From: Gemmatimonas sp.
GTDB taxonomy: Bacteria > Gemmatimonadota > Gemmatimonadetes > Longimicrobiales > Longimicrobiaceae
Assembly (NCBI GenBank): GCA_009380025.1
Contig: WHSP01000018.1
Coordinates: forward strand, 1 to 48,922
Direction: 5' to 3'
DNA: 48,922 nt
This document shows positions 1-48,922 of the stretch, in pieces (within the stretch, counting starts at the first letter, position 1; each line of letters begins with the position of its first letter). The translations under genes were made by a program, and so were the position numbers. The notes below the pieces were generated by a model, which worked only from the letters and a program-made list of their open reading frames with translations, did no database searches and was not told where the DNA came from.

Positions 1-1455
1 CTCAACCAGCTTGGAACGGAGGCAGTCTTGATCGGCATCCTGGCGGGGCTGATTGGGGCTCTCGTCGCGGTCCCTGGGTTCAGGCTGATCGTCGCAGCCC
101 TTCCGCTGGGCGAACTGGCGGGGGCCGCCACGCTGGATTGGACGCTGTTCGCGTCGGCGATGCTGTGCGCCGTTGTGGCGGCGACCCTGGTCGCATCCGT
201 TCCGGCCGCGGCCATGTGGAGCCCTGGCGCCTCCTCACAGATCGCATCGCAAAGGACGGGCGGAGTCTCGGGCCGCGGCGGCATGCTCGAGCGAGGTCTG
301 GTCGTCTCGCAGGTTGCCCTGGTCCTGATTCTGATCTCGGCAGCGGCCCTGATGATCCGCAGCGTCGACAACCTGCGGTCGATCGAGACTGGCATCGATG
401 CAGAGAGAGCTGCCGTCATCGATATCCTCCTGCCAGGTACGGGCGACGCTGCCGGGCTTCCCGGCCGGATGAGGCGGATCCTCGAGGCGGTGACGACCGT
501 TCCCGGCGTCGAGTCAGCGGCGGCGACCCAGAAGCTCCCGCTGCGAGGCTCGGGCCATAATTGGGGGATAATGGTCGAAGGGAACCCCGATCCAGCATCT
601 GCCATCACCGCCTTCCGAACGGTCACCGAGGACTACCACCGAACGCTCGGAATCGATGTGCTCAGCGGTCGGCCATTTCAAGCGTCCGACGCCGACCCTG
701 CCGCAGCGGAAGGAGTGGTCCTGGTCAACCAGGCACTCGCGGACAGCTTCTTTCCCGGCGTCGATCCGATCGGCCAGCGGATCGCCTACACGGACAGCCG
801 GTGGAATCGGATTGTCGGCGTCGTGGCGAACGTGCCCGAGAACGAGCTCAGCCCGCTGCCGGTCCCGACCCGATACCTGCTCTACGATCACGTGCCTATG
901 GTGTACGTTCCGGCGCAGACGATCGTCCTCCGAGTCGCAGGGGCGCGCGATCCGGCGCTCCTTCTCGACGACGTGAGGCGAGCGATCAACAACGCTGATC
1001 CCGAGGTGGGGGTCCGTGAGACGACGACCATGAGCAACGTGCTCAACCGGGCGCTCGGGTCCACACGCCAAGTGATGCCGCTCTTGTCGATCCTCGGATT
1101 CCTCGGGCTCGGGCTCGGAACGATCGGCGTCTACGGCACGGTATCCCACTTCGTTCACCGTCGCTGGCGCGACTGGGGAATCCGGATCGCACTGGGTATG
1201 CGTCCATTCCGGCTGATCCGCCAGATCGTCGCCGGCGGCTTGGCCGTCGTTGCTGCGGGAATCGGGCTCGGGCTGCTGGGATTCGTATTCCTCTCGCGCC
1301 TGCTTATCAGTCTCCTTTACGAAGTTCGGCCGATGGACCCGACCACGATGCTGGTCGCCGTCGTACTGCTGGCCACCGTCGGCGCGGCGGCCGCATACGT
1401 GCCCGCACGCAGGGCGGCCCGGATCGACCCTATGCTCGCACTGCGCGATTCGTGA
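1..1455 (+). CDS. ADOP-type duplicated ABC permease, C-terminal part (5' end outside window)
   Basis: The reading frame is open from base 1, so the gene begins upstream and only its last 485 codons or so are seen. An in-frame TTG at 28 is unlikely to be the true start. The visible part holds membrane segments of the first FtsX block, an external MacB_PCD-like domain (roughly residues 105-340 of the visible part), then three final membrane helices. It ends in the family signature PARRAARIDPMLALRDS. ADOP proteins are two fused MacB-like permease halves; their transported substrate is generally unknown and no ATP-binding subunit lies nearby. A PadR gene follows 31 bases downstream, whereas in the other pairs here PadR comes first. 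The family call is firm; the substrate cannot be read from sequence. Confidence 0.9.
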   Translation, partial: LNQLGTEAVLIGILAGLIGALVAVPGFRLIVAALPLGELAGAATLDWTLFASAMLCAVVAATLVASVPAAAMWSPGASSQIASQRTGGVSGRGGMLERGLVVSQVALVLILISAAALMIRSVDNLRSIETGIDAERAAVIDILLPGTGDAAGLPGRMRRILEAVTTVPGVESAAATQKLPLRGSGHNWGIMVEGNPDPASAITAFRTVTEDYHRTLGIDVLSGRPFQASDADPAAAEGVVLVNQALADSFFPGVDPIGQRIAYTDSRWNRIVGVVANVPENELSPLPVPTRYLLYDHVPMVYVPAQTIVLRVAGARDPALLLDDVRRAINNADPEVGVRETTTMSNVLNRALGSTRQVMPLLSILGFLGLGLGTIGVYGTVSHFVHRRWRDWGIRIALGMRPFRLIRQIVAGGLAVVAAGIGLGLLGFVFLSRLLISLLYEVRPMDPTTMLVAVVLLATVGAAAAYVPARRAARIDPMLALRDS

Positions 1456-1486
1456 ACAGGACGGCTCTCCTCTACCGGCCTCGATC

Positions 1487-1816
1487 ATGAGCAACGATGC
1501 GCCGCTCGGCACGTTCGAAGAACACGTGATGCTGGCGGTCCTCCGCACCGGCACGCAGGCGTACGGGATGGAAGTGCGCCGAGAGGTCGAGCGTGTCACC
1601 GGGCGGAATGTTTCGATCGGAGCGGTGTACGCGACCCTCGACCGCCTCGAGGCGAAGGGACTCGTCGACTCGGGACGGGCTCGGCGGCAGGGGTCGCGTC
1701 GCGTCTTCGGCGTCACGTCCCGGGGTGCCGAAGCGCTGGTCGAATCGAGAGTGATGAGGGAGAAGCTCTGGCAAGGGGTCGTTCTCGACCGCCTTCTCCC
1801 GGACGTGGGAGGCTAG
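1487..1816 (+). CDS. PadR-family transcriptional regulator
   Basis: The product is a 109-residue winged-helix protein of PadR type. The start is the ATG at 1487, giving MSNDAPLGTFEEHVM; this matches the length and N-terminus of the other PadR proteins in the window. The recognition helix and wing lie around GAVYATLDRLEAKGLV (about residues 45-60), with a basic stretch just after. PadR proteins usually repress a linked gene and respond to small molecules or envelope stress. Unusually, this one comes after a permease gene on the same strand, with a 31-base gap. It may be co-transcribed with that permease, or may be a remnant regulator of a lost downstream gene. The next gene runs on the opposite strand. 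Confidence 0.88.
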   Translation: MSNDAPLGTFEEHVMLAVLRTGTQAYGMEVRREVERVTGRNVSIGAVYATLDRLEAKGLVDSGRARRQGSRRVFGVTSRGAEALVESRVMREKLWQGVVLDRLLPDVGG

Positions 1817-1835
1817 CCCGTCTACGCTCACCAAG

Positions 1836-1865
1836 GAAAAAAGAGCGGCTGCCAGCCTGCGCTCT
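1836..1865 (-). terminator. Intrinsic terminator, minus strand
   Basis: Read on the minus strand, the arms AGAGCG and CGCTCT enclose an inner GGCTG/CAGCC pairing and are followed directly by six T residues (1837-1842). This is a textbook Rho-independent layout. It would end the PadR-ADOP transcript that runs from about 5.1 kb to 2.1 kb. On the plus strand it lies 20 bases past the PadR stop but has no T-tract. Confidence 0.7.
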
Positions 1866-2106
1866 ACCCCCGGACCAGGACAACTACCTCCGTCTTGGTC
1901 TGGTCAGGAAACACCATCAGTTTCTGCTGGGAACCGGCGCGACTCGTGGTGGCTCGACGATGTTCTTGATACCGCCGACGGCCGGAAAGAGACGAGGTCA
2001 GGTCGTAGACGAACCGAGCGTAGTGAGCTGTGGCTGTCACATGATCAGAAGGGTGACGACCCTCTTCAGGGGAAGCAAACTGGTCCTGCACGGCGCGATG
2101 GGTGTC

Positions 2107-4764
2107 TCACTCTCCACTTAGAGAGATAACCGGATTCACTCGGGCCGCCCGACGGGCAGGCACGTACGAACCGAGCAGCGCCACGCTAGCGAGTACTACG
2201 GCTACGACGGCGAACGTTGGCCCATCGAGTGGCTCGATCTCATAGAGAACGCTTTCAAGGAATCGAGCGAGGAGCGCGGAACCGGAGATTCCGATCAGAA
2301 GCCCCAGCAGTCCGAGCTTGGCACCGCCTCCAAGGACATGATAGAGAAGGTCTGCAGGCCGCGCCCCCAGCGCGAGACGGATTCCGAACTCCCGCGTTCG
2401 CTGGCCTACCGCGTAGCTGATGACTCCGTAAATCCCAACCGCGGCGAGCAGCAGCCCGGCCGCTCCGAAGGCCCCGAGCAGGAGCATCAGGAACCGAGGC
2501 TCGGCGATCGACTGAGAGATAACGTCGTCCATCGGCTGCACGTCGGAGACCGGCACATTCGCATCCAGATCTGCGACGATTTCTCGCGCCGGTCCTGCCA
2601 GCGAGAGAGGGTCTTCGCGTGTCCGGATCATGTAGGTCATCCCTGCCAGGGACACCTGTGCGTGCGGGCGGTAGATCTGCGGCAGGGTCGTGCTCGCGAG
2701 ATCGAGGTCCTTTGTATCTCCCACGACGCCCACGATGGTCGTCCAAGCCTCACCATCGAATCCTGTGCGCACTCGCTCCCCAAGAGGGTCGTCGCCCGGG
2801 AAGACCTGGCGCGCGAGGGTCTCGCTGATCACCGCGACCGGCGGCGCACCTGTGCGGTCTGTCGGTGTGAAGCCACGGCCTGCGAGCAACGGCACGCCGA
2901 CCGTTCCGAAGTACTCGGGTGTCGCAACACGCCATGCGACGGTGGGCCCGTCCTGACCGGGGAGAAGTGGTCGGCTCTCAACTTGAAGCGCATTGCCCCA
3001 ATTGCTACCGCCCAAAGGCAAGAGGTGAATCGCACCGGCACTTGCCACGCCGGGTAGCGCGCTGACCCGCTCGAGAATGCCGGCGGTCAGCTGCGTCCGC
3101 TGAGAAGCGTCGGGGTAAAACGCCTCGGGCGCGGCGGCGCGGAAGGTGAGCACGCCCTCCGCCCGGAAACCCGGGTCCTGCTGGCTCAGACGCCAGAAGC
3201 TCTGGAGCATGAGACTGGCTCCAACTACGAGCACGAGCGCTACGGCCAGCTGCGTCACGACCAGCGACCCGAGCAGGCGGTGGCGGTCTCTTCCGAGGGT
3301 ACCGCTCCGACCCGCCTCTCCCAGCGTAAACTGCAGCTCCCCACGCGCCGTACGCAGCGCTGGCACGATGCCCGAGAGCAGTCCCGCGACCGCAGTGAGC
3401 GTGACGGTAAACCCGAGCACCCGTCCGCTGATCCCAATCTCCCTGGCACCCGTGAGGTCCGGAGGGAGCGCCTCGGCAAAGATCCGCGCGCCCCACAGGG
3501 CCAAGATCAGCCCCAATAGCGCACCCAGACACGCGAGCACCGTCTGCTCCGTAAGCAACTGACGCACGAGACGCCATCTCCCCGCGCCCAGTGCCGTCCG
3601 GATCGCCATCTCGCTGCGACGACCCGTAGCCCTCGCCAGGAAGAGGTTCGCTACGTTGGCGCATCCAACAAGAAGCACGAAGGTCACAGCCCCGAGGAGG
3701 ATGAACAGCGTCTGTTTGGTGGGTCCGACCAGGTCGTCGCGGAGAGGCACGACTTCCGATTGCTCGCCCCATCGGTCGGGGAAGCCATCGGGGTACTCGT
3801 TCCGGAGAGCGCCCGCGAGACCTCGCATTTCCGAAAGCGCATCCTCGGGAGAGACACCATCACGGAGCCGTCCTACCAGCCTATAAGCGCCTCCGGCTGA
3901 GGGCTCCTCAGAGGGTTCGACGGCAATGGGCGTCCAAAGCTCAGCCGTGGGGCTGGGAAAATCGAAACTCTCCGGCATCACGCCGACCACGGGCACGGGC
4001 ATCCCGTCGATCGTGATCGTCCGGCCGACGACCGCCGGATCGCCGCCGTACCGCCGCTGCCAGAATCCGTAGCTGAGTAGCGCCGCATTGCCGCCGGCAT
4101 AGGCGGGACCGCCCCAGGGAAGGGCCTCTTCTTCCACGAACGTGCGCCCGTGGAGCGGAACGACTCCCAGCATCTGCGGCAGGTTCGTGCTGATGCGCGC
4201 CCCCTGGACAGCTTCGGCCCCGCCATCCCCGGTAACCGTGAACCCCCAGCCGGACCACGCCGCGACGTCCTCCAGTGTACGGCTGCCGTCGCGCACAGCC
4301 GAGTAAGTCGCCGGCCCGATCGGTTCGCCTCTTCCGTCGAGCCAAACCGCGACCAGACGGTCGGCATCGGGGTACGGGAGCGGGCGGAGCAGCACGGAAT
4401 CCACTGCGCTGAACACGGCCGTGTTGGCGCCGATCCCGAGCCCGAGTGTGAGCACGATTACCGCCGCGAATCCCGGCTGGCGCGCTACAGTTCGGAACGC
4501 ATAGCGAAGATCCTTCCCGAGTCCCCTCATCATGGTTTGCACTCGCTGCCTTCGAGTCCATACCGCACACACGCGCCGCGGCGGATAGTGAAGAAGCACC
4601 GAGAGAAGCTGGCGTCCGTACCACACGTCGGCGTGAAGCCGGCCTTCTTGAACTCGCTCTGCGTACAGCTCGTCCAAGTCACCACTAAGACCATCGCGCA
4701 CGCGTCCTGGTGGGAGAGCCCAGGTGAGTAGCCGGCGCAGGATCGGCGGAGGTCCGGAACTCAT
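2107..4764 (-). CDS. ADOP-type duplicated ABC permease, prefix-domain-2 variant
   Basis: The 885-residue protein starts at ATG 4764, which overlaps the TGA of the upstream PadR gene as ATGA. An ATG 11 codons earlier is possible but would run deep into PadR. Residues 1-85 form a cytoplasmic prefix (LSGDLDELYAERVQEG) of the second ADOP prefix type, unlike the DDELAFHH prefix of the permeases near 15 kb. A first membrane helix follows at about 98-120 with the motif LGLGIGANTAVFSAVDSVLL, then a MacB_PCD-like external domain and three helices with ARATGRRSEMAIRTALGAGR. A second external domain and three more helices end in PARRAARVNPVISLSGE. It is full length and intact. Family knowledge suggests an orphan permease that would need an ATPase encoded elsewhere, or mechanotransmission without transport. 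Confidence 0.92.
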   Translation of the reverse strand: MSSGPPPILRRLLTWALPPGRVRDGLSGDLDELYAERVQEGRLHADVWYGRQLLSVLLHYPPRRVCAVWTRRQRVQTMMRGLGKDLRYAFRTVARQPGFAAVIVLTLGLGIGANTAVFSAVDSVLLRPLPYPDADRLVAVWLDGRGEPIGPATYSAVRDGSRTLEDVAAWSGWGFTVTGDGGAEAVQGARISTNLPQMLGVVPLHGRTFVEEEALPWGGPAYAGGNAALLSYGFWQRRYGGDPAVVGRTITIDGMPVPVVGVMPESFDFPSPTAELWTPIAVEPSEEPSAGGAYRLVGRLRDGVSPEDALSEMRGLAGALRNEYPDGFPDRWGEQSEVVPLRDDLVGPTKQTLFILLGAVTFVLLVGCANVANLFLARATGRRSEMAIRTALGAGRWRLVRQLLTEQTVLACLGALLGLILALWGARIFAEALPPDLTGAREIGISGRVLGFTVTLTAVAGLLSGIVPALRTARGELQFTLGEAGRSGTLGRDRHRLLGSLVVTQLAVALVLVVGASLMLQSFWRLSQQDPGFRAEGVLTFRAAAPEAFYPDASQRTQLTAGILERVSALPGVASAGAIHLLPLGGSNWGNALQVESRPLLPGQDGPTVAWRVATPEYFGTVGVPLLAGRGFTPTDRTGAPPVAVISETLARQVFPGDDPLGERVRTGFDGEAWTTIVGVVGDTKDLDLASTTLPQIYRPHAQVSLAGMTYMIRTREDPLSLAGPAREIVADLDANVPVSDVQPMDDVISQSIAEPRFLMLLLGAFGAAGLLLAAVGIYGVISYAVGQRTREFGIRLALGARPADLLYHVLGGGAKLGLLGLLIGISGSALLARFLESVLYEIEPLDGPTFAVVAVVLASVALLGSYVPARRAARVNPVISLSGE

Positions 4765-5090
4765 GCGCGCCCCAGTTTGGCCTCGAGTCCCTCCCACACT
4801 CGAAGGAGAGCGGCGCGCTGCTCTGCCAGAGCGCGCACCCCCTCCGGCGTCACCTCGACGAATCGCTTTGGCCGGCCTCCCCGCCTGGAATCCGGCTCTC
4901 CCATTCGGCTGACCAGGTAACCCTTGCTTTCGAGGCGGTCGAGCGTGCTGTAGAGGGCTCCTCCCTGGACCTGCCGCCCCGTCCGCTCCTCGAGCTCACG
5001 CACGAGTTCGGCGCCGTATCCGGCGTTGAGCCGCAAGGCTGTCGCGAGGACGAGGTGCTCGAACTCCCCGAGCGCTGCTCTTTCTGGCAC
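4761..5090 (-). CDS. PadR-family transcriptional regulator
   Basis: The chosen start is GTG 5090, preceded by GGAGGGG seven bases upstream, giving VPERAALGEFEHLVL and 109 residues like the other PadR genes. A longer frame to 5165 has no ribosome site. The winged helix includes GGALYSTLDRLESKGYLVSR, and a basic wing (DSRRGGRPKRF) follows. Its TGA overlaps the ATG of the downstream ADOP gene, so translation is probably coupled and the two form one unit ending at the terminator near 1.85 kb. An inverted repeat 34 bases upstream of the start is a plausible autoregulatory site. Confidence 0.9.
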   Translation of the reverse strand: MPERAALGEFEHLVLATALRLNAGYGAELVRELEERTGRQVQGGALYSTLDRLESKGYLVSRMGEPDSRRGGRPKRFVEVTPEGVRALAEQRAALLRVWEGLEAKLGRA

Positions 5091-5123
5091 GGCTGACCCC
5101 TCCAGGAGAGGTTCCCTACAAAC

Positions 5124-5142
5124 TAGGGTTGATCGCAACCTA
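5124..5142. promoter_or_regulatory. Putative PadR operator, inverted repeat
   Basis: The sequence TAGGGTTG-ATCG-CAACCTA is an almost perfect inverted repeat with a four-base centre and one extra G in one arm. It lies 34 bases upstream of the GTG start of the PadR gene at 4761-5090, where a promoter should be. Autorepression through such repeats is common for PadR proteins; the assignment here rests on position and symmetry only. Confidence 0.5.
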
Positions 5143-5273
5143 ATCTTGGAGGGATGACGGAGCAAGGTTTTCGAGGCTCGTAGACGCCGGCGAGGTGGTG
5201 CGGGGGCTTACCACTTGGAACGACCACCCGACGATCGATTTTGTAGACGATCTCCTTGCAAGCCCCGGCGGGT

Positions 5274-5348
5274 GACGCTCACGATATTCGGAACGCGAGG
5301 AGGATCGGACCGATTTTATTCGACGGCGAAATGCTATGGCGCTTTTGA
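5274..5348 (+). pseudogene. Possible C-terminal relic of an amidohydrolase-like gene
   Basis: This frame reads DAHDIRNARRIGPILFDGE and closes with a stop at 5346. The phrase resembles the extreme C-terminus of metal-dependent amidohydrolases (NPLEDIRNTRRI...V..DGR). Nothing upstream in frame continues the protein, although a neighbouring frame at about 5184-5273 reads a coherent stretch that ends in DDLLASPGG. If real it is a dead fragment; the match is short and could be chance. Confidence 0.22.
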
Positions 5349-5383
5349 GTCACGGCGGGATTCGCCAAGGCGCGCCGTGCGGC

Positions 5384-5633
5384 GCGAACTACGTTGAGGC
5401 GATCCCGAACTCGAAAAGCTCCCCGTCGATGAGTAGCCCTCCGGCTTCATCGGCTATGCCCTGTGAACTCTCGAAATGCAGATCGTCGTGGGCTGGACAG
5501 CGAAGTGGAAGGGTAAGACGGCGAAGGAGCGGCCCTTTCTCGATCAGCAGGGGAGTACGGCTCACCCGAAGGCGAGGAATGCTTCGACCGCATGCCGGTA
5601 CGTTCGGCTCGTCCCCCAGAGATCTGCCACACA
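5384..5633. repeat. Degenerate direct repeat, copy A
   Basis: About 245 bases match copy B at 7747-7988 in the same orientation, roughly 80% by eye and nearer 88% over the last 80 bases. Both begin at CGCGAACTAC and both contain ACTCGAAAAG, CAGCGAAGTGGA, GGCTCACCCGAAGGCGAGGA and TCGACCGCATGCCGGTA. Read on the minus strand, each copy encodes the last residues of a LytTR protein (RTYRHAVEAFLAFG, stop) followed by the start of an LpxH-like phosphoesterase. In copy A the phosphoesterase frame is open (HDDLHFESSQGIADEAGG...DGELFEF) but stops at about 5390. Confidence 0.75.
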
Positions 5634-6276
5634 TAGCGTGCTCGGCGAAGCGGCGGCCCAAGCCCTTCTGCAGATATCCTCGAACAGCGCCTCCTCGGTC
5701 AGGCAGACCAGCAGCAGATTGTTGAGTGCCCACAGCCAGCCGAGGTGTGACCGTTTCGGCGCGAAGTCGAGCTTGCCCAGTACGACTCCCAACTCGAGAC
5801 ACACGACCGCCGTAGCGGCAGCGATCAGCAGTCCACGTCCGATCCCCTTCCAGCCGTTGCGACGCAGACAGAGCGCAGGCCAGACGAGCAGCAGCCAGAA
5901 CCCGGCCAACGGCTTATCCAGGTTGAGATACATCGTGAACGGCACTGCATCTGGCGTAAACTGGACCGGCCCGATCGGGCGAAGATTGTGGAAGCCCGGC
6001 AGCACGTGAAGACCCAGCCCTAGCGCGACCGCAATGAACACGACGTGGCCTGCCACACGCAAAAGCCTGAGGTTGACGCGGCGCGACGGCGTAGGCGACC
6101 GCCAGCAGCAGGACGAGAACGATGCCCACACGCCAGTCGATCAGGCCGGCAACGAACGCCAGCAGATAGCCACCCCCGAGCAGGACGACGCTGAGCAGGC
6201 GCAAGCGCGTCCACTCGAGTAAGAAAGCGGCGAGAAAGATGAGGATCCAAACGACGGTGGGAAGCTCCGAGATCAT
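5634..6276 (-). pseudogene. CPBP-type intramembrane protease, frameshifted and truncated
   Basis: The start ATG 6276 overlaps the TGA of the HEPN gene as ATGA. The first frame gives MISELPTVVWILIFLAAF and two or three membrane helices to about 6080, where the frame shifts by one. The next frame continues LRLLRVAGHVVFIAVALG, HVLPGFHN, SPDAVPFTMYLNLDKPLAG-like text (here TPDAVPF) and several helices up to LLVCLTEEALF, the EE motif of CPBP/CAAX proteases. A second shift there moves RGYLQKGLGRRFAEHA into another frame. The usual second half with the catalytic histidines is missing; in its place is the LytTR tail of repeat copy A. In some frames the hybrid ends in RTYRHAVEAFLAFG. It is almost surely non-functional unless the shifts are sequencing errors. 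Confidence 0.7.
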
Positions 6277-6701
6277 GGCCGTCGGTCATACATCTCTTCT
6301 GCCCAGCGTCCGAACCCCTCAAGCCGCTGTACAACGTTCCGGGCGTCGGACACGGTGTAATAAACGCCCTGATACGAAACGGAGTCCTTCTCGCGAAGGA
6401 TGGCCTCGAGCGTCCTCAACTGCCGTGGATCGACGCGCGCGCCGAGAGCTTCCTGAAGGGCCTCAGCCGCGCGCTCATGTTCACCCTCGGTCGACTTGAA
6501 ACCGCCGTACGCGATGCAAAGCGCATCCGAGTGCGCGATCGCGGAGTGTATGGCCACAATCGCGATCGCGTTACCATACAAGTCACCATCCTCGGCGATC
6601 TGACAGAGGTCGCTCGCGCTCTGGCACAGCGCCCGCGCGACGCGGTTGTACTTGGCTGCGAGAGATGAATCAACCCGCTTGCGACGGCCGCGCCTAGCCA
6701 T
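6273..6701 (-). CDS. HEPN-domain protein, putative toxin partner of MNT
   Basis: The product is a 142-residue helical protein with a basic N-terminus (MARRGRRKR). The stretch AIVAIHSAIAHSDALCIAYG followed by KSTEGEHERAAEALQEALG is typical of HEPN proteins encoded beside a minimal nucleotidyltransferase. The usual catalytic R-x4-6-H pair is not obvious; K69-x5-H75 sits at the expected place with lysine for arginine. The start overlaps the end of the MNT gene by 8 bases and the stop overlaps the protease relic by 4, so three genes are translationally coupled. HEPN/MNT pairs are known toxin-antitoxin modules in which MNT modifies or neutralises the HEPN nuclease. Whether this copy is active is uncertain. 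Confidence 0.75.
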   Translation of the reverse strand: MARRGRRKRVDSSLAAKYNRVARALCQSASDLCQIAEDGDLYGNAIAIVAIHSAIAHSDALCIAYGGFKSTEGEHERAAEALQEALGARVDPRQLRTLEAILREKDSVSYQGVYYTVSDARNVVQRLEGFGRWAEEMYDRRP

Positions 6702-7308
6702 CGATTAACTCATCGATGGGACGACCGCTGATCCGCCGAGCATCGCGCAGGACCTCAGCCACGAACGGATCGCCCTCCGCATGTTGGCGTTGGAACCGGT
6801 CGACGGTTAGAACAACCGGCGACAGCCGAACACCGAATGCGGATACGAGCGACGGGCTGGCATCTACAAGAGCGGTGTACATGTCGTCACGCGCACGGGG
6901 GCTCTGGACCAGCACCAGCACGTCCAGATCACTGCTCGGTTTTGCTTCACCCCGCGCGGCGCTACCGAAGACGACCGCGGTCTCGACGTTCTTGGTCCGG
7001 TCGATCACATCGCGGAGCCGCTGGATGATCCCGTCGGTGAAGCGACCTTCCGCCTCGAACATCTGCTCGATGGCCGGCGCGAGAGCGTGTTCGCGGTTGA
7101 ACGTATACAGGTACTGTCCGCCGCTTTGGTCGCGGTTCAGCACCCGGATACTGGCGAGCTCCTCCAGAGCCCGCTGCGCGATGTGCGATACTCCCGCGCG
7201 CCGGGCGGCCTCCCGCCCTGAGAGGGGCTGGCTTAGTGGCACGAGAGCACGAAGTAGCCGAACCTTGCTGGTAGTCCCGAGAACGGCATCAAAAGGATCG
7301 AACAGCAT
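6694..7308 (-). CDS. Winged-helix plus MNT nucleotidyltransferase, putative antitoxin
   Basis: The 204-residue protein combines an N-terminal winged helix (about 1-75, GREAARRAGVSHIAQRALEEL then LYTFNREHALAP) with a minimal nucleotidyltransferase domain. The signature GSAARGEAKPSSDLDVLVLV spans residues 115-134, with both metal-binding aspartates (SDLD) present, so catalysis is plausible. In HEPN/MNT systems the MNT protein adds nucleotides to the HEPN partner and acts as antitoxin. The winged helix could also bind the operator. The gene overlaps HEPN by 8 bases and is preceded by a 34-bp palindromic region. No strong ribosome site is seen before ATG 7308. Confidence 0.85.
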   Translation of the reverse strand: MLFDPFDAVLGTTSKVRLLRALVPLSQPLSGREAARRAGVSHIAQRALEELASIRVLNRDQSGGQYLYTFNREHALAPAIEQMFEAEGRFTDGIIQRLRDVIDRTKNVETAVVFGSAARGEAKPSSDLDVLVLVQSPRARDDMYTALVDASPSLVSAFGVRLSPVVLTVDRFQRQHAEGDPFVAEVLRDARRISGRPIDELIDG

Positions 7309-7330
7309 GAGCGGTCGCTCGGTGAGAGTG

Positions 7331-7364
7331 ACATGTTATTATGGCAAGTGGCATAAATATATGT
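7331..7364. promoter_or_regulatory. Palindromic AT-rich operator/promoter of the MNT-HEPN operon
   Basis: An inner repeat, TTATGGC-AAGT-GGCATAA, is flanked symmetrically by ACAT and ATGT; 12 of 17 positions pair across the 34-bp dyad. It is the most AT-rich stretch nearby and starts 23 bases upstream of the MNT start codon. On the minus strand TAATAA inside it could serve as a -10. Binding by the winged helix of the MNT protein would give autoregulation; that is an inference. Confidence 0.55.
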
Positions 7365-7517
7365 CGCGACCACACGACGCGCTAGCACCGATCTGCCTAT
7401 GAATTGTCCGGGAAGCTCGCCGCCACCGCTTCACGTTCGCCCCACTGCCGGAGCTCGGGCGCGGCCGGACACCGGAATCGTCAGATAGGTGGCAGTGCGT
7501 GATCCAGACGCCGGCGT

Positions 7518-7875
7518 CTAAGTCGAAGGCCCGTGGTCAACCTCGACCCGCAGTAGGTAGCGCAGGCCCCGGCGACGACGAGGTCCCGCGACGAGTCGTT
7601 CTGAAACTTTGCGATGCGGCCACACTTTCGATCTGGACGCCCTCCTGCAGAGTATGCCCGCCCAATCAAGGTGGTCGTGGTTACCGGCGATGAAATGGAC
7701 GGGGACGCATGCTTCGACCATGTCCGCGAGCCTCGCACGTGCATACGCGAACTACGGAGAGGTAGGCAGCAACTCGAAAAGTTCCCCGATAAGGAGCCCG
7801 GAGGCTCCATCGGTCGCACATGGGGACTCTCGAAAGGCAGACTTCGTCGTGGGCTTGCAGCGAAGTGGAGGTAAA
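7518..7875 (-). pseudogene. LpxH-like metallophosphoesterase, broken
   Basis: Pieces of a calcineurin-like phosphoesterase lie in three frames. GLLIGELFEL (about 7773-7803) matches the G-D-L-F-[DE]-F metal motif of UDP-2,3-diacylglucosamine hydrolases with Glu for Asp, and is followed by a stop. Beyond it come FAYARARLADMVEACVPVHF and then IAGNHDHLDWAG, where GNHD is the second metal motif. Copy A of the repeat keeps the earlier HDDLHFES block. After about 7600 the frame degenerates, and the C-terminal histidine motifs of the family are not found. The gene lies just downstream of the LytTR regulator on the same strand. It was probably a lipid A or related phosphodiesterase and is now dead. 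Confidence 0.6.
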
Positions 7876-7988
7876 GACGGCGAGGAATGGCCTTTTCTAG
7901 ATCACCAAGTAGTATGGCTCACCCGAAGGCGAGGAACGCCTCGACCGCATGCCGGTAGGTCCGGCCCGTCCCCAGAGACCGGCCACAT
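7747..7988. repeat. Degenerate direct repeat, copy B
   Basis: This is the partner of copy A at 5384-5633, in the same orientation. Here it sits in a natural context: its right part is the true 3' end of the LytTR gene (stop at 7919) and its left part is the beginning of the LpxH-like pseudogene. Copy B is therefore probably the source, or the less altered member. It also contains a perfect GGAGCC-CGGA-GGCTCC hairpin near 7794-7809 that is degenerate in copy A. The repeats enclose the protease relic, HEPN and MNT genes. Confidence 0.75.
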
Positions 7989-8766
7989 GTCAGCGTCACC
8001 ACGTACTCGTGATTCCACAAGTGCTTGATTTCGGTGATGCGCGAGCGATTTACGATTCGCGAACGGTGGATTCGCATAAACGATCCGGGATCGAGCTGCA
8101 CCTCCACGTCCGTAAGCGTCAGTCGCGCCCGATACTTCTGCTTTCCTACATGGATCAACACGCCGCCGTCCTTCGCCTCGATCCAGTCGATCTCGCGCGA
8201 ACGTAGCACGCGATACGTCCGCGACTCCCTGTCCTGAATGACAATCCGGTCGCGCTCCTGTCTTTCTCGGCGCCGCAGCTCGGCGACCACCGCAAGGACG
8301 CGATCGTGGGTCGTTGTCGCCTGTCCCGGTCGCTCGTGCAACTGACGGCAAGCACGGCCAAGCGCATCGTAAAAACGTTCGTCGGTAAACGGCTTGCGCA
8401 GGTAGTCCAGGGCATGCACTCGAGTGCGCGCTGAACATGCTTGTCATTGGACGTCAGGAACATAATGTGGGGGCAGCGTTCCGGTTCGATGGATTCCAGT
8501 ATGGTCAACGCATTTAGCGTTGGTCTGTTGACGTCCAGGACGAGGAGTTCGGGTGCGCTCACGTGGATCACACCTACGGCCTCGATTCCGTTCGCGCATT
8601 CCCCAACCAGCTCTACAGAATCCGTTCGTTCGCGCAGCGAGCAGAGCCGCTCGCGGTCCGCGCGCTCGTCAGCAAGGACCAGTGCGCGAACCTGCCTCGG
8701 GCGGAGCTCGTTGATTACCGCGCGGGCAAACCGCATGGGTACGGAAGCCGTCTGATTCAGGTCCAT
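7919..8766 (-). pseudogene. LytTR-family response regulator with one frameshift
   Basis: From ATG 8766 the frame encodes a receiver domain (RQVRALVLADERADRERL, then PELLVLDVNRPTLNALTIL, whose Asp is the likely phosphorylation site) up to HVQRALE. There the frame shifts and continues as VHALDYLRKPFTDERFYDAL, the standard end of a receiver. The LytTR DNA-binding domain follows (EIDWIEAKDGGVLIHVG, MRIHRSRIVNRSRI), ending in RTYRHAVEAFLAFG. A single missing G (GAGTGCAT for GAGGTGCAT at 8419/8420) explains the break, so it is either a recent mutation or a sequencing error. No sensor kinase is adjacent. Starts at 8838 or further inside are possible; none has a clear ribosome site. Confidence 0.75.
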
Positions 8767-9211
8767 GGAAGCAGGGTTATCGGTGAATTCGCCTCTGTCC
8801 AGCTCTTCCTGCAGGGAGCAGATCGACAGTCGATTCATCGCGGTGAATCAGCGAGGCGAAGCGTGGCTTCGCGCCTTCGGGAGCTCGACCATTTCGCCAT
8901 TGCCGTGCCGTCAACTCAGGGTCGTGACCGTTGCGCCGAAAATCGTGCGGTACGCCGTCACTTACGCCAGAAAGTTACGGATGCGAAGCCTCCTTATCTG
9001 GGACTACACTCAGAGGACGCCCGCGTCGAGCGGTGCTATGCGTTACCAGGGGAAACACATGGCCAACCGGGTCCAACGCGCGCGAAAGAATATGTAGGGC
9101 TTCACGCCAAGCCGATGACGCTCAGGCGAACGTCCGACGCCTAGCGCCGGGAGATCGCCCGCTGAAATGCGGCGGAGTAGCGCCACGGCCCGATACCGGA
9201 AGTTCATCAGA
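8767..9211. other. Stretch without a recognisable gene
   Basis: About 445 bases lie upstream of the LytTR regulator, of which part must hold its promoter. No convincing coding frame, RNA or mobile-element end was seen. The phrase near 9095-9145 (CGCCAAGCCGATGACGCTCA) has a vaguely integron-site feel, but the required core sites are absent. Confidence 0.4.
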
Positions 9212-9424
9212 TCGAGCTTTGTCCTCCCCGATACGTTGTGCCGAACGGTCGAGGAGCCAAACGAGGTGGACGTATTCGAGCCGGACGGTCGGCTGCTCAC
9301 GGAGCTCGAGACGCCCCCACACTTCACCGTCTTCCAGTCGGAGCGGACTGAGTTCTCGGCCGCCGCACCGACGAACTCGATGCAGAGCGCGTCGAGCTGT
9401 ATTCGCTACGTAGGCCGGGAAGCT
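9212..9424 (+). pseudogene. C-terminal relic of a 6-bladed beta-propeller protein
   Basis: One frame reads SSFVLPDT, then VDVFEPDGRLLTELETPPHF. After a shift near 9350 another frame reads VLGRRTDELDAERVELYSLR. Together these match the last blade of the 6-bladed beta-propeller proteins common in Gemmatimonadota (typical tail: W-x-VFDPEGR-L, then VLG-x-x-x-DELD-x-E-x-V-x-Y-x-L). The upstream blades are missing, so only a dead 3' end survives. Such proteins are usually exported; the function is unknown. Confidence 0.5.
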
Positions 9425-9676
9425 GGATCGTTCGAAGCACCCGGGAGGCTTTATTTATCCAGGCCAGCGCCGTGCTGTCCGGGGGGGCGACCAGGGGAAT
9501 CGCCGATCACGTCTACAGGTGAGTGATCGAATGGATACCCCCTCGTGCGAAACGACCACTACACTCTACGGAGGCTCATCCGTTCAACGTTTGTCACCTT
9601 CATCCTTCGGACGGCCATTGAAAAGAGGCCGCCGCATCCGCAAGTACCCTTCGCCACAGATCTCGGGGCACTGACC

Positions 9677-12115
9677 ATGAGTCGCATCGACGTGTCGACG
9701 CTGGATTTCAGACTCGGGCTTCGCATGCTGGCACGGTATCCGATGCTCGCAATCGTCGGTATCGCATCGATTTCGCTGGCCGTTGGGGCAACCGCTGTCT
9801 TCACGGCCTTCAGCCAGAACTTCATCGATCCGAAACTCCCTCTGCCCCAAGGGAGCCGAATCGTCACGATCCAGAACTGGGATGTAGGCGCCAATCGTGT
9901 GGAGCCGAGAGCGCTGCACGACTTCGTTGCTTGGCGCGAAGAGCTGCAAACCGTCGAGGATGTCGGTGCGTTCACCCTCTCCCAGCGGACGATGACGACG
10001 GGGGAAGGGCTCACTACGTTGGTGCGAGTAGCCGAGACCACGGCGGCCGGATTTCGAGTCGCCGGGATTGCCCCGCTGCTGGGGCGGCAGCTCCTCGAGG
10101 CCGACGAGCGGACTGGTGTCTCGAACGTGGCTGTGATCGGTTACGAACTATGGGAGACGCAATTCTCCGGGGACGCCTCCGTTATTGGAAGGACCATCGG
10201 GATTGGAGGACTACCACACACGGTCGTTGGGGTGATGCCGGCGGGCTTCGGCTTCCCGTTCAACCAGAATGTCTGGACGGCATTCAGACACGATCCTGCG
10301 GCCTCACCGCGGCTCGAGGGGCCGTCGATCACCGTCTTCGGCAAATTGCGAGACCGGCTGACGATCGACGAGGCTCAGGCCGAGCTCGACGTCGTCGGCA
10401 GCAGGGCAGCCGCGGATTCCCCCGATACTCATAGCACTATCCGGCCGCGTGTCCGAGCGTACGCCGAGGCGTTCATCGGGTCATCCGCGACCCTCGGAAT
10501 CGTTGGGGCTCGCGCTGGTTTCGTCGTTTTCTTGCTAATCATCTGCGCAAACGTCGGAGCACTCGTCTTTATTCGCAATTTCGCTCGAGAGCAGGAGATC
10601 GGGATTCGTTCCGCGTTGGGAGCCAGCCCTAGGAGGATCGTCATACAGCTCTTTGTCGAAGGCCTGGTGCTGGCCTCCATCGGGTCTATCACGGGGCTCT
10701 GCCTCGCTGCGTTCGGGACGACCGCAGTCACCCGGCGGCTTTCCAACACCCTTCTCACATCGGGCCCCGATGGCTTGCCTTTCTGGTGGCGAGATTCCCT
10801 GAGCCCACAGACCATTGCGATCGTTCTCGGCGCCACTGTTCTCGGTGCAATGGCTTCCAGTCTATCGCCTGCATGGGCCAGTACCCGGCGAGGGTTGGGA
10901 GCGTCGGCCGGGAAGGGCGCTACACGAGCCATTGGGACCAAGGCGAAGTTTGCGATCGTCGGTCAGGTCGCTTTTTGCGTAGGACTACTCACGATGGCGA
11001 TCGGCGAGTTGCCCGACACCATCAGGAGCGAAGTCGGAGTCGAGGGTCTCTCGGCGGAAGACTACCTGACCACCGAGCTGAGGGTCGAGGGACTACTTCC
11101 CGGGGAACCGGGTCCTGTCGGAACCCTCGCCAGATACTTCAACGAACGCGCGGAGTTGGCGAGGCGTCTTTCCGCAGAGCCCGACGTGCACGGTGTCACC
11201 TTCGCTACCGGGTTTCCGGGCATGCTGCATCCACAGCGTCGGTTCGTTGTAGAAGGGGTGGCCGACGGGCCGGCTGGTGAGCCCATCAGAACCGCGGAGG
11301 TCGACCTCGACTTCTTCGATGTGATGGGTGTCGAGCTCATTGCCGGCCGGACCTTCTCGGCGGGCGATATCCTGCCTGACGGGACCAGCCGGGCGGTCGC
11401 GATCGTCAACGAGTCCTTCGCGCTGCGACGTTTCGGAACGATGAACGTCGTCGGCCGCCGTGTCCGCCTCGAGCCGGCCACAGAGGCGAGCCCGTGGCTC
11501 GAGATCATCGGGGTCGTTGCCGACTTCGGAATGAACAGGATCGATGCGAGCCGACCCGAAGGTCTGTACCGACCGCTGGAGTCGACGAGCTATCCCGTCA
11601 GGGTCGGGGTCAGGATGAGAACGGATCCGGCTCAGTTCATCCCCAGGCTGCGAACTCTTGCCACCGAAGTGAGCCCGGCGCCGAGGTTGGCTTCTGTTCG
11701 GCCCCTATCCACGATCATCGATTCGGCACGCGCACAGCAGCAGGTTCTCTATCTTGCAATCCTGGCCACAACGGCAATCGTCGTCGTGCTCTCGCTGACC
11801 GCCGTGTACGGGGTCACTTCCTTCCTCGTCCGCCGCCGCACACGCGAGATCGGGATCCGCGCGGCCCTAGGCGCGTCGCCCGGCCGTCTGATCAGGGACG
11901 TCTTCGGACGGGCTACACTCCAGCTCGGTGGCGGCGTCGTCATCGGCACACTTCTCACGATCCCCCTTTTGGCGATCGGGTTGGAGCAGGGGAGCACCGC
12001 TGTGGCGGTCCAGGTCTCGATCGCGATTCTTGTCGCGGGCCTGCTGGCGTGCCTGGCCCCGATGCGGCGAATGTTGCGCGTCGAGCCAACCGAAGCAATG
12101 CGACTGGACGTCTGA
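9677..12115 (+). CDS. ADOP-type duplicated ABC permease without prefix domain
   Basis: The start is ATG 9677 (MSRIDVSTLDFRLGLRML), giving 812 residues. A GTG at 9545 would add 44 residues that look non-coding. The protein begins almost directly with the first helix (about 23-43, ISLAVGATAVFTAFSQNF) and lacks the N-terminal prefix domain of most ADOPs. A first external domain (about 60-260), three helices with REQEIGIRSALGASPRRIV, a second external domain (about 480-680) and three helices with RRRTREIGIRAALGASPGR follow. It ends MRRMLRVEPTEAMRLDV. No PadR gene is attached. It is intact and faces the next ADOP tail to tail. Confidence 0.9.
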   Translation: MSRIDVSTLDFRLGLRMLARYPMLAIVGIASISLAVGATAVFTAFSQNFIDPKLPLPQGSRIVTIQNWDVGANRVEPRALHDFVAWREELQTVEDVGAFTLSQRTMTTGEGLTTLVRVAETTAAGFRVAGIAPLLGRQLLEADERTGVSNVAVIGYELWETQFSGDASVIGRTIGIGGLPHTVVGVMPAGFGFPFNQNVWTAFRHDPAASPRLEGPSITVFGKLRDRLTIDEAQAELDVVGSRAAADSPDTHSTIRPRVRAYAEAFIGSSATLGIVGARAGFVVFLLIICANVGALVFIRNFAREQEIGIRSALGASPRRIVIQLFVEGLVLASIGSITGLCLAAFGTTAVTRRLSNTLLTSGPDGLPFWWRDSLSPQTIAIVLGATVLGAMASSLSPAWASTRRGLGASAGKGATRAIGTKAKFAIVGQVAFCVGLLTMAIGELPDTIRSEVGVEGLSAEDYLTTELRVEGLLPGEPGPVGTLARYFNERAELARRLSAEPDVHGVTFATGFPGMLHPQRRFVVEGVADGPAGEPIRTAEVDLDFFDVMGVELIAGRTFSAGDILPDGTSRAVAIVNESFALRRFGTMNVVGRRVRLEPATEASPWLEIIGVVADFGMNRIDASRPEGLYRPLESTSYPVRVGVRMRTDPAQFIPRLRTLATEVSPAPRLASVRPLSTIIDSARAQQQVLYLAILATTAIVVVLSLTAVYGVTSFLVRRRTREIGIRAALGASPGRLIRDVFGRATLQLGGGVVIGTLLTIPLLAIGLEQGSTAVAVQVSIAILVAGLLACLAPMRRMLRVEPTEAMRLDV

Positions 12116-12172
12116 GCGACAAGCCGCCCAGTGACGATGAGGGGAGCAATGCCGGCCAGGAACTCAGGGAGG

Positions 12173-12212
12173 GAGTCTCGTCCGCCTGTCGCGGGGCGCG
12201 GACGAGACTCCT
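12173..12212. terminator. Bidirectional hairpin terminator between convergent permease genes
   Basis: Perfect 14-base arms (GGAGTCTCGTCCGC and its complement) enclose a 12-base loop in the 115-base gap between two convergent ADOP genes. There is no T-tract on either strand, so ending would rely on the strong stem or on Rho. The position between two gene ends supports a terminator role. Confidence 0.6.
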
Positions 12213-12230
12213 GGCCGCCGCTTCCCATGC

Positions 12231-14933
12231 TCAATCCGCCCGCAGGACAACAGCCGGATCCACCCGGACAGCGCGAAACGCGGGGATTGTACTTGCGAGA
12301 ATTCCTACAAGAAGAAGAGCGAAGGCAACACTGGCTAGGGTGAGCGGGTCACGCGGCGCCACATCAAAGAGGAGCGCATCGATTCTCGGCGCGAGAAGGT
12401 ACGCGCACGTAAGACCGGCAAGGACACCGATGCTAGCCAGGCCGACTACCTCGCGGACTACGATACTGAGTAACTGCTTCCGTCGGGCACCCAGCGCGGC
12501 TCGAATCCCAAGTTCAAATCGGCGCTGTGTGACGCCGTAGGCGAGGGCGCTGTAGAGCCCGATGCCGGCTACGATCAACGCAAGCATGCCGAAGATGCTG
12601 AATACAGTGGCACCCAGGCGCCACGTTCGCGTTAGCGGACCGAAATAAGTCGACAATGGGAGGATCTCCGCGCTCTGGTTGGCCGGGTCGAGCTCAGTGA
12701 GTATCCCACGCACATCGGGGACGATTTCGATCGGTGGCCCTGCCGTTTTCAAAAGAATGACGCGGAAACGAGGCGTCACCCGCTTCTGTTCGGCGGGACG
12801 ATAGAAGTGCAGCGGCTGAGTCCCGTCCAAGGAGGTCTCACGGGAATCCTCCACGACCCCGATTACCTCGATACAGGGACCCGCAATCATTGGGGCCTGT
12901 AGACACCTCCCAATCGGATTCTCCTCTCCCCACATCACGCGAGCCATTGATTCGCTGACAACGACTGCGCCAGGGCCGGTGGCAGTATGCTCCCGGCCGA
13001 AACCCCGGCCGTGTCTGACCTGTAAGCCCATAGTCGCGAAATAATCCTGATCCACGTAGTGCAGTCGGGGCTCCAAGCCCGCTGGCAGTGTGTCTCCATC
13101 GACCGGTATCACGCGGAGGATGTATTGGGCCGCACCGAATGGGGCGCCGATGTCTCGAGAGGCGGTCTCAACGCCGGGAAGCCGTTGCAGGCGCTCCATG
13201 GCTTCGGCAAGGAGCTGGTCGTCCTCTCCTTGAGTAATCCCGTCTGAGAAACTCGGCGTCGCCAGCAACACGCGGTCCGGCTCAATCCCGAGATCGAGGC
13301 TCCTCACGTTGCCGAAGCTGCGCGCAAAGAGACCAGCACCAACGAGTAGTACTACGGACAAGGCAGCTTGGAGGGCGGTCAGTGAGCCTCGGACGCGGGT
13401 CGACCATGGCGACATCGTCCTTCCCCCATCCTTCAGGACCTCGCCGGCGGAAGTCCGCAGAAATTGCCACGCAGGGAGCATGGCGGCGAAGAGCCCAGCG
13501 ATGAGCGCAAGCAACAGCGTTAGGGTCACCGTTCGGGCGACCGATCCTGGAACGCTCCATTCAACGTCGGGCAGAAGCAGTGCGCCGAAGATCGAGCCGC
13601 CCCAGGTCGCAACGAGAAGCGCCGCCAATCCTCCGAATGCGGCGAGGATTGAGCTCTCCAGGAGGACCTGTCCAACAAGGCGGCTCCGGGAGCTTCCGAT
13701 CGCAAGCCTGATGGCCGATTCTCTGCGCTCACAGACGTGGCGCGAGATCAGAAGGTTGGCGATGTTCGAGCAGGCTACGATGAGGACGATCAGGGAGATA
13801 CCCGCCAGCCAGAGGGCGAGTCTCGACTCCTCGGGGGCGAGCGGTCCGCGCGATATTTGGAGCGGAGCTAAAACTGCCCGAGACTCGAGATCGGCGGGGT
13901 AGCCCGGGATTGGTGGGTTCTCTGCTCGGTCGGCACGAAGATAAGCAGTCGCCTGCGCGTCCGCTTGACTTTCGGAATAGTTTGAAGCCAGCCGCGTGAG
14001 GACTTGAACTGCGATGCACAGGCGGCCTTCGAAACAGTCAGTCTCGCCGTCCATGAGCTGCACCCCGGCGACACGCATCGGCAGCCACACATCAATCCGC
14101 CTCAGATCGACGCCCGTGAATCCCTGCGGCGCTACACCTACGACGGTATACGGCCCTAATCCGAAGTCCAGGATCCTACCGACCACGCCGGGATCTGCAC
14201 CGAACTGGCTCTGCCAAAGCGAGTAGCTGATCACCGCCAGCGGTTGGCCGCCAACTCGATCGTCCTCCTGGCCGAAGAAGGATCCAAGTGCAGGGCGAAC
14301 TCTGAGGAATTCGAAGAAGTTACCGGACACTGCCTGCCCCTGACCCATCAGCTCGTCCGGTCCCTCATTCAAACTGATCGTGCTCTTCGCGACTGCCGCG
14401 ACGGAAGCGAAGGCGGGGATGCGACTCAGCTCGACGAAATCGAGGTTCCTGATCTCATCTGCGACCTGACGGGATGCCGATGTGAATGCGATCTCGTCGA
14501 TCATCAGCCGCCGAACCTGCTCAGGCTCCAACACGTGGGCGGGTGGACTGAAGAGGGTGCGGTCCAGGATCGTGAACATCACCGCGTTTCCACCGATGCC
14601 CAGCCCGAACGTCGCGATGATTCCTGCGCTGAATAGGGGAGCCCGTGACAGGCGTCGGAAGGCGTAGCGGACGCTGGCGAAAGCGATGTCCACTCGGCGG
14701 TCCAACGACTCGATCCACGCCTTCCTGCGATCGATCGTCTCCAACTCACGGCGATACCGCTCAGCCTCTCCGAAACGGCGCCGCGCCTCTGCTTCAGCTT
14801 CCGCAGGAGAGAGCCCGGAGCGAACGAGATCGGCGACGGTGGACTCGTGGTGGAAGGCGAGTTCATCGTCCAGCTCTCTTCGCCACTTGCCAAGTCGGAA
14901 GACGCGGCGGATGCCGGCGAACCGCTCACTCAT
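12231..14933 (-). CDS. ADOP-type duplicated ABC permease, prefix-domain-1 type, second of tandem pair
   Basis: The 900-residue protein starts MSERFAGIRRVFRLGKWRRE. The prefix domain at 1-75 carries LDDELAFHHESTVADLVRSG and RRRFGEAERYRREL, followed by the first helix at about 100-120 (FGLGIGGNAVMFTILDRTLF). Two external domains and two sets of three helices follow, with RRESAIRLAIGSSRSRLVGQ after the first half and RRFELGIRAALGARRKQLLS in the second. The end is VRVDPAVVLRAD. It lies 80 bases downstream of a close paralogue on the same strand and has no regulator of its own, so it is probably read from the same PadR-controlled promoter. Tandem duplication followed by divergence is the simplest origin. 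Confidence 0.92.
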   Translation of the reverse strand: MSERFAGIRRVFRLGKWRRELDDELAFHHESTVADLVRSGLSPAEAEAEARRRFGEAERYRRELETIDRRKAWIESLDRRVDIAFASVRYAFRRLSRAPLFSAGIIATFGLGIGGNAVMFTILDRTLFSPPAHVLEPEQVRRLMIDEIAFTSASRQVADEIRNLDFVELSRIPAFASVAAVAKSTISLNEGPDELMGQGQAVSGNFFEFLRVRPALGSFFGQEDDRVGGQPLAVISYSLWQSQFGADPGVVGRILDFGLGPYTVVGVAPQGFTGVDLRRIDVWLPMRVAGVQLMDGETDCFEGRLCIAVQVLTRLASNYSESQADAQATAYLRADRAENPPIPGYPADLESRAVLAPLQISRGPLAPEESRLALWLAGISLIVLIVACSNIANLLISRHVCERRESAIRLAIGSSRSRLVGQVLLESSILAAFGGLAALLVATWGGSIFGALLLPDVEWSVPGSVARTVTLTLLLALIAGLFAAMLPAWQFLRTSAGEVLKDGGRTMSPWSTRVRGSLTALQAALSVVLLVGAGLFARSFGNVRSLDLGIEPDRVLLATPSFSDGITQGEDDQLLAEAMERLQRLPGVETASRDIGAPFGAAQYILRVIPVDGDTLPAGLEPRLHYVDQDYFATMGLQVRHGRGFGREHTATGPGAVVVSESMARVMWGEENPIGRCLQAPMIAGPCIEVIGVVEDSRETSLDGTQPLHFYRPAEQKRVTPRFRVILLKTAGPPIEIVPDVRGILTELDPANQSAEILPLSTYFGPLTRTWRLGATVFSIFGMLALIVAGIGLYSALAYGVTQRRFELGIRAALGARRKQLLSIVVREVVGLASIGVLAGLTCAYLLAPRIDALLFDVAPRDPLTLASVAFALLLVGILASTIPAFRAVRVDPAVVLRAD

Positions 14934-15013
14934 GGGCCTGCCTCCAACTTTGGAGAACGTTGGTCACGGTGGTCCTAACCTTCGACGCTTCGATCCAGCC
15001 CCCGCCCGAAGCC

Positions 15014-17695
15014 TTACTCCGCCCTAAGAACAACGCCTGGATCCACTCGGGCCGCTCGTCTTGCGGGAAGAATGCAGGCGACCCCGGCGACCACGAGCAA
15101 GGTGATCGCGACCCCAGCGAGAGTCAGCGGATCGCGGGGTGAGACCTCGAACAGCAGATCCTCGATCCGGGGAGTGAGGAAGTACGCGGCCAGGAGACCG
15201 GCCAAGATCCCGACGCCCGTCAACACCAATCCCTCTTTGAACACGAGGGCGGTGAGCTGTTTGCGCCGTGCGCCCAATGCCGATCGAATCCCGAGTTCGA
15301 ACATTCGTTGCGCGACCCCGTACGCGAGCGCGCTGTACAACCCGACGCCGGCGACAATGAGCGCGAGGAGGCCAAAGATCGTGAAGAGGCTGGCTCCCAG
15401 CCGCCAAGAGCGCGTCTGCCGATCGACGAGGTCCGCTACAGGGATGATCTCGACTCGGGAGACGCCACGAATCGACGTTGCGACGGCGCGCACGTCGGGC
15501 GTAATCAACGACGCCGGGGTCGACGTTCTGATGAGGATCACCCCGCCCGGCGGTCCGGCCGGTCTCTGCTCGAAGGGCACGTAGTAGTTGATCGGCTGGG
15601 TGGCATCCAGGGCCGCTTCGCGCGAATCGGCCACGACGCCGATCACTTCCATGCAGTCTCGAGGCGGCAGCAGCATGATCAGGCAATCGCCCAGCGGATC
15701 CTCGCTTGGCCAGAGGAGGCGAGCCAGCGATTCGCTGACGACCACTACCCGTGGCGCTGTAGCCGAGTCATCGGGGCGGAGGCCGCGCCCGCGGAGCAAC
15801 TGCAGGCCGGATAGGCCAAAGTAGTCCGGATCTACCGCGTGAAGACCGGCCTCGTACCCAGGCGGAAGCGAGTCACCGTCCGCCGTCCATGCCGGAACGA
15901 TTGCGCGGAGCGCGAATGGCACGCTGAGATCGCGAGATGCGGCCTCCACAGAGGGTAAGCGCTCGAGCTCGGCCATCACCTGGCCAATGAGGCGACCTTC
16001 TTCTTGGCGGGACATCTCCTCTTCGACGATGGGTGCCACCGCCAGCAGACCTTCGGGCTCGACGCCGAGGTCCACCGTCTGGACGTTCTGAACGCTTCGG
16101 ACGAAGAGCCCTGCCCCTACCAGAAGCAGGACGGAAAGGCCAGCCTGGACCGCCGTCAGGGTGCTGCGCATCCTTGCGATCGGCATCGCCATCGTTCTTC
16201 CGCCGCTTTTCAAGGCTTCACCGACGCTGGACCGGGAGAAATGCGCCGCGGGGACAAGGGCGGCCAGAAGTCCGGCGAACGTCGCCGCCAGCAGCGTGAA
16301 ATACACTGTGCGCCGGGCCAGCCCCGGAACCTCCCAGCCGAGCTCCGGAAGGAGCAAGGTTCGTAGCGCGGTCCCACCCCATTGGGCGATGAAGTAGCCA
16401 GCGACCGCTCCGATCATCGAGAGAATCAAACTCTCGAGAACCACCTGCCCGGCGAGGCGCCGCCGTGAGCTGCCGATCGCCAACCGAACGGCGGATTCGC
16501 GACGCTCGCGAGAGAGCCGGGCGATGATCAGGTTCGCGATATTCGAACAAGCGATGAGTAAGACCACTAGCGAGATACCGGCCAACCAGATTGCGACCTT
16601 CGACTCCTGGGATGCCTGCGGTCCACGGGCGGTGAGCAGCGGGGTCACCACTGCGCGTGAATCGTCCTGGAAGGGTCCCCGAGAGCCCGCTGCTTCGCGG
16701 CCGGCGAGAATTGCTGCCCAGGCCTGGGACTCGACTTGAGCATCCGAATAAGCCGGGTCGATTCGAACGATCGCGCTCATGCCCCCGCATCCACGGCGGC
16801 CGTCGAAGCACTCCGGACCTTGCATCCGCGCCCAGGTGAGCCGCAGAGGCACCCAGACGTCGATCGGAGCGAGGTCGGCGCCGGAGAATCCCGGCGGTGC
16901 CACGCCCACGACCCGGTAGGGGCCATCCCCGAAATCCAATGTCTGGCCGATGACGTCGTCCGCTCCGCCGAACCAGGTCCGCCACAAGTGATCGCTGATC
17001 ACCGCGACGGCCGACCCGCCGATCTGGTCGTCCTCAGGTCCGAAGAACCGACCCAGCGACGGCCTCACTCCCAGGAACTCGAAGAAGTCACCAGCCACCA
17101 GTTGGCCGATCCCCTGGTTCAGACCGGGGTCGCCCAATTCGATGGTGGGTCCGACCATAGTCAGGTCCTTGATCCCAGTGGCTCGTGAGAGATCGAGGAT
17201 ATCCGGGTAGTTACCGATCTCGTGCGTTTCCGCGAGCGCCCCGCGTCCAATGGAGCCGTGGATCAGAACTCGCCGTATCGTCTCCGGTTCGGCGATGTGT
17301 GGTGGCGGGGTAAGAAAGAGTCGGTCGATGATCGAGAACATCGTCGCGTTCGCCCCGATGCCCAGCGCGAACGTTAGGATGATGCCAACGCTGAATACGG
17401 GAGCCCGCCTCAGTCGGCGGACTGCGTATTTGATGCTGGCGGCGGTGACGTCGAGACGATGCTCCCAAGCTTGGGCGATCGCAGCCCGTCGGTCGATCCG
17501 TTCGATTGCACGGCGATAACCTGCCCGACTTCCGAAACGGCTATTCGCCTCTGCCTCCGCCGCTTCGCGAGACAGTCCCGACTCCATCAACTCCTCGACC
17601 GTGGCGCCATGGTGGAAGGCAAGCTCGTCGTCCAGCTCCTTGCGCCAGAGTCCGACGCGAAGGATTCGCCGGAGTCCCGGAAATCGCTCTCTCAT
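15014..17695 (-). CDS. ADOP-type duplicated ABC permease, prefix-domain-1 type, first of tandem pair
   Basis: The start is ATG 17695, which overlaps the PadR TGA as ATGA and gives 893 residues (MRERFPGLRRILRVGLWRKE). The open frame continues upstream to 18058, but that part is PadR in another frame. The prefix domain LDDELAFHHGATVEELMESG aligns with that of the next gene almost position for position. The first helix (about 100-120) has FALGIGANATMFSIIDRLFL. The protein ends in PARRAARVDPGVVLRAE. The C-terminal helices (QRMFELGIRSALGARRKQLT) again match the neighbour closely. PadR, this gene and the next form one minus-strand unit. Confidence 0.92.
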   Translation of the reverse strand: MRERFPGLRRILRVGLWRKELDDELAFHHGATVEELMESGLSREAAEAEANSRFGSRAGYRRAIERIDRRAAIAQAWEHRLDVTAASIKYAVRRLRRAPVFSVGIILTFALGIGANATMFSIIDRLFLTPPPHIAEPETIRRVLIHGSIGRGALAETHEIGNYPDILDLSRATGIKDLTMVGPTIELGDPGLNQGIGQLVAGDFFEFLGVRPSLGRFFGPEDDQIGGSAVAVISDHLWRTWFGGADDVIGQTLDFGDGPYRVVGVAPPGFSGADLAPIDVWVPLRLTWARMQGPECFDGRRGCGGMSAIVRIDPAYSDAQVESQAWAAILAGREAAGSRGPFQDDSRAVVTPLLTARGPQASQESKVAIWLAGISLVVLLIACSNIANLIIARLSRERRESAVRLAIGSSRRRLAGQVVLESLILSMIGAVAGYFIAQWGGTALRTLLLPELGWEVPGLARRTVYFTLLAATFAGLLAALVPAAHFSRSSVGEALKSGGRTMAMPIARMRSTLTAVQAGLSVLLLVGAGLFVRSVQNVQTVDLGVEPEGLLAVAPIVEEEMSRQEEGRLIGQVMAELERLPSVEAASRDLSVPFALRAIVPAWTADGDSLPPGYEAGLHAVDPDYFGLSGLQLLRGRGLRPDDSATAPRVVVVSESLARLLWPSEDPLGDCLIMLLPPRDCMEVIGVVADSREAALDATQPINYYVPFEQRPAGPPGGVILIRTSTPASLITPDVRAVATSIRGVSRVEIIPVADLVDRQTRSWRLGASLFTIFGLLALIVAGVGLYSALAYGVAQRMFELGIRSALGARRKQLTALVFKEGLVLTGVGILAGLLAAYFLTPRIEDLLFEVSPRDPLTLAGVAITLLVVAGVACILPARRAARVDPGVVLRAE

Positions 17696-18021
17696 GTGCT
17701 CGCCTCCGGGCGTCGAAGGACCTTGGATACGGCCGCGCTGTAGGCGTCCCACGTCCGGATTTCCGACGCCAGATGCTGGCGCCCGGTTTCGGTGAGCGCA
17801 TAGTACTTCGCCCGCCGCTTGTTCTCCGAAACGCCCCATTCGGAAGCCAGGTATTTCCGCTTCTCCAGCCGGTGCAGGGCGGTGTAGAGCGCTCCTTCCT
17901 CGATGTCCAGCGCACCGTCGGTCGTCTCCCGGATCCACCGAACGACGCCGTATCCGTGGAGTGGCCCGAAGATCAGCGCCTTGAGAATCAAAACGTCCAG
18001 TGTGCCTTGGATCAGGTTCAT
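17692..18021 (-). CDS. PadR-family transcriptional regulator
   Basis: The start is ATG 18021 (MNLIQGTLDVLILKALIFGP), preceded by GAGGG, giving 109 residues; the longer open frame to 18195 reaches into the RCC1 gene. The winged helix includes LHGYGVVRWIRETTDG and EEGALYTALHRLEKRKYLAS, followed by the ADOP-linked PadR signature SENKRRAKYYALTETGRQHL. Its TGA overlaps the ATG of the downstream permease. This class of PadR (QGTLDVLIL...KYY.LT..G) is typically found fused in operon with ADOP genes and is a different branch from the PadR at 4.8 kb. Confidence 0.93.
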   Translation of the reverse strand: MNLIQGTLDVLILKALIFGPLHGYGVVRWIRETTDGALDIEEGALYTALHRLEKRKYLASEWGVSENKRRAKYYALTETGRQHLASEIRTWDAYSAAVSKVLRRPEAST

Positions 18022-18073
18022 CGTGCCCTCGTACTGTCGAAGCCGTTTGCGGCGGCAAAGGGCCGGTCGACCA

Positions 18074-19354
18074 TCACTCGGCCTGTACCGGTCCGATTCG
18101 TGTCGGTTCGAGCGCCCGGTCGGATCGATGGAACGGAAGGTAGCCCCAGCAGAAGAACTCTTCGGCCCACCGGCCGCACGACGAGGCATGGCCATGGCCG
18201 CCCGCGCCGACCGTCAACGCTTGGTCGCCCGGACCGCGGGGACCAGGGATGTGCTGTGGTACAGTCGGCCATCGTCCGAACTCGCCATCGCTGCCATTTC
18301 CCCAGCAGTGAACCGACTCAGTCGCTGTGAGCGCACACGTATGCCGTGGACCCACACTGACGGATTGGTACCGATCGTCCCCGACAACGTGAACCGGAAC
18401 CGATCGATTTCGTGATTGGCCGTCCCCGAGCTGGCCGCTCGCGCCGTCGCCCCAGCAGTAGGCTTGCCCCGTCGTTGCCACACCACATGTGTGCGCCAGA
18501 CCCGCCGACACGGAGTGAAAGGTCAGATCGCCAACCACCTCGGTCGGGGTGAGGCGCCCTTGGGCGAACCCGGTCCCGAGGCGTCCCGCACTTCCGTGTC
18601 CCCAGCACAGAGCCACGCCGTCGACGGTCACTCCGCAGGTGTGTCTCGCACCAGCAGAGATCGAACGGAACGTATGCTGGCCAGCCAGCATCGAGGGCGA
18701 TCTGTGCGAGAACGCCAACCCATTGCCTAGCTGACCATCGCGCCCATTCCCCCAGCAGTACCCTTCCCCTGAGATCGCGACGGCGCAGGTATGGACGACT
18801 CCCGCGCTGACCGAAAGAAATGGCGCCGGCTGATTCTCGACTGGCACGGGGACGTAGCTGTAGGCGAAGCGGTTACCCAACTGCCCGTCGTAGTTCTCGC
18901 CCCAGCAGTATGCGACGCCTCCCACGGTGACCGCGCAGGCATGACGCCAGCCTGCGCTGATCGCTCGAAATCGGTGGTTGCCAGCGATCGGCTGAAGTTC
19001 ACCGCTGAACGAAAGGCTCTTCCCAATGCCAAGCTGCCCGTACTCGTTCCTCCCCCAGCAAAACCCTTTGCCCTCTCGGTCGAGACCACAGGCGAATCGT
19101 TCACCTACGCTGATGGATTCGGCTTCACCTGAAGTAGGTAGGTAGCCAGCGACCGGGGCGACCAGTCCGTCCGCGCCGGTAGGCCCGGGGTCCGCCTCCC
19201 GGTCGGGACCGTTGCCTCCGGTGCAGCCGATTAGGACAAGCGTTGCCAGTCCGGACAGCGAGGAAGGACGAACGATCAAGCTCAAGTGACTGGTGTTGCG
19301 GATTGCAGCTGGAACCGCTGCGAGACCGGAATAGATCGAACTACCGGTCCACAT
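18074..19354 (-). CDS. RCC1-repeat lipoprotein with a cysteine pair per repeat
   Basis: The product is up to 426 residues with seven RCC1-type repeats, which should fold as a beta-propeller. Each repeat carries the pattern H-[TA]-C-[AG]-V followed about eight residues later by C-W-G (HACAVTVGGVAYCWG, HTCAVAISGEGYCWG and so on), and YDGQLG- or DGQLG-type glycine loops follow. The regular cysteine pairs suggest one disulfide per repeat in an oxidising compartment. An N-terminal hydrophobic segment ends in LVLIGC, a lipobox with Cys44, so it is probably a surface lipoprotein. The start is uncertain: ATG 19354 lies inside the upstream gene and a TTG about 24 codons later is possible. RCC1 proteins of this kind in bacteria have no settled function. 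Confidence 0.85.
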   Translation of the reverse strand: MWTGSSIYSGLAAVPAAIRNTSHLSLIVRPSSLSGLATLVLIGCTGGNGPDREADPGPTGADGLVAPVAGYLPTSGEAESISVGERFACGLDREGKGFCWGRNEYGQLGIGKSLSFSGELQPIAGNHRFRAISAGWRHACAVTVGGVAYCWGENYDGQLGNRFAYSYVPVPVENQPAPFLSVSAGVVHTCAVAISGEGYCWGNGRDGQLGNGLAFSHRSPSMLAGQHTFRSISAGARHTCGVTVDGVALCWGHGSAGRLGTGFAQGRLTPTEVVGDLTFHSVSAGLAHTCGVATTGQAYCWGDGASGQLGDGQSRNRSVPVHVVGDDRYQSVSVGPRHTCALTATESVHCWGNGSDGEFGRWPTVPQHIPGPRGPGDQALTVGAGGHGHASSCGRWAEEFFCWGYLPFHRSDRALEPTRIGPVQAE

Positions 19355-20192
19355 AAATCAGCCCGATCAAATCGCAGACAATGGAATCACCGAAGGCCTC
19401 CCGCCCCTCCGCCATTGTCCTCGCTTCCCAGCCGACGAGCGTTTCCAGCTCGGCCCGGTGAAGCAGTGTGCGTCCAATGCCGTCCCAGGGAACGAGCGGT
19501 TGAGGAGCAGGTCTCCCGTACAGCTTCTCGTAGTACTTGTTCAGGAAGACGTCGGCGTCTTCGGTATGGGATGCGAGCTTACGCGCAACACAGCTATAGT
19601 CAGGAGCAGCGTCATGGGTGACCTCAATCACTGCGACGAGCCCGTGAGGGTGCAAGGACGTAAGCCTGTAGTGTGCTCCACCCGTTTCGATGCTTCTGAG
19701 TAATTCGCGAAGAGACGGTTCGCCTTCGTTGAAACCTCGATAGCCCGAGTCCGGCACTCGAAGGCGCCATGCCGCTGACAGGAGCGAATCACGCACGGAC
19801 AGGAATGTCGAATCGCCGCGCCGCCAATATCCGGTATCGCCGGCCGCTCCGACGAGCTTCAACCGATCGTCTTCGAGGTCGAATTCGAAGACTTCGTTGG
19901 TGCCCCCCGAACTCACCCGGAGGTGTCCGCCCCGGACGATCCTATAGGTCCCTGATCGTTCCACCACTCGAGAGACGTCAGCCGAATCCCGAAACCGAAG
20001 CAGGAGAACGGATTCGGGGAGAAACCCGATCTCGTCGAGGCCTGCTTCATCGAACCATTTGCCCCGAAGCTGCGACGTCTCGTTCGAACAGGCTGCGAGA
20101 AGCAAAGCAGTTAGGAAGGCCGAGCCGGCGGCGCATTGGGCAAGGACAATTCTCTTGAAGCGCCGGTGCCGTCGTGGGATCTCTTCTCGCAT
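19341..20192 (-). CDS. Hypothetical lipoprotein
   Basis: The start is ATG 20192 (MREEIPRRHRRFKRIVLAQC), giving 283 residues; an upstream ATG at 20267 is less likely because it precedes a long non-signal stretch. A basic N-terminus and a hydrophobic run lead to LTALLLAAC, a good lipobox with Cys35. The first part of the mature chain (QLRGKWFDEAGLDEIGFLPE, then GTYRIVRGGHLRVSS and VFEFDLEDDRLKL) looks like a small beta-sheet domain that measures or binds something, similar in style to DUF-type 'expected value' lipoproteins. The later part has no motif I recognise. It sits upstream of and slightly overlaps the RCC1 lipoprotein, and both are probably co-expressed. Confidence 0.75.
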   Translation of the reverse strand: MREEIPRRHRRFKRIVLAQCAAGSAFLTALLLAACSNETSQLRGKWFDEAGLDEIGFLPESVLLLRFRDSADVSRVVERSGTYRIVRGGHLRVSSGGTNEVFEFDLEDDRLKLVGAAGDTGYWRRGDSTFLSVRDSLLSAAWRLRVPDSGYRGFNEGEPSLRELLRSIETGGAHYRLTSLHPHGLVAVIEVTHDAAPDYSCVARKLASHTEDADVFLNKYYEKLYGRPAPQPLVPWDGIGRTLLHRAELETLVGWEARTMAEGREAFGDSIVCDLIGLIYVDR

Positions 20193-20250
20193 CGGGAAAA
20201 GGTGGCGGGGAGAATCAAAAGGTCCAACGGAATCCGACGGCCCGCCAGTG

Positions 20251-20271
20251 ACCCATGAACGTTTCATGGGT
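20251..20271. repeat. Perfect 9-bp inverted repeat upstream of lipoprotein gene
   Basis: ACCCATGAA and TTCATGGGT are separated by CGT. The dyad is 58 bases upstream of the lipoprotein start at 20192 and about 190 bases past the end of the DUF4837-like gene. It lacks a T-tract, so an operator or RNA hairpin in the leader is more likely than a simple terminator. Confidence 0.45.
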
Positions 20272-20458
20272 AAGGATGGGCGTGGGCATTCCAGATGTCA
20301 AGGATGGGGGCTAATGCCTACTGACGTCGATCCTCCCGGCAGTCCACCCGGGCTCAACGAGCGGGGCTCCCGAACAGCAAGAGAAGGCACACGATTCCGG
20401 CGGGACCATCAGCAATATCGCCTGCTCCGACAACATTTCATCGGGAAGGCGTGAATCG

Positions 20459-21492
20459 CTAGCGGTCGGCAGCGGCAGAACATCTGAATGTGCCCAGCAT
20501 CTGCTCGAGTTGGAGCACGAGATCGTACTTGGGTGTGGCCGGGGCATACAATCGGGCGTCGGCCAGATAGAGCCCGTCGGGGCACTCCATCATCTGCGCC
20601 ACAAAGGGCCCCGCGGCCGGCCACTCGCCTTCGGGATTCGACCATACGCCACGCACGCTGATCACCCGGCCCGACGCCCGCACTCCGTGAAGAGCGGGCG
20701 GATGTGTCTCCGTGACCTGTGGGGGCAGGCTGTACTGGTGTCCCAGCTCGGATCTCCATTCAACGGCACCATTCGCCGACCAATCAACCGCCCCGATGGG
20801 TCGGGACGCTACCGTGATGGTCCGAATGACGGGCGCGGCCGGCGTGTCGTCCGCGTGCTGGAGACATGAACACCTGTATCGGGAGTTTCGTAGCCGAACG
20901 GGGCGGGCAGGAATAGCTGAAACTGGAGATCCCGCCGAGATGTGTGATCGATCCAGCCGCCTTCAAGAATGGCCGCACCAACCTCCATCTGCTCCTGGTA
21001 CTGGCGCAGGTAGACGTCTCCTACCTCGGTGAGCAGCTCGATGACCGCGCTTCGGTCGGAATCCGGCGCAAGGAGCGCGACGGTCACGACCTGCCGTTTG
21101 GCCCAAACGTTCGGGATTTGAAGAATGGCCGGAGGATGAATAGGACCGAGATCGTCGGCCCGGGCGAGTGCTTCCGATACTTGCGGATCGGTTGCTCGAC
21201 CGACCAGGAGAATTCGACGCATGAGCCTCAGGTCGGTCCATGCGGTGTCTCTCGGGTCGAGATAGGCAACGTCGAAGATGGGTTCATCGCGAACGGTGAA
21301 TACGCGCGGTTCCAGCGAGCTGCGAAGGGCAGATCCCAGTTCTTCTCGTAGTTCCGAGGAAATTGAGACGACGATCTGCTCGGTGGTTCCGGTGGCCGCG
21401 AGCTCACATCCTGGTATTGCAACCGCGAAGGCAACCAGGAAGGCCAGACAGGACACGGAGGCCTTCGAGGCGGAGATCACCGAGCCTCCCAT
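20459..21492 (-). pseudogene. DUF4837-like lipoprotein with one frameshift
   Basis: From ATG 21492 the frame gives a signal (VSCLAFLVAFAVAIPGC, lipobox Cys29) and ELREELGSALRSSLEPRVF. It then gives PEPVFD-like DEPIFDVAYLDPRDTAWTDL and a region with RRILLVGRATDPQV and YLRQYQEQMEVGAAILEGG. At about 20864 a base appears to be missing. The next frame continues HADDTPAAPVIRTITVASRP, RVISVRGVWSNPEGEWPAAG, GPFVAQMMECPDGLYLADAR and YDLVLQLEQMLGTFRC. Those last blocks match the end of DUF4837 proteins (W..E....GPF....; ...YAP...K......E..L.TF), known as lipoproteins of unknown function in Bacteroidota. The gene follows the M56 peptidase by 115 bases. Confidence 0.65.
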
Positions 21493-21607
21493 TTGTCCAA
21501 TCACCTCGCGCCGAAGGCTTCCCCCAGCGTTCCGGCATTCAGGGGTCGCTTGGCGCGGGCTCACGTCACCCGTCGGGACCGGGGCCTGTCCGATCTTCAC
21601 CGGGCGT

Positions 21608-23251
21608 TCACGGCCGGCCCTCTTGCAGCGAGAACCGCGTTGCGTCGGTGCGGCGAACTGCCGCAAGGACCTCGTGCATGTATCTGTATTCTGCTTCGGG
21701 ATCAATGCGGACGATTGCGATTGTGCCGGCGTTCTCCTCGAGGGAATGACGCAACACAAACGAAACTTGATTCCGTTGAATCTTCTGCTCGCCCCTGCTT
21801 TCGCCGCGACGAACGATAACCCACCCGGAGGGCTGGACATAGAAGTACAACAGATTGCTTAGGGCGGAATCGACCTGGTCCGTCGTTTCGGGGAGGACGA
21901 CTGGGAGTCCCCCGTCAACCAACGTCGAAGGATCCCGGGGGGACGACGGTACACCCGGCTGCTCGATGGCGGCGAAATTGACGCGAAGGAGGCCGGCCTC
22001 GATCAACTCGGCCTGAACGTTCGACACTATGGCGTACGGAACCCAAGCATCTGCCTCGATCCAGGCGATCGTACTGTCGCGGTTGAGTGACGCGACGACC
22101 TCGGAGATCTGCTCCATGGGTTGATCCGCGCCATTCACACGGACCGATCCGTCACGCGCAACCTGGATTGTGACCACGTTACGGCTTGCTGACGCGGCGG
22201 CATCGGACGATTCGGATGCGGATTCGGACGACGCTGTCGAACTCCCCTCGGCTGCCACCGGTGCCTCGCTCGAGCAGGCGATGGCGAGCAGGAGCAACGC
22301 AACAGAGCCTGTGGCAAGGACGCTTCGGATCGAGGGCCTCCGTTTCGGTCGCTTCATCAGGGTAAGCCTCCGTTCAAGGAGAGAAGTGGATCCCGCCATC
22401 GTCGGAGCCGCCAGGGAAGGGAACCAGCCACGAGTGCCCAGCTTGACCAGTAACTTCCCGTAGGCTGCGGACTGGAATCCCTCGCGAAGTACACGGCGGT
22501 CACAGTCGACCTCGACCGCTCCCCTCAGCCTCCGCACCTTCCACCAGACGAGCGGATTCCATGGGCAGACGACCAAAGCTGCGAGACCCACCGCGAGCAG
22601 CAGCGTGTCGCGAGAGCGGACGTGCTCCTGTTCGTGGCGAAGGATTAGCTCCAGCTCATGCTCGGGGAGCGCCTGCGCCCAACGCGGCATCACGATCCGC
22701 GGCGTCAGAAATCCAACCGTCGCGGGTCCCGTTTGCGGTGACACTTTCACGGGTTGCCCAAGCAGAATCTCTTCAGGCCACCGCCGTGCGCGCTTGAGCA
22801 GCCCGAGAAGCGACACTCCAAAGATCAACGCGACCAATGTCGAGGCGACGCTCCAGACCCCCATAATCCAGGCTGGTGAGACCTCGGCGGAGGGAAAGAA
22901 ACGGGTCCCTGAGATGAGAACTTGCCCGGCATCGGTCCACCATCCATACAAAACCTCGAACGCAGCGGCAGCTTCTTCGTCACCTCCCGCGGTCCGCCCC
23001 TCCATCGGCACGGACCTTTGCAGCAGTGTTATCGAGTCAGCACCAGTCGGTGGTGCCGAGGCGCCGCGGTCGCGCGAACTGGGCACGAACGCGGCAACCG
23101 GCAGCCAGACCGAGAGGATCAGCGCTCCTCCGATCCACACCCACCGGATGGGAATGCGGAGATTCGTCAGCATCCTCTCGAGAAGCCATCCACTCACTGC
23201 GAGCAACAGCCCGATCCACAGCGCAAAGAGAACGAGTCCGATGGCGTTCAC
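21608..23251 (-). CDS. M56 (BlaR1-type) membrane metallopeptidase with two C-terminal ExbD/TolR-like domains
   Basis: The protein has 547 residues and starts at GTG 23251, overlapping the BlaI stop as GTGA. Helices lie at about 4-24, 37-56 and 127-152. The zinc motif is RHEQEH (H206, E207, H210) after LPEHELELIL, with AVEVDCDRRVL as the downstream acidic ligand region. A fourth helix (308-325) leads into a Ser/Ala-rich linker. Residues 358-428 (TIQVARDGSVRVNGADQPM...AIVSNVQAELIEAGLLRV) follow the ExbD/TolR periplasmic pattern, and residues 466-540 look like a second, more diverged copy. BlaR1 proteins normally carry a penicillin-binding sensor there. By family knowledge M56 cleaves a cytosolic regulator such as BlaI on sensing a signal. 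Here the ExbD-like pair may be the sensor. Confidence 0.88.
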   Translation of the reverse strand: MNAIGLVLFALWIGLLLAVSGWLLERMLTNLRIPIRWVWIGGALILSVWLPVAAFVPSSRDRGASAPPTGADSITLLQRSVPMEGRTAGGDEEAAAAFEVLYGWWTDAGQVLISGTRFFPSAEVSPAWIMGVWSVASTLVALIFGVSLLGLLKRARRWPEEILLGQPVKVSPQTGPATVGFLTPRIVMPRWAQALPEHELELILRHEQEHVRSRDTLLLAVGLAALVVCPWNPLVWWKVRRLRGAVEVDCDRRVLREGFQSAAYGKLLVKLGTRGWFPSLAAPTMAGSTSLLERRLTLMKRPKRRPSIRSVLATGSVALLLLAIACSSEAPVAAEGSSTASSESASESSDAAASASRNVVTIQVARDGSVRVNGADQPMEQISEVVASLNRDSTIAWIEADAWVPYAIVSNVQAELIEAGLLRVNFAAIEQPGVPSSPRDPSTLVDGGLPVVLPETTDQVDSALSNLLYFYVQPSGWVIVRRGESRGEQKIQRNQVSFVLRHSLEENAGTIAIVRIDPEAEYRYMHEVLAAVRRTDATRFSLQEGRP

Positions 23252-23676
23252 GATTCCCCTCCTTCGGATTCGTCCCCTTGCTCGCGCGCCAGCTCGTCGA
23301 GGATGTGGCGCATCCGCCGCAGCTGGTCGTCTGAGATCGGCCGGTCTTCCGCCAATCGCTCAACCAGCCCCGCGAACGCAAGGTCGGCGGAACCGTGGAA
23401 GATCTTTTCGACGATCCTGCCCAACGCGCTCCGGCCCGCAGCCTCGGGGGCGACCATCGGGAAGTACCGGTAGGCTCGGCCTTCGGACTCGTGGCGGACG
23501 TGACCTTTCTCTTCCAGGATCTGCAGCATCTTCAGAATCGACGTGTAGCCCGGCTCGTTCTGAACATGTGCGCGAACCTCGTTGACGGTGCCCGATCCGA
23601 GCTTCCACAGGATGCTCATGATGTCCAGCTCGCGATCCGTAAACTGCACGTCCTCTGACACAGTCGCCTCGTTCAT
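23248..23676 (-). CDS. BlaI/MecI/CopY-family transcriptional repressor
   Basis: The start is ATG 23676 (MNEATVSEDVQFTDRELDIM), giving 142 residues; an in-frame ATG at 23694 would leave almost no leader from the promoter described next. The winged helix runs over TDRELDIMSILWKLGSGTVN, EVRAHV, YTSILKMLQILEEKGHV and RAYRYFPMVAPEAA, all standard for BlaI. The C-terminal helical half serves dimerisation and carries the site normally cut by the cognate M56 peptidase. The coupled M56 gene directly downstream supports a two-gene sensor-repressor operon. No beta-lactamase gene is present nearby, so the controlled genes are probably the operon itself and perhaps the lipoproteins beyond. Confidence 0.92.
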   Translation of the reverse strand: MNEATVSEDVQFTDRELDIMSILWKLGSGTVNEVRAHVQNEPGYTSILKMLQILEEKGHVRHESEGRAYRYFPMVAPEAAGRSALGRIVEKIFHGSADLAFAGLVERLAEDRPISDDQLRRMRHILDELAREQGDESEGGES

Positions 23677-23705
23677 TTCGGGGTGGCGGCGCATACGACA
23701 GTTCT

Positions 23706-23758
23706 CGTACGAAGTATAGTGAGCGCTTGCTCGATTGTCTACACCCATCTTCGTAGAC
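23706..23758 (-). promoter_or_regulatory. Sigma-70-type promoter and inverted-repeat operator of the BlaI operon
   Basis: On the minus strand a -35 of TAGACA (23736-23741) and a -10 of TATACT (23713-23718) are 17 bases apart, five of six matches each to consensus. The inverted repeat GTCTAC-N10-GTAGAC (23737-23758) overlaps the -35 box. BlaI-type repressors bind dyads containing TAC...GTA, so a self-repressing circuit is likely. Transcription would begin near 23706, some 30 bases before the BlaI start. Confidence 0.65.
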
Positions 23759-24481
23759 CGCCGCGCCCGGACGTCACAGCGTCAAGAGGATGTGTGCGGA
23801 GCGCCGTCCAGCCGGATATTGCGGGTCAGTACGTCCGGATCCGACTCGAAGTAGAGCCACGTCCTTCCACATAGTCCGTACCCGAATCCACTGATCCACC
23901 CTCCTGCGTCGGTCGGACTCGCGATAGGGCCGACAGATGCCTGCGTTTAGCGCGCTTGCGATGTTACGCCCTTCGCGGTGGACCGGCCAGCGCCGGGTCG
24001 CCACTTCGCGTAGAGGTGGGGAAGGGGAGAAGAGGGGGGTGGTAAGAGTTCTTTGAGCGCTGGACCGGTGGGTCCTACCCGTCGCCGTTCCTGTCCGCAT
24101 CCGACATGGGGCACGCCGGACCGCGATCAATCAGGCGGTGGATCGGTCGGCCTTCCGATACTCCCGGATCGTCGGCGCTGTTCTCACACCCAAGCAGCGA
24201 GTTCGTGCTGGATCCCTCTTGTCCGTAGGAAGCCCTGCGGCCGAGGAACGAAACATTCTTGCTACATAGCCACCAAGTCTCAATCCGAAAACCGTCTCGG
24301 TTCATCCTCGCCCCCTCTCCTTTCGACCGCTCGAACGCACAACCTGGCCCGATTTGGTTGAATTGTTTCCGAAGGACGGGCCAGTCTTTCGTCGGCTGCG
24401 GATCTGCGAGCCACAATCTGACGACCCTCCGACGCACTGATACCTGAGAACACAGCGCGCCCAGCCGACTAGGAGTCAACC
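23759..24481. other. Gene-poor stretch between divergent BlaI and ECF sigma genes
   Basis: About 720 bases have no confident gene. On the minus strand at 23782-23940 a stop-bounded frame reads GGWISGFGYGLCGRTWLYFE, continues SDPDVLTRNIRLDG and ends at a TGA. It is coherent but too short and start-less to call a gene; it may be the 3' relic of a lost one. The rest must contain the ECF gene promoter; no clear ECF-type motif was recognised. Confidence 0.4.
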
Positions 24482-24998
24482 ATGGCACGTGAAGCTTTGG
24501 AAGTGCTCTTTCGCCGCTATTACCACGCGCTCCGCGGGGTCGCTGGTCGCTATGTGGCTTGCGCCGATGATGCAGAGGACGTGGTTCAAGAGGTGTTCGC
24601 CCGACTCTACGAACGACCGGCGACCTGGCAGCGGTGCAGGGAACCGCAGCGGTACCTCTTCACGGCAGTTCGCAACCAGGCACTCAAGCGGCGAAGGCGC
24701 GACCGCGTCGCAAGAGAAGCCCAGCGCGTCCTTGAAGGCCGGCTCCGTCCGGTGGGCATGAGTGAACGTGTGGCCTCGCCCGACGAGCATCTACGAGCGA
24801 CGGAACTGATCCGTGCGTTCCTCTCGTCCGTCGACCAGTTGCCGCCCCGATATCGCGAGGCGTACCTGGGACATTACTGGCACGGGATGACGCAGGCGCA
24901 GGTTGCGCAGGCGATGGGCATTTCGGTTCGAAACCGTCGAGACGCAGGTTGCTCACGCCAAGAAAATGCTTCGGCGAGACCTTGCCGGATTCATTTGA
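24482..24998 (+). pseudogene. ECF RNA polymerase sigma factor with one frameshift
   Basis: ATG 24482 opens MAREALEVLFRRYYHALRGV, and region 2 follows with DDAEDVVQEVFARLYERP. Region 4 has VDQLPPRYREAYLGHYWHGM then TQAQVAQAMGISV. At about 24931 an extra A breaks the frame; one base fewer restores TVETQVAHAKKMLRRDLAGF and a TGA at 24996, the standard end of an ECF sigma factor (about 171 residues). As written, the second half of the DNA-binding helix-turn-helix is lost and an unrelated tail runs to 25042. It is either a recent null mutation or a sequencing error. No anti-sigma gene follows; the next DNA is an ADOP relic. Confidence 0.78.
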
Positions 24999-25096
24999 TC
25001 CGACCCAACGAATTAGGCGTGGCCCGGTCGCGCGGGCCTTGAGCGGCTTACATGCGATGCAGCGTCAGGGACCCCGTCGTCCCGTGCCGGCGCATT

Positions 25097-25250
25097 CTAG
25101 TCCGATACTGCGCAGGGCTGGCCGAACTCGACCCAGCCGAACGGGCAGCGTCTTTCGGCGCCAAACCGGCTCACCAGATCCTCAGCGCATCGCCATGTGC
25201 AGATGGAACTCCTCGTCCATCTCTTTCCAAGTCGCGCCAAGGTCAGAGTG
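25097..25250 (-). pseudogene. Relic of an ADOP permease prefix domain
   Basis: One frame reads DLGATWKEMDEEFHLHMAMR then a stop, and the next frame continues EDLVSRFGAERRCPF and WVEFGQPCAVSD. Joined, this is the prefix-domain-1 pattern of ADOP proteins (EMDEE-x-x-FH...MR-x-ED-x-x-R-G-x-x-x-x-x-A-R-x-A-x-x-x-FG). The permease part is gone. It indicates that yet another ADOP gene once stood here on the minus strand. Confidence 0.5.
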
Positions 25251-25661
25251 GACTGGGGGGTGGCGGGAAGCGCTTGAGAGATGACGGACACGGCATGAGA
25301 GCAACGACTGGCCTCCAGGCATCCTCACGCGATCTCCAAGGACCACCTGTGAGCCTCCCTCCGGCGGGGCACAAGGGCTTCCCGACAGTAGGAACTGGAG
25401 CGAGCACTTGGTCCGCTTACCGACGTTCCACGGTCCGGATCGCCGAAGGCCAGGGAACAGGCGACCTCATAGCGCCAGGAATTGCTTGACAAGCGGCCTT
25501 CCCGCCGCCATCGAAGCTGCCGACGACCCGTCGCAGCATGTCCATTGCAATGGAGCGGTCCACAGGCGATCAACTCGCCACGTTGAGCTTGCGGCCAGAA
25601 GCTGACTCGCACATCTTCTTACCTGGAAGAGTTCCGGGGAACAATTCTGGTCCAGCCCAAC
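25251..25661. other. Stretch without a recognisable gene, with a possible PadR operator
   Basis: No coherent protein was recognised in either direction; open frames here show no family resemblance. At 25631-25642 a perfect dyad GTTCC-GG-GGAAC lies 19 bases before the PadR start at 25662 and could be an operator, on position alone. Confidence 0.35.
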
Positions 25662-25994
25662 ATGCCAAGTGACGATCTGCAGTTGCTCCAGGGTACGCTC
25701 GATGTCCTCGTCCTGAAGACCCTCTCCTGGGGTCCTCGGCACGGCTACGAGATCGCGCGCTGGATCAAGGACACGACGGACGCCGAGCTTCGGGTGGAGG
25801 ACCGTGCTCTGTACGTGTCCCTGCATCGGATGGAGGAGCGGGGCTGGCTGGAAAGTGACTGGGGCCTGACCGAGAACAACCGGAAGGCGAAGTACTACCG
25901 GATGACCCGGGAAGGGCGAAGGCAACTCGCTACGAAGACGAACACCTGGTCGCGCTATGCGGCTGCCGTCTTCAAGGTTCTCGAGACTATCTGA
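25662..25994 (+). CDS. PadR-family transcriptional regulator
   Basis: The 110-residue protein starts MPSDDLQLLQGTLDVLVLKT and belongs to the same ADOP-linked branch as the PadR at 17.7 kb. The HGYEIARWIKDTTD helix, ALYVSLHRMEERGWLESDWG recognition region and NNRKAKYYRMTREGRRQL wing are all intact. It lies 13 bases before an ADOP gene on the same strand and surely forms an operon with it. No strong ribosome site precedes the ATG. The C-terminal TWSRYAAAVFKVLE is the usual short dimer helix. Confidence 0.93.
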   Translation: MPSDDLQLLQGTLDVLVLKTLSWGPRHGYEIARWIKDTTDAELRVEDRALYVSLHRMEERGWLESDWGLTENNRKAKYYRMTREGRRQLATKTNTWSRYAAAVFKVLETI

Positions 25995-26007
25995 CTAGCT
26001 GAGATCG

Positions 26008-28674
26008 ATGCGACGGATTCCGGGAATCCGGCGGTTGCTTCGCCTGCCACCGTCGGGCAAGCGGATCGCAGGGGAAGTCGGCGACGAGATTGCGTTTCAC
26101 CTCGAGGAGCGCACGCGAGAGTTGGTGGAGCAAGGGCTCGACCTGCGAGCGGCTCGTGAGCAAGCGTCGCGCGAGTTCGGAAGCGTAGCGGAAGCCAGTG
26201 CCGAGCTCGAAGAGATCGATCGGAGGCGCGCGCGACGGTCGACCCGCTCCGCGTGGTGGGATGACCTCGTTTCCGATGTCCGCTATGCCGCACGGACATT
26301 CAGGCGAGGCCCGACCTTCGCCGCGGTGGTCATTCTGACGCTCGCGCTCGGCATCGGTGCAAACACGGCGATCTTCAGCGTGGTGAACGGAGTGCTCCTG
26401 CGTCCGCTTCCCTACCCCGACGGTCTGATGATGGTCTGGTCGCACGCCATCGATGCCCCTTCCGACGGGGCTCCGCTCTCCGGCCCGGACATGAATGACG
26501 TGCGAGACCTCGATGCGGTCAGCGCCATCGAGGGTATCGCCCTGACGGACCTGACGCTAACGGGGTTCGAGGCGACGGAGCTCGTTCGCGTGGCAAGAGT
26601 GACCGGTGGGTTGCTCCGGCTGTTTGATCTGACGCCGGCCTTGGGAAGGAATCTGACGCACGAGGACAATGTCGAGGGCGCGGCGCGGGTCGTCCTGGTC
26701 GGTCACGATTTCTGGCAGACGCATCTTGGGGGGCGAAGAGAGGTCCTAGGAACGACAATCGAGCTCAACGAAGAAAGTTACGAGCTCGTGGGAGTCGCGC
26801 CCGCTGGCTTTCGCTTTCCGGTTGGCGGGACGTTTGGCCCCGAAGGGGTGCAGCTGTGGACGGCCGATCGTCGCACCGAGTCCCGCCGGACCATGCTGTA
26901 CAATGCTACTATTGCGCGGCTCACCCCGGGTGTGCCGCTCGAGCGTGCTTCCGGTGATCTCGACGCCCTTGCCGTTGCGCTGTCGGGCGAATATCCGAGG
27001 CTCGCCCATCAAGAACGGCTTCGTTTCGAACGGCTCGAGGACTTCATCGTCGGCGCTGTGCGCCGGCCGCTCTGGATCGTACTTGGTGCCGTTGGCTTGG
27101 TGCTGCTGATCGCCTGTGCGAACGTGGCGAACTTGCTGCTCGTGCGCGCCTCGGCCCGCCGGGAGGAAGTCGCGGTGCGTGCGGCACTGGGGGCGAGTCG
27201 CCGTCGTCTCATGACGCAGGTACTGGTCGAGAGTCTCGTGCTCGCGGTCGGCGGCGGCGCGATCGGGCTTCTCCTCGCCGTCGGTGGTGTCGAGATCCTG
27301 AAGGAGTTCGGGCCCGATGCAATTCCTCGTCTCGATCAAATTTCGCTCGATGCGACGGTGCTCGCTTTCTCCTCCGCCGTTACGATCGTTGTCGCCCTCC
27401 TGTTCGGGCTGAGCCCGGCGCTCCATGCGGCCGACACCTCGCTCGTCGAGAATCTGCGTAGCGACTCCCGCAGCGGGCAGCCTGCCCGCCAACGCTGGTT
27501 CCGCCAGCTCCTGCTTTCTGTTGAGATCGCTCTATCGCTCGTGCTGCTGGCCGGTGCGGGTCTGCTCACACGAAGCCTTATCAAACTTTACCAGGTCGAG
27601 CTTGGCTTCGACGCCCGCGAGGTCGTACGGTTCGACTTGTCGCTCCCTTCCGCACGGTATGACTCACTGGCAACCGTTGTTTCATTCTACGAGGCGCTTG
27701 AGGAACGGATCTCTGCTGAGCCCGGGGTTCAGGCGGTTGGCTCGACGGTGGGCGCACCGCTCAGGGACAGAGGGAGCGGTGGGTTCGTGCTTTTCGAAGG
27801 GACTCCTGAGCCAGAGCCGGGAGAGGAGTTGATTGGCTGGATACGGCCGGTCACGCCGAGCTACTTTGAGGCCATGGGGCTGCGGCTGCTTCGCGGCCGC
27901 GGAATCGAAGCGACGGACCGCAGTGCGAACCTTCCGGTCGCCGTGGTCAACGAGACGCTCGTCCGCGAGGCTCTGGGAGGCGAGAATCCGATCGGAAAGC
28001 GGTTCGGAGCGACGATCGACGTCGGGATCGGCCGACCTAAATGGACGGTGGTGGGCGTGGTGGCCGACGAGCGTCCCAGCCTTGAGGAGGATCTGAGACC
28101 GGAGTTTTACGTGCCGCATGCCCAGTCAGGGTCGAGGTCATTGACGGTGCATGTTCGCGGAAATCCGGGTGCAAGCAACCTCCTGGCAGGGGTGCGGGAG
28201 CATGTCCACACGCTCGATCCAAACCTGCCGCTCCGTCAACCGGAAACCGTTCGAGAGGCGATCCGGGACGACGCGGCCTCAACGCGGTTCTTCCTGCTTC
28301 TGGTCGCCCTTTTTGCCGCCCTCGCCGTTGTCCTTGCGATAGTCGGGCTCTATGGCGTTGTGTCACGCCTCGCGTCGCAACGCACACGCGAATTCGGCAT
28401 CCGTATCGCGCTCGGCGCCCAGCGCCAGACAATCACCGCGCTGGTGCTCCGTCAGGCGCTCTGGCCGGCGCTACTCGGCGTCGCCGGAGGATTGCTCGCT
28501 TCGATTGCTGTGACCCGCGTAATGCGCAGCCTACTGTTCGAAGTCGAGCCGATGGATCCACTGGTGCTGGCGGTGGTCAGCTTTTCCCTCCTCATGATCG
28601 CAGCGGCTGCAAGCCTGTTGCCCGCCCGGAGAGCGTCACGCCTCGATCCGGTCGAGGTGTTGCGGATCGAATAA
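26008..28674 (+). CDS. ADOP-type duplicated ABC permease, prefix-domain-1 type
   Basis: The 888-residue intact protein begins MRRIPGIRRLLRLPPSGKRI. The prefix domain (1-75) contains GDEIAFHLEERTRELVEQGL and ASREFGSVAEASAEL. The first helix at about 103-125 has TLALGIGANTAIFSVVNGVL. The first external domain holds the usual VRVARVTGGLLRLFDLTPAL and GVAPAGFRFPVGG blocks, then three helices with LVRASARREEVAVRAALGAS. The second half ends with helices around SQRTREFGIRIALGAQRQ and the signature PARRASRLDPVEVLRIE. Together with the PadR upstream it is the only complete plus-strand pair in the window. Substrate unknown. Confidence 0.93.
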   Translation: MRRIPGIRRLLRLPPSGKRIAGEVGDEIAFHLEERTRELVEQGLDLRAAREQASREFGSVAEASAELEEIDRRRARRSTRSAWWDDLVSDVRYAARTFRRGPTFAAVVILTLALGIGANTAIFSVVNGVLLRPLPYPDGLMMVWSHAIDAPSDGAPLSGPDMNDVRDLDAVSAIEGIALTDLTLTGFEATELVRVARVTGGLLRLFDLTPALGRNLTHEDNVEGAARVVLVGHDFWQTHLGGRREVLGTTIELNEESYELVGVAPAGFRFPVGGTFGPEGVQLWTADRRTESRRTMLYNATIARLTPGVPLERASGDLDALAVALSGEYPRLAHQERLRFERLEDFIVGAVRRPLWIVLGAVGLVLLIACANVANLLLVRASARREEVAVRAALGASRRRLMTQVLVESLVLAVGGGAIGLLLAVGGVEILKEFGPDAIPRLDQISLDATVLAFSSAVTIVVALLFGLSPALHAADTSLVENLRSDSRSGQPARQRWFRQLLLSVEIALSLVLLAGAGLLTRSLIKLYQVELGFDAREVVRFDLSLPSARYDSLATVVSFYEALEERISAEPGVQAVGSTVGAPLRDRGSGGFVLFEGTPEPEPGEELIGWIRPVTPSYFEAMGLRLLRGRGIEATDRSANLPVAVVNETLVREALGGENPIGKRFGATIDVGIGRPKWTVVGVVADERPSLEEDLRPEFYVPHAQSGSRSLTVHVRGNPGASNLLAGVREHVHTLDPNLPLRQPETVREAIRDDAASTRFFLLLVALFAALAVVLAIVGLYGVVSRLASQRTREFGIRIALGAQRQTITALVLRQALWPALLGVAGGLLASIAVTRVMRSLLFEVEPMDPLVLAVVSFSLLMIAAAASLLPARRASRLDPVEVLRIE

Positions 28675-28852
28675 GTACAGCTGCGACGGCGATTGGTCGG
28701 ATCTCACTCGGAACGGTCGAGCGGTCGATAGTGATCACTTCCGACGACGACCCAGCTCCGGTACCACGCTCCTGGACGCAATGGAGCGCATCCCGCCGCC
28801 AGCACGAACGACAGGAACCGAGGCTCAAAACGAACGGCCGAGCTCACCGACA

Positions 28853-31288
28853 TCATTCTGCTCGCAACACATGGACGGGATCAACGCGCGCTGCTCGGCG
28901 CGCCGGGAGGTCGGCGGCGACCAGTGCCACCACCAACAGCAGAGCGCTGACGCCCACGAGGGTAGCCGGATCCGTCGGGCTAATCTGGAAGAGCATGGAC
29001 CTCAGAACGCGGGAAGTTGCCAGTGCGGCGATTAGTCCGGACGCGGCGCCGATACCCACAACCGAGAAGGCCTGTCCGAGAACGAGGCGGCGGACATTTC
29101 CGGGAGCTGCGCCGAGCGCGACGCGTATCCCCAGCTCGCGCGTCTGCTGCCTGACGGCCGTCGCGGTGACGGCGTAGAGGCCGATTACGGCGAGAATGAG
29201 GGCCGCAATGGCGAAAGCCGAGAGCAGGATCGTGTTCAGCCTCGGTTGTGCGAGCGGCTCCCCGAGGAGATCGTCCATGGTGTCGAAGCGCCAGATGCCC
29301 AGTTGTGGGTCAATCTCGGCCAGGGCACTGCGGATCGACGATAACATGGCGGCCGGCGGACCGGTGGTTCGAACAGCCAGGATCGCGCTAGGATTGTATT
29401 GCCGGTACGGATAGTAGATGCTCGGCTCTTCCGTGCGGAAGTCGCGGTACCGCGTGTCGGGCGCAATCCCAACCACCGTTTTCCAGTCGTCCTGGTACTC
29501 CAGCGCGTTCCACCGCAGGCGCTTGCCGATCGGATCTTGACCCGGCCACAGCCGACGTGCCGCGGCCTCGCTTATGATCACGACAGGTAGCGCGTCCTCC
29601 CGATCCGCATCGGTGAAGGCTCGGCCCCGCAGGATCGGCAGACCAAAGGTCTGGAAGTAGTGAGGGCCCGCAATCTCTACGGCCAGGATGAGCCCTTCAC
29701 GGAGATCGGCGTCGACTGGGTCTTCGGCGACGATGGAGTGAAGGGGCCCTCCGCCCTCCGAGAATGGCATCTGGTACACCGGCGTTGCGGCGACCGCTCC
29801 AGGCACCGCCTCAACGCGGGTGACGAACTGATCCAGTAGATCCTTTCTCTCCTCCAGTGTGCCGTACGCGCTCCACGGGAAATCCATCCTCGCGATCGCC
29901 AGCCCTTCGGGACGGTAGCCGGGATCGAGCCGCTGGAGGTTGTTCAGGCTGCGCACCAAGAGCCCGGCGCCCGCGAGGATGACGACCGCAAGCGCCACCT
30001 GCCAAACGACCAGGACATTCCGCACCAGCCGGGCCCTACGCCCGCCTCCACCTCCACGAGGGCTGGCCCGGAGAGGGGAGGCGAGGTCGTGGCGTGCGCT
30101 CCAGAGTGCCGGCGCGAGGCCGAAGATGGCGGTACTGACCAGCGTGCCCCCGACCGCAATGATGGTCGGAACCACGCCGAGTTGAATCGTGTCGAGACGC
30201 GGCAGCTCCGGCGGCGCGAACGTAAGGAGCACACGGATCAACCCGTTGGCGAGGAGGAGTCCTACGGCGCCGCCCATCAAGCCCAGCACGAGGCTCTCGG
30301 CAAGGAGGTGCCGAACCACCTGTCCGGAGCCCGCGCCGAGTGCGCGGCGGATCGCCATCTCGTGTGTACGCCCCCCGGCTCGGACCAGCAGCAGGTTCCC
30401 GACGTTCGCGCAGGCGATGAGCAGCAGGAGAGCCACTGCGATGCCGAGAGCGATGAGCGCTGGCCGCGCATCGCCCAGCACCACCTCCGTGAGCGGCTCG
30501 GCCGTCGCCTGGAGCTGGCCCTCCGGAAGGCCCCTACTGGGCACCGTGTGGAGGGCTGTCAGGAACTCCGCCCGGGCCTGTGCAGGGGTGCCGTTCGGGG
30601 CGAGTCGTCCGACTACGTTGAGTGGCACTGCTCGGCCAGTGCTGTCGGACACCGCGGGCGGCACACCCGCAAGCAGCGGCAGCCAGGCATCTGTTCCTGC
30701 GGGGTAACCCAGCCCGGGGGGAGCCACGCCCACGATCCGCAACGTGAACGTCGTCCCCGAGAGGGTGAGCGGTCGCCCCACCACGTCGGGATCGCCTCCG
30801 AAGAACTGCTGCCAGGTCGCATAGCTGAGCACGAGTGCCGGCTCGGCGCCCACCACATCGTCTTCCGGCTGGATGAATCGCCCGAGGAAGGGCCGCGTAC
30901 CGAGCGTCTGAAAGTAATTGCCCGTGACATAACTCCCCTGGATCGGCGCAACCACATCTCCATCACGCAGCAGCAGTTGTCGATCTAGAACGTTGTGGAG
31001 CACCGCAGCCGCGTTCTGGAGACTGCGGTTCCCGTCGCGGAACTCCAGATAGGTCGGGTACGGCATCCCGACATTCTCGACCTGGCCAGGTACTTCTCCC
31101 CAAAGCACGACCAGCTCCCCTTGATCACGCACCGGCAGTTCCCGCAGGAGGACGGCGTGATAAACGGTGAATACGGCCGTGGCCATACCGATGCCGAGGC
31201 CGAGGATGAACACGACGGTGGCCGCAAAACCTGTCGTGTGCCGAAGGGCGCGGAGGGCGAGACGGAAGTCCGCGGCAAACGTTGGCAT
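28853..31288 (-). CDS. ADOP-type duplicated ABC permease without prefix domain
   Basis: The start ATG 31288 (MPTFAADFRLALRALRHTTG) is fixed by an AGGAGG ribosome site three bases upstream; an ATG 13 codons earlier has none. The 811-residue protein has no cytoplasmic prefix. Its first helix (about 20-42) has FILGLGIGMATAVFTVYHAV, then an external domain with IQGSYVTGNYFQTLGTRPFL, three helices with RAGGRTHEMAIRRALGAGSG, a second external domain, and final helices with RQQTRELGIRVALGAAPGNV. It ends PARRAARVDPVHVLRAE. It is convergent with the previous ADOP and has no PadR partner. Its upstream leader contains an 8-bp tandem repeat and a repeat-overlapped promoter. Confidence 0.93.
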   Translation of the reverse strand: MPTFAADFRLALRALRHTTGFAATVVFILGLGIGMATAVFTVYHAVLLRELPVRDQGELVVLWGEVPGQVENVGMPYPTYLEFRDGNRSLQNAAAVLHNVLDRQLLLRDGDVVAPIQGSYVTGNYFQTLGTRPFLGRFIQPEDDVVGAEPALVLSYATWQQFFGGDPDVVGRPLTLSGTTFTLRIVGVAPPGLGYPAGTDAWLPLLAGVPPAVSDSTGRAVPLNVVGRLAPNGTPAQARAEFLTALHTVPSRGLPEGQLQATAEPLTEVVLGDARPALIALGIAVALLLLIACANVGNLLLVRAGGRTHEMAIRRALGAGSGQVVRHLLAESLVLGLMGGAVGLLLANGLIRVLLTFAPPELPRLDTIQLGVVPTIIAVGGTLVSTAIFGLAPALWSARHDLASPLRASPRGGGGGRRARLVRNVLVVWQVALAVVILAGAGLLVRSLNNLQRLDPGYRPEGLAIARMDFPWSAYGTLEERKDLLDQFVTRVEAVPGAVAATPVYQMPFSEGGGPLHSIVAEDPVDADLREGLILAVEIAGPHYFQTFGLPILRGRAFTDADREDALPVVIISEAAARRLWPGQDPIGKRLRWNALEYQDDWKTVVGIAPDTRYRDFRTEEPSIYYPYRQYNPSAILAVRTTGPPAAMLSSIRSALAEIDPQLGIWRFDTMDDLLGEPLAQPRLNTILLSAFAIAALILAVIGLYAVTATAVRQQTRELGIRVALGAAPGNVRRLVLGQAFSVVGIGAASGLIAALATSRVLRSMLFQISPTDPATLVGVSALLLVVALVAADLPARRAARVDPVHVLRAE

Positions 31289-31365
31289 ACTCCTCCTATT
31301 GACTCCGTGGCACAACGGATTTCCCATCGATTCGCGGCCGTCGAACCGCTGCTGCGTATACCTTC

Positions 31366-31421
31366 GATCTGTCGATCTGTCGATCTGTCGATCTGTCGAT
31401 CTGTCGATCTGTCGGTCTGTC
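31366..31421. repeat. 8-bp tandem repeat in the leader of an ADOP gene
   Basis: Six perfect copies of GATCTGTC (31366-31413) are followed by one variant copy, GGTCTGTC (31414-31421). The array lies 78-133 bases upstream of the ADOP start codon and, if the promoter at 31438-31466 is right, inside the transcribed leader. Octamer arrays change length by replication slippage, so it could vary leader structure or promoter-gene spacing. It is outside any coding frame. Confidence 0.9.
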
Positions 31422-31437
31422 GGTCGTCCCGACCGAA

Positions 31438-31466
31438 ACGCTAAAGAATTAGCGTACCGATGTCAA
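31438..31466 (-). promoter_or_regulatory. Candidate promoter with inverted-repeat operator for the ADOP gene
   Basis: On the minus strand a perfect -35 box TTGACA (31461-31466) is followed 17 bases later by TAGCGT (31438-31443), a weak -10. A perfect dyad ACGCTAA-AGAA-TTAGCGT (31438-31455) covers the -10 area, so a repressor bound there would block the promoter. No regulator gene is adjacent. Confidence 0.5.
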
Positions 31467-31942
31467 GCATCGAATTATCGATAGCGCCTCGCTGCGTCCG
31501 GCTTCAGCCAGTGTGCCATTATGAGATCTGTGGTGCTTTCACTGAACCACCAACGCCGACGCGCTCGCGAGAGCTCCCCTTTTAAGATGCGGAACGATCC
31601 CGCACTGCAAGCTCAAGGAAGCCTGGATGCCCTCGCGACGAGTTTCCAGACGACGGGGTTCTCGTTTGTCGGCGGAATCGAAATCAGGACCTGCGCTACC
31701 TCGGCTGGAGCGCCCGCGGCGACTTGCACGGAGGAAGTCCGAGGAGCGGCTCCATAGTCTGACGAACCCGGTGTTCGGAGTCTACTATACGCGGGACCGG
31801 GATCCATCTCGGAGAGGAAGGTGGGCGGAACATCGCTGACTCGCCGCGCTTCTGGATGGCTCCTTGCGAGGTCGGTCTCGGTCGTTTGGATTTGGGTTGT
31901 TGCTCGTTCGCGGGCAACCGCCGCCGGGCCGTCTGTCGATAG
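31467..31942. other. Stretch without a recognisable gene
   Basis: About 475 bases. Short frames at 31521-31757 and 31696-31956 show no family resemblance, no ribosome site and ordinary third-base randomness. No RNA gene or element end was seen. Confidence 0.4.
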
Positions 31943-32302
31943 CTATCCGTCCTCAATTAGCGCCAGATCCAGTTCGGTCAAGTCCGGGTTCGCGATGAGG
32001 ATGTAAGTGTATCGCCCCGGGCTGAGCGTTGGCGCTCCCATGTAGTCGATGGGGTAGAACTCCAAGCTTTCTGCCGCAGTTTGCACAGCGAAGCCTGGGT
32101 CGCGATATGCGACTTCGACTACCCGGTACTCGCTCGTACTTTCGGGCGCCAGCTCTCCGAAGTCCTCGGGACCGATCCAGACGCTCTCAAACGCGATGGA
32201 GCTCGCGTTCTCAACCCGGATCCATACCGTATCCGAGCGATCCTGTACAAGCGAGCAGCCCAAAGTGAAGAGGAAGACAGCCACGCTGAGGAGTCGCACC
32301 AT
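31943..32302 (-). CDS. Small hypothetical lipoprotein
   Basis: The 119-residue product starts MVRLLSVAVFLFTLGCSLVQ, a compact lipoprotein signal with Cys16 in the lipobox FTLGC. The mature part reads like a single immunoglobulin- or transthyretin-like beta-sandwich: VWIRVENASSIAFESVWIGP, EYRVVEVAYRDPGF and LSPGRYTYILIANPD, a pattern used by small periplasmic ligand- or protein-binding lipoproteins. It stands alone on its strand, with degenerate DNA on both sides. No family name can be given. Confidence 0.7.
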   Translation of the reverse strand: MVRLLSVAVFLFTLGCSLVQDRSDTVWIRVENASSIAFESVWIGPEDFGELAPESTSEYRVVEVAYRDPGFAVQTAAESLEFYPIDYMGAPTLSPGRYTYILIANPDLTELDLALIEDG

Positions 32303-32639
32303 TGTGGTTCGCGGGTGAACGGTTCACTGGGATCGCCCTCTTGAGGGAAACGTCCAAGCCCGCAGGAACGGGACGAATCACGGCGCGGCCGGCGGTTTTC
32401 GACGAAATGAGCGAGCCGAGGGTTCGAACTTCCGGCCAACTTCCGCCGAATGCTCGGGGGCCAGCATGGACGGAACCGGCGTCGCCTGGCTTCGCGTCAG
32501 TGCGTTCCAACACCGACGTTCGGTAGCGATGCTGGACCAGCTTCTCAGCCATCCCCTGCGGAAACAAGCTAAAGCCTTCTAGCGAACGCACTTCCTCACG
32601 CGCATTCCGGAGTACTCGATTCGCATCCTCTGGATTCTC

Positions 32640-32800
32640 CGTCTCCCACTTCGTGATCCGGGCATGTTCCTCCTCCTCTTTGACTCGTACCCGTTCGTCT
32701 TCTTCCCGCCATCGGACAGCGCGAGAACATGGGTGGTGACCAAGCGCTTGGTGCTGCCGCAGAGCAGGCACCGTCCTCCATCGCGCCGACGGATTCGGGG
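32640..32800 (-). pseudogene. HNH-endonuclease-like fragment
   Basis: The frame reads RRRDGGRCLLCGS followed by TKRLVTTHVLALSDGG. This resembles the start of HNH nucleases (R-D-G-x-x-C-x-x-C-G, then hH-I-x-P-L-S-x-G-G), with CxxC and one histidine in place. The second cysteine pair and the N/H residues that should follow are missing; instead comes a basic, non-homologous tail. A palindromic repeat sits directly in front. It is probably a relic, and a chance match cannot be excluded. Confidence 0.35.
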
Positions 32801-32802
32801 CG

Positions 32803-32824
32803 CATTCCCGCTTTCGCGGGAATG
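32803..32824. repeat. Palindromic CATTCCCGC...GCGGGAATG element, copy 1
   Basis: Arms of nine bases, CATTCCCGC and GCGGGAATG, enclose TTTC. The core CATTCCCGC-N4-GCGGGAATg is a widespread dispersed palindrome in bacterial genomes, similar in design to the ATTCCC-N8-GGGAAT element of Neisseria. A second copy lies at 44323-44342. Both are intergenic. Confidence 0.7.
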
Positions 32825-33000
32825 ACGTTCTAGTGACACTCCCAAGTGGGGCCGTTCTCGGTGGCGCGCATGTCGCGAACAGTTCCTTGAGTGCTGCACG
32901 CTGCGATTCCGATCCTTGCCGGCCTGGCGCTGAGCAGGCGGTGGTCGCGGCAGGTCGATGATCGTGCGGCAACCGGCGAGCTTTGCCAATCGGAGGACAT

Positions 33001-33720
33001 GTGCGCAGTCCGCAGTCGCATCCGCTCCAACCAGAAGCTTCGGGGGGCCCCACGCGAGCACAGACCGTAACCCTCGTTCTGCTCAGCGGCGTGGCCGGCT
33101 GGCTCGACGCACTAGGCTATCTCCGTCTGGGGAGGGTCTTCACCTCATTCATGACCGGCAACGTGATCGTCGCCGGATTGGCGATCCAGGATGATGACCA
33201 CTACTTGCTCGTCCGCGCCGTCATCGCCTTGACCGCATGGTTTCTGGGAGCGGCCGCCGGCGCCTACCCGATTCGTCGGGCGATCCAACGGGGCCAGACT
33301 GGCTCCCTCTGGCCGGTCCCGATCGGCGGCGCTCTCTGGCTCGCCTGGATTGCCCTGCTCTTGTTGGGCATCGTCTGGCATTCGGTTGGCACCCCGGGAA
33401 CGAACACCGATGCACGGCTGCTGATCATTGCACTCGCCGCTTTTGCCATGGGGATTCAGGGCGCCGCAGTCCTTGCCCTTGGCATCCCCGGCGTGGCCAC
33501 CACGGCGCTTCCCTCTCCTCGGTTCTTTGGTAGTTCGAACCTGACTGATAGCGAGTCGAAGCGAATGCCGCGGTGGTTCATCTTCGCGTTGATCCTGACC
33601 TACGCTCTCAGCGCGTTTCTGGTCGCGAGCACGCGCAACCAGACGTTCGCTCACTTCGTTCCCGCTATTGCCATGACCGTTGTGCTCGTTCTTGCCCGGT
33701 CACGGCACCACAGGCAGTGA
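33001..33720 (+). CDS. DUF1275 (YoaK-like) membrane protein
   Basis: GTG 33001 is chosen because GGAGG ends five bases before it, giving 239 residues; a TTG at 32983 lacks one. The first helix block GVAGWLDALGYLRLGRVFTS then FMTGNVIVAGLAI is the DUF1275 hallmark. Five or six further helices follow, including the A-x-x-MGIQGAAVLALGIPGVA block. After VATT the usual threonine-rich YVTGTL motif is replaced by ALPSPRFFGSSN, and the protein resumes with RWFIFALILTYALSAFLV. The change may be a pair of compensating frameshifts. Function of the family is unknown. The gene ends 3 bases before the convergent respiratory operon ends. Confidence 0.82.
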   Translation: MRSPQSHPLQPEASGGPTRAQTVTLVLLSGVAGWLDALGYLRLGRVFTSFMTGNVIVAGLAIQDDDHYLLVRAVIALTAWFLGAAAGAYPIRRAIQRGQTGSLWPVPIGGALWLAWIALLLLGIVWHSVGTPGTNTDARLLIIALAAFAMGIQGAAVLALGIPGVATTALPSPRFFGSSNLTDSESKRMPRWFIFALILTYALSAFLVASTRNQTFAHFVPAIAMTVVLVLARSRHHRQ

Positions 33721-33723
33721 ATC

Positions 33724-35181
33724 CTACCTGGACCCGATGGCCGAAGTATCGGGACCCATGCTCGCGGGTGTACGGGCACGCGTCGCTCCCTCTGATGTCC
33801 GCGAGCGCAGGAATTCGATGATTCCGTCCAACTCGGCCGGAGCGAGGTTGCCGGCGAATCCGGGCATGTTGTAGCCACCGTTCATGATGCGGATGGTCAT
33901 CTCGCGGCGTGTGAGGCGGTCCGCGATCGTGGTGAGAGCCGGACCGCGGTGGCCGCCGTGGTCTTCGATTCGGTGGCAGTACAGGCAGCCCTTGGAATAG
34001 AAGACCTGTGCGCCCTCGTAGATCGGGCCACTGGTCGTGCCGATGAGGTGCACCGGCAACGGCTGCACGCCGAAATCGGGCGACCAATGCGACTGGTTGC
34101 CGGCGATCGTCAGAATCGTGAGCACGAGCCCGCTGAACGCGACGGTCCCGACCGCCCAAGGCCGCCGGCGCGGGCTGCGCTCGCCGCGGTTGAACAGCAA
34201 GGGGATCGCGATCAGCACCGCGATGAGCGCGAGCGGCCCCAGAACCATCAGGTACGACTCCGCCCAGTGCGGCATCATGGCGAGCACGGCGAAGTACCAC
34301 AGGAAGTACCAGTCCGGACGTGGGTAGGCATCGACGATCGTCGGGTCCGGCGGTTTGCTGAGCGCCGGTGGCCCGATGACGGCGGCCAGGGTGACGATCG
34401 CGAGGATCACGATGGTGGCAAACACCACGTCGCGCCACGCGGCGGTGGGCCAGAAGGGGACGCCCTCGCGGCGCAGCAGCGCAGCGTAGCTCTTCCGGTA
34501 GGTCGACGGCTCGACTGGCTCGCCCGCATGTGGCGGCTCTGAGATGCCGTTGCGGATGACCAGGAACAAGTGGAACCCAACGAAGAGGAAGATCAGCCCG
34601 GGCAAAACGAAGACGTGCAGCGCGAAGAACCGCGAGAGCGTGGCGCCGCCGAGGAAATCCCCGCCGATGATGAACCGTGCGATCGCCGTGCCGATCACCG
34701 GTACACGACCCGCCTGCTCGGCGCCGACGACAACGGACCAGATCGCGTTCTGATCCCAGCGCAGTAGCTGCCCCGTGAACGCGATCGTCAGGGTCAGGAG
34801 CAGCAGCCCGACGCCGACCAGCCAGTTCATCTCCCGTGGGAACTTGAATGCTCCCATCAGGAATACGCGGACGGCGTGGATGCCGATCAGCACGACCATC
34901 GCCGACGCACCGAAGAAGTGCATGCCGCGGATCAAGCGGCCGAGGGTTGCCCGCTCCGTGATGAACTCGAGGCTCGAGTAGGCTTCGTCCGCCGAAGGCA
35001 CGTAGACGGTGGTGAGGGTGATGCCCGTCACGACCTGAATCAGGAATGCGACCAGCGTCGCACTGCCGAAGACGTACGCCCAACCCGTGCGCGGCACCAC
35101 ATGCTTCGCGATCGGCCCGAGCGCGTGCCAGATCCCCGTGCGATCCTCGAGCCATGCCGCGAGCCTACGGAGCCGATTCAT
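33724..35181 (-). CDS. qcrB: Cytochrome b6/subunit IV fused to a C-terminal cytochrome c
   Basis: The 485-residue protein has haem-b histidine pairs H88/H102 (spacing 14) and H189/H204 (spacing 15); the second spacing is that of b6 rather than mitochondrial cytochrome b. The Qo-site motif is PDWY (289-292), in YPRPDWYFLWYF. After the subunit-IV-like helices a class I cytochrome c domain carries CLYCH (399-403) and a candidate axial Met in YNMPGF. The protein would oxidise quinol and hand one electron to the Rieske centre (high-potential chain) and pass the other through the b haems; the fused haem c would then feed the caa3 oxidase. It is the last gene of the operon, 11 bases after the Rieske gene. 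Confidence 0.93.
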   Translation of the reverse strand: MNRLRRLAAWLEDRTGIWHALGPIAKHVVPRTGWAYVFGSATLVAFLIQVVTGITLTTVYVPSADEAYSSLEFITERATLGRLIRGMHFFGASAMVVLIGIHAVRVFLMGAFKFPREMNWLVGVGLLLLTLTIAFTGQLLRWDQNAIWSVVVGAEQAGRVPVIGTAIARFIIGGDFLGGATLSRFFALHVFVLPGLIFLFVGFHLFLVIRNGISEPPHAGEPVEPSTYRKSYAALLRREGVPFWPTAAWRDVVFATIVILAIVTLAAVIGPPALSKPPDPTIVDAYPRPDWYFLWYFAVLAMMPHWAESYLMVLGPLALIAVLIAIPLLFNRGERSPRRRPWAVGTVAFSGLVLTILTIAGNQSHWSPDFGVQPLPVHLIGTTSGPIYEGAQVFYSKGCLYCHRIEDHGGHRGPALTTIADRLTRREMTIRIMNGGYNMPGFAGNLAPAELDGIIEFLRSRTSEGATRARTPASMGPDTSAIGSR

Positions 35182-35192
35182 GACTGGGCGCC

Positions 35193-35759
35193 TCAGGTGA
35201 TGGGCAGGGGCGTCGTATGGATCTCGACGGCATCACCGCGGACGCGGACGGGATAACGCGTGAGGGGGCGAGGAGGCGGTCCGCCCGCGACTTCGCCGTT
35301 GCTGTAGTAGACGCCACCGTGGCACGGGCACATGAACAGGTTCGCCTGCTCCTCCCAGCGCACCGGGCAACCGAGATGAGTGCAGTCCAGCGAGAACGCG
35401 ATGAAGCTGGCCTCGCCTTCTCGCCGCAGCCACGCCGCCGTCTTCGCGACCTGGCCGGACCAGGGCAACGACGACGGATCCTCGAATCTGACCGTTGTCG
35501 TGCTACCGACGGGGAACTGCGAGACGCGGCCGACGCCGCGCCAGCGTTCAGGGTGCGCACTGACGAAAGGCGCGAGAAAGAATCCGAGGATGGGCACTCC
35601 CGCCACGGCGGCCGCGAGTCCGCATAAGGTGAGGCTCAGCCGCGACATCCATCGCCGCCGGTCCATCGTCTCGCCTGCCGCGGACGTGCTGACACCATCG
35701 CCAGTTTCGCCCGGTCCGCTGGCAGCCGAGGCGATCGGCTCGTCAGATCCACAACACAT
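35193..35759 (-). CDS. qcrA: Rieske [2Fe-2S] subunit of the quinol:cytochrome c reductase
   Basis: The start is ATG 35759 with ACGGAGGAT about eight bases ahead; a longer frame to 35813 has no such site. The 188-residue protein has a single membrane helix (about 40-66, LCGLAAAVAGVPILGFFLAP). Its cluster-binding loops are CTHLGC (126-131) and CPCHGG (144-149), so two cysteines and two histidines are in place. The segment between (PVRWEEQANLFM) is short as in b6-type Rieske proteins. It takes electrons from quinol at the Qo site of the downstream cytochrome b and passes them to cytochrome c. Its operon position before qcrB is standard. Confidence 0.93.
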   Translation of the reverse strand: MCCGSDEPIASAASGPGETGDGVSTSAAGETMDRRRWMSRLSLTLCGLAAAVAGVPILGFFLAPFVSAHPERWRGVGRVSQFPVGSTTTVRFEDPSSLPWSGQVAKTAAWLRREGEASFIAFSLDCTHLGCPVRWEEQANLFMCPCHGGVYYSNGEVAGGPPPRPLTRYPVRVRGDAVEIHTTPLPIT

Positions 35760-35909
35760 CGTCCGTATCCTCCGTGAGTCGACGCGGGTGTTACAAGTGG
35801 CCCCACTCTCCACTCCCGCTGCCGGGGTGGGGCACGCGTCGCATCTGCAGATATCGCCGCATATTCGACCTCGGCCGGAACCTGCATGAGCGTCGAGCCT
35901 TCCGAGTCC

Positions 35910-36521
35910 TCAGCTGGCGCGGATCATCTCGCGAATCCAGAACGCGAGTGCGATCACGAAGACCGCGAGTCCGCCGAAGATCAGGATCGACGAACTGATC
36001 GTGCCCCACGCCGTCCACACCACCCCGATCGCGAGCACCGCAGGCCAATACGTCGGACGCGGGACGTGAACCGGCAGGGGCGGCGAGCCACCAGTCCACC
36101 CGGGGGCTGACGATGCCTGGTTCGGCCGCGCTTCACTGGCATCCCCCCCGGTGTCCGTGTGCCTTTCGTCCGCCAGGTGTGTGGGCCGAGCTGACTCGGC
36201 ACTGAGTCGTTCGGATCCTGGCGAACGGGGCGATCCGTCGCCGCCGTCGTCGTCCGCGGGCTCTCGAAGGGGCCGGACAGTTACGATTGATGCTTCGGGC
36301 TCGCGACCCGGCCAGCCCACCACCGATTGACTCGGTTCACGCTGCGATGTGGCGCTACTCGCACCCGTGGTCTGGAATGCGGCCGGCATCGCCTCCTTCT
36401 TCGGAACCGATCCCTCGGCCAATTCCTTGTCCGCGGCGGGCCGGCTCCCGACACTGTCTCGCCGCGTCCGTCGCCACATCGTGACCGCGACGATTGCTCC
36501 TATAACGAAGACGGCCCACAT
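35910..36521 (-). CDS. Cytochrome c oxidase subunit IV-like membrane protein with long linker
   Basis: The start is ATG 36521, five bases after the subunit III stop, with AGGGTGAGG ahead; it yields 203 residues. The protein has an N-terminal helix (about 1-18, MWAVFVIGAIVAVTMW), a long hydrophilic linker rich in Pro, Glu, Asp and Ser (about 20-150) and two C-terminal helices (about 158-198, TYWPAVLAIGVVWTAWG, ILIFGGLAVFVIALAFW). The last pair resembles small subunit IV proteins of bacterial oxidases. Its place between oxidase subunit III and the Rieske gene supports an assembly or structural role. The linker is longer than usual for the family, so identity is by position and the helix pair. 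Confidence 0.6.
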   Translation of the reverse strand: MWAVFVIGAIVAVTMWRRTRRDSVGSRPAADKELAEGSVPKKEAMPAAFQTTGASSATSQREPSQSVVGWPGREPEASIVTVRPLREPADDDGGDGSPRSPGSERLSAESARPTHLADERHTDTGGDASEARPNQASSAPGWTGGSPPLPVHVPRPTYWPAVLAIGVVWTAWGTISSSILIFGGLAVFVIALAFWIREMIRAS

Positions 36522-36526
36522 GCGCC

Positions 36527-37108
36527 TCACCCTATGATCCCGCGGAACGTCAGCACGTACACGATCGCGAAGATCACCACCCATACGCCGTCGACGAAGT
36601 GCCAGTAGATGGAGACACTTTGCTGCGCCCCCGACCGAGCATTCGTTGCGTTCGCCAGGTCGAGCCCGAGCAGGATCGACAACATGACGAGACCGACCAG
36701 TACGTGCGCGGCATGAAAACCGGTCAACGTAAAGAAAGTGCTGGTGAAGAGGTTCGAGCCGAGGCCAAGACCGCTGCGGAGGATTCCGGCGTACTCGAGA
36801 ACCTGGCCGGCGAGGAATACGATACCGAGCGCGATCGTCGCGGCGAGCCAGAATCTGCGCCGTCCAATGCGGTTGGCCCGGCCGGTGCGTTCTGCCCGCC
36901 AGACTGCGAAACTGCTCGAGAAGAGGAATAGCGAGAAGATGCCAGTCCGGAACGGATCGAGGTGTGCCCGCGCCATCGCTGCGGTCGAAGATTGACCGAA
37001 GAAGTGCACGTACGTCACGATGAGCAATGCGAAGAACGCAGTCTCAGAAGTGACGAAGAGCAGAACCCCGAGTAGGGCCGGGCGATCCGCGAATCGGCTC
37101 GAGCTCAT
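36527..37108 (-). CDS. ctaE: Cytochrome c oxidase subunit III
   Basis: The 193-residue protein starts MSSSRFADRPALLGVLLFVT and overlaps the subunit I stop as ATGA. Five helices are visible, as in the short bacterial form that lacks the first two helices of the mitochondrial protein. Family motifs include LFVTSETAFFALLIVTY near the start, FFTLTGFHAAHVLVG (GxHxxHV) and the ending SIYWHFVDGVWVVIFAIVY (WHFVDxVW). Subunit III stabilises the oxidase core and helps proton uptake. It is encoded in order after subunits II and I. Confidence 0.95.
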   Translation of the reverse strand: MSSSRFADRPALLGVLLFVTSETAFFALLIVTYVHFFGQSSTAAMARAHLDPFRTGIFSLFLFSSSFAVWRAERTGRANRIGRRRFWLAATIALGIVFLAGQVLEYAGILRSGLGLGSNLFTSTFFTLTGFHAAHVLVGLVMLSILLGLDLANATNARSGAQQSVSIYWHFVDGVWVVIFAIVYVLTFRGIIG

Positions 37109-38838
37109 AGCACGATTTCCTGCCCGCGGCCCACCGATTGGCGTCGGTTCGCTGACTCGCGCTGGGCCGTCAGCTCATAGAGCGGTCGGCGACCCAGGAC
37201 CGGCGGCACCGTATCGAAGTTTTCGGGCTGTGGCGGGGATGTAGTCGCCCACTCGAGCGTCCAGGCGTCCCATGGGTTGTCGCCCGCGATGTCCCCGTGG
37301 CGGAGGCTGACGTACATGTTCCACAGGAAGACGACAATGCTCGAGCCGAGGATCACCGCACCCACCGTCGAAATTCCGTTCGCCAACGCCCAGCCGGGAA
37401 AGTCACCGTATGTGTAGACGCGGCGCGGCATACCCATCACGCCGAGCATGTGCTGCACGAAGAACGTTGCGTTCAATCCGATTACAGCGAGCCAGAGATG
37501 CCAGCGCCCCAACCGCTCGGAGAGCATCCGTCCGGTGAACTTCGGGAACCAGTAGTAGGTGCCGGCGAAGACGGCGAAGACGGTTCCCCCGAACAGCACG
37601 TAGTGCAAGTGCGCGACGACGAAGTACGTGTCCGTGAGCTGCCAGTCGAGCGCGATGGTGGCGAACACGATGCCGCTCAACCCGCCGACGGTGAACTGGA
37701 GAATGAAGGCGAGCGCGAAGAGCAGAGGGGTTCGGAACCGCAGCGATCCGCCCCACAGCGTACCGATCCAGTTGAAGATCTTGACGCCCGTTGGGACGGC
37801 GATGAGCATGCTCGCTGCGCCGAACCAGATCGTGACCCCCTGACTCAATCCGGCGGCGAACATGTGGTGCGCCCAAACAAACAGCCCGAACAAGCCGATG
37901 GAGACGCCGGAGCCTGCGACGAACTCGTACCCGTAGATCGGCTTGCGGGCGAATACCGGGATGACCTCCGAGATGATCGCGAACGCTGGCAGGATCAGGA
38001 TGTAGACCTCCGGGTGGCCGAAGATCCAAAAGAAGTTTTGCCATAACAGCGGCGAGCCACCGCCTGTGGGGTCGAAGAACGCCGTGCCGAACCGGCGGTC
38101 GAAGAACAGCATAACCAAGGCAGCGTTGAGCGCCGGAATCGCGATCAGGATGAGGGCGGCTGTCACGAAGATGAGCCAACAGAACAAAGGCATGCGGCCG
38201 AACCCCATGCCGGGTGCTCGGAGCAGTAGGATCGTCGCGATCAAGTTGATCGCGGAGGCGACTGAGCCGACGCCGACGATCAGCAACCCGATCGACCAGT
38301 AATCGACGCCGCCTACGTTCCCGAACGGCCCATTACCCAGCGTGTAGTTGCGGAGGCTCAGCGGGGGATAGCTGAACCAGCCAGCGGTCGAGGCTCCGGT
38401 CGCGAAGAAGCTGAAGTAGATGAGCAGCCCTCCGAACGGGATCAGCCAGTAGCCGAACGCGTTGAGCCGAGGGAACGCCATGTCCCGTGCGCCGATCATC
38501 AGCGGCACGAGGTAGATTGCCAGCCCGATCAGCAACGGCATGCCCACGAGGAAGATCATCGTGGTCCCGTGCATCGTGAACAGCTGGTTGTACGTCTCGG
38601 GTCCGAGGAACGTATTGTTCGGCCTCGACAACTGGATGCGCATCGCGAGCGCCTCGAGACCACCGATGACGAAGAAGACCAGCGCCGTCAGCATGTACAG
38701 GATGCCGATCTTCTTGTGGTCGACGGTCGACGCCCAATCGAGCATGCGGGTGGCGCGATGATTGGCAGATGTGAAAGGCGCGCCGGAGGCGGGCCTTTGT
38801 GTCCAGCGGGTTGGGCTCGCTGTCGTCGGCGTGCTCAT
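37105..38838 (-). CDS. ctaD: Cytochrome c oxidase subunit I, A-type haem-copper oxidase
   Basis: The 577-residue protein carries all haem and copper ligands: H90 for low-spin haem (TMHGTTM), H275, H324 and H325 for CuB (GHPEVY and AHHMF), and H410 and H412 (AHLHYV) for the two haems. Tyr279 of HPEVY would form the His-Tyr cofactor, and Glu277 marks an A1-type D-channel enzyme. The reaction is oxygen reduction to water coupled to proton pumping. It overlaps subunit II upstream and subunit III downstream by 4 bases each, so the three are translationally coupled. The C-terminal tail is hydrophilic and unremarkable. Confidence 0.96.
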   Translation of the reverse strand: MSTPTTASPTRWTQRPASGAPFTSANHRATRMLDWASTVDHKKIGILYMLTALVFFVIGGLEALAMRIQLSRPNNTFLGPETYNQLFTMHGTTMIFLVGMPLLIGLAIYLVPLMIGARDMAFPRLNAFGYWLIPFGGLLIYFSFFATGASTAGWFSYPPLSLRNYTLGNGPFGNVGGVDYWSIGLLIVGVGSVASAINLIATILLLRAPGMGFGRMPLFCWLIFVTAALILIAIPALNAALVMLFFDRRFGTAFFDPTGGGSPLLWQNFFWIFGHPEVYILILPAFAIISEVIPVFARKPIYGYEFVAGSGVSIGLFGLFVWAHHMFAAGLSQGVTIWFGAASMLIAVPTGVKIFNWIGTLWGGSLRFRTPLLFALAFILQFTVGGLSGIVFATIALDWQLTDTYFVVAHLHYVLFGGTVFAVFAGTYYWFPKFTGRMLSERLGRWHLWLAVIGLNATFFVQHMLGVMGMPRRVYTYGDFPGWALANGISTVGAVILGSSIVVFLWNMYVSLRHGDIAGDNPWDAWTLEWATTSPPQPENFDTVPPVLGRRPLYELTAQRESANRRQSVGRGQEIVL

Positions 38839-39818
38839 CGCAGGCCCGACAGGTAGGCGACGAGTGCGGCGATCTCGCCGTCGTGCAGCTGGAAGTTTGG
38901 CATGGTCGCGCCGGGTTTGATCGCCCCAGGGTTACGCAGCCAACGGGCGAGGTTGGCTGGCGTGTTCGTCAGTGTGGCGGCGGCGATCGTGCGGCGGCTA
39001 GCCAGGTGCGTGAGGTCGGGGGCGGCGTTCCCGCCTGTGCCCCCGAAGCTATGACAGCTCAGACACGCCTTTTCGCTGAAGATGGCCAGGCCCTGCGTCG
39101 CTAGCGTGCCCGATGGCGCTGCCGGCCGCTCGAGCTGCGACGCCTGCCAAGCCGCGAATGTGCTGTCTTCCTGCGCGATCACGAGGAAGTGCATGTGCGC
39201 GTGCTGGGTGCCGCAGTACTCGGCGCAGCGACCGAGGTACGTGCCGGCCGTATCCGCCTGTAGCCAGACGAAGTTCTCGCGGCCGGGAATCATGTCGATC
39301 TTCCGCGCGAGGTTCGCCGCCCAGAAGTCGTGCACGACGTCCGCCGACTCGATGCGTGCCAGCACCATCCGGCCGACTGGGATGTGGATCTCGTTCGCGG
39401 TGACTACGCCCGACGCGGGATAGGTCGCCTCCCACCACCACTGATGCCCTCGAATCACCACCTCTGGCGTCGCATTGCGCGGCGGGTCTGGGTTTACGAG
39501 TCCCATCGTGCGTAGCGTGAAGCCGAAGATGATCGCCAGCAGGACTACCGGCGCGGCGGTCCACGCGATCTCGACCTTGTAGCTCGCCGTCTTTGCTGGC
39601 GGGTCCAGGTCGCCCTCGCGCCCGCGGTACCGAATGACGGCGTCTACGATCAGCACGCCGACCAGGAGCAGAATCGCTGCGCACAGGATCGAGACCCAGA
39701 ACAACAGCTCGGAAAGAGCGCGGGCCTCCGGCGAGGCGGGCTCGAAAACCGGCAGCAATCCCTGCAGCTCCGTCAGCTGCCATACTACCGCAGCTGCGGC
39801 CCAATTCGGCTCCAGCAT
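38835..39818 (-). CDS. ctaC: Cytochrome c oxidase subunit II with fused cytochrome c (caa3 type)
   Basis: The 327-residue protein has two helices (about 37-58 and 85-103) and a cupredoxin domain with the CuA ligands H163, C198, E200, C202, H206 and M209 (CAEYCGTQHAHM). After a short Pro/Ala linker a haem c domain holds CLSCH (252-256) and the axial Met in GATMPNFQ. The fusion makes this a caa3 oxidase able to take electrons directly from a membrane bc complex. It is the first gene of the six-gene unit; its promoter should lie in the 245-base gap before the divergent TPP gene. There is no typical signal peptidase II site. Confidence 0.95.
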   Translation of the reverse strand: MLEPNWAAAAVVWQLTELQGLLPVFEPASPEARALSELLFWVSILCAAILLLVGVLIVDAVIRYRGREGDLDPPAKTASYKVEIAWTAAPVVLLAIIFGFTLRTMGLVNPDPPRNATPEVVIRGHQWWWEATYPASGVVTANEIHIPVGRMVLARIESADVVHDFWAANLARKIDMIPGRENFVWLQADTAGTYLGRCAEYCGTQHAHMHFLVIAQEDSTFAAWQASQLERPAAPSGTLATQGLAIFSEKACLSCHSFGGTGGNAAPDLTHLASRRTIAAATLTNTPANLARWLRNPGAIKPGATMPNFQLHDGEIAALVAYLSGLR

Positions 39819-40063
39819 CTTCGTTTTGCACGGCGTTGTGATGCGGTCCGGACGGTTCGCGCCGATCGCAAGGGGTGTGCCTTAGGCCCGTTCTCTCCGC
39901 CTAGCCCATCGCTCCCGAGAAGCGACCTGGTCATTGACTCCGGCCCTAGGGGGTTCTGGTGTGTTTCATGCCTCGCGAGGTAGTCGCTACAGGGCCGCGG
40001 CTGTATGGAGACGTCTGCCGCGGGCCGATTGTAGGGTCGACCTCAGACAGGGGAAGAGTTCCG

Positions 40064-40693
40064 ATGGCCGAGACTGCCGCGGCAATACTGGTTGAACGCC
40101 TGTCCGCTTGGGGCGTGGACACGATCTTTGGGCTGGCCGGGGACGCCCTCGCCGACGTCTTCGAGGTGATGCGACGAAACCCGCAGAGCCCCCGATTCAT
40201 TCAGGTTCGCCACGAGGAGGCCGCCGCTTTCGCCGCCTGTGCTTATGCCAAGACCACGGGGCGCCTCGGTGTGTGTATGGCTACCTCCGGCCCGGGTGGC
40301 ATACACCTCACGAACGGCCTCTACGACGCGAATGCGAACGACCAGCCCGTCCTGGCGATCACGGGGCAGACATGGTCAAAATTCATCGGGACGCGGTACC
40401 AACAGGAGGTCGCCCTCGACCGTCTGTTCGCGGATGTCGCAGGCTACACGCTGGACAGCCCGGCGAACGCCGAGGCAGTGCTTCGCGAGGCGTTCGATCA
40501 GCCGGGCCCGGCGCTGATCGAGGCAGTCGTCGATCCGAACGAACCGCCGATGCCTGGCAGAATTACTACAGAACAGGCACTTGCCCTGATGAACTCTTTG
40601 CGGAAGGGCCAGCCGCACCGTTGGAAAATCATGCAGAAGGCGTTCAGAGAGACCATTCGCGAGCTCCGCGACGCACCTCAGGCGATACTCTAG
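40064..40693 (+). CDS. Internally deleted thiamine-diphosphate enzyme (acetolactate synthase/pyruvate oxidase family)
   Basis: The start is ATG 40064 (MAETAAAILVERLSAWGVDT), with GGGGAAGAG ahead, giving 209 residues. Residues 1-126 are the N-terminal TPP-binding half: the catalytic Glu in RHEEAAAFAA (E51) and ATSGPGGIHLTNGLYDA are intact. At about residue 126 (LFADVA/GYTLDSP) the protein jumps to the extreme C-terminus, GPALIEAVVDPNEPPMPGRI. Full-length relatives have about 590 residues, so roughly 370 are missing: the middle domain and the GDG...N cofactor motif. The junction is in frame, so a mini-protein would be made. It cannot be a normal TPP enzyme; it may be a pseudogene or a reused N-domain. 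Confidence 0.8.
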   Translation: MAETAAAILVERLSAWGVDTIFGLAGDALADVFEVMRRNPQSPRFIQVRHEEAAAFAACAYAKTTGRLGVCMATSGPGGIHLTNGLYDANANDQPVLAITGQTWSKFIGTRYQQEVALDRLFADVAGYTLDSPANAEAVLREAFDQPGPALIEAVVDPNEPPMPGRITTEQALALMNSLRKGQPHRWKIMQKAFRETIRELRDAPQAIL

Positions 40694-40824
40694 CCTCTAC
40701 CCATCTCTTCATGTGTCGCCTGGGAACGACCTCGCATTCGAGCTCACCCACAGGTATGTGGACCGCTCCCACTGGATCCCGCCTGCCCCGGTTCGCACGC
40801 GGTAACTGAGCGAGGGAATCGGCG

Positions 40825-41724
40825 ATGCAACCGGGAATTTTCAGAGGGAAGGACATCGAGTGTGTCCTGCAGATCGAGGCGACTGTGGGCGAGTCACCCG
40901 TCTGGTCAGTCCGTGAGCAGGCGCTGTATTGGGTCGACATCCTGGGGAAGAAGGTCCATCGCTATCATCCGGACACGGGCCACAACGAAAGTTTCGACCT
41001 GTCCGAGGAAGTGACCTGTGCGGCGTTGCGCGAGCGCGGTAGGCTGGTGCTCACCCTGCGCAAGAACTTCGCATACTTCGACCCGGCCACCGGAAGCCTC
41101 GACATCCTCATGGCCCCTGAGGGCGAGGCGCCGGAGAACCGCTTCAACGACGGAAAAGTGGATCGGCAGGGCCGCTTCTGGGCCGGTTCGATGAACGATT
41201 CGTCGTGGGATGCGGCGACCGGGAACCTCTATCGCCTAGACCCCGACAAGTCGCTCACGCGGGTCTGGGGGAGTGTGGCCTGCACGAATGGGTTGGGCTG
41301 GAGTCCGGACGACCGAGTCCTCTACTTCGGCGAGAGCTTCCGCTACGCGATCTTCGCCTACGATTTCGACGGGGCCACCGGCCAGATCTCGAACCGCCGC
41401 GTGTTCGCGAGCATAGACCACAGCAATGGCGCCTTCCCCGATGGCCTTACTGTCGACGCTGAGGGCGGCGTGTGGAGCGTGCATAACGCTGTGGGTCGTG
41501 TCGTCCGCTACGATCCCGCCGGCAGGGTCACGGCGGTGATCGACATGCCATTGCCGCAGCCCACGAGCGTGATGTTCGGCGGCACGAAGCTGGACACGCT
41601 GTACATCACCACCTCCCGACAGAATCTGTCGGCCAGCCAGCTCGCCGCGTTCCCGCTCTCGGGAAGTTTGTTCGCCGTCCGACCGGGAGTGGTCGGCCTA
41701 CCTGAAGCATCGTTTGCCGGGTAG
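40825..41724 (+). CDS. SMP-30/gluconolactonase/LRE-family protein
   Basis: The 299-residue protein is preceded by GAGGGAA and starts MQPGIFRGKDIECVLQIEAT. It has the six-bladed propeller metal-site residues of the family: GESPVW (Glu), NRFNDGKVDRQGRFWAG (Asn), TNGLGWSPDDRVLYFGES (Asn) and PDGLTVDAEGGVW (Asp). Known members hydrolyse sugar lactones such as glucono-1,5-lactone with a divalent metal. No signal peptide is seen, so it is cytosolic. It precedes cydAB by 108 bases and lies in the neighbourhood of putative glucose-oxidising genes, which fits lactone hydrolysis. Confidence 0.9.
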   Translation: MQPGIFRGKDIECVLQIEATVGESPVWSVREQALYWVDILGKKVHRYHPDTGHNESFDLSEEVTCAALRERGRLVLTLRKNFAYFDPATGSLDILMAPEGEAPENRFNDGKVDRQGRFWAGSMNDSSWDAATGNLYRLDPDKSLTRVWGSVACTNGLGWSPDDRVLYFGESFRYAIFAYDFDGATGQISNRRVFASIDHSNGAFPDGLTVDAEGGVWSVHNAVGRVVRYDPAGRVTAVIDMPLPQPTSVMFGGTKLDTLYITTSRQNLSASQLAAFPLSGSLFAVRPGVVGLPEASFAG

Positions 41725-41832
41725 GCGGTCCACGGCCCGGGTACGATAGGTGCAAATCGGCCGCGCGGAACAAAGCCAGGACGCGGCCGACATGCCGATG
41801 TCGGGCGCGCGAAGCCAGAGATCGGAAGCCGC

Positions 41833-43263
41833 ATGACCGCGATTCTGGAATCCCTGCTCGCAGCGGACCCGGTGCCCTGGGCGCGCGCCCAGATGGCCTT
41901 CACTCTTGCCTTCCACATCATCCTCGTTCCACTGGGCGTGTCATGGACGGCCATGACCCTCATCGCCAACTACATCGGCCTCAAGCGGAACGATCCCGAC
42001 GGTCTACGGCTCGCGCAGCGATGGTCGAAATACATGGCTGTTACGTTCGCCGTCGGCGCGGTGACCGGCACGGTACTGACCTTCGAGCTCGGTCTGCTCT
42101 GGCCCCGATTCATGGGTGATTGGGGCGAGGCGTTCGGAGTGCCATTCGCATTCGAAGGGCTTTTCTTCTTCACCGAGGCCATCTTCATCGCCATCTACAT
42201 CTTCGGATGGCGGCGTCTCAAGCCGTGGACGCATTTCTGGACCGGCGTTCCCATCGTACTTGCCGGAGTGTTCGGCGCGGCCTCCGTGGTGGCGGCCAAC
42301 GCATGGATGAACACACCGACGGGCTTCACCCTAGACGAAGCAGGGCGCGTCGCGTCGGTGGATCCGCTCGAGGTCATCTTCAATCCGTCCATGCCGCTCC
42401 AGGCTGCACATATGGTCGTCGCAGCCTACCTGGTGGGCGGCTTCCTGGTCGCGTCACCCTATGCCTTCCGGCTACTGAGGGGGAGCCGCGACCGATACCA
42501 CCGGCTCGGGTTCATCATTCCTTTCAGTGTCGCCACGATCGCCGCCCCGATCCAAATGGGTGTAGGCGACAGCCTTGCGCGCTGGGTGTATGACAACCAG
42601 CCGATCAAGTTCGCAGCGATACAGCTCGTGCCCACCACGAGCGGCCACGTCCCCGAAACGATCTTCGGCCAGCTCAACGAGGACGGCACCGTCGTCGGGG
42701 GGATTCCAATTCCTGGGTTGGCCTCGTGGCTATCGGACCCGTCGACGGGTAGCGCAACGGTGATTCAGGGTCTCGACACTGTGTCGCCCGAAGATCGGCC
42801 GACCGTCAGGCAAGTGAACATCGTCCACTTGTGTTGGGACATCATGGTGGGCTTCGGCACACTGCTCTTCGGTCTCTCCATTTGGTACTGGGGATCCTGG
42901 ATCTTTCGCAAAGACATCCCCAGGAGCCGCGTGTTCCTGAGTCTCGCCGCGTCCTCGGGCTTGCTCTCGGTCGTTGCCATGGAAGCCGGCTGGATTCTCA
43001 GCGAGGTGGGGCGTCAACCGTGGATCGTGCACGGCCTGATGCGGGTGGAGGACGCCGCGACTGGCAACACGGGTGTCGGGATCACCTTCGTCGTGATCCT
43101 CCTCCTCTACTTCGTACTGGGAATCACTACGATCCTCGTGCTAGGCAGCATGAGCCGGAGGTTTCGGCGACAGGAGGGTGCCGGGACCGGTTTTGAGGAC
43201 GATGCCGTTCCCTACGGTCCCGAGGTTCCCCCGACGGCGGCCAGCCCAGAAAGACGCGAATGA
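41833..43263 (+). CDS. cydA: Cytochrome bd ubiquinol oxidase subunit I
   Basis: The 476-residue protein starts at ATG 41833 after GGAAG. Haem ligands appear as H28 (FHIILVPLG), H193 (AAHMVV) and M338 (DIMVG). The GRQPW motif is complete (VGRQPWIVHG). The quinol-binding Q-loop, between about residues 255 and 325, is short, as in the CIO branch, rather than long as in the E. coli enzyme. Nine helices are plausible. The enzyme reduces oxygen with quinol without proton pumping and serves at low oxygen or under haem-oxidase inhibition. The gene overlaps cydB as ATGA. Confidence 0.95.
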   Translation: MTAILESLLAADPVPWARAQMAFTLAFHIILVPLGVSWTAMTLIANYIGLKRNDPDGLRLAQRWSKYMAVTFAVGAVTGTVLTFELGLLWPRFMGDWGEAFGVPFAFEGLFFFTEAIFIAIYIFGWRRLKPWTHFWTGVPIVLAGVFGAASVVAANAWMNTPTGFTLDEAGRVASVDPLEVIFNPSMPLQAAHMVVAAYLVGGFLVASPYAFRLLRGSRDRYHRLGFIIPFSVATIAAPIQMGVGDSLARWVYDNQPIKFAAIQLVPTTSGHVPETIFGQLNEDGTVVGGIPIPGLASWLSDPSTGSATVIQGLDTVSPEDRPTVRQVNIVHLCWDIMVGFGTLLFGLSIWYWGSWIFRKDIPRSRVFLSLAASSGLLSVVAMEAGWILSEVGRQPWIVHGLMRVEDAATGNTGVGITFVVILLLYFVLGITTILVLGSMSRRFRRQEGAGTGFEDDAVPYGPEVPPTAASPERRE

Positions 43264-44291
43264 CGACGATCATCGTCGTCGTGTTACTGCTGGCCGTCAC
43301 CGCCTACGCGGTCTTTGCGGGCGCCGACTTCGGCGCGGGGTTCTGGGATCTCATCGCGGGCGGGGACGAGCGTGGCGAACAGCCCCGCTCGGTGATCGAA
43401 CGTGCGATCGGCCCGGTCTGGGAGGGCAATCACGTCTGGCTGATCTTCGGCTTCGTCATCTTGTGGTCTGGATTCGCCGAGGCGTATGCGTCGGTTGCTC
43501 TGACTCTCTATGTGCCTCTGACCATTGCTGCCCTTGGCATCGTGCTCCGCGGTGCCGGCTTCGCCTTCCGCAAATCTGTGAGCCGGACTCGCCACCGCCG
43601 GATCTTCGGCGGTGCGTTCGCCATCCCCTCGGTCATCGTTCCTTACTGCCTCGGCACTGTCGTCGGTGCCATTGCCTCAGGTCGCGTTCCCGCAGGGGGA
43701 GTGGCAGGTGACCTGTGGAGCTCCTGGATCAATCCGACATCGATCCTCGTTGGCGTCCTTGCAGTGACTATGGCCGCTTATCTGGCGACGGTATACCTGT
43801 CGGTGGACGCTCACCGCCTGAGCGATCGCGCCATGGTGGATTACTTCCGCCGACGTGCGGTCGCCTCTGCGGTAGTCGCCGGCATCGTGGCTGGCGTAGG
43901 CATCGCCGTTCTCCGATCCGATGCTCGATTTGTGTTCAACGGCCTGATGACGCGGGCTCTTCCCTTCGTGGTGCTCTCGACATTGTGTGGCGCCGGCTCG
44001 CTGCTCCTTCTGCTTCGTCGGGCGCACTTCGTTGTCGCGCGAGCACTGGCAGCTGCTGCCGTCGCCCTAGTCGTCGTTTCCTGGGGCTTCGCGCAATGGG
44101 ATTACATCCTTCCCGAGACCCTGACGGTGAGTGAGGCATCGGCCCCCGGCGGAACCCTCGTAGCACTCCTCGTCGTTGCAGTCGCAGGCCTCGTCTTCAT
44201 CGGCCCGGCCTTCCTCTGGCTCTACCGGCTGCACCAGCGGGGAACCCTCGAGGAGGATGATGGTGACGGGGCGTTGGTACATGACGCCTGA
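43260..44291 (+). CDS. cydB: Cytochrome bd ubiquinol oxidase subunit II
   Basis: The 343-residue protein has the family's opening AGADFGAGFWDLIAGG and WEGNHVWLIFGFVILWSGF, then eight or so helices, with FRKSV and the SWINPTSILVGVLAVTMAAY block conserved. It overlaps cydA by 4 bases, so the subunits are made in equal amounts. It ends with a short acidic tail (LEEDDGDGALVHDA). No cydX-like small ORF and no cydDC exporter gene were found nearby. It forms a heterodimer with CydA. Confidence 0.95.
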   Translation: MTTIIVVVLLLAVTAYAVFAGADFGAGFWDLIAGGDERGEQPRSVIERAIGPVWEGNHVWLIFGFVILWSGFAEAYASVALTLYVPLTIAALGIVLRGAGFAFRKSVSRTRHRRIFGGAFAIPSVIVPYCLGTVVGAIASGRVPAGGVAGDLWSSWINPTSILVGVLAVTMAAYLATVYLSVDAHRLSDRAMVDYFRRRAVASAVVAGIVAGVGIAVLRSDARFVFNGLMTRALPFVVLSTLCGAGSLLLLLRRAHFVVARALAAAAVALVVVSWGFAQWDYILPETLTVSEASAPGGTLVALLVVAVAGLVFIGPAFLWLYRLHQRGTLEEDDGDGALVHDA

Positions 44292-44322
44292 ACCAGGGCG
44301 GCGTATTCGAGACAGGTTTGTC

Positions 44323-44342
44323 ATTCCCGCGCAGGCGGGAAT
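44323..44342. repeat. Palindromic ATTCCCGC...GCGGGAAT element, copy 2
   Basis: Eight-base arms ATTCCCGC and GCGGGAAT enclose GCAG, preceded by GTC and followed by CCAGA. This matches the core of copy 1 at 32803-32824. It sits 31 bases past the end of cydB, in the 283-base gap before the GH15 gene, and could act as a terminator-like hairpin in either direction. Confidence 0.7.
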
Positions 44343-44574
44343 CCAGAAGGCTCGACGCCGACGGACGACCGGATCTCGTCTACGGACTGATGTCGAAGGA
44401 CGGCCAACCTGTCGAAGGGCGAACTCAGATGGGGGTACAGTGATTGCACCCGGGCTACGCGTCGCGCGGGAGCTGCTGGTCCATACCCGGATCGAGGGCA
44501 ACCTGAGCACTCATAGCCGAAGGTAGCCCTCCAATGCAACTGGCCGCGCTGGCAGCGCTCTGAAGAAAAGGCAG

Positions 44575-46419
44575 ATGGCCAGTCCGATCGAAGATTACGC
44601 GATCATCGGCGATACGCAGACTGCGGCACTCGTCGCCAGGGACGGGTCGATCGATTGGTTTTGTATCCCTCGTTTCGACTCGGCCGCCGTGTTCGCGAGC
44701 CTGTTGGGAACTGAGGACCACGGACGGTGGAAGCTTGCACCGGCCGGTGGAATCCAGCGAATTGAGCGCCGTTACAGGGACGACACCCTGGTTCTCGAAA
44801 CGACCTTCCATACCGATGGCGGCGTGGTACGGGTGACCGACTGTATGCCGATTCGGGATCGGACCGTCGACATCATCCGCGTCGTCGAGGGCGTCTCGGG
44901 TCGTGTGCCGATTCATATGGATCTGCGCATGCGCTTCGACTACGGCTCGATCCTGCCCTGGATCAGGCACGACGATGGCCGGATGTACGCCACGGCTGGC
45001 CCGAATTCGGTGGTGCTCACGACCCCCGCCCCGATCGAAAGCGTCGGACACACTACCGTGGCGGACTTCGTTCTCGACGAAGGCGACTCGGTTCCATTCG
45101 TTCTGTCGTGGTACGCGTCTCACGAGACTGCACCGCGCCACTACGACGCTGCAGCTGCCGTCAAGAAGACCGCCGCCTGGTGGGCGCGATGGTCCAAGCA
45201 GAGCACGTATAAGGGTGAGTGGCGCGATCTGGTAATGAGATCGCTCATCACGCTCAAGGCGCTGACGTACGCTCCGACGGGCGGCATCGTTGCGGCTGCG
45301 ACGACGTCGCTGCCGGAGTGGATCGGGAGCGTGCGAAACTGGGATTACCGCTACTGCTGGCTCCGCGACTCGGTCCTCACGCTGATCGCATTGATCCGAG
45401 GAGGGTTCGACAAGGAGGCGCTCGCATGGCGTGACTGGCTGCTACGCGCCGCGGCAGGCGAGTCCTCCAAGCTCCAGATCATGTACGGCGTCTGCGGCGA
45501 GCGGCGGTTGGATGAATACAACCTCGACTGGCTCCCGGGCTACGACGGTTCGGCTCCCGTCCGGGTCGGCAATGCCGCGAGCGGTCAGTTCCAGCTCGAC
45601 GTGTACGGCGAGACGTTGGCTTCGCTCGGGATCATGCGTGTGCTGGCACCCAAGCGGCCAGGCTCGGCCGGGCGGCCCGGATCGGCTGGCAAGTCGGACG
45701 CTTCGTGGGATCTCGAGGTCGCCCTACTCGATTTCCTGGAAGGCGCCTGGCGACATCCTGACGATGGTCTCTGGGAAATGCGCGGCGACCGGCAACACTT
45801 CACGCACTCCAAGGTCATGTCCTGGATCGCGTTCGAAAGCGCGATCCGTTCCGCCGAGCAGTTCGACCTGCCCGCCCCGTTAGACCGCTGGCGTGCGATA
45901 CGCGACGAGGTTCACAAACAGGTCTTATCCGAGGGCTTCGATGCCGAGCTCAACTCGTTCACTCAGGCGTACGGGTCGAAGAAACTCGACGCGGCCCTGC
46001 TCCAGATCCCCACGACCGGGTTCCTGCCGGCAACCGACCCACGAATGGTCGGCACGGTGGCCGCGATCGAGCGCGATCTCATCCACAACGGCTTCGTCCT
46101 GAGGTATCGAACGGAGCAAGCCGATGACGGTCTCCCGGCCGGTGAGGGCGCATTCCTCCCCTGCTCGTTTTGGCTCGTGAACAACTACATCTGGCAGGGC
46201 AGGGACCACGACGCGAAGACTCTGTTCGACAAGCTGATGGGGATCGCCAACGACGTCGGCCTGTTTTCCGAGGAGTACGACCCCATCGCGGAGCGACAAC
46301 TCGGCAACACGCCACAGGCGTTCACCCATCTCGCGTTCGTAAACACTGCGTTGTGGCACCAGGATCCTGAGAGCATGACCACGGCTGCCTTGATGGCTGC
46401 CGCCGCGAAAGGAGTCTAG
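44575..46419 (+). CDS. GH15-family glycoside hydrolase
   Basis: The 614-residue protein starts MASPIEDYAIIGDTQTAALV with AAAAGG ahead. An N-terminal beta-sandwich (1-200, GSIDWFCIPRFDSAAVFASL) precedes an (alpha/alpha)6 barrel with NWDYRYCWLRDS (255-266). The probable catalytic acids are E401 (DDGLWEMRG) and E566 (GLFSEEYDP). These glucoamylase- or trehalase-like proteins release glucose from alpha-glucans or trehalose. There is no signal peptide, so the substrate is likely cytosolic. A small inserted repeat, PGSAGRPGSAGK, sits at 362-373. The stop is two bases before the next gene. Confidence 0.92.
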   Translation: MASPIEDYAIIGDTQTAALVARDGSIDWFCIPRFDSAAVFASLLGTEDHGRWKLAPAGGIQRIERRYRDDTLVLETTFHTDGGVVRVTDCMPIRDRTVDIIRVVEGVSGRVPIHMDLRMRFDYGSILPWIRHDDGRMYATAGPNSVVLTTPAPIESVGHTTVADFVLDEGDSVPFVLSWYASHETAPRHYDAAAAVKKTAAWWARWSKQSTYKGEWRDLVMRSLITLKALTYAPTGGIVAAATTSLPEWIGSVRNWDYRYCWLRDSVLTLIALIRGGFDKEALAWRDWLLRAAAGESSKLQIMYGVCGERRLDEYNLDWLPGYDGSAPVRVGNAASGQFQLDVYGETLASLGIMRVLAPKRPGSAGRPGSAGKSDASWDLEVALLDFLEGAWRHPDDGLWEMRGDRQHFTHSKVMSWIAFESAIRSAEQFDLPAPLDRWRAIRDEVHKQVLSEGFDAELNSFTQAYGSKKLDAALLQIPTTGFLPATDPRMVGTVAAIERDLIHNGFVLRYRTEQADDGLPAGEGAFLPCSFWLVNNYIWQGRDHDAKTLFDKLMGIANDVGLFSEEYDPIAERQLGNTPQAFTHLAFVNTALWHQDPESMTTAALMAAAAKGV

Positions 46420-46421
46420 CC

Positions 46422-48005
46422 GTGGCTGACTCGTACGATGTGATCATTATCGGAAGCGGTGCCGGCGGTGGCACGCTGGCGTGGAAACTGGCACCGTCGG
46501 GGAAGCGAGTTCTGTTGCTCGAGCGAGGGGACTACCTACCTCGCGAGCGCGACAATTGGGATTCCACGGCCGTTTTCCTTCAGGCGAAGTACACAACCAC
46601 CGAACAGTGGCTCGACCGTCACGGGAAGTCCTTCACGCCCGAGCAGAACTACTACGTCGGAGGCAACACCAAATTCTACGGGGCTGCGTTGTTCCGACTG
46701 CGGCCCGAGGACTTCGGCGAAATTACCCACTATGGCGGCACCTCGCCGGCGTGGCCGCTCTCGTACGAGGACTTCGAGCCGTGGTACGCCGAAGCCGAGC
46801 GCTTGTACCACGTGCATGGGGCTGCGGGCGAGGATCCGACCGACGGTCCGCGCTCCGGCGACTTCCCGTACCCGGCGGTGCGGCATGAGCCGCGAATCCA
46901 GCGACTCAGTGACGATTTGGTAGCGCTCGGCTTGCACCCCGCCCACTTACCGATTGGCGTGATGCTCGATCAGGGGGTGGACGGCAAAGCCGTTCACGGC
47001 AGCCGCTGCATCCGCTGCGACCGCGTCGATGGGTTCCCATGCCCCGTCAACGGCAAGGCGGACGCCCAGACCGTCTGCGTCGACCCGGCTCTGCGCGAGC
47101 ATTCGAACCTGGAGCTCGTGACGAATGCACACGTCCAGCGCCTCGAGACCTCGGCGGACGGGCGGACCGTCACGGCATTGGTCGCGTCGCTCCCCGATGG
47201 CAGCGAGACCCGCTTCGTGGGTGATCTCGTCGTTGTGTCCTGCGGCGCCCTCAACTCGAGTTTGCTACTCCTCCGCTCGGCCAACGAAGCGCACCCCAAC
47301 GGCCTCGCCAACTCCTCCGACCAGTTAGGCCGGAACTATATGCGCCACAACAACATGGCTCTGATGGCCCTGTCCGAGGAGCCGAACCCGACAGTTTTTC
47401 AGAAGACGCTCGTGCTGAATGACTGGTACCATCGGGGCGAGGATTGGGAGTACCCATGGGGCAGCATCCAGATGCTCGGCAAATCGGATGGCGAACAACT
47501 CCGGGGCAGTGCACCGCAGGCGCTGGCGTTCCTCGCCCGCCTGGCTCCGGACGCGCCGCTGGATTGGTTGGCGCAGCACGCAGTGGATTTCTGGCTGTCG
47601 TCGGAGGACCTTCCTCACCCGGACAGTCGAGTCACCCTGGAGCGGGACGGGACCGTCCGTCTCTCGATCGAAGACGAAAACAACACCGAGCCGCTCGTCC
47701 GCCTCCGCAAGAAGTTCGAGTCCATGCTCAGCCACCTCGGGATGCACGACGTCGTGCACCATCGCAACGTCTACCTCCACAAGGGACTCGACGTCAGCGC
47801 CACCGCCCATCAGGCGGGCACGGCCCGCTTTGGCCACGATCCGTCGAGCTCGGTTCTCGATCTGCATTGCAAGGCACACGACCTCGATAACCTCTACGTG
47901 GTGGACTCCAGCTTCTTCGTGTCGATCGGCGCCGTGAACCCGACCCTCACGATCATCGCCAACGCACTGCGGGTTGGCGACCATCTCGTCGAGCGGCTCG
48001 GCTGA
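46422..48005 (+). CDS. GMC-family FAD-dependent oxidoreductase
   Basis: The start is GTG 46422, with AAAGGAG inside the end of the GH15 gene, so translation is coupled. The 527-residue protein has the FAD-binding GSGAGG at 11-16 and GKRVLLLERGDYLPRE, then YYVGGNTKFYGAALFR. A cysteine-rich loop CIRCDRVDGFPCPVNG lies at about 190-205. The C-terminal GMC block has HQAGTARFGHDPSSSVLDLH, with the His of the active site, and VNPTLTIIANALRVGDHLVE. GMC enzymes oxidise alcohols or sugars such as glucose or choline. No twin-arginine or other signal is present. Given the GH15 neighbour, a sugar substrate is a fair inference. Confidence 0.93.
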   Translation: MADSYDVIIIGSGAGGGTLAWKLAPSGKRVLLLERGDYLPRERDNWDSTAVFLQAKYTTTEQWLDRHGKSFTPEQNYYVGGNTKFYGAALFRLRPEDFGEITHYGGTSPAWPLSYEDFEPWYAEAERLYHVHGAAGEDPTDGPRSGDFPYPAVRHEPRIQRLSDDLVALGLHPAHLPIGVMLDQGVDGKAVHGSRCIRCDRVDGFPCPVNGKADAQTVCVDPALREHSNLELVTNAHVQRLETSADGRTVTALVASLPDGSETRFVGDLVVVSCGALNSSLLLLRSANEAHPNGLANSSDQLGRNYMRHNNMALMALSEEPNPTVFQKTLVLNDWYHRGEDWEYPWGSIQMLGKSDGEQLRGSAPQALAFLARLAPDAPLDWLAQHAVDFWLSSEDLPHPDSRVTLERDGTVRLSIEDENNTEPLVRLRKKFESMLSHLGMHDVVHHRNVYLHKGLDVSATAHQAGTARFGHDPSSSVLDLHCKAHDLDNLYVVDSSFFVSIGAVNPTLTIIANALRVGDHLVERLG

Positions 48006-48103
48006 CGGACAAGGAGTCGACGTTCACGGTGACCGGAGCAGCGAAGGGCGGGGCAGGATTCGAGTGACGCTGAAATAGAGCCGACCCAACAAGGAGCAGC
48101 AAC

Positions 48104-48871
48104 ATGACTCTGGAAGGCAAGGTCGCGATCGTCACTGGCGGCAACAGCGGCATCGGCAAGGCCATCGTCATCGCTCTGGCCGAGCAGGGCGCCAAGGTGG
48201 TAATCGACTTCGTGGCCCACGAGGACGCCACCGAAGAGCTCGAGAAGAAGGTTGCGTCCATGCGCGACAAGGCCATCGGCGTGAAAGCGGACGTGAGCAA
48301 GGTCGCGGACCTCCAGCGGCTCATCGATACGGCGGTACAGAGGCTGGGAAGAGTCGATATCATGGTGAACAACGCCGGCATCGAGACCCGCACATCGATC
48401 CTGGAGACTACGGAGGAGGATTACGAGAAGGTGATGGAGGTCAACCTGAAGAGTGCCTTCTTCGGTACACAGATCGCCGCCAAGCAGATGATCAACCAGG
48501 GAGACGGCGGGCGGATCATCAACATCAGCTCGGTACACGAAGATTGGCCGATGCCCAACAACACCGCCTACTGCGTGTCGAAGGGCGGCATGCGAATGCT
48601 CACTCGCACCGCGGGCACAGAGCTGGCCGCCCACGGCATCCTCGTGGTAGGGGTCGGACCCGGCGCCGTCGAGACACCGATCAATAAGCAGACGATGGAC
48701 GACCCGGCTAAACTGAAAACGCTAAACCAGGACATCCCCCTCGGCCGAATGGCCAAGCCGCACGAGATCGGCGCCGTTGTGGCTTTTCTCGCCTCCGATG
48801 ACGCGAGCTATCTGACTGCGACCACCATCATTGCAGACGGCGGTCTTATGCAATCCGGCCCGGGGCTCTAG
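48104..48871 (+). CDS. Short-chain dehydrogenase/reductase, glucose 1-dehydrogenase-like
   Basis: The start is ATG 48104 with AAGGAG at 48091. The 255-residue protein carries TGGNSGIGKA (residues 11-20) for nucleotide binding and NNAG at 89-92. The catalytic set is S142/S143, Y156 and K160 (AYCVSKGG), and ADGG stands near the end where glucose dehydrogenases have VDGG. A gene 98 bases after the GMC oxidoreductase and on the same strand, it resembles SDRs annotated as glucose 1-dehydrogenase or 3-oxoacyl-ACP reductase; sequence alone cannot separate the two. FSDR coenzyme choice is not fixed by a visible motif: no Arg after the beta-2 strand, so NAD(H) is as likely as NADP(H). Confidence 0.9.
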   Translation: MTLEGKVAIVTGGNSGIGKAIVIALAEQGAKVVIDFVAHEDATEELEKKVASMRDKAIGVKADVSKVADLQRLIDTAVQRLGRVDIMVNNAGIETRTSILETTEEDYEKVMEVNLKSAFFGTQIAAKQMINQGDGGRIINISSVHEDWPMPNNTAYCVSKGGMRMLTRTAGTELAAHGILVVGVGPGAVETPINKQTMDDPAKLKTLNQDIPLGRMAKPHEIGAVVAFLASDDASYLTATTIIADGGLMQSGPGL

Positions 48872-48922
48872 AAGGCCGTTGATAAATCGCGCAGCTCTGC
48901 GTTACGCTTCCTCGCCGCTCCC

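Follow-up and report, generated by a model that had tools for sequence, protein, structure and literature searches.

A BlaI-linked M56 peptidase of Gemmatimonadota with a tail resembling the ExbD pair of its genome's own Ton motor, and its possible role as a reader of TonB

The window, i.e., the whole stretch of 48,922 nucleotides analyzed here (contig WHSP01000018.1, Gemmatimonas sp.), contains on its minus strand (21608-23251) a single uninterrupted open reading frame with a GTG start. Its translation and Pfam analysis reveal a 547-residue fusion of an M56 peptidase with an ExbD2-like and an ExbD1-like domain, arranged as M56 core, last membrane helix, Ser/Ala linker and two periplasmic domains of the ExbD/TolR type. 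The single open frame, together with the same layout in a second genome, rules out an assembly artefact as its source. The core (residues 174-298; 22358-22732, minus strand) matches PF05569 above the curated cut-off (E 2.8e-21) and possesses the zinc-binding motif HEQEH at residues 206-210 (22622-22636, minus strand). It aligns with the BlaR1 of Staphylococcus aureus (8exp) over a stretch that includes HExxH and the second Glu/Asp motif and runs to where the last membrane helix begins; profile, motif and alignment together place the protein in the M56 family. This helix (residues 310-325; 22274-22324, minus strand) ends in a lipobox-like LAIAC with Cys326, is kept in relatives, and is followed by the Ser/Ala-rich linker (residues 327-356; 22184-22273, minus strand). 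The sequence-only reading had proposed an M56 zinc peptidase with this motif beside BlaI, and a helix and Ser/Ala-rich linker between core and tail; both proposals hold.

A membrane zinc peptidase with HExxH, preceded by an overlapping blaI with dyads at the promoter, is the arrangement of BlaR1/MecR1 and BlaI/MecI in Staphylococcus, and such a pair could be taken for an ordinary beta-lactam sensor. In the fusion, by contrast, the ExbD2-ExbD1 tail stands where BlaR1 has its class-D beta-lactamase-like sensor, and the last helix ends in a Cys. Pfam and fold comparison found no penicillin-binding domain of this class after the M56 core, ExbD being the sole match there, and the fusion scores 49.2 bits with the NCBIfam BlaR1 equivalog model, far below its cut-off of 400. 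The earlier claim that a penicillin-binding tail is missing is thus borne out, and beta-lactam sensing, which is refuted at the domain level, retains almost no credibility.

The adjoining blaI gene (23248-23694, minus strand), whose stop overlaps the start of the fusion gene, encodes a protein matching PF03965 (E 1.4e-23). The start of blaI is uncertain and probably lies between 23694 and 23661, the listed ATG at 23748 being upstream of the promoter. The latter, a sigma-70-like TAGACA-17-TATACT (23713-23741, minus strand), agrees with the consensus at 10 of 12 positions (shuffles give 0.4). Two BlaI-type dyads are associated with it. The imperfect O1, TACGAAGATGGGTGTA on the minus strand (23740-23755), overlaps the -35 hexamer TAGACA, as the sequence-only reading had noted, and shares a motif common to the regions upstream of relatives' blaI. 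The perfect O2, TACGA-N6-TCGTA (23694-23709, minus strand), lies just downstream of the -10. O2 is the sole exact copy in the 5.02 Mb assembly; since the reversed control pattern is commoner, with two occurrences, it is the place of the dyad that constitutes evidence and not the genome-wide count. Of 59 regions collected from upstream of relatives' blaI, eight contain TACGA-N6-TCGTA and six CTACGG-N6-CCGTAG, and this recurrence supports autoregulation by BlaI. Judged by position, the blaI-m56 promoter would be controlled by BlaI through both dyads, and the PF03965 match with dyads at its own promoter marks the gene as a putative member of the BlaI/MecI group. When two mismatches are allowed, the dyad occurs 169 times in the genome against 172 for the control; this is no enrichment, and the dyad therefore did not define a regulon. 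Before exbB, and so before the Ton operon, no dyad was found with up to two mismatches, and we do not claim control of that operon by BlaI.

An open reading frame reading from about 21495 (20809-21495, minus strand), 110-120 bp after the fusion gene, has a lipoprotein-like signal and no Pfam match, and is a possible third gene of the operon. On the opposite strand, upstream of blaI, lies a gene for an ECF-type sigma factor (24482-25042, plus strand), while 18074-19354 (minus strand) encodes a protein of RCC1-like repeats. The locus is flanked by large permease-like open reading frames (12231-18195 and 25662-28674), two of which adjoin small PadR-like regulator frames.

The tail of the fusion matches PF02472 (ExbD; E 6.7e-10, above the curated cut-off) in two stretches. 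Domain A, of about 75 residues (357-430; 21962-22183, minus strand), is ExbD2-like and retains the last strand LRVNFA, whereas domain B, of about 98 residues (446-543; 21623-21916, minus strand), is ExbD1-like and retains TRFSLQ. Residues 340-547 were modeled with AlphaFold2 from a two-row alignment. Mean pLDDT is moderate at 60.5, with most of domain B at about 70-90, and both domains display the strand-helix order of ExbD. Comparison of the model with the PDB returned, as its first six matches, periplasmic domains of ExbD/TolR, alone or with a TonB or D-box peptide (E. coli entries include 8pek, 8p9r, 8vgc and 5by4). Three of the six are ExbD with a TonB peptide, and four superimpose with TMt 0.82-0.86 and rmsd 1.6-1.7 Å. 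A search of the tail sequence against PDB chains gave no match. Profile search and predicted structure, both proposed as checks by the sequence-only reading, together confirm the periplasmic ExbD/TolR fold that had been read from the letters, two domains of it; the packing of the two domains against each other in the model is tentative. In domain B, GLPVVLPE (residues 448-455; 21887-21910, minus strand) aligns with GLQVVLPE of the free ExbD1 and, by its position and our reading, is a candidate counterpart of the N-terminal interlocking strand of ExbD, which fills the groove in the closed form and yields to TonB (PMC10771500).

Unlike ExbD or TolR, the fusion places two such domains in one chain with a protease. 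The membrane helix before its tail, SVLATGSVALLLLAIA, contains no Asp, whereas the free proteins possess SMADIAFLLL (ExbD1) and SLADIAFLLL (ExbD2), and no ExbB adjoins the fusion, the genome's ExbB being on another contig. The tail itself thus cannot be the stator of a proton-driven motor.

The motor proper is encoded on that other contig of the same genome by an operon exbB-exbD1-exbD2-tonB, confirmed by Pfam. The presence of two distinct exbD genes in this operon (L088:4362-6890; contig C122 of the window genome, G000) suggests that the motor combines both ExbD proteins. Domain A resembles ExbD2 (33%), and domain B is 51% identical to the genome's ExbD1; by sequence comparison the order of the tail, ExbD2-like then ExbD1-like, matches the genome's own exbD pair. 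The last strands LRVNFA and TRFSLQ are identical between the fusion and the free ExbD2 and ExbD1. No part of the tail is better kept than these TonB-recruiting strands; in E. coli, the D-box strand of TonB docks onto the last strand in both ExbD protomers (PMC10907165). The TonB proteins of these genomes have, directly after the membrane helix, a short proline-flanked stretch that contains hydrophobic residues. In E. coli TonB, the D-box sits just after the membrane helix.

A second fusion with the same order (blaI, M56, ExbD2-like, ExbD1-like) was found in a Longimicrobiales metagenome-assembled genome (G082, locus L078), and the two tails are 39% identical. Both domains and their order have been kept in two distant genomes. 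In phylogenetic analysis, domain B of the window protein clusters at support 100 with the ExbD1 sequences of its own lineage, while that of G082 sits within a clade of 25 members consisting of ExbD1 of other families (support 89). When all ExbD domains are placed in one tree, the two domains A are weakly joined (85) and the two domains B are not. On an alignment this short (about 75-95 sites), the trees are compatible with a single fusion event or with two; the pair may have been captured twice, or each fusion copy may have stayed matched to its own motor.

The architecture is rare. A search with the two-domain tail matched only these two genomes among 395 genomes of the phylum and 154 of the order, two sets that overlap. 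Scanning genome contigs with the single sequence found no relative; the two-row alignment retrieved ten M56 loci, of which only the contig of G082 carries ExbD. The phylum-wide search also gave single-domain ExbD matches in long open frames, and the M56 profile, run with its cut-off on five of these loci (L100-L104), found no M56 protein. No ExbD tail on M56 was seen in 396 genomes of Acidobacteriota or 395 of Bacteroidota (the phyla of loci L083 and L081), where the three best candidates per genome were scored, a scheme that may pass over divergent or single-domain fusions; the M56 proteins of these samples carry other tails. Within the literature accessible to us, which includes few subscription journals, neither an ExbD-tailed M56 fusion nor M56 proteins with Ton-type tails are described, in agreement with the sequence-only reading, which knew of no description of the arrangement.

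The other members of the family put this tail into context. Among 89 Gemmatimonadota M56 tails, Pfam recognizes Plug in 44, TonB_C in 19, TonB_2 in ten, ExbD in two and the carboxypeptidase-regulatory families in three each; a tail can match more than one family, and the set is biased toward relatives of the window protein because it was found with that protein. Nearly all of the matched families are parts of the Ton system, CarboxypepD_reg and STN accounting for few of the tails. The M56 proteins with TonB_C, Plug or CarboxypepD_reg tails (Bacteroidota, Acidobacteriota, Gemmatimonadota) share with the fusion the core, the position of the tail, its origin in the Ton pathway and, mostly, a blaI upstream. 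They differ in that the tail of the window protein corresponds to the stator pair of the motor and was found in two genomes only. The sister tails (TonB_C, Plug, CarboxypepD_reg, STN), although all from the Ton pathway, have neither one fold nor one ligand in common.

Individual cases illustrate the range. The tail at L079:5707-7251 (weak STN, CarbopepD_reg_2/CarboxypepD_reg and a receptor start) resembles the front of a TonB-dependent receptor; the protein at L099:4295-6508 has three tandem TonB_C domains; and one from Bacteroidales (L084) combines CarboxypepD_reg, Plug and TonB_C. Loci L140, L148, L154, L158 and L163 contain runs of two to four adjoining M56 genes with tails resembling fragments of receptor plugs. 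The genome of the window also encodes an M56 protein with a HEAT-repeat tail (L091:3550-5640; contig C36 of G000), one of a few tails that have nothing to do with Ton.

HEAT repeats and HlyD-like domains are among the unrelated M56 tails, so the slot accepts many modules. M56 genes might accordingly take up any small periplasmic domain by neutral shuffling, the ExbD pair having nothing to do with Ton function; the great diversity of tails across phyla and the rarity of the ExbD fusion are in keeping with this. It nevertheless leaves unexplained that the great majority of Gemmatimonadota M56 tails match Ton-pathway families, that both ExbD domains and their order persist in two distant genomes, and that each domain B tracks the ExbD1 of its own lineage, and we consider such shuffling improbable. 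The ExbD pair is best seen, on these sequence comparisons, as a rare further case of Ton parts placed in the M56 tail slot, and the M56 proteins with such tails probably report on the Ton system rather than on antibiotics. M56 proteins with Ton-type tails in several phyla are already covered by existing Pfam models; the features we regard as new are a tail made of the ExbD pair, the correspondence of this pair to the motor of the same genome, and a conserved internal lipobox.

The last of these is seen in 80 of the 87 M56 proteins compared from Gemmatimonadota (the window protein and those of loci L078-L166). In them the last helix, preceded by positive charges, ends in a PROSITE-like lipobox, and in 62 the Cys is followed by Asp or Glu at +2. 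The 24,906 residues that precede this helix contain 37 matches to the pattern, a rate at which about seven of 87 would be expected by chance. It is present in the Bacteroidota-sample proteins L218, L224, L226 and L244, and absent from most Bacteroidales proteins and from the Bryobacteraceae protein. The last helix could be a type II signal sequence, with Lgt and LspA lipidating Cys326 and cutting the tail off the protease. Frequency, charges and +2 residues favor this, as does the orientation of the helix, which we take from BlaR1 topology to be N-in/C-out. The lipobox-like motif of the fusion is conserved in its relatives but is internal to a polytopic protein, the residue at +2 in the window protein is Ser, and several M56 proteins, L079 and L115 among them, lack the Cys yet have Ton-type tails; lipid modification is accordingly a tentative possibility. 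The tail so freed might, and we are equally hesitant on this point, become an inner-membrane lipoprotein that acts on the M56 core from outside the peptidase chain. A broader version, in which a BlaR1-like class of Gemmatimonadota and some Bacteroidota displays copies of Ton parts (ExbD pair, TonB_C, plug, STN) as sensors freed and lipid-anchored by signal peptidase II through the internal lipobox, strikes us as rather unlikely.

Such processing is compatible with the explanation we favor, namely that a two-gene regulator of the BlaR1/BlaI type has had its beta-lactam sensor replaced by a covalent ExbD2-ExbD1 copy of the genome's own Ton motor, which reads TonB. We rate the chances of its being correct as even. 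In BlaR1/MecR1, binding of ligand to the outer domain is relayed through the last helix to the peptidase, ending repression by BlaI/MecI (PMC7593790); this scheme is kept, and the mechanism of the fusion is therefore proposed by analogy. BlaI would repress the blaI-m56 promoter from the two dyads. The periplasmic pair would bind the ligand of the motor pair, with the D-box strand of free TonB as the likeliest candidate and the glycan strands of peptidoglycan as the alternative. Binding would alter the ExbD pair, and the last membrane helix would relay the change to the zinc peptidase, whose cleavage of BlaI would de-repress the operon. The system would in this way report the balance between free and engaged TonB.

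The alternative ligand deserves separate consideration, as the two domains might attach to glycan strands and signal contact with the wall or damage to it, much as BlaR1 reports beta-lactams. Periplasmic dimers of ExbD do interact with peptidoglycan glycan chains (PMC10771500). BlaI-type systems are, moreover, classically tied to wall stress. The tails of close relatives are, on the other hand, TonB_C, Plug, CarboxypepD_reg or STN, and we know of no wall binding by Plug or CarboxypepD_reg; furthermore, the parts best kept in the tail are those which recruit TonB. A sensor of peptidoglycan is consequently doubtful in our judgment. The TonB explanation is favored by the domain content and fold, the alignment of the core with BlaR1, the genome's own Ton operon, the kinship of domain B with ExbD1, the identical last strands, the proline-flanked stretch of TonB, and the sister tails, which come from the Ton pathway and occupy the same position as the ExbD pair. 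Against it, the perfect operator is unique to the system's own promoter, with none before the Ton operon, so that an output regulating Ton is not seen; the fusion stands alone, away from the Ton genes; the tail model is of moderate confidence; and the M56 slot takes unrelated modules too. Of the interpretation offered by the sequence-only reading, the putative envelope-linked sensor is the part that fits best.

FecR/FecA-type cell-surface signaling monitors the Ton system by means of Ton-related domains in the periplasm, its output being an ECF sigma factor. The proposed reader likewise consists of periplasmic Ton-related domains, whereas its output would be a protease and BlaI. Knowledge of how cells sense the condition of their Ton motor is largely confined to such signaling from receptor to sigma factor. 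The conserved internal lipobox provides a separate and simple prediction across many genomes. If the TonB explanation is true, a protease and its repressor, equipped with copies of the stator pair of the motor itself, would give a direct readout of TonB engagement, and the BlaR1 scaffold, known for antibiotic resistance, would be recast as a general chassis for envelope sensing.
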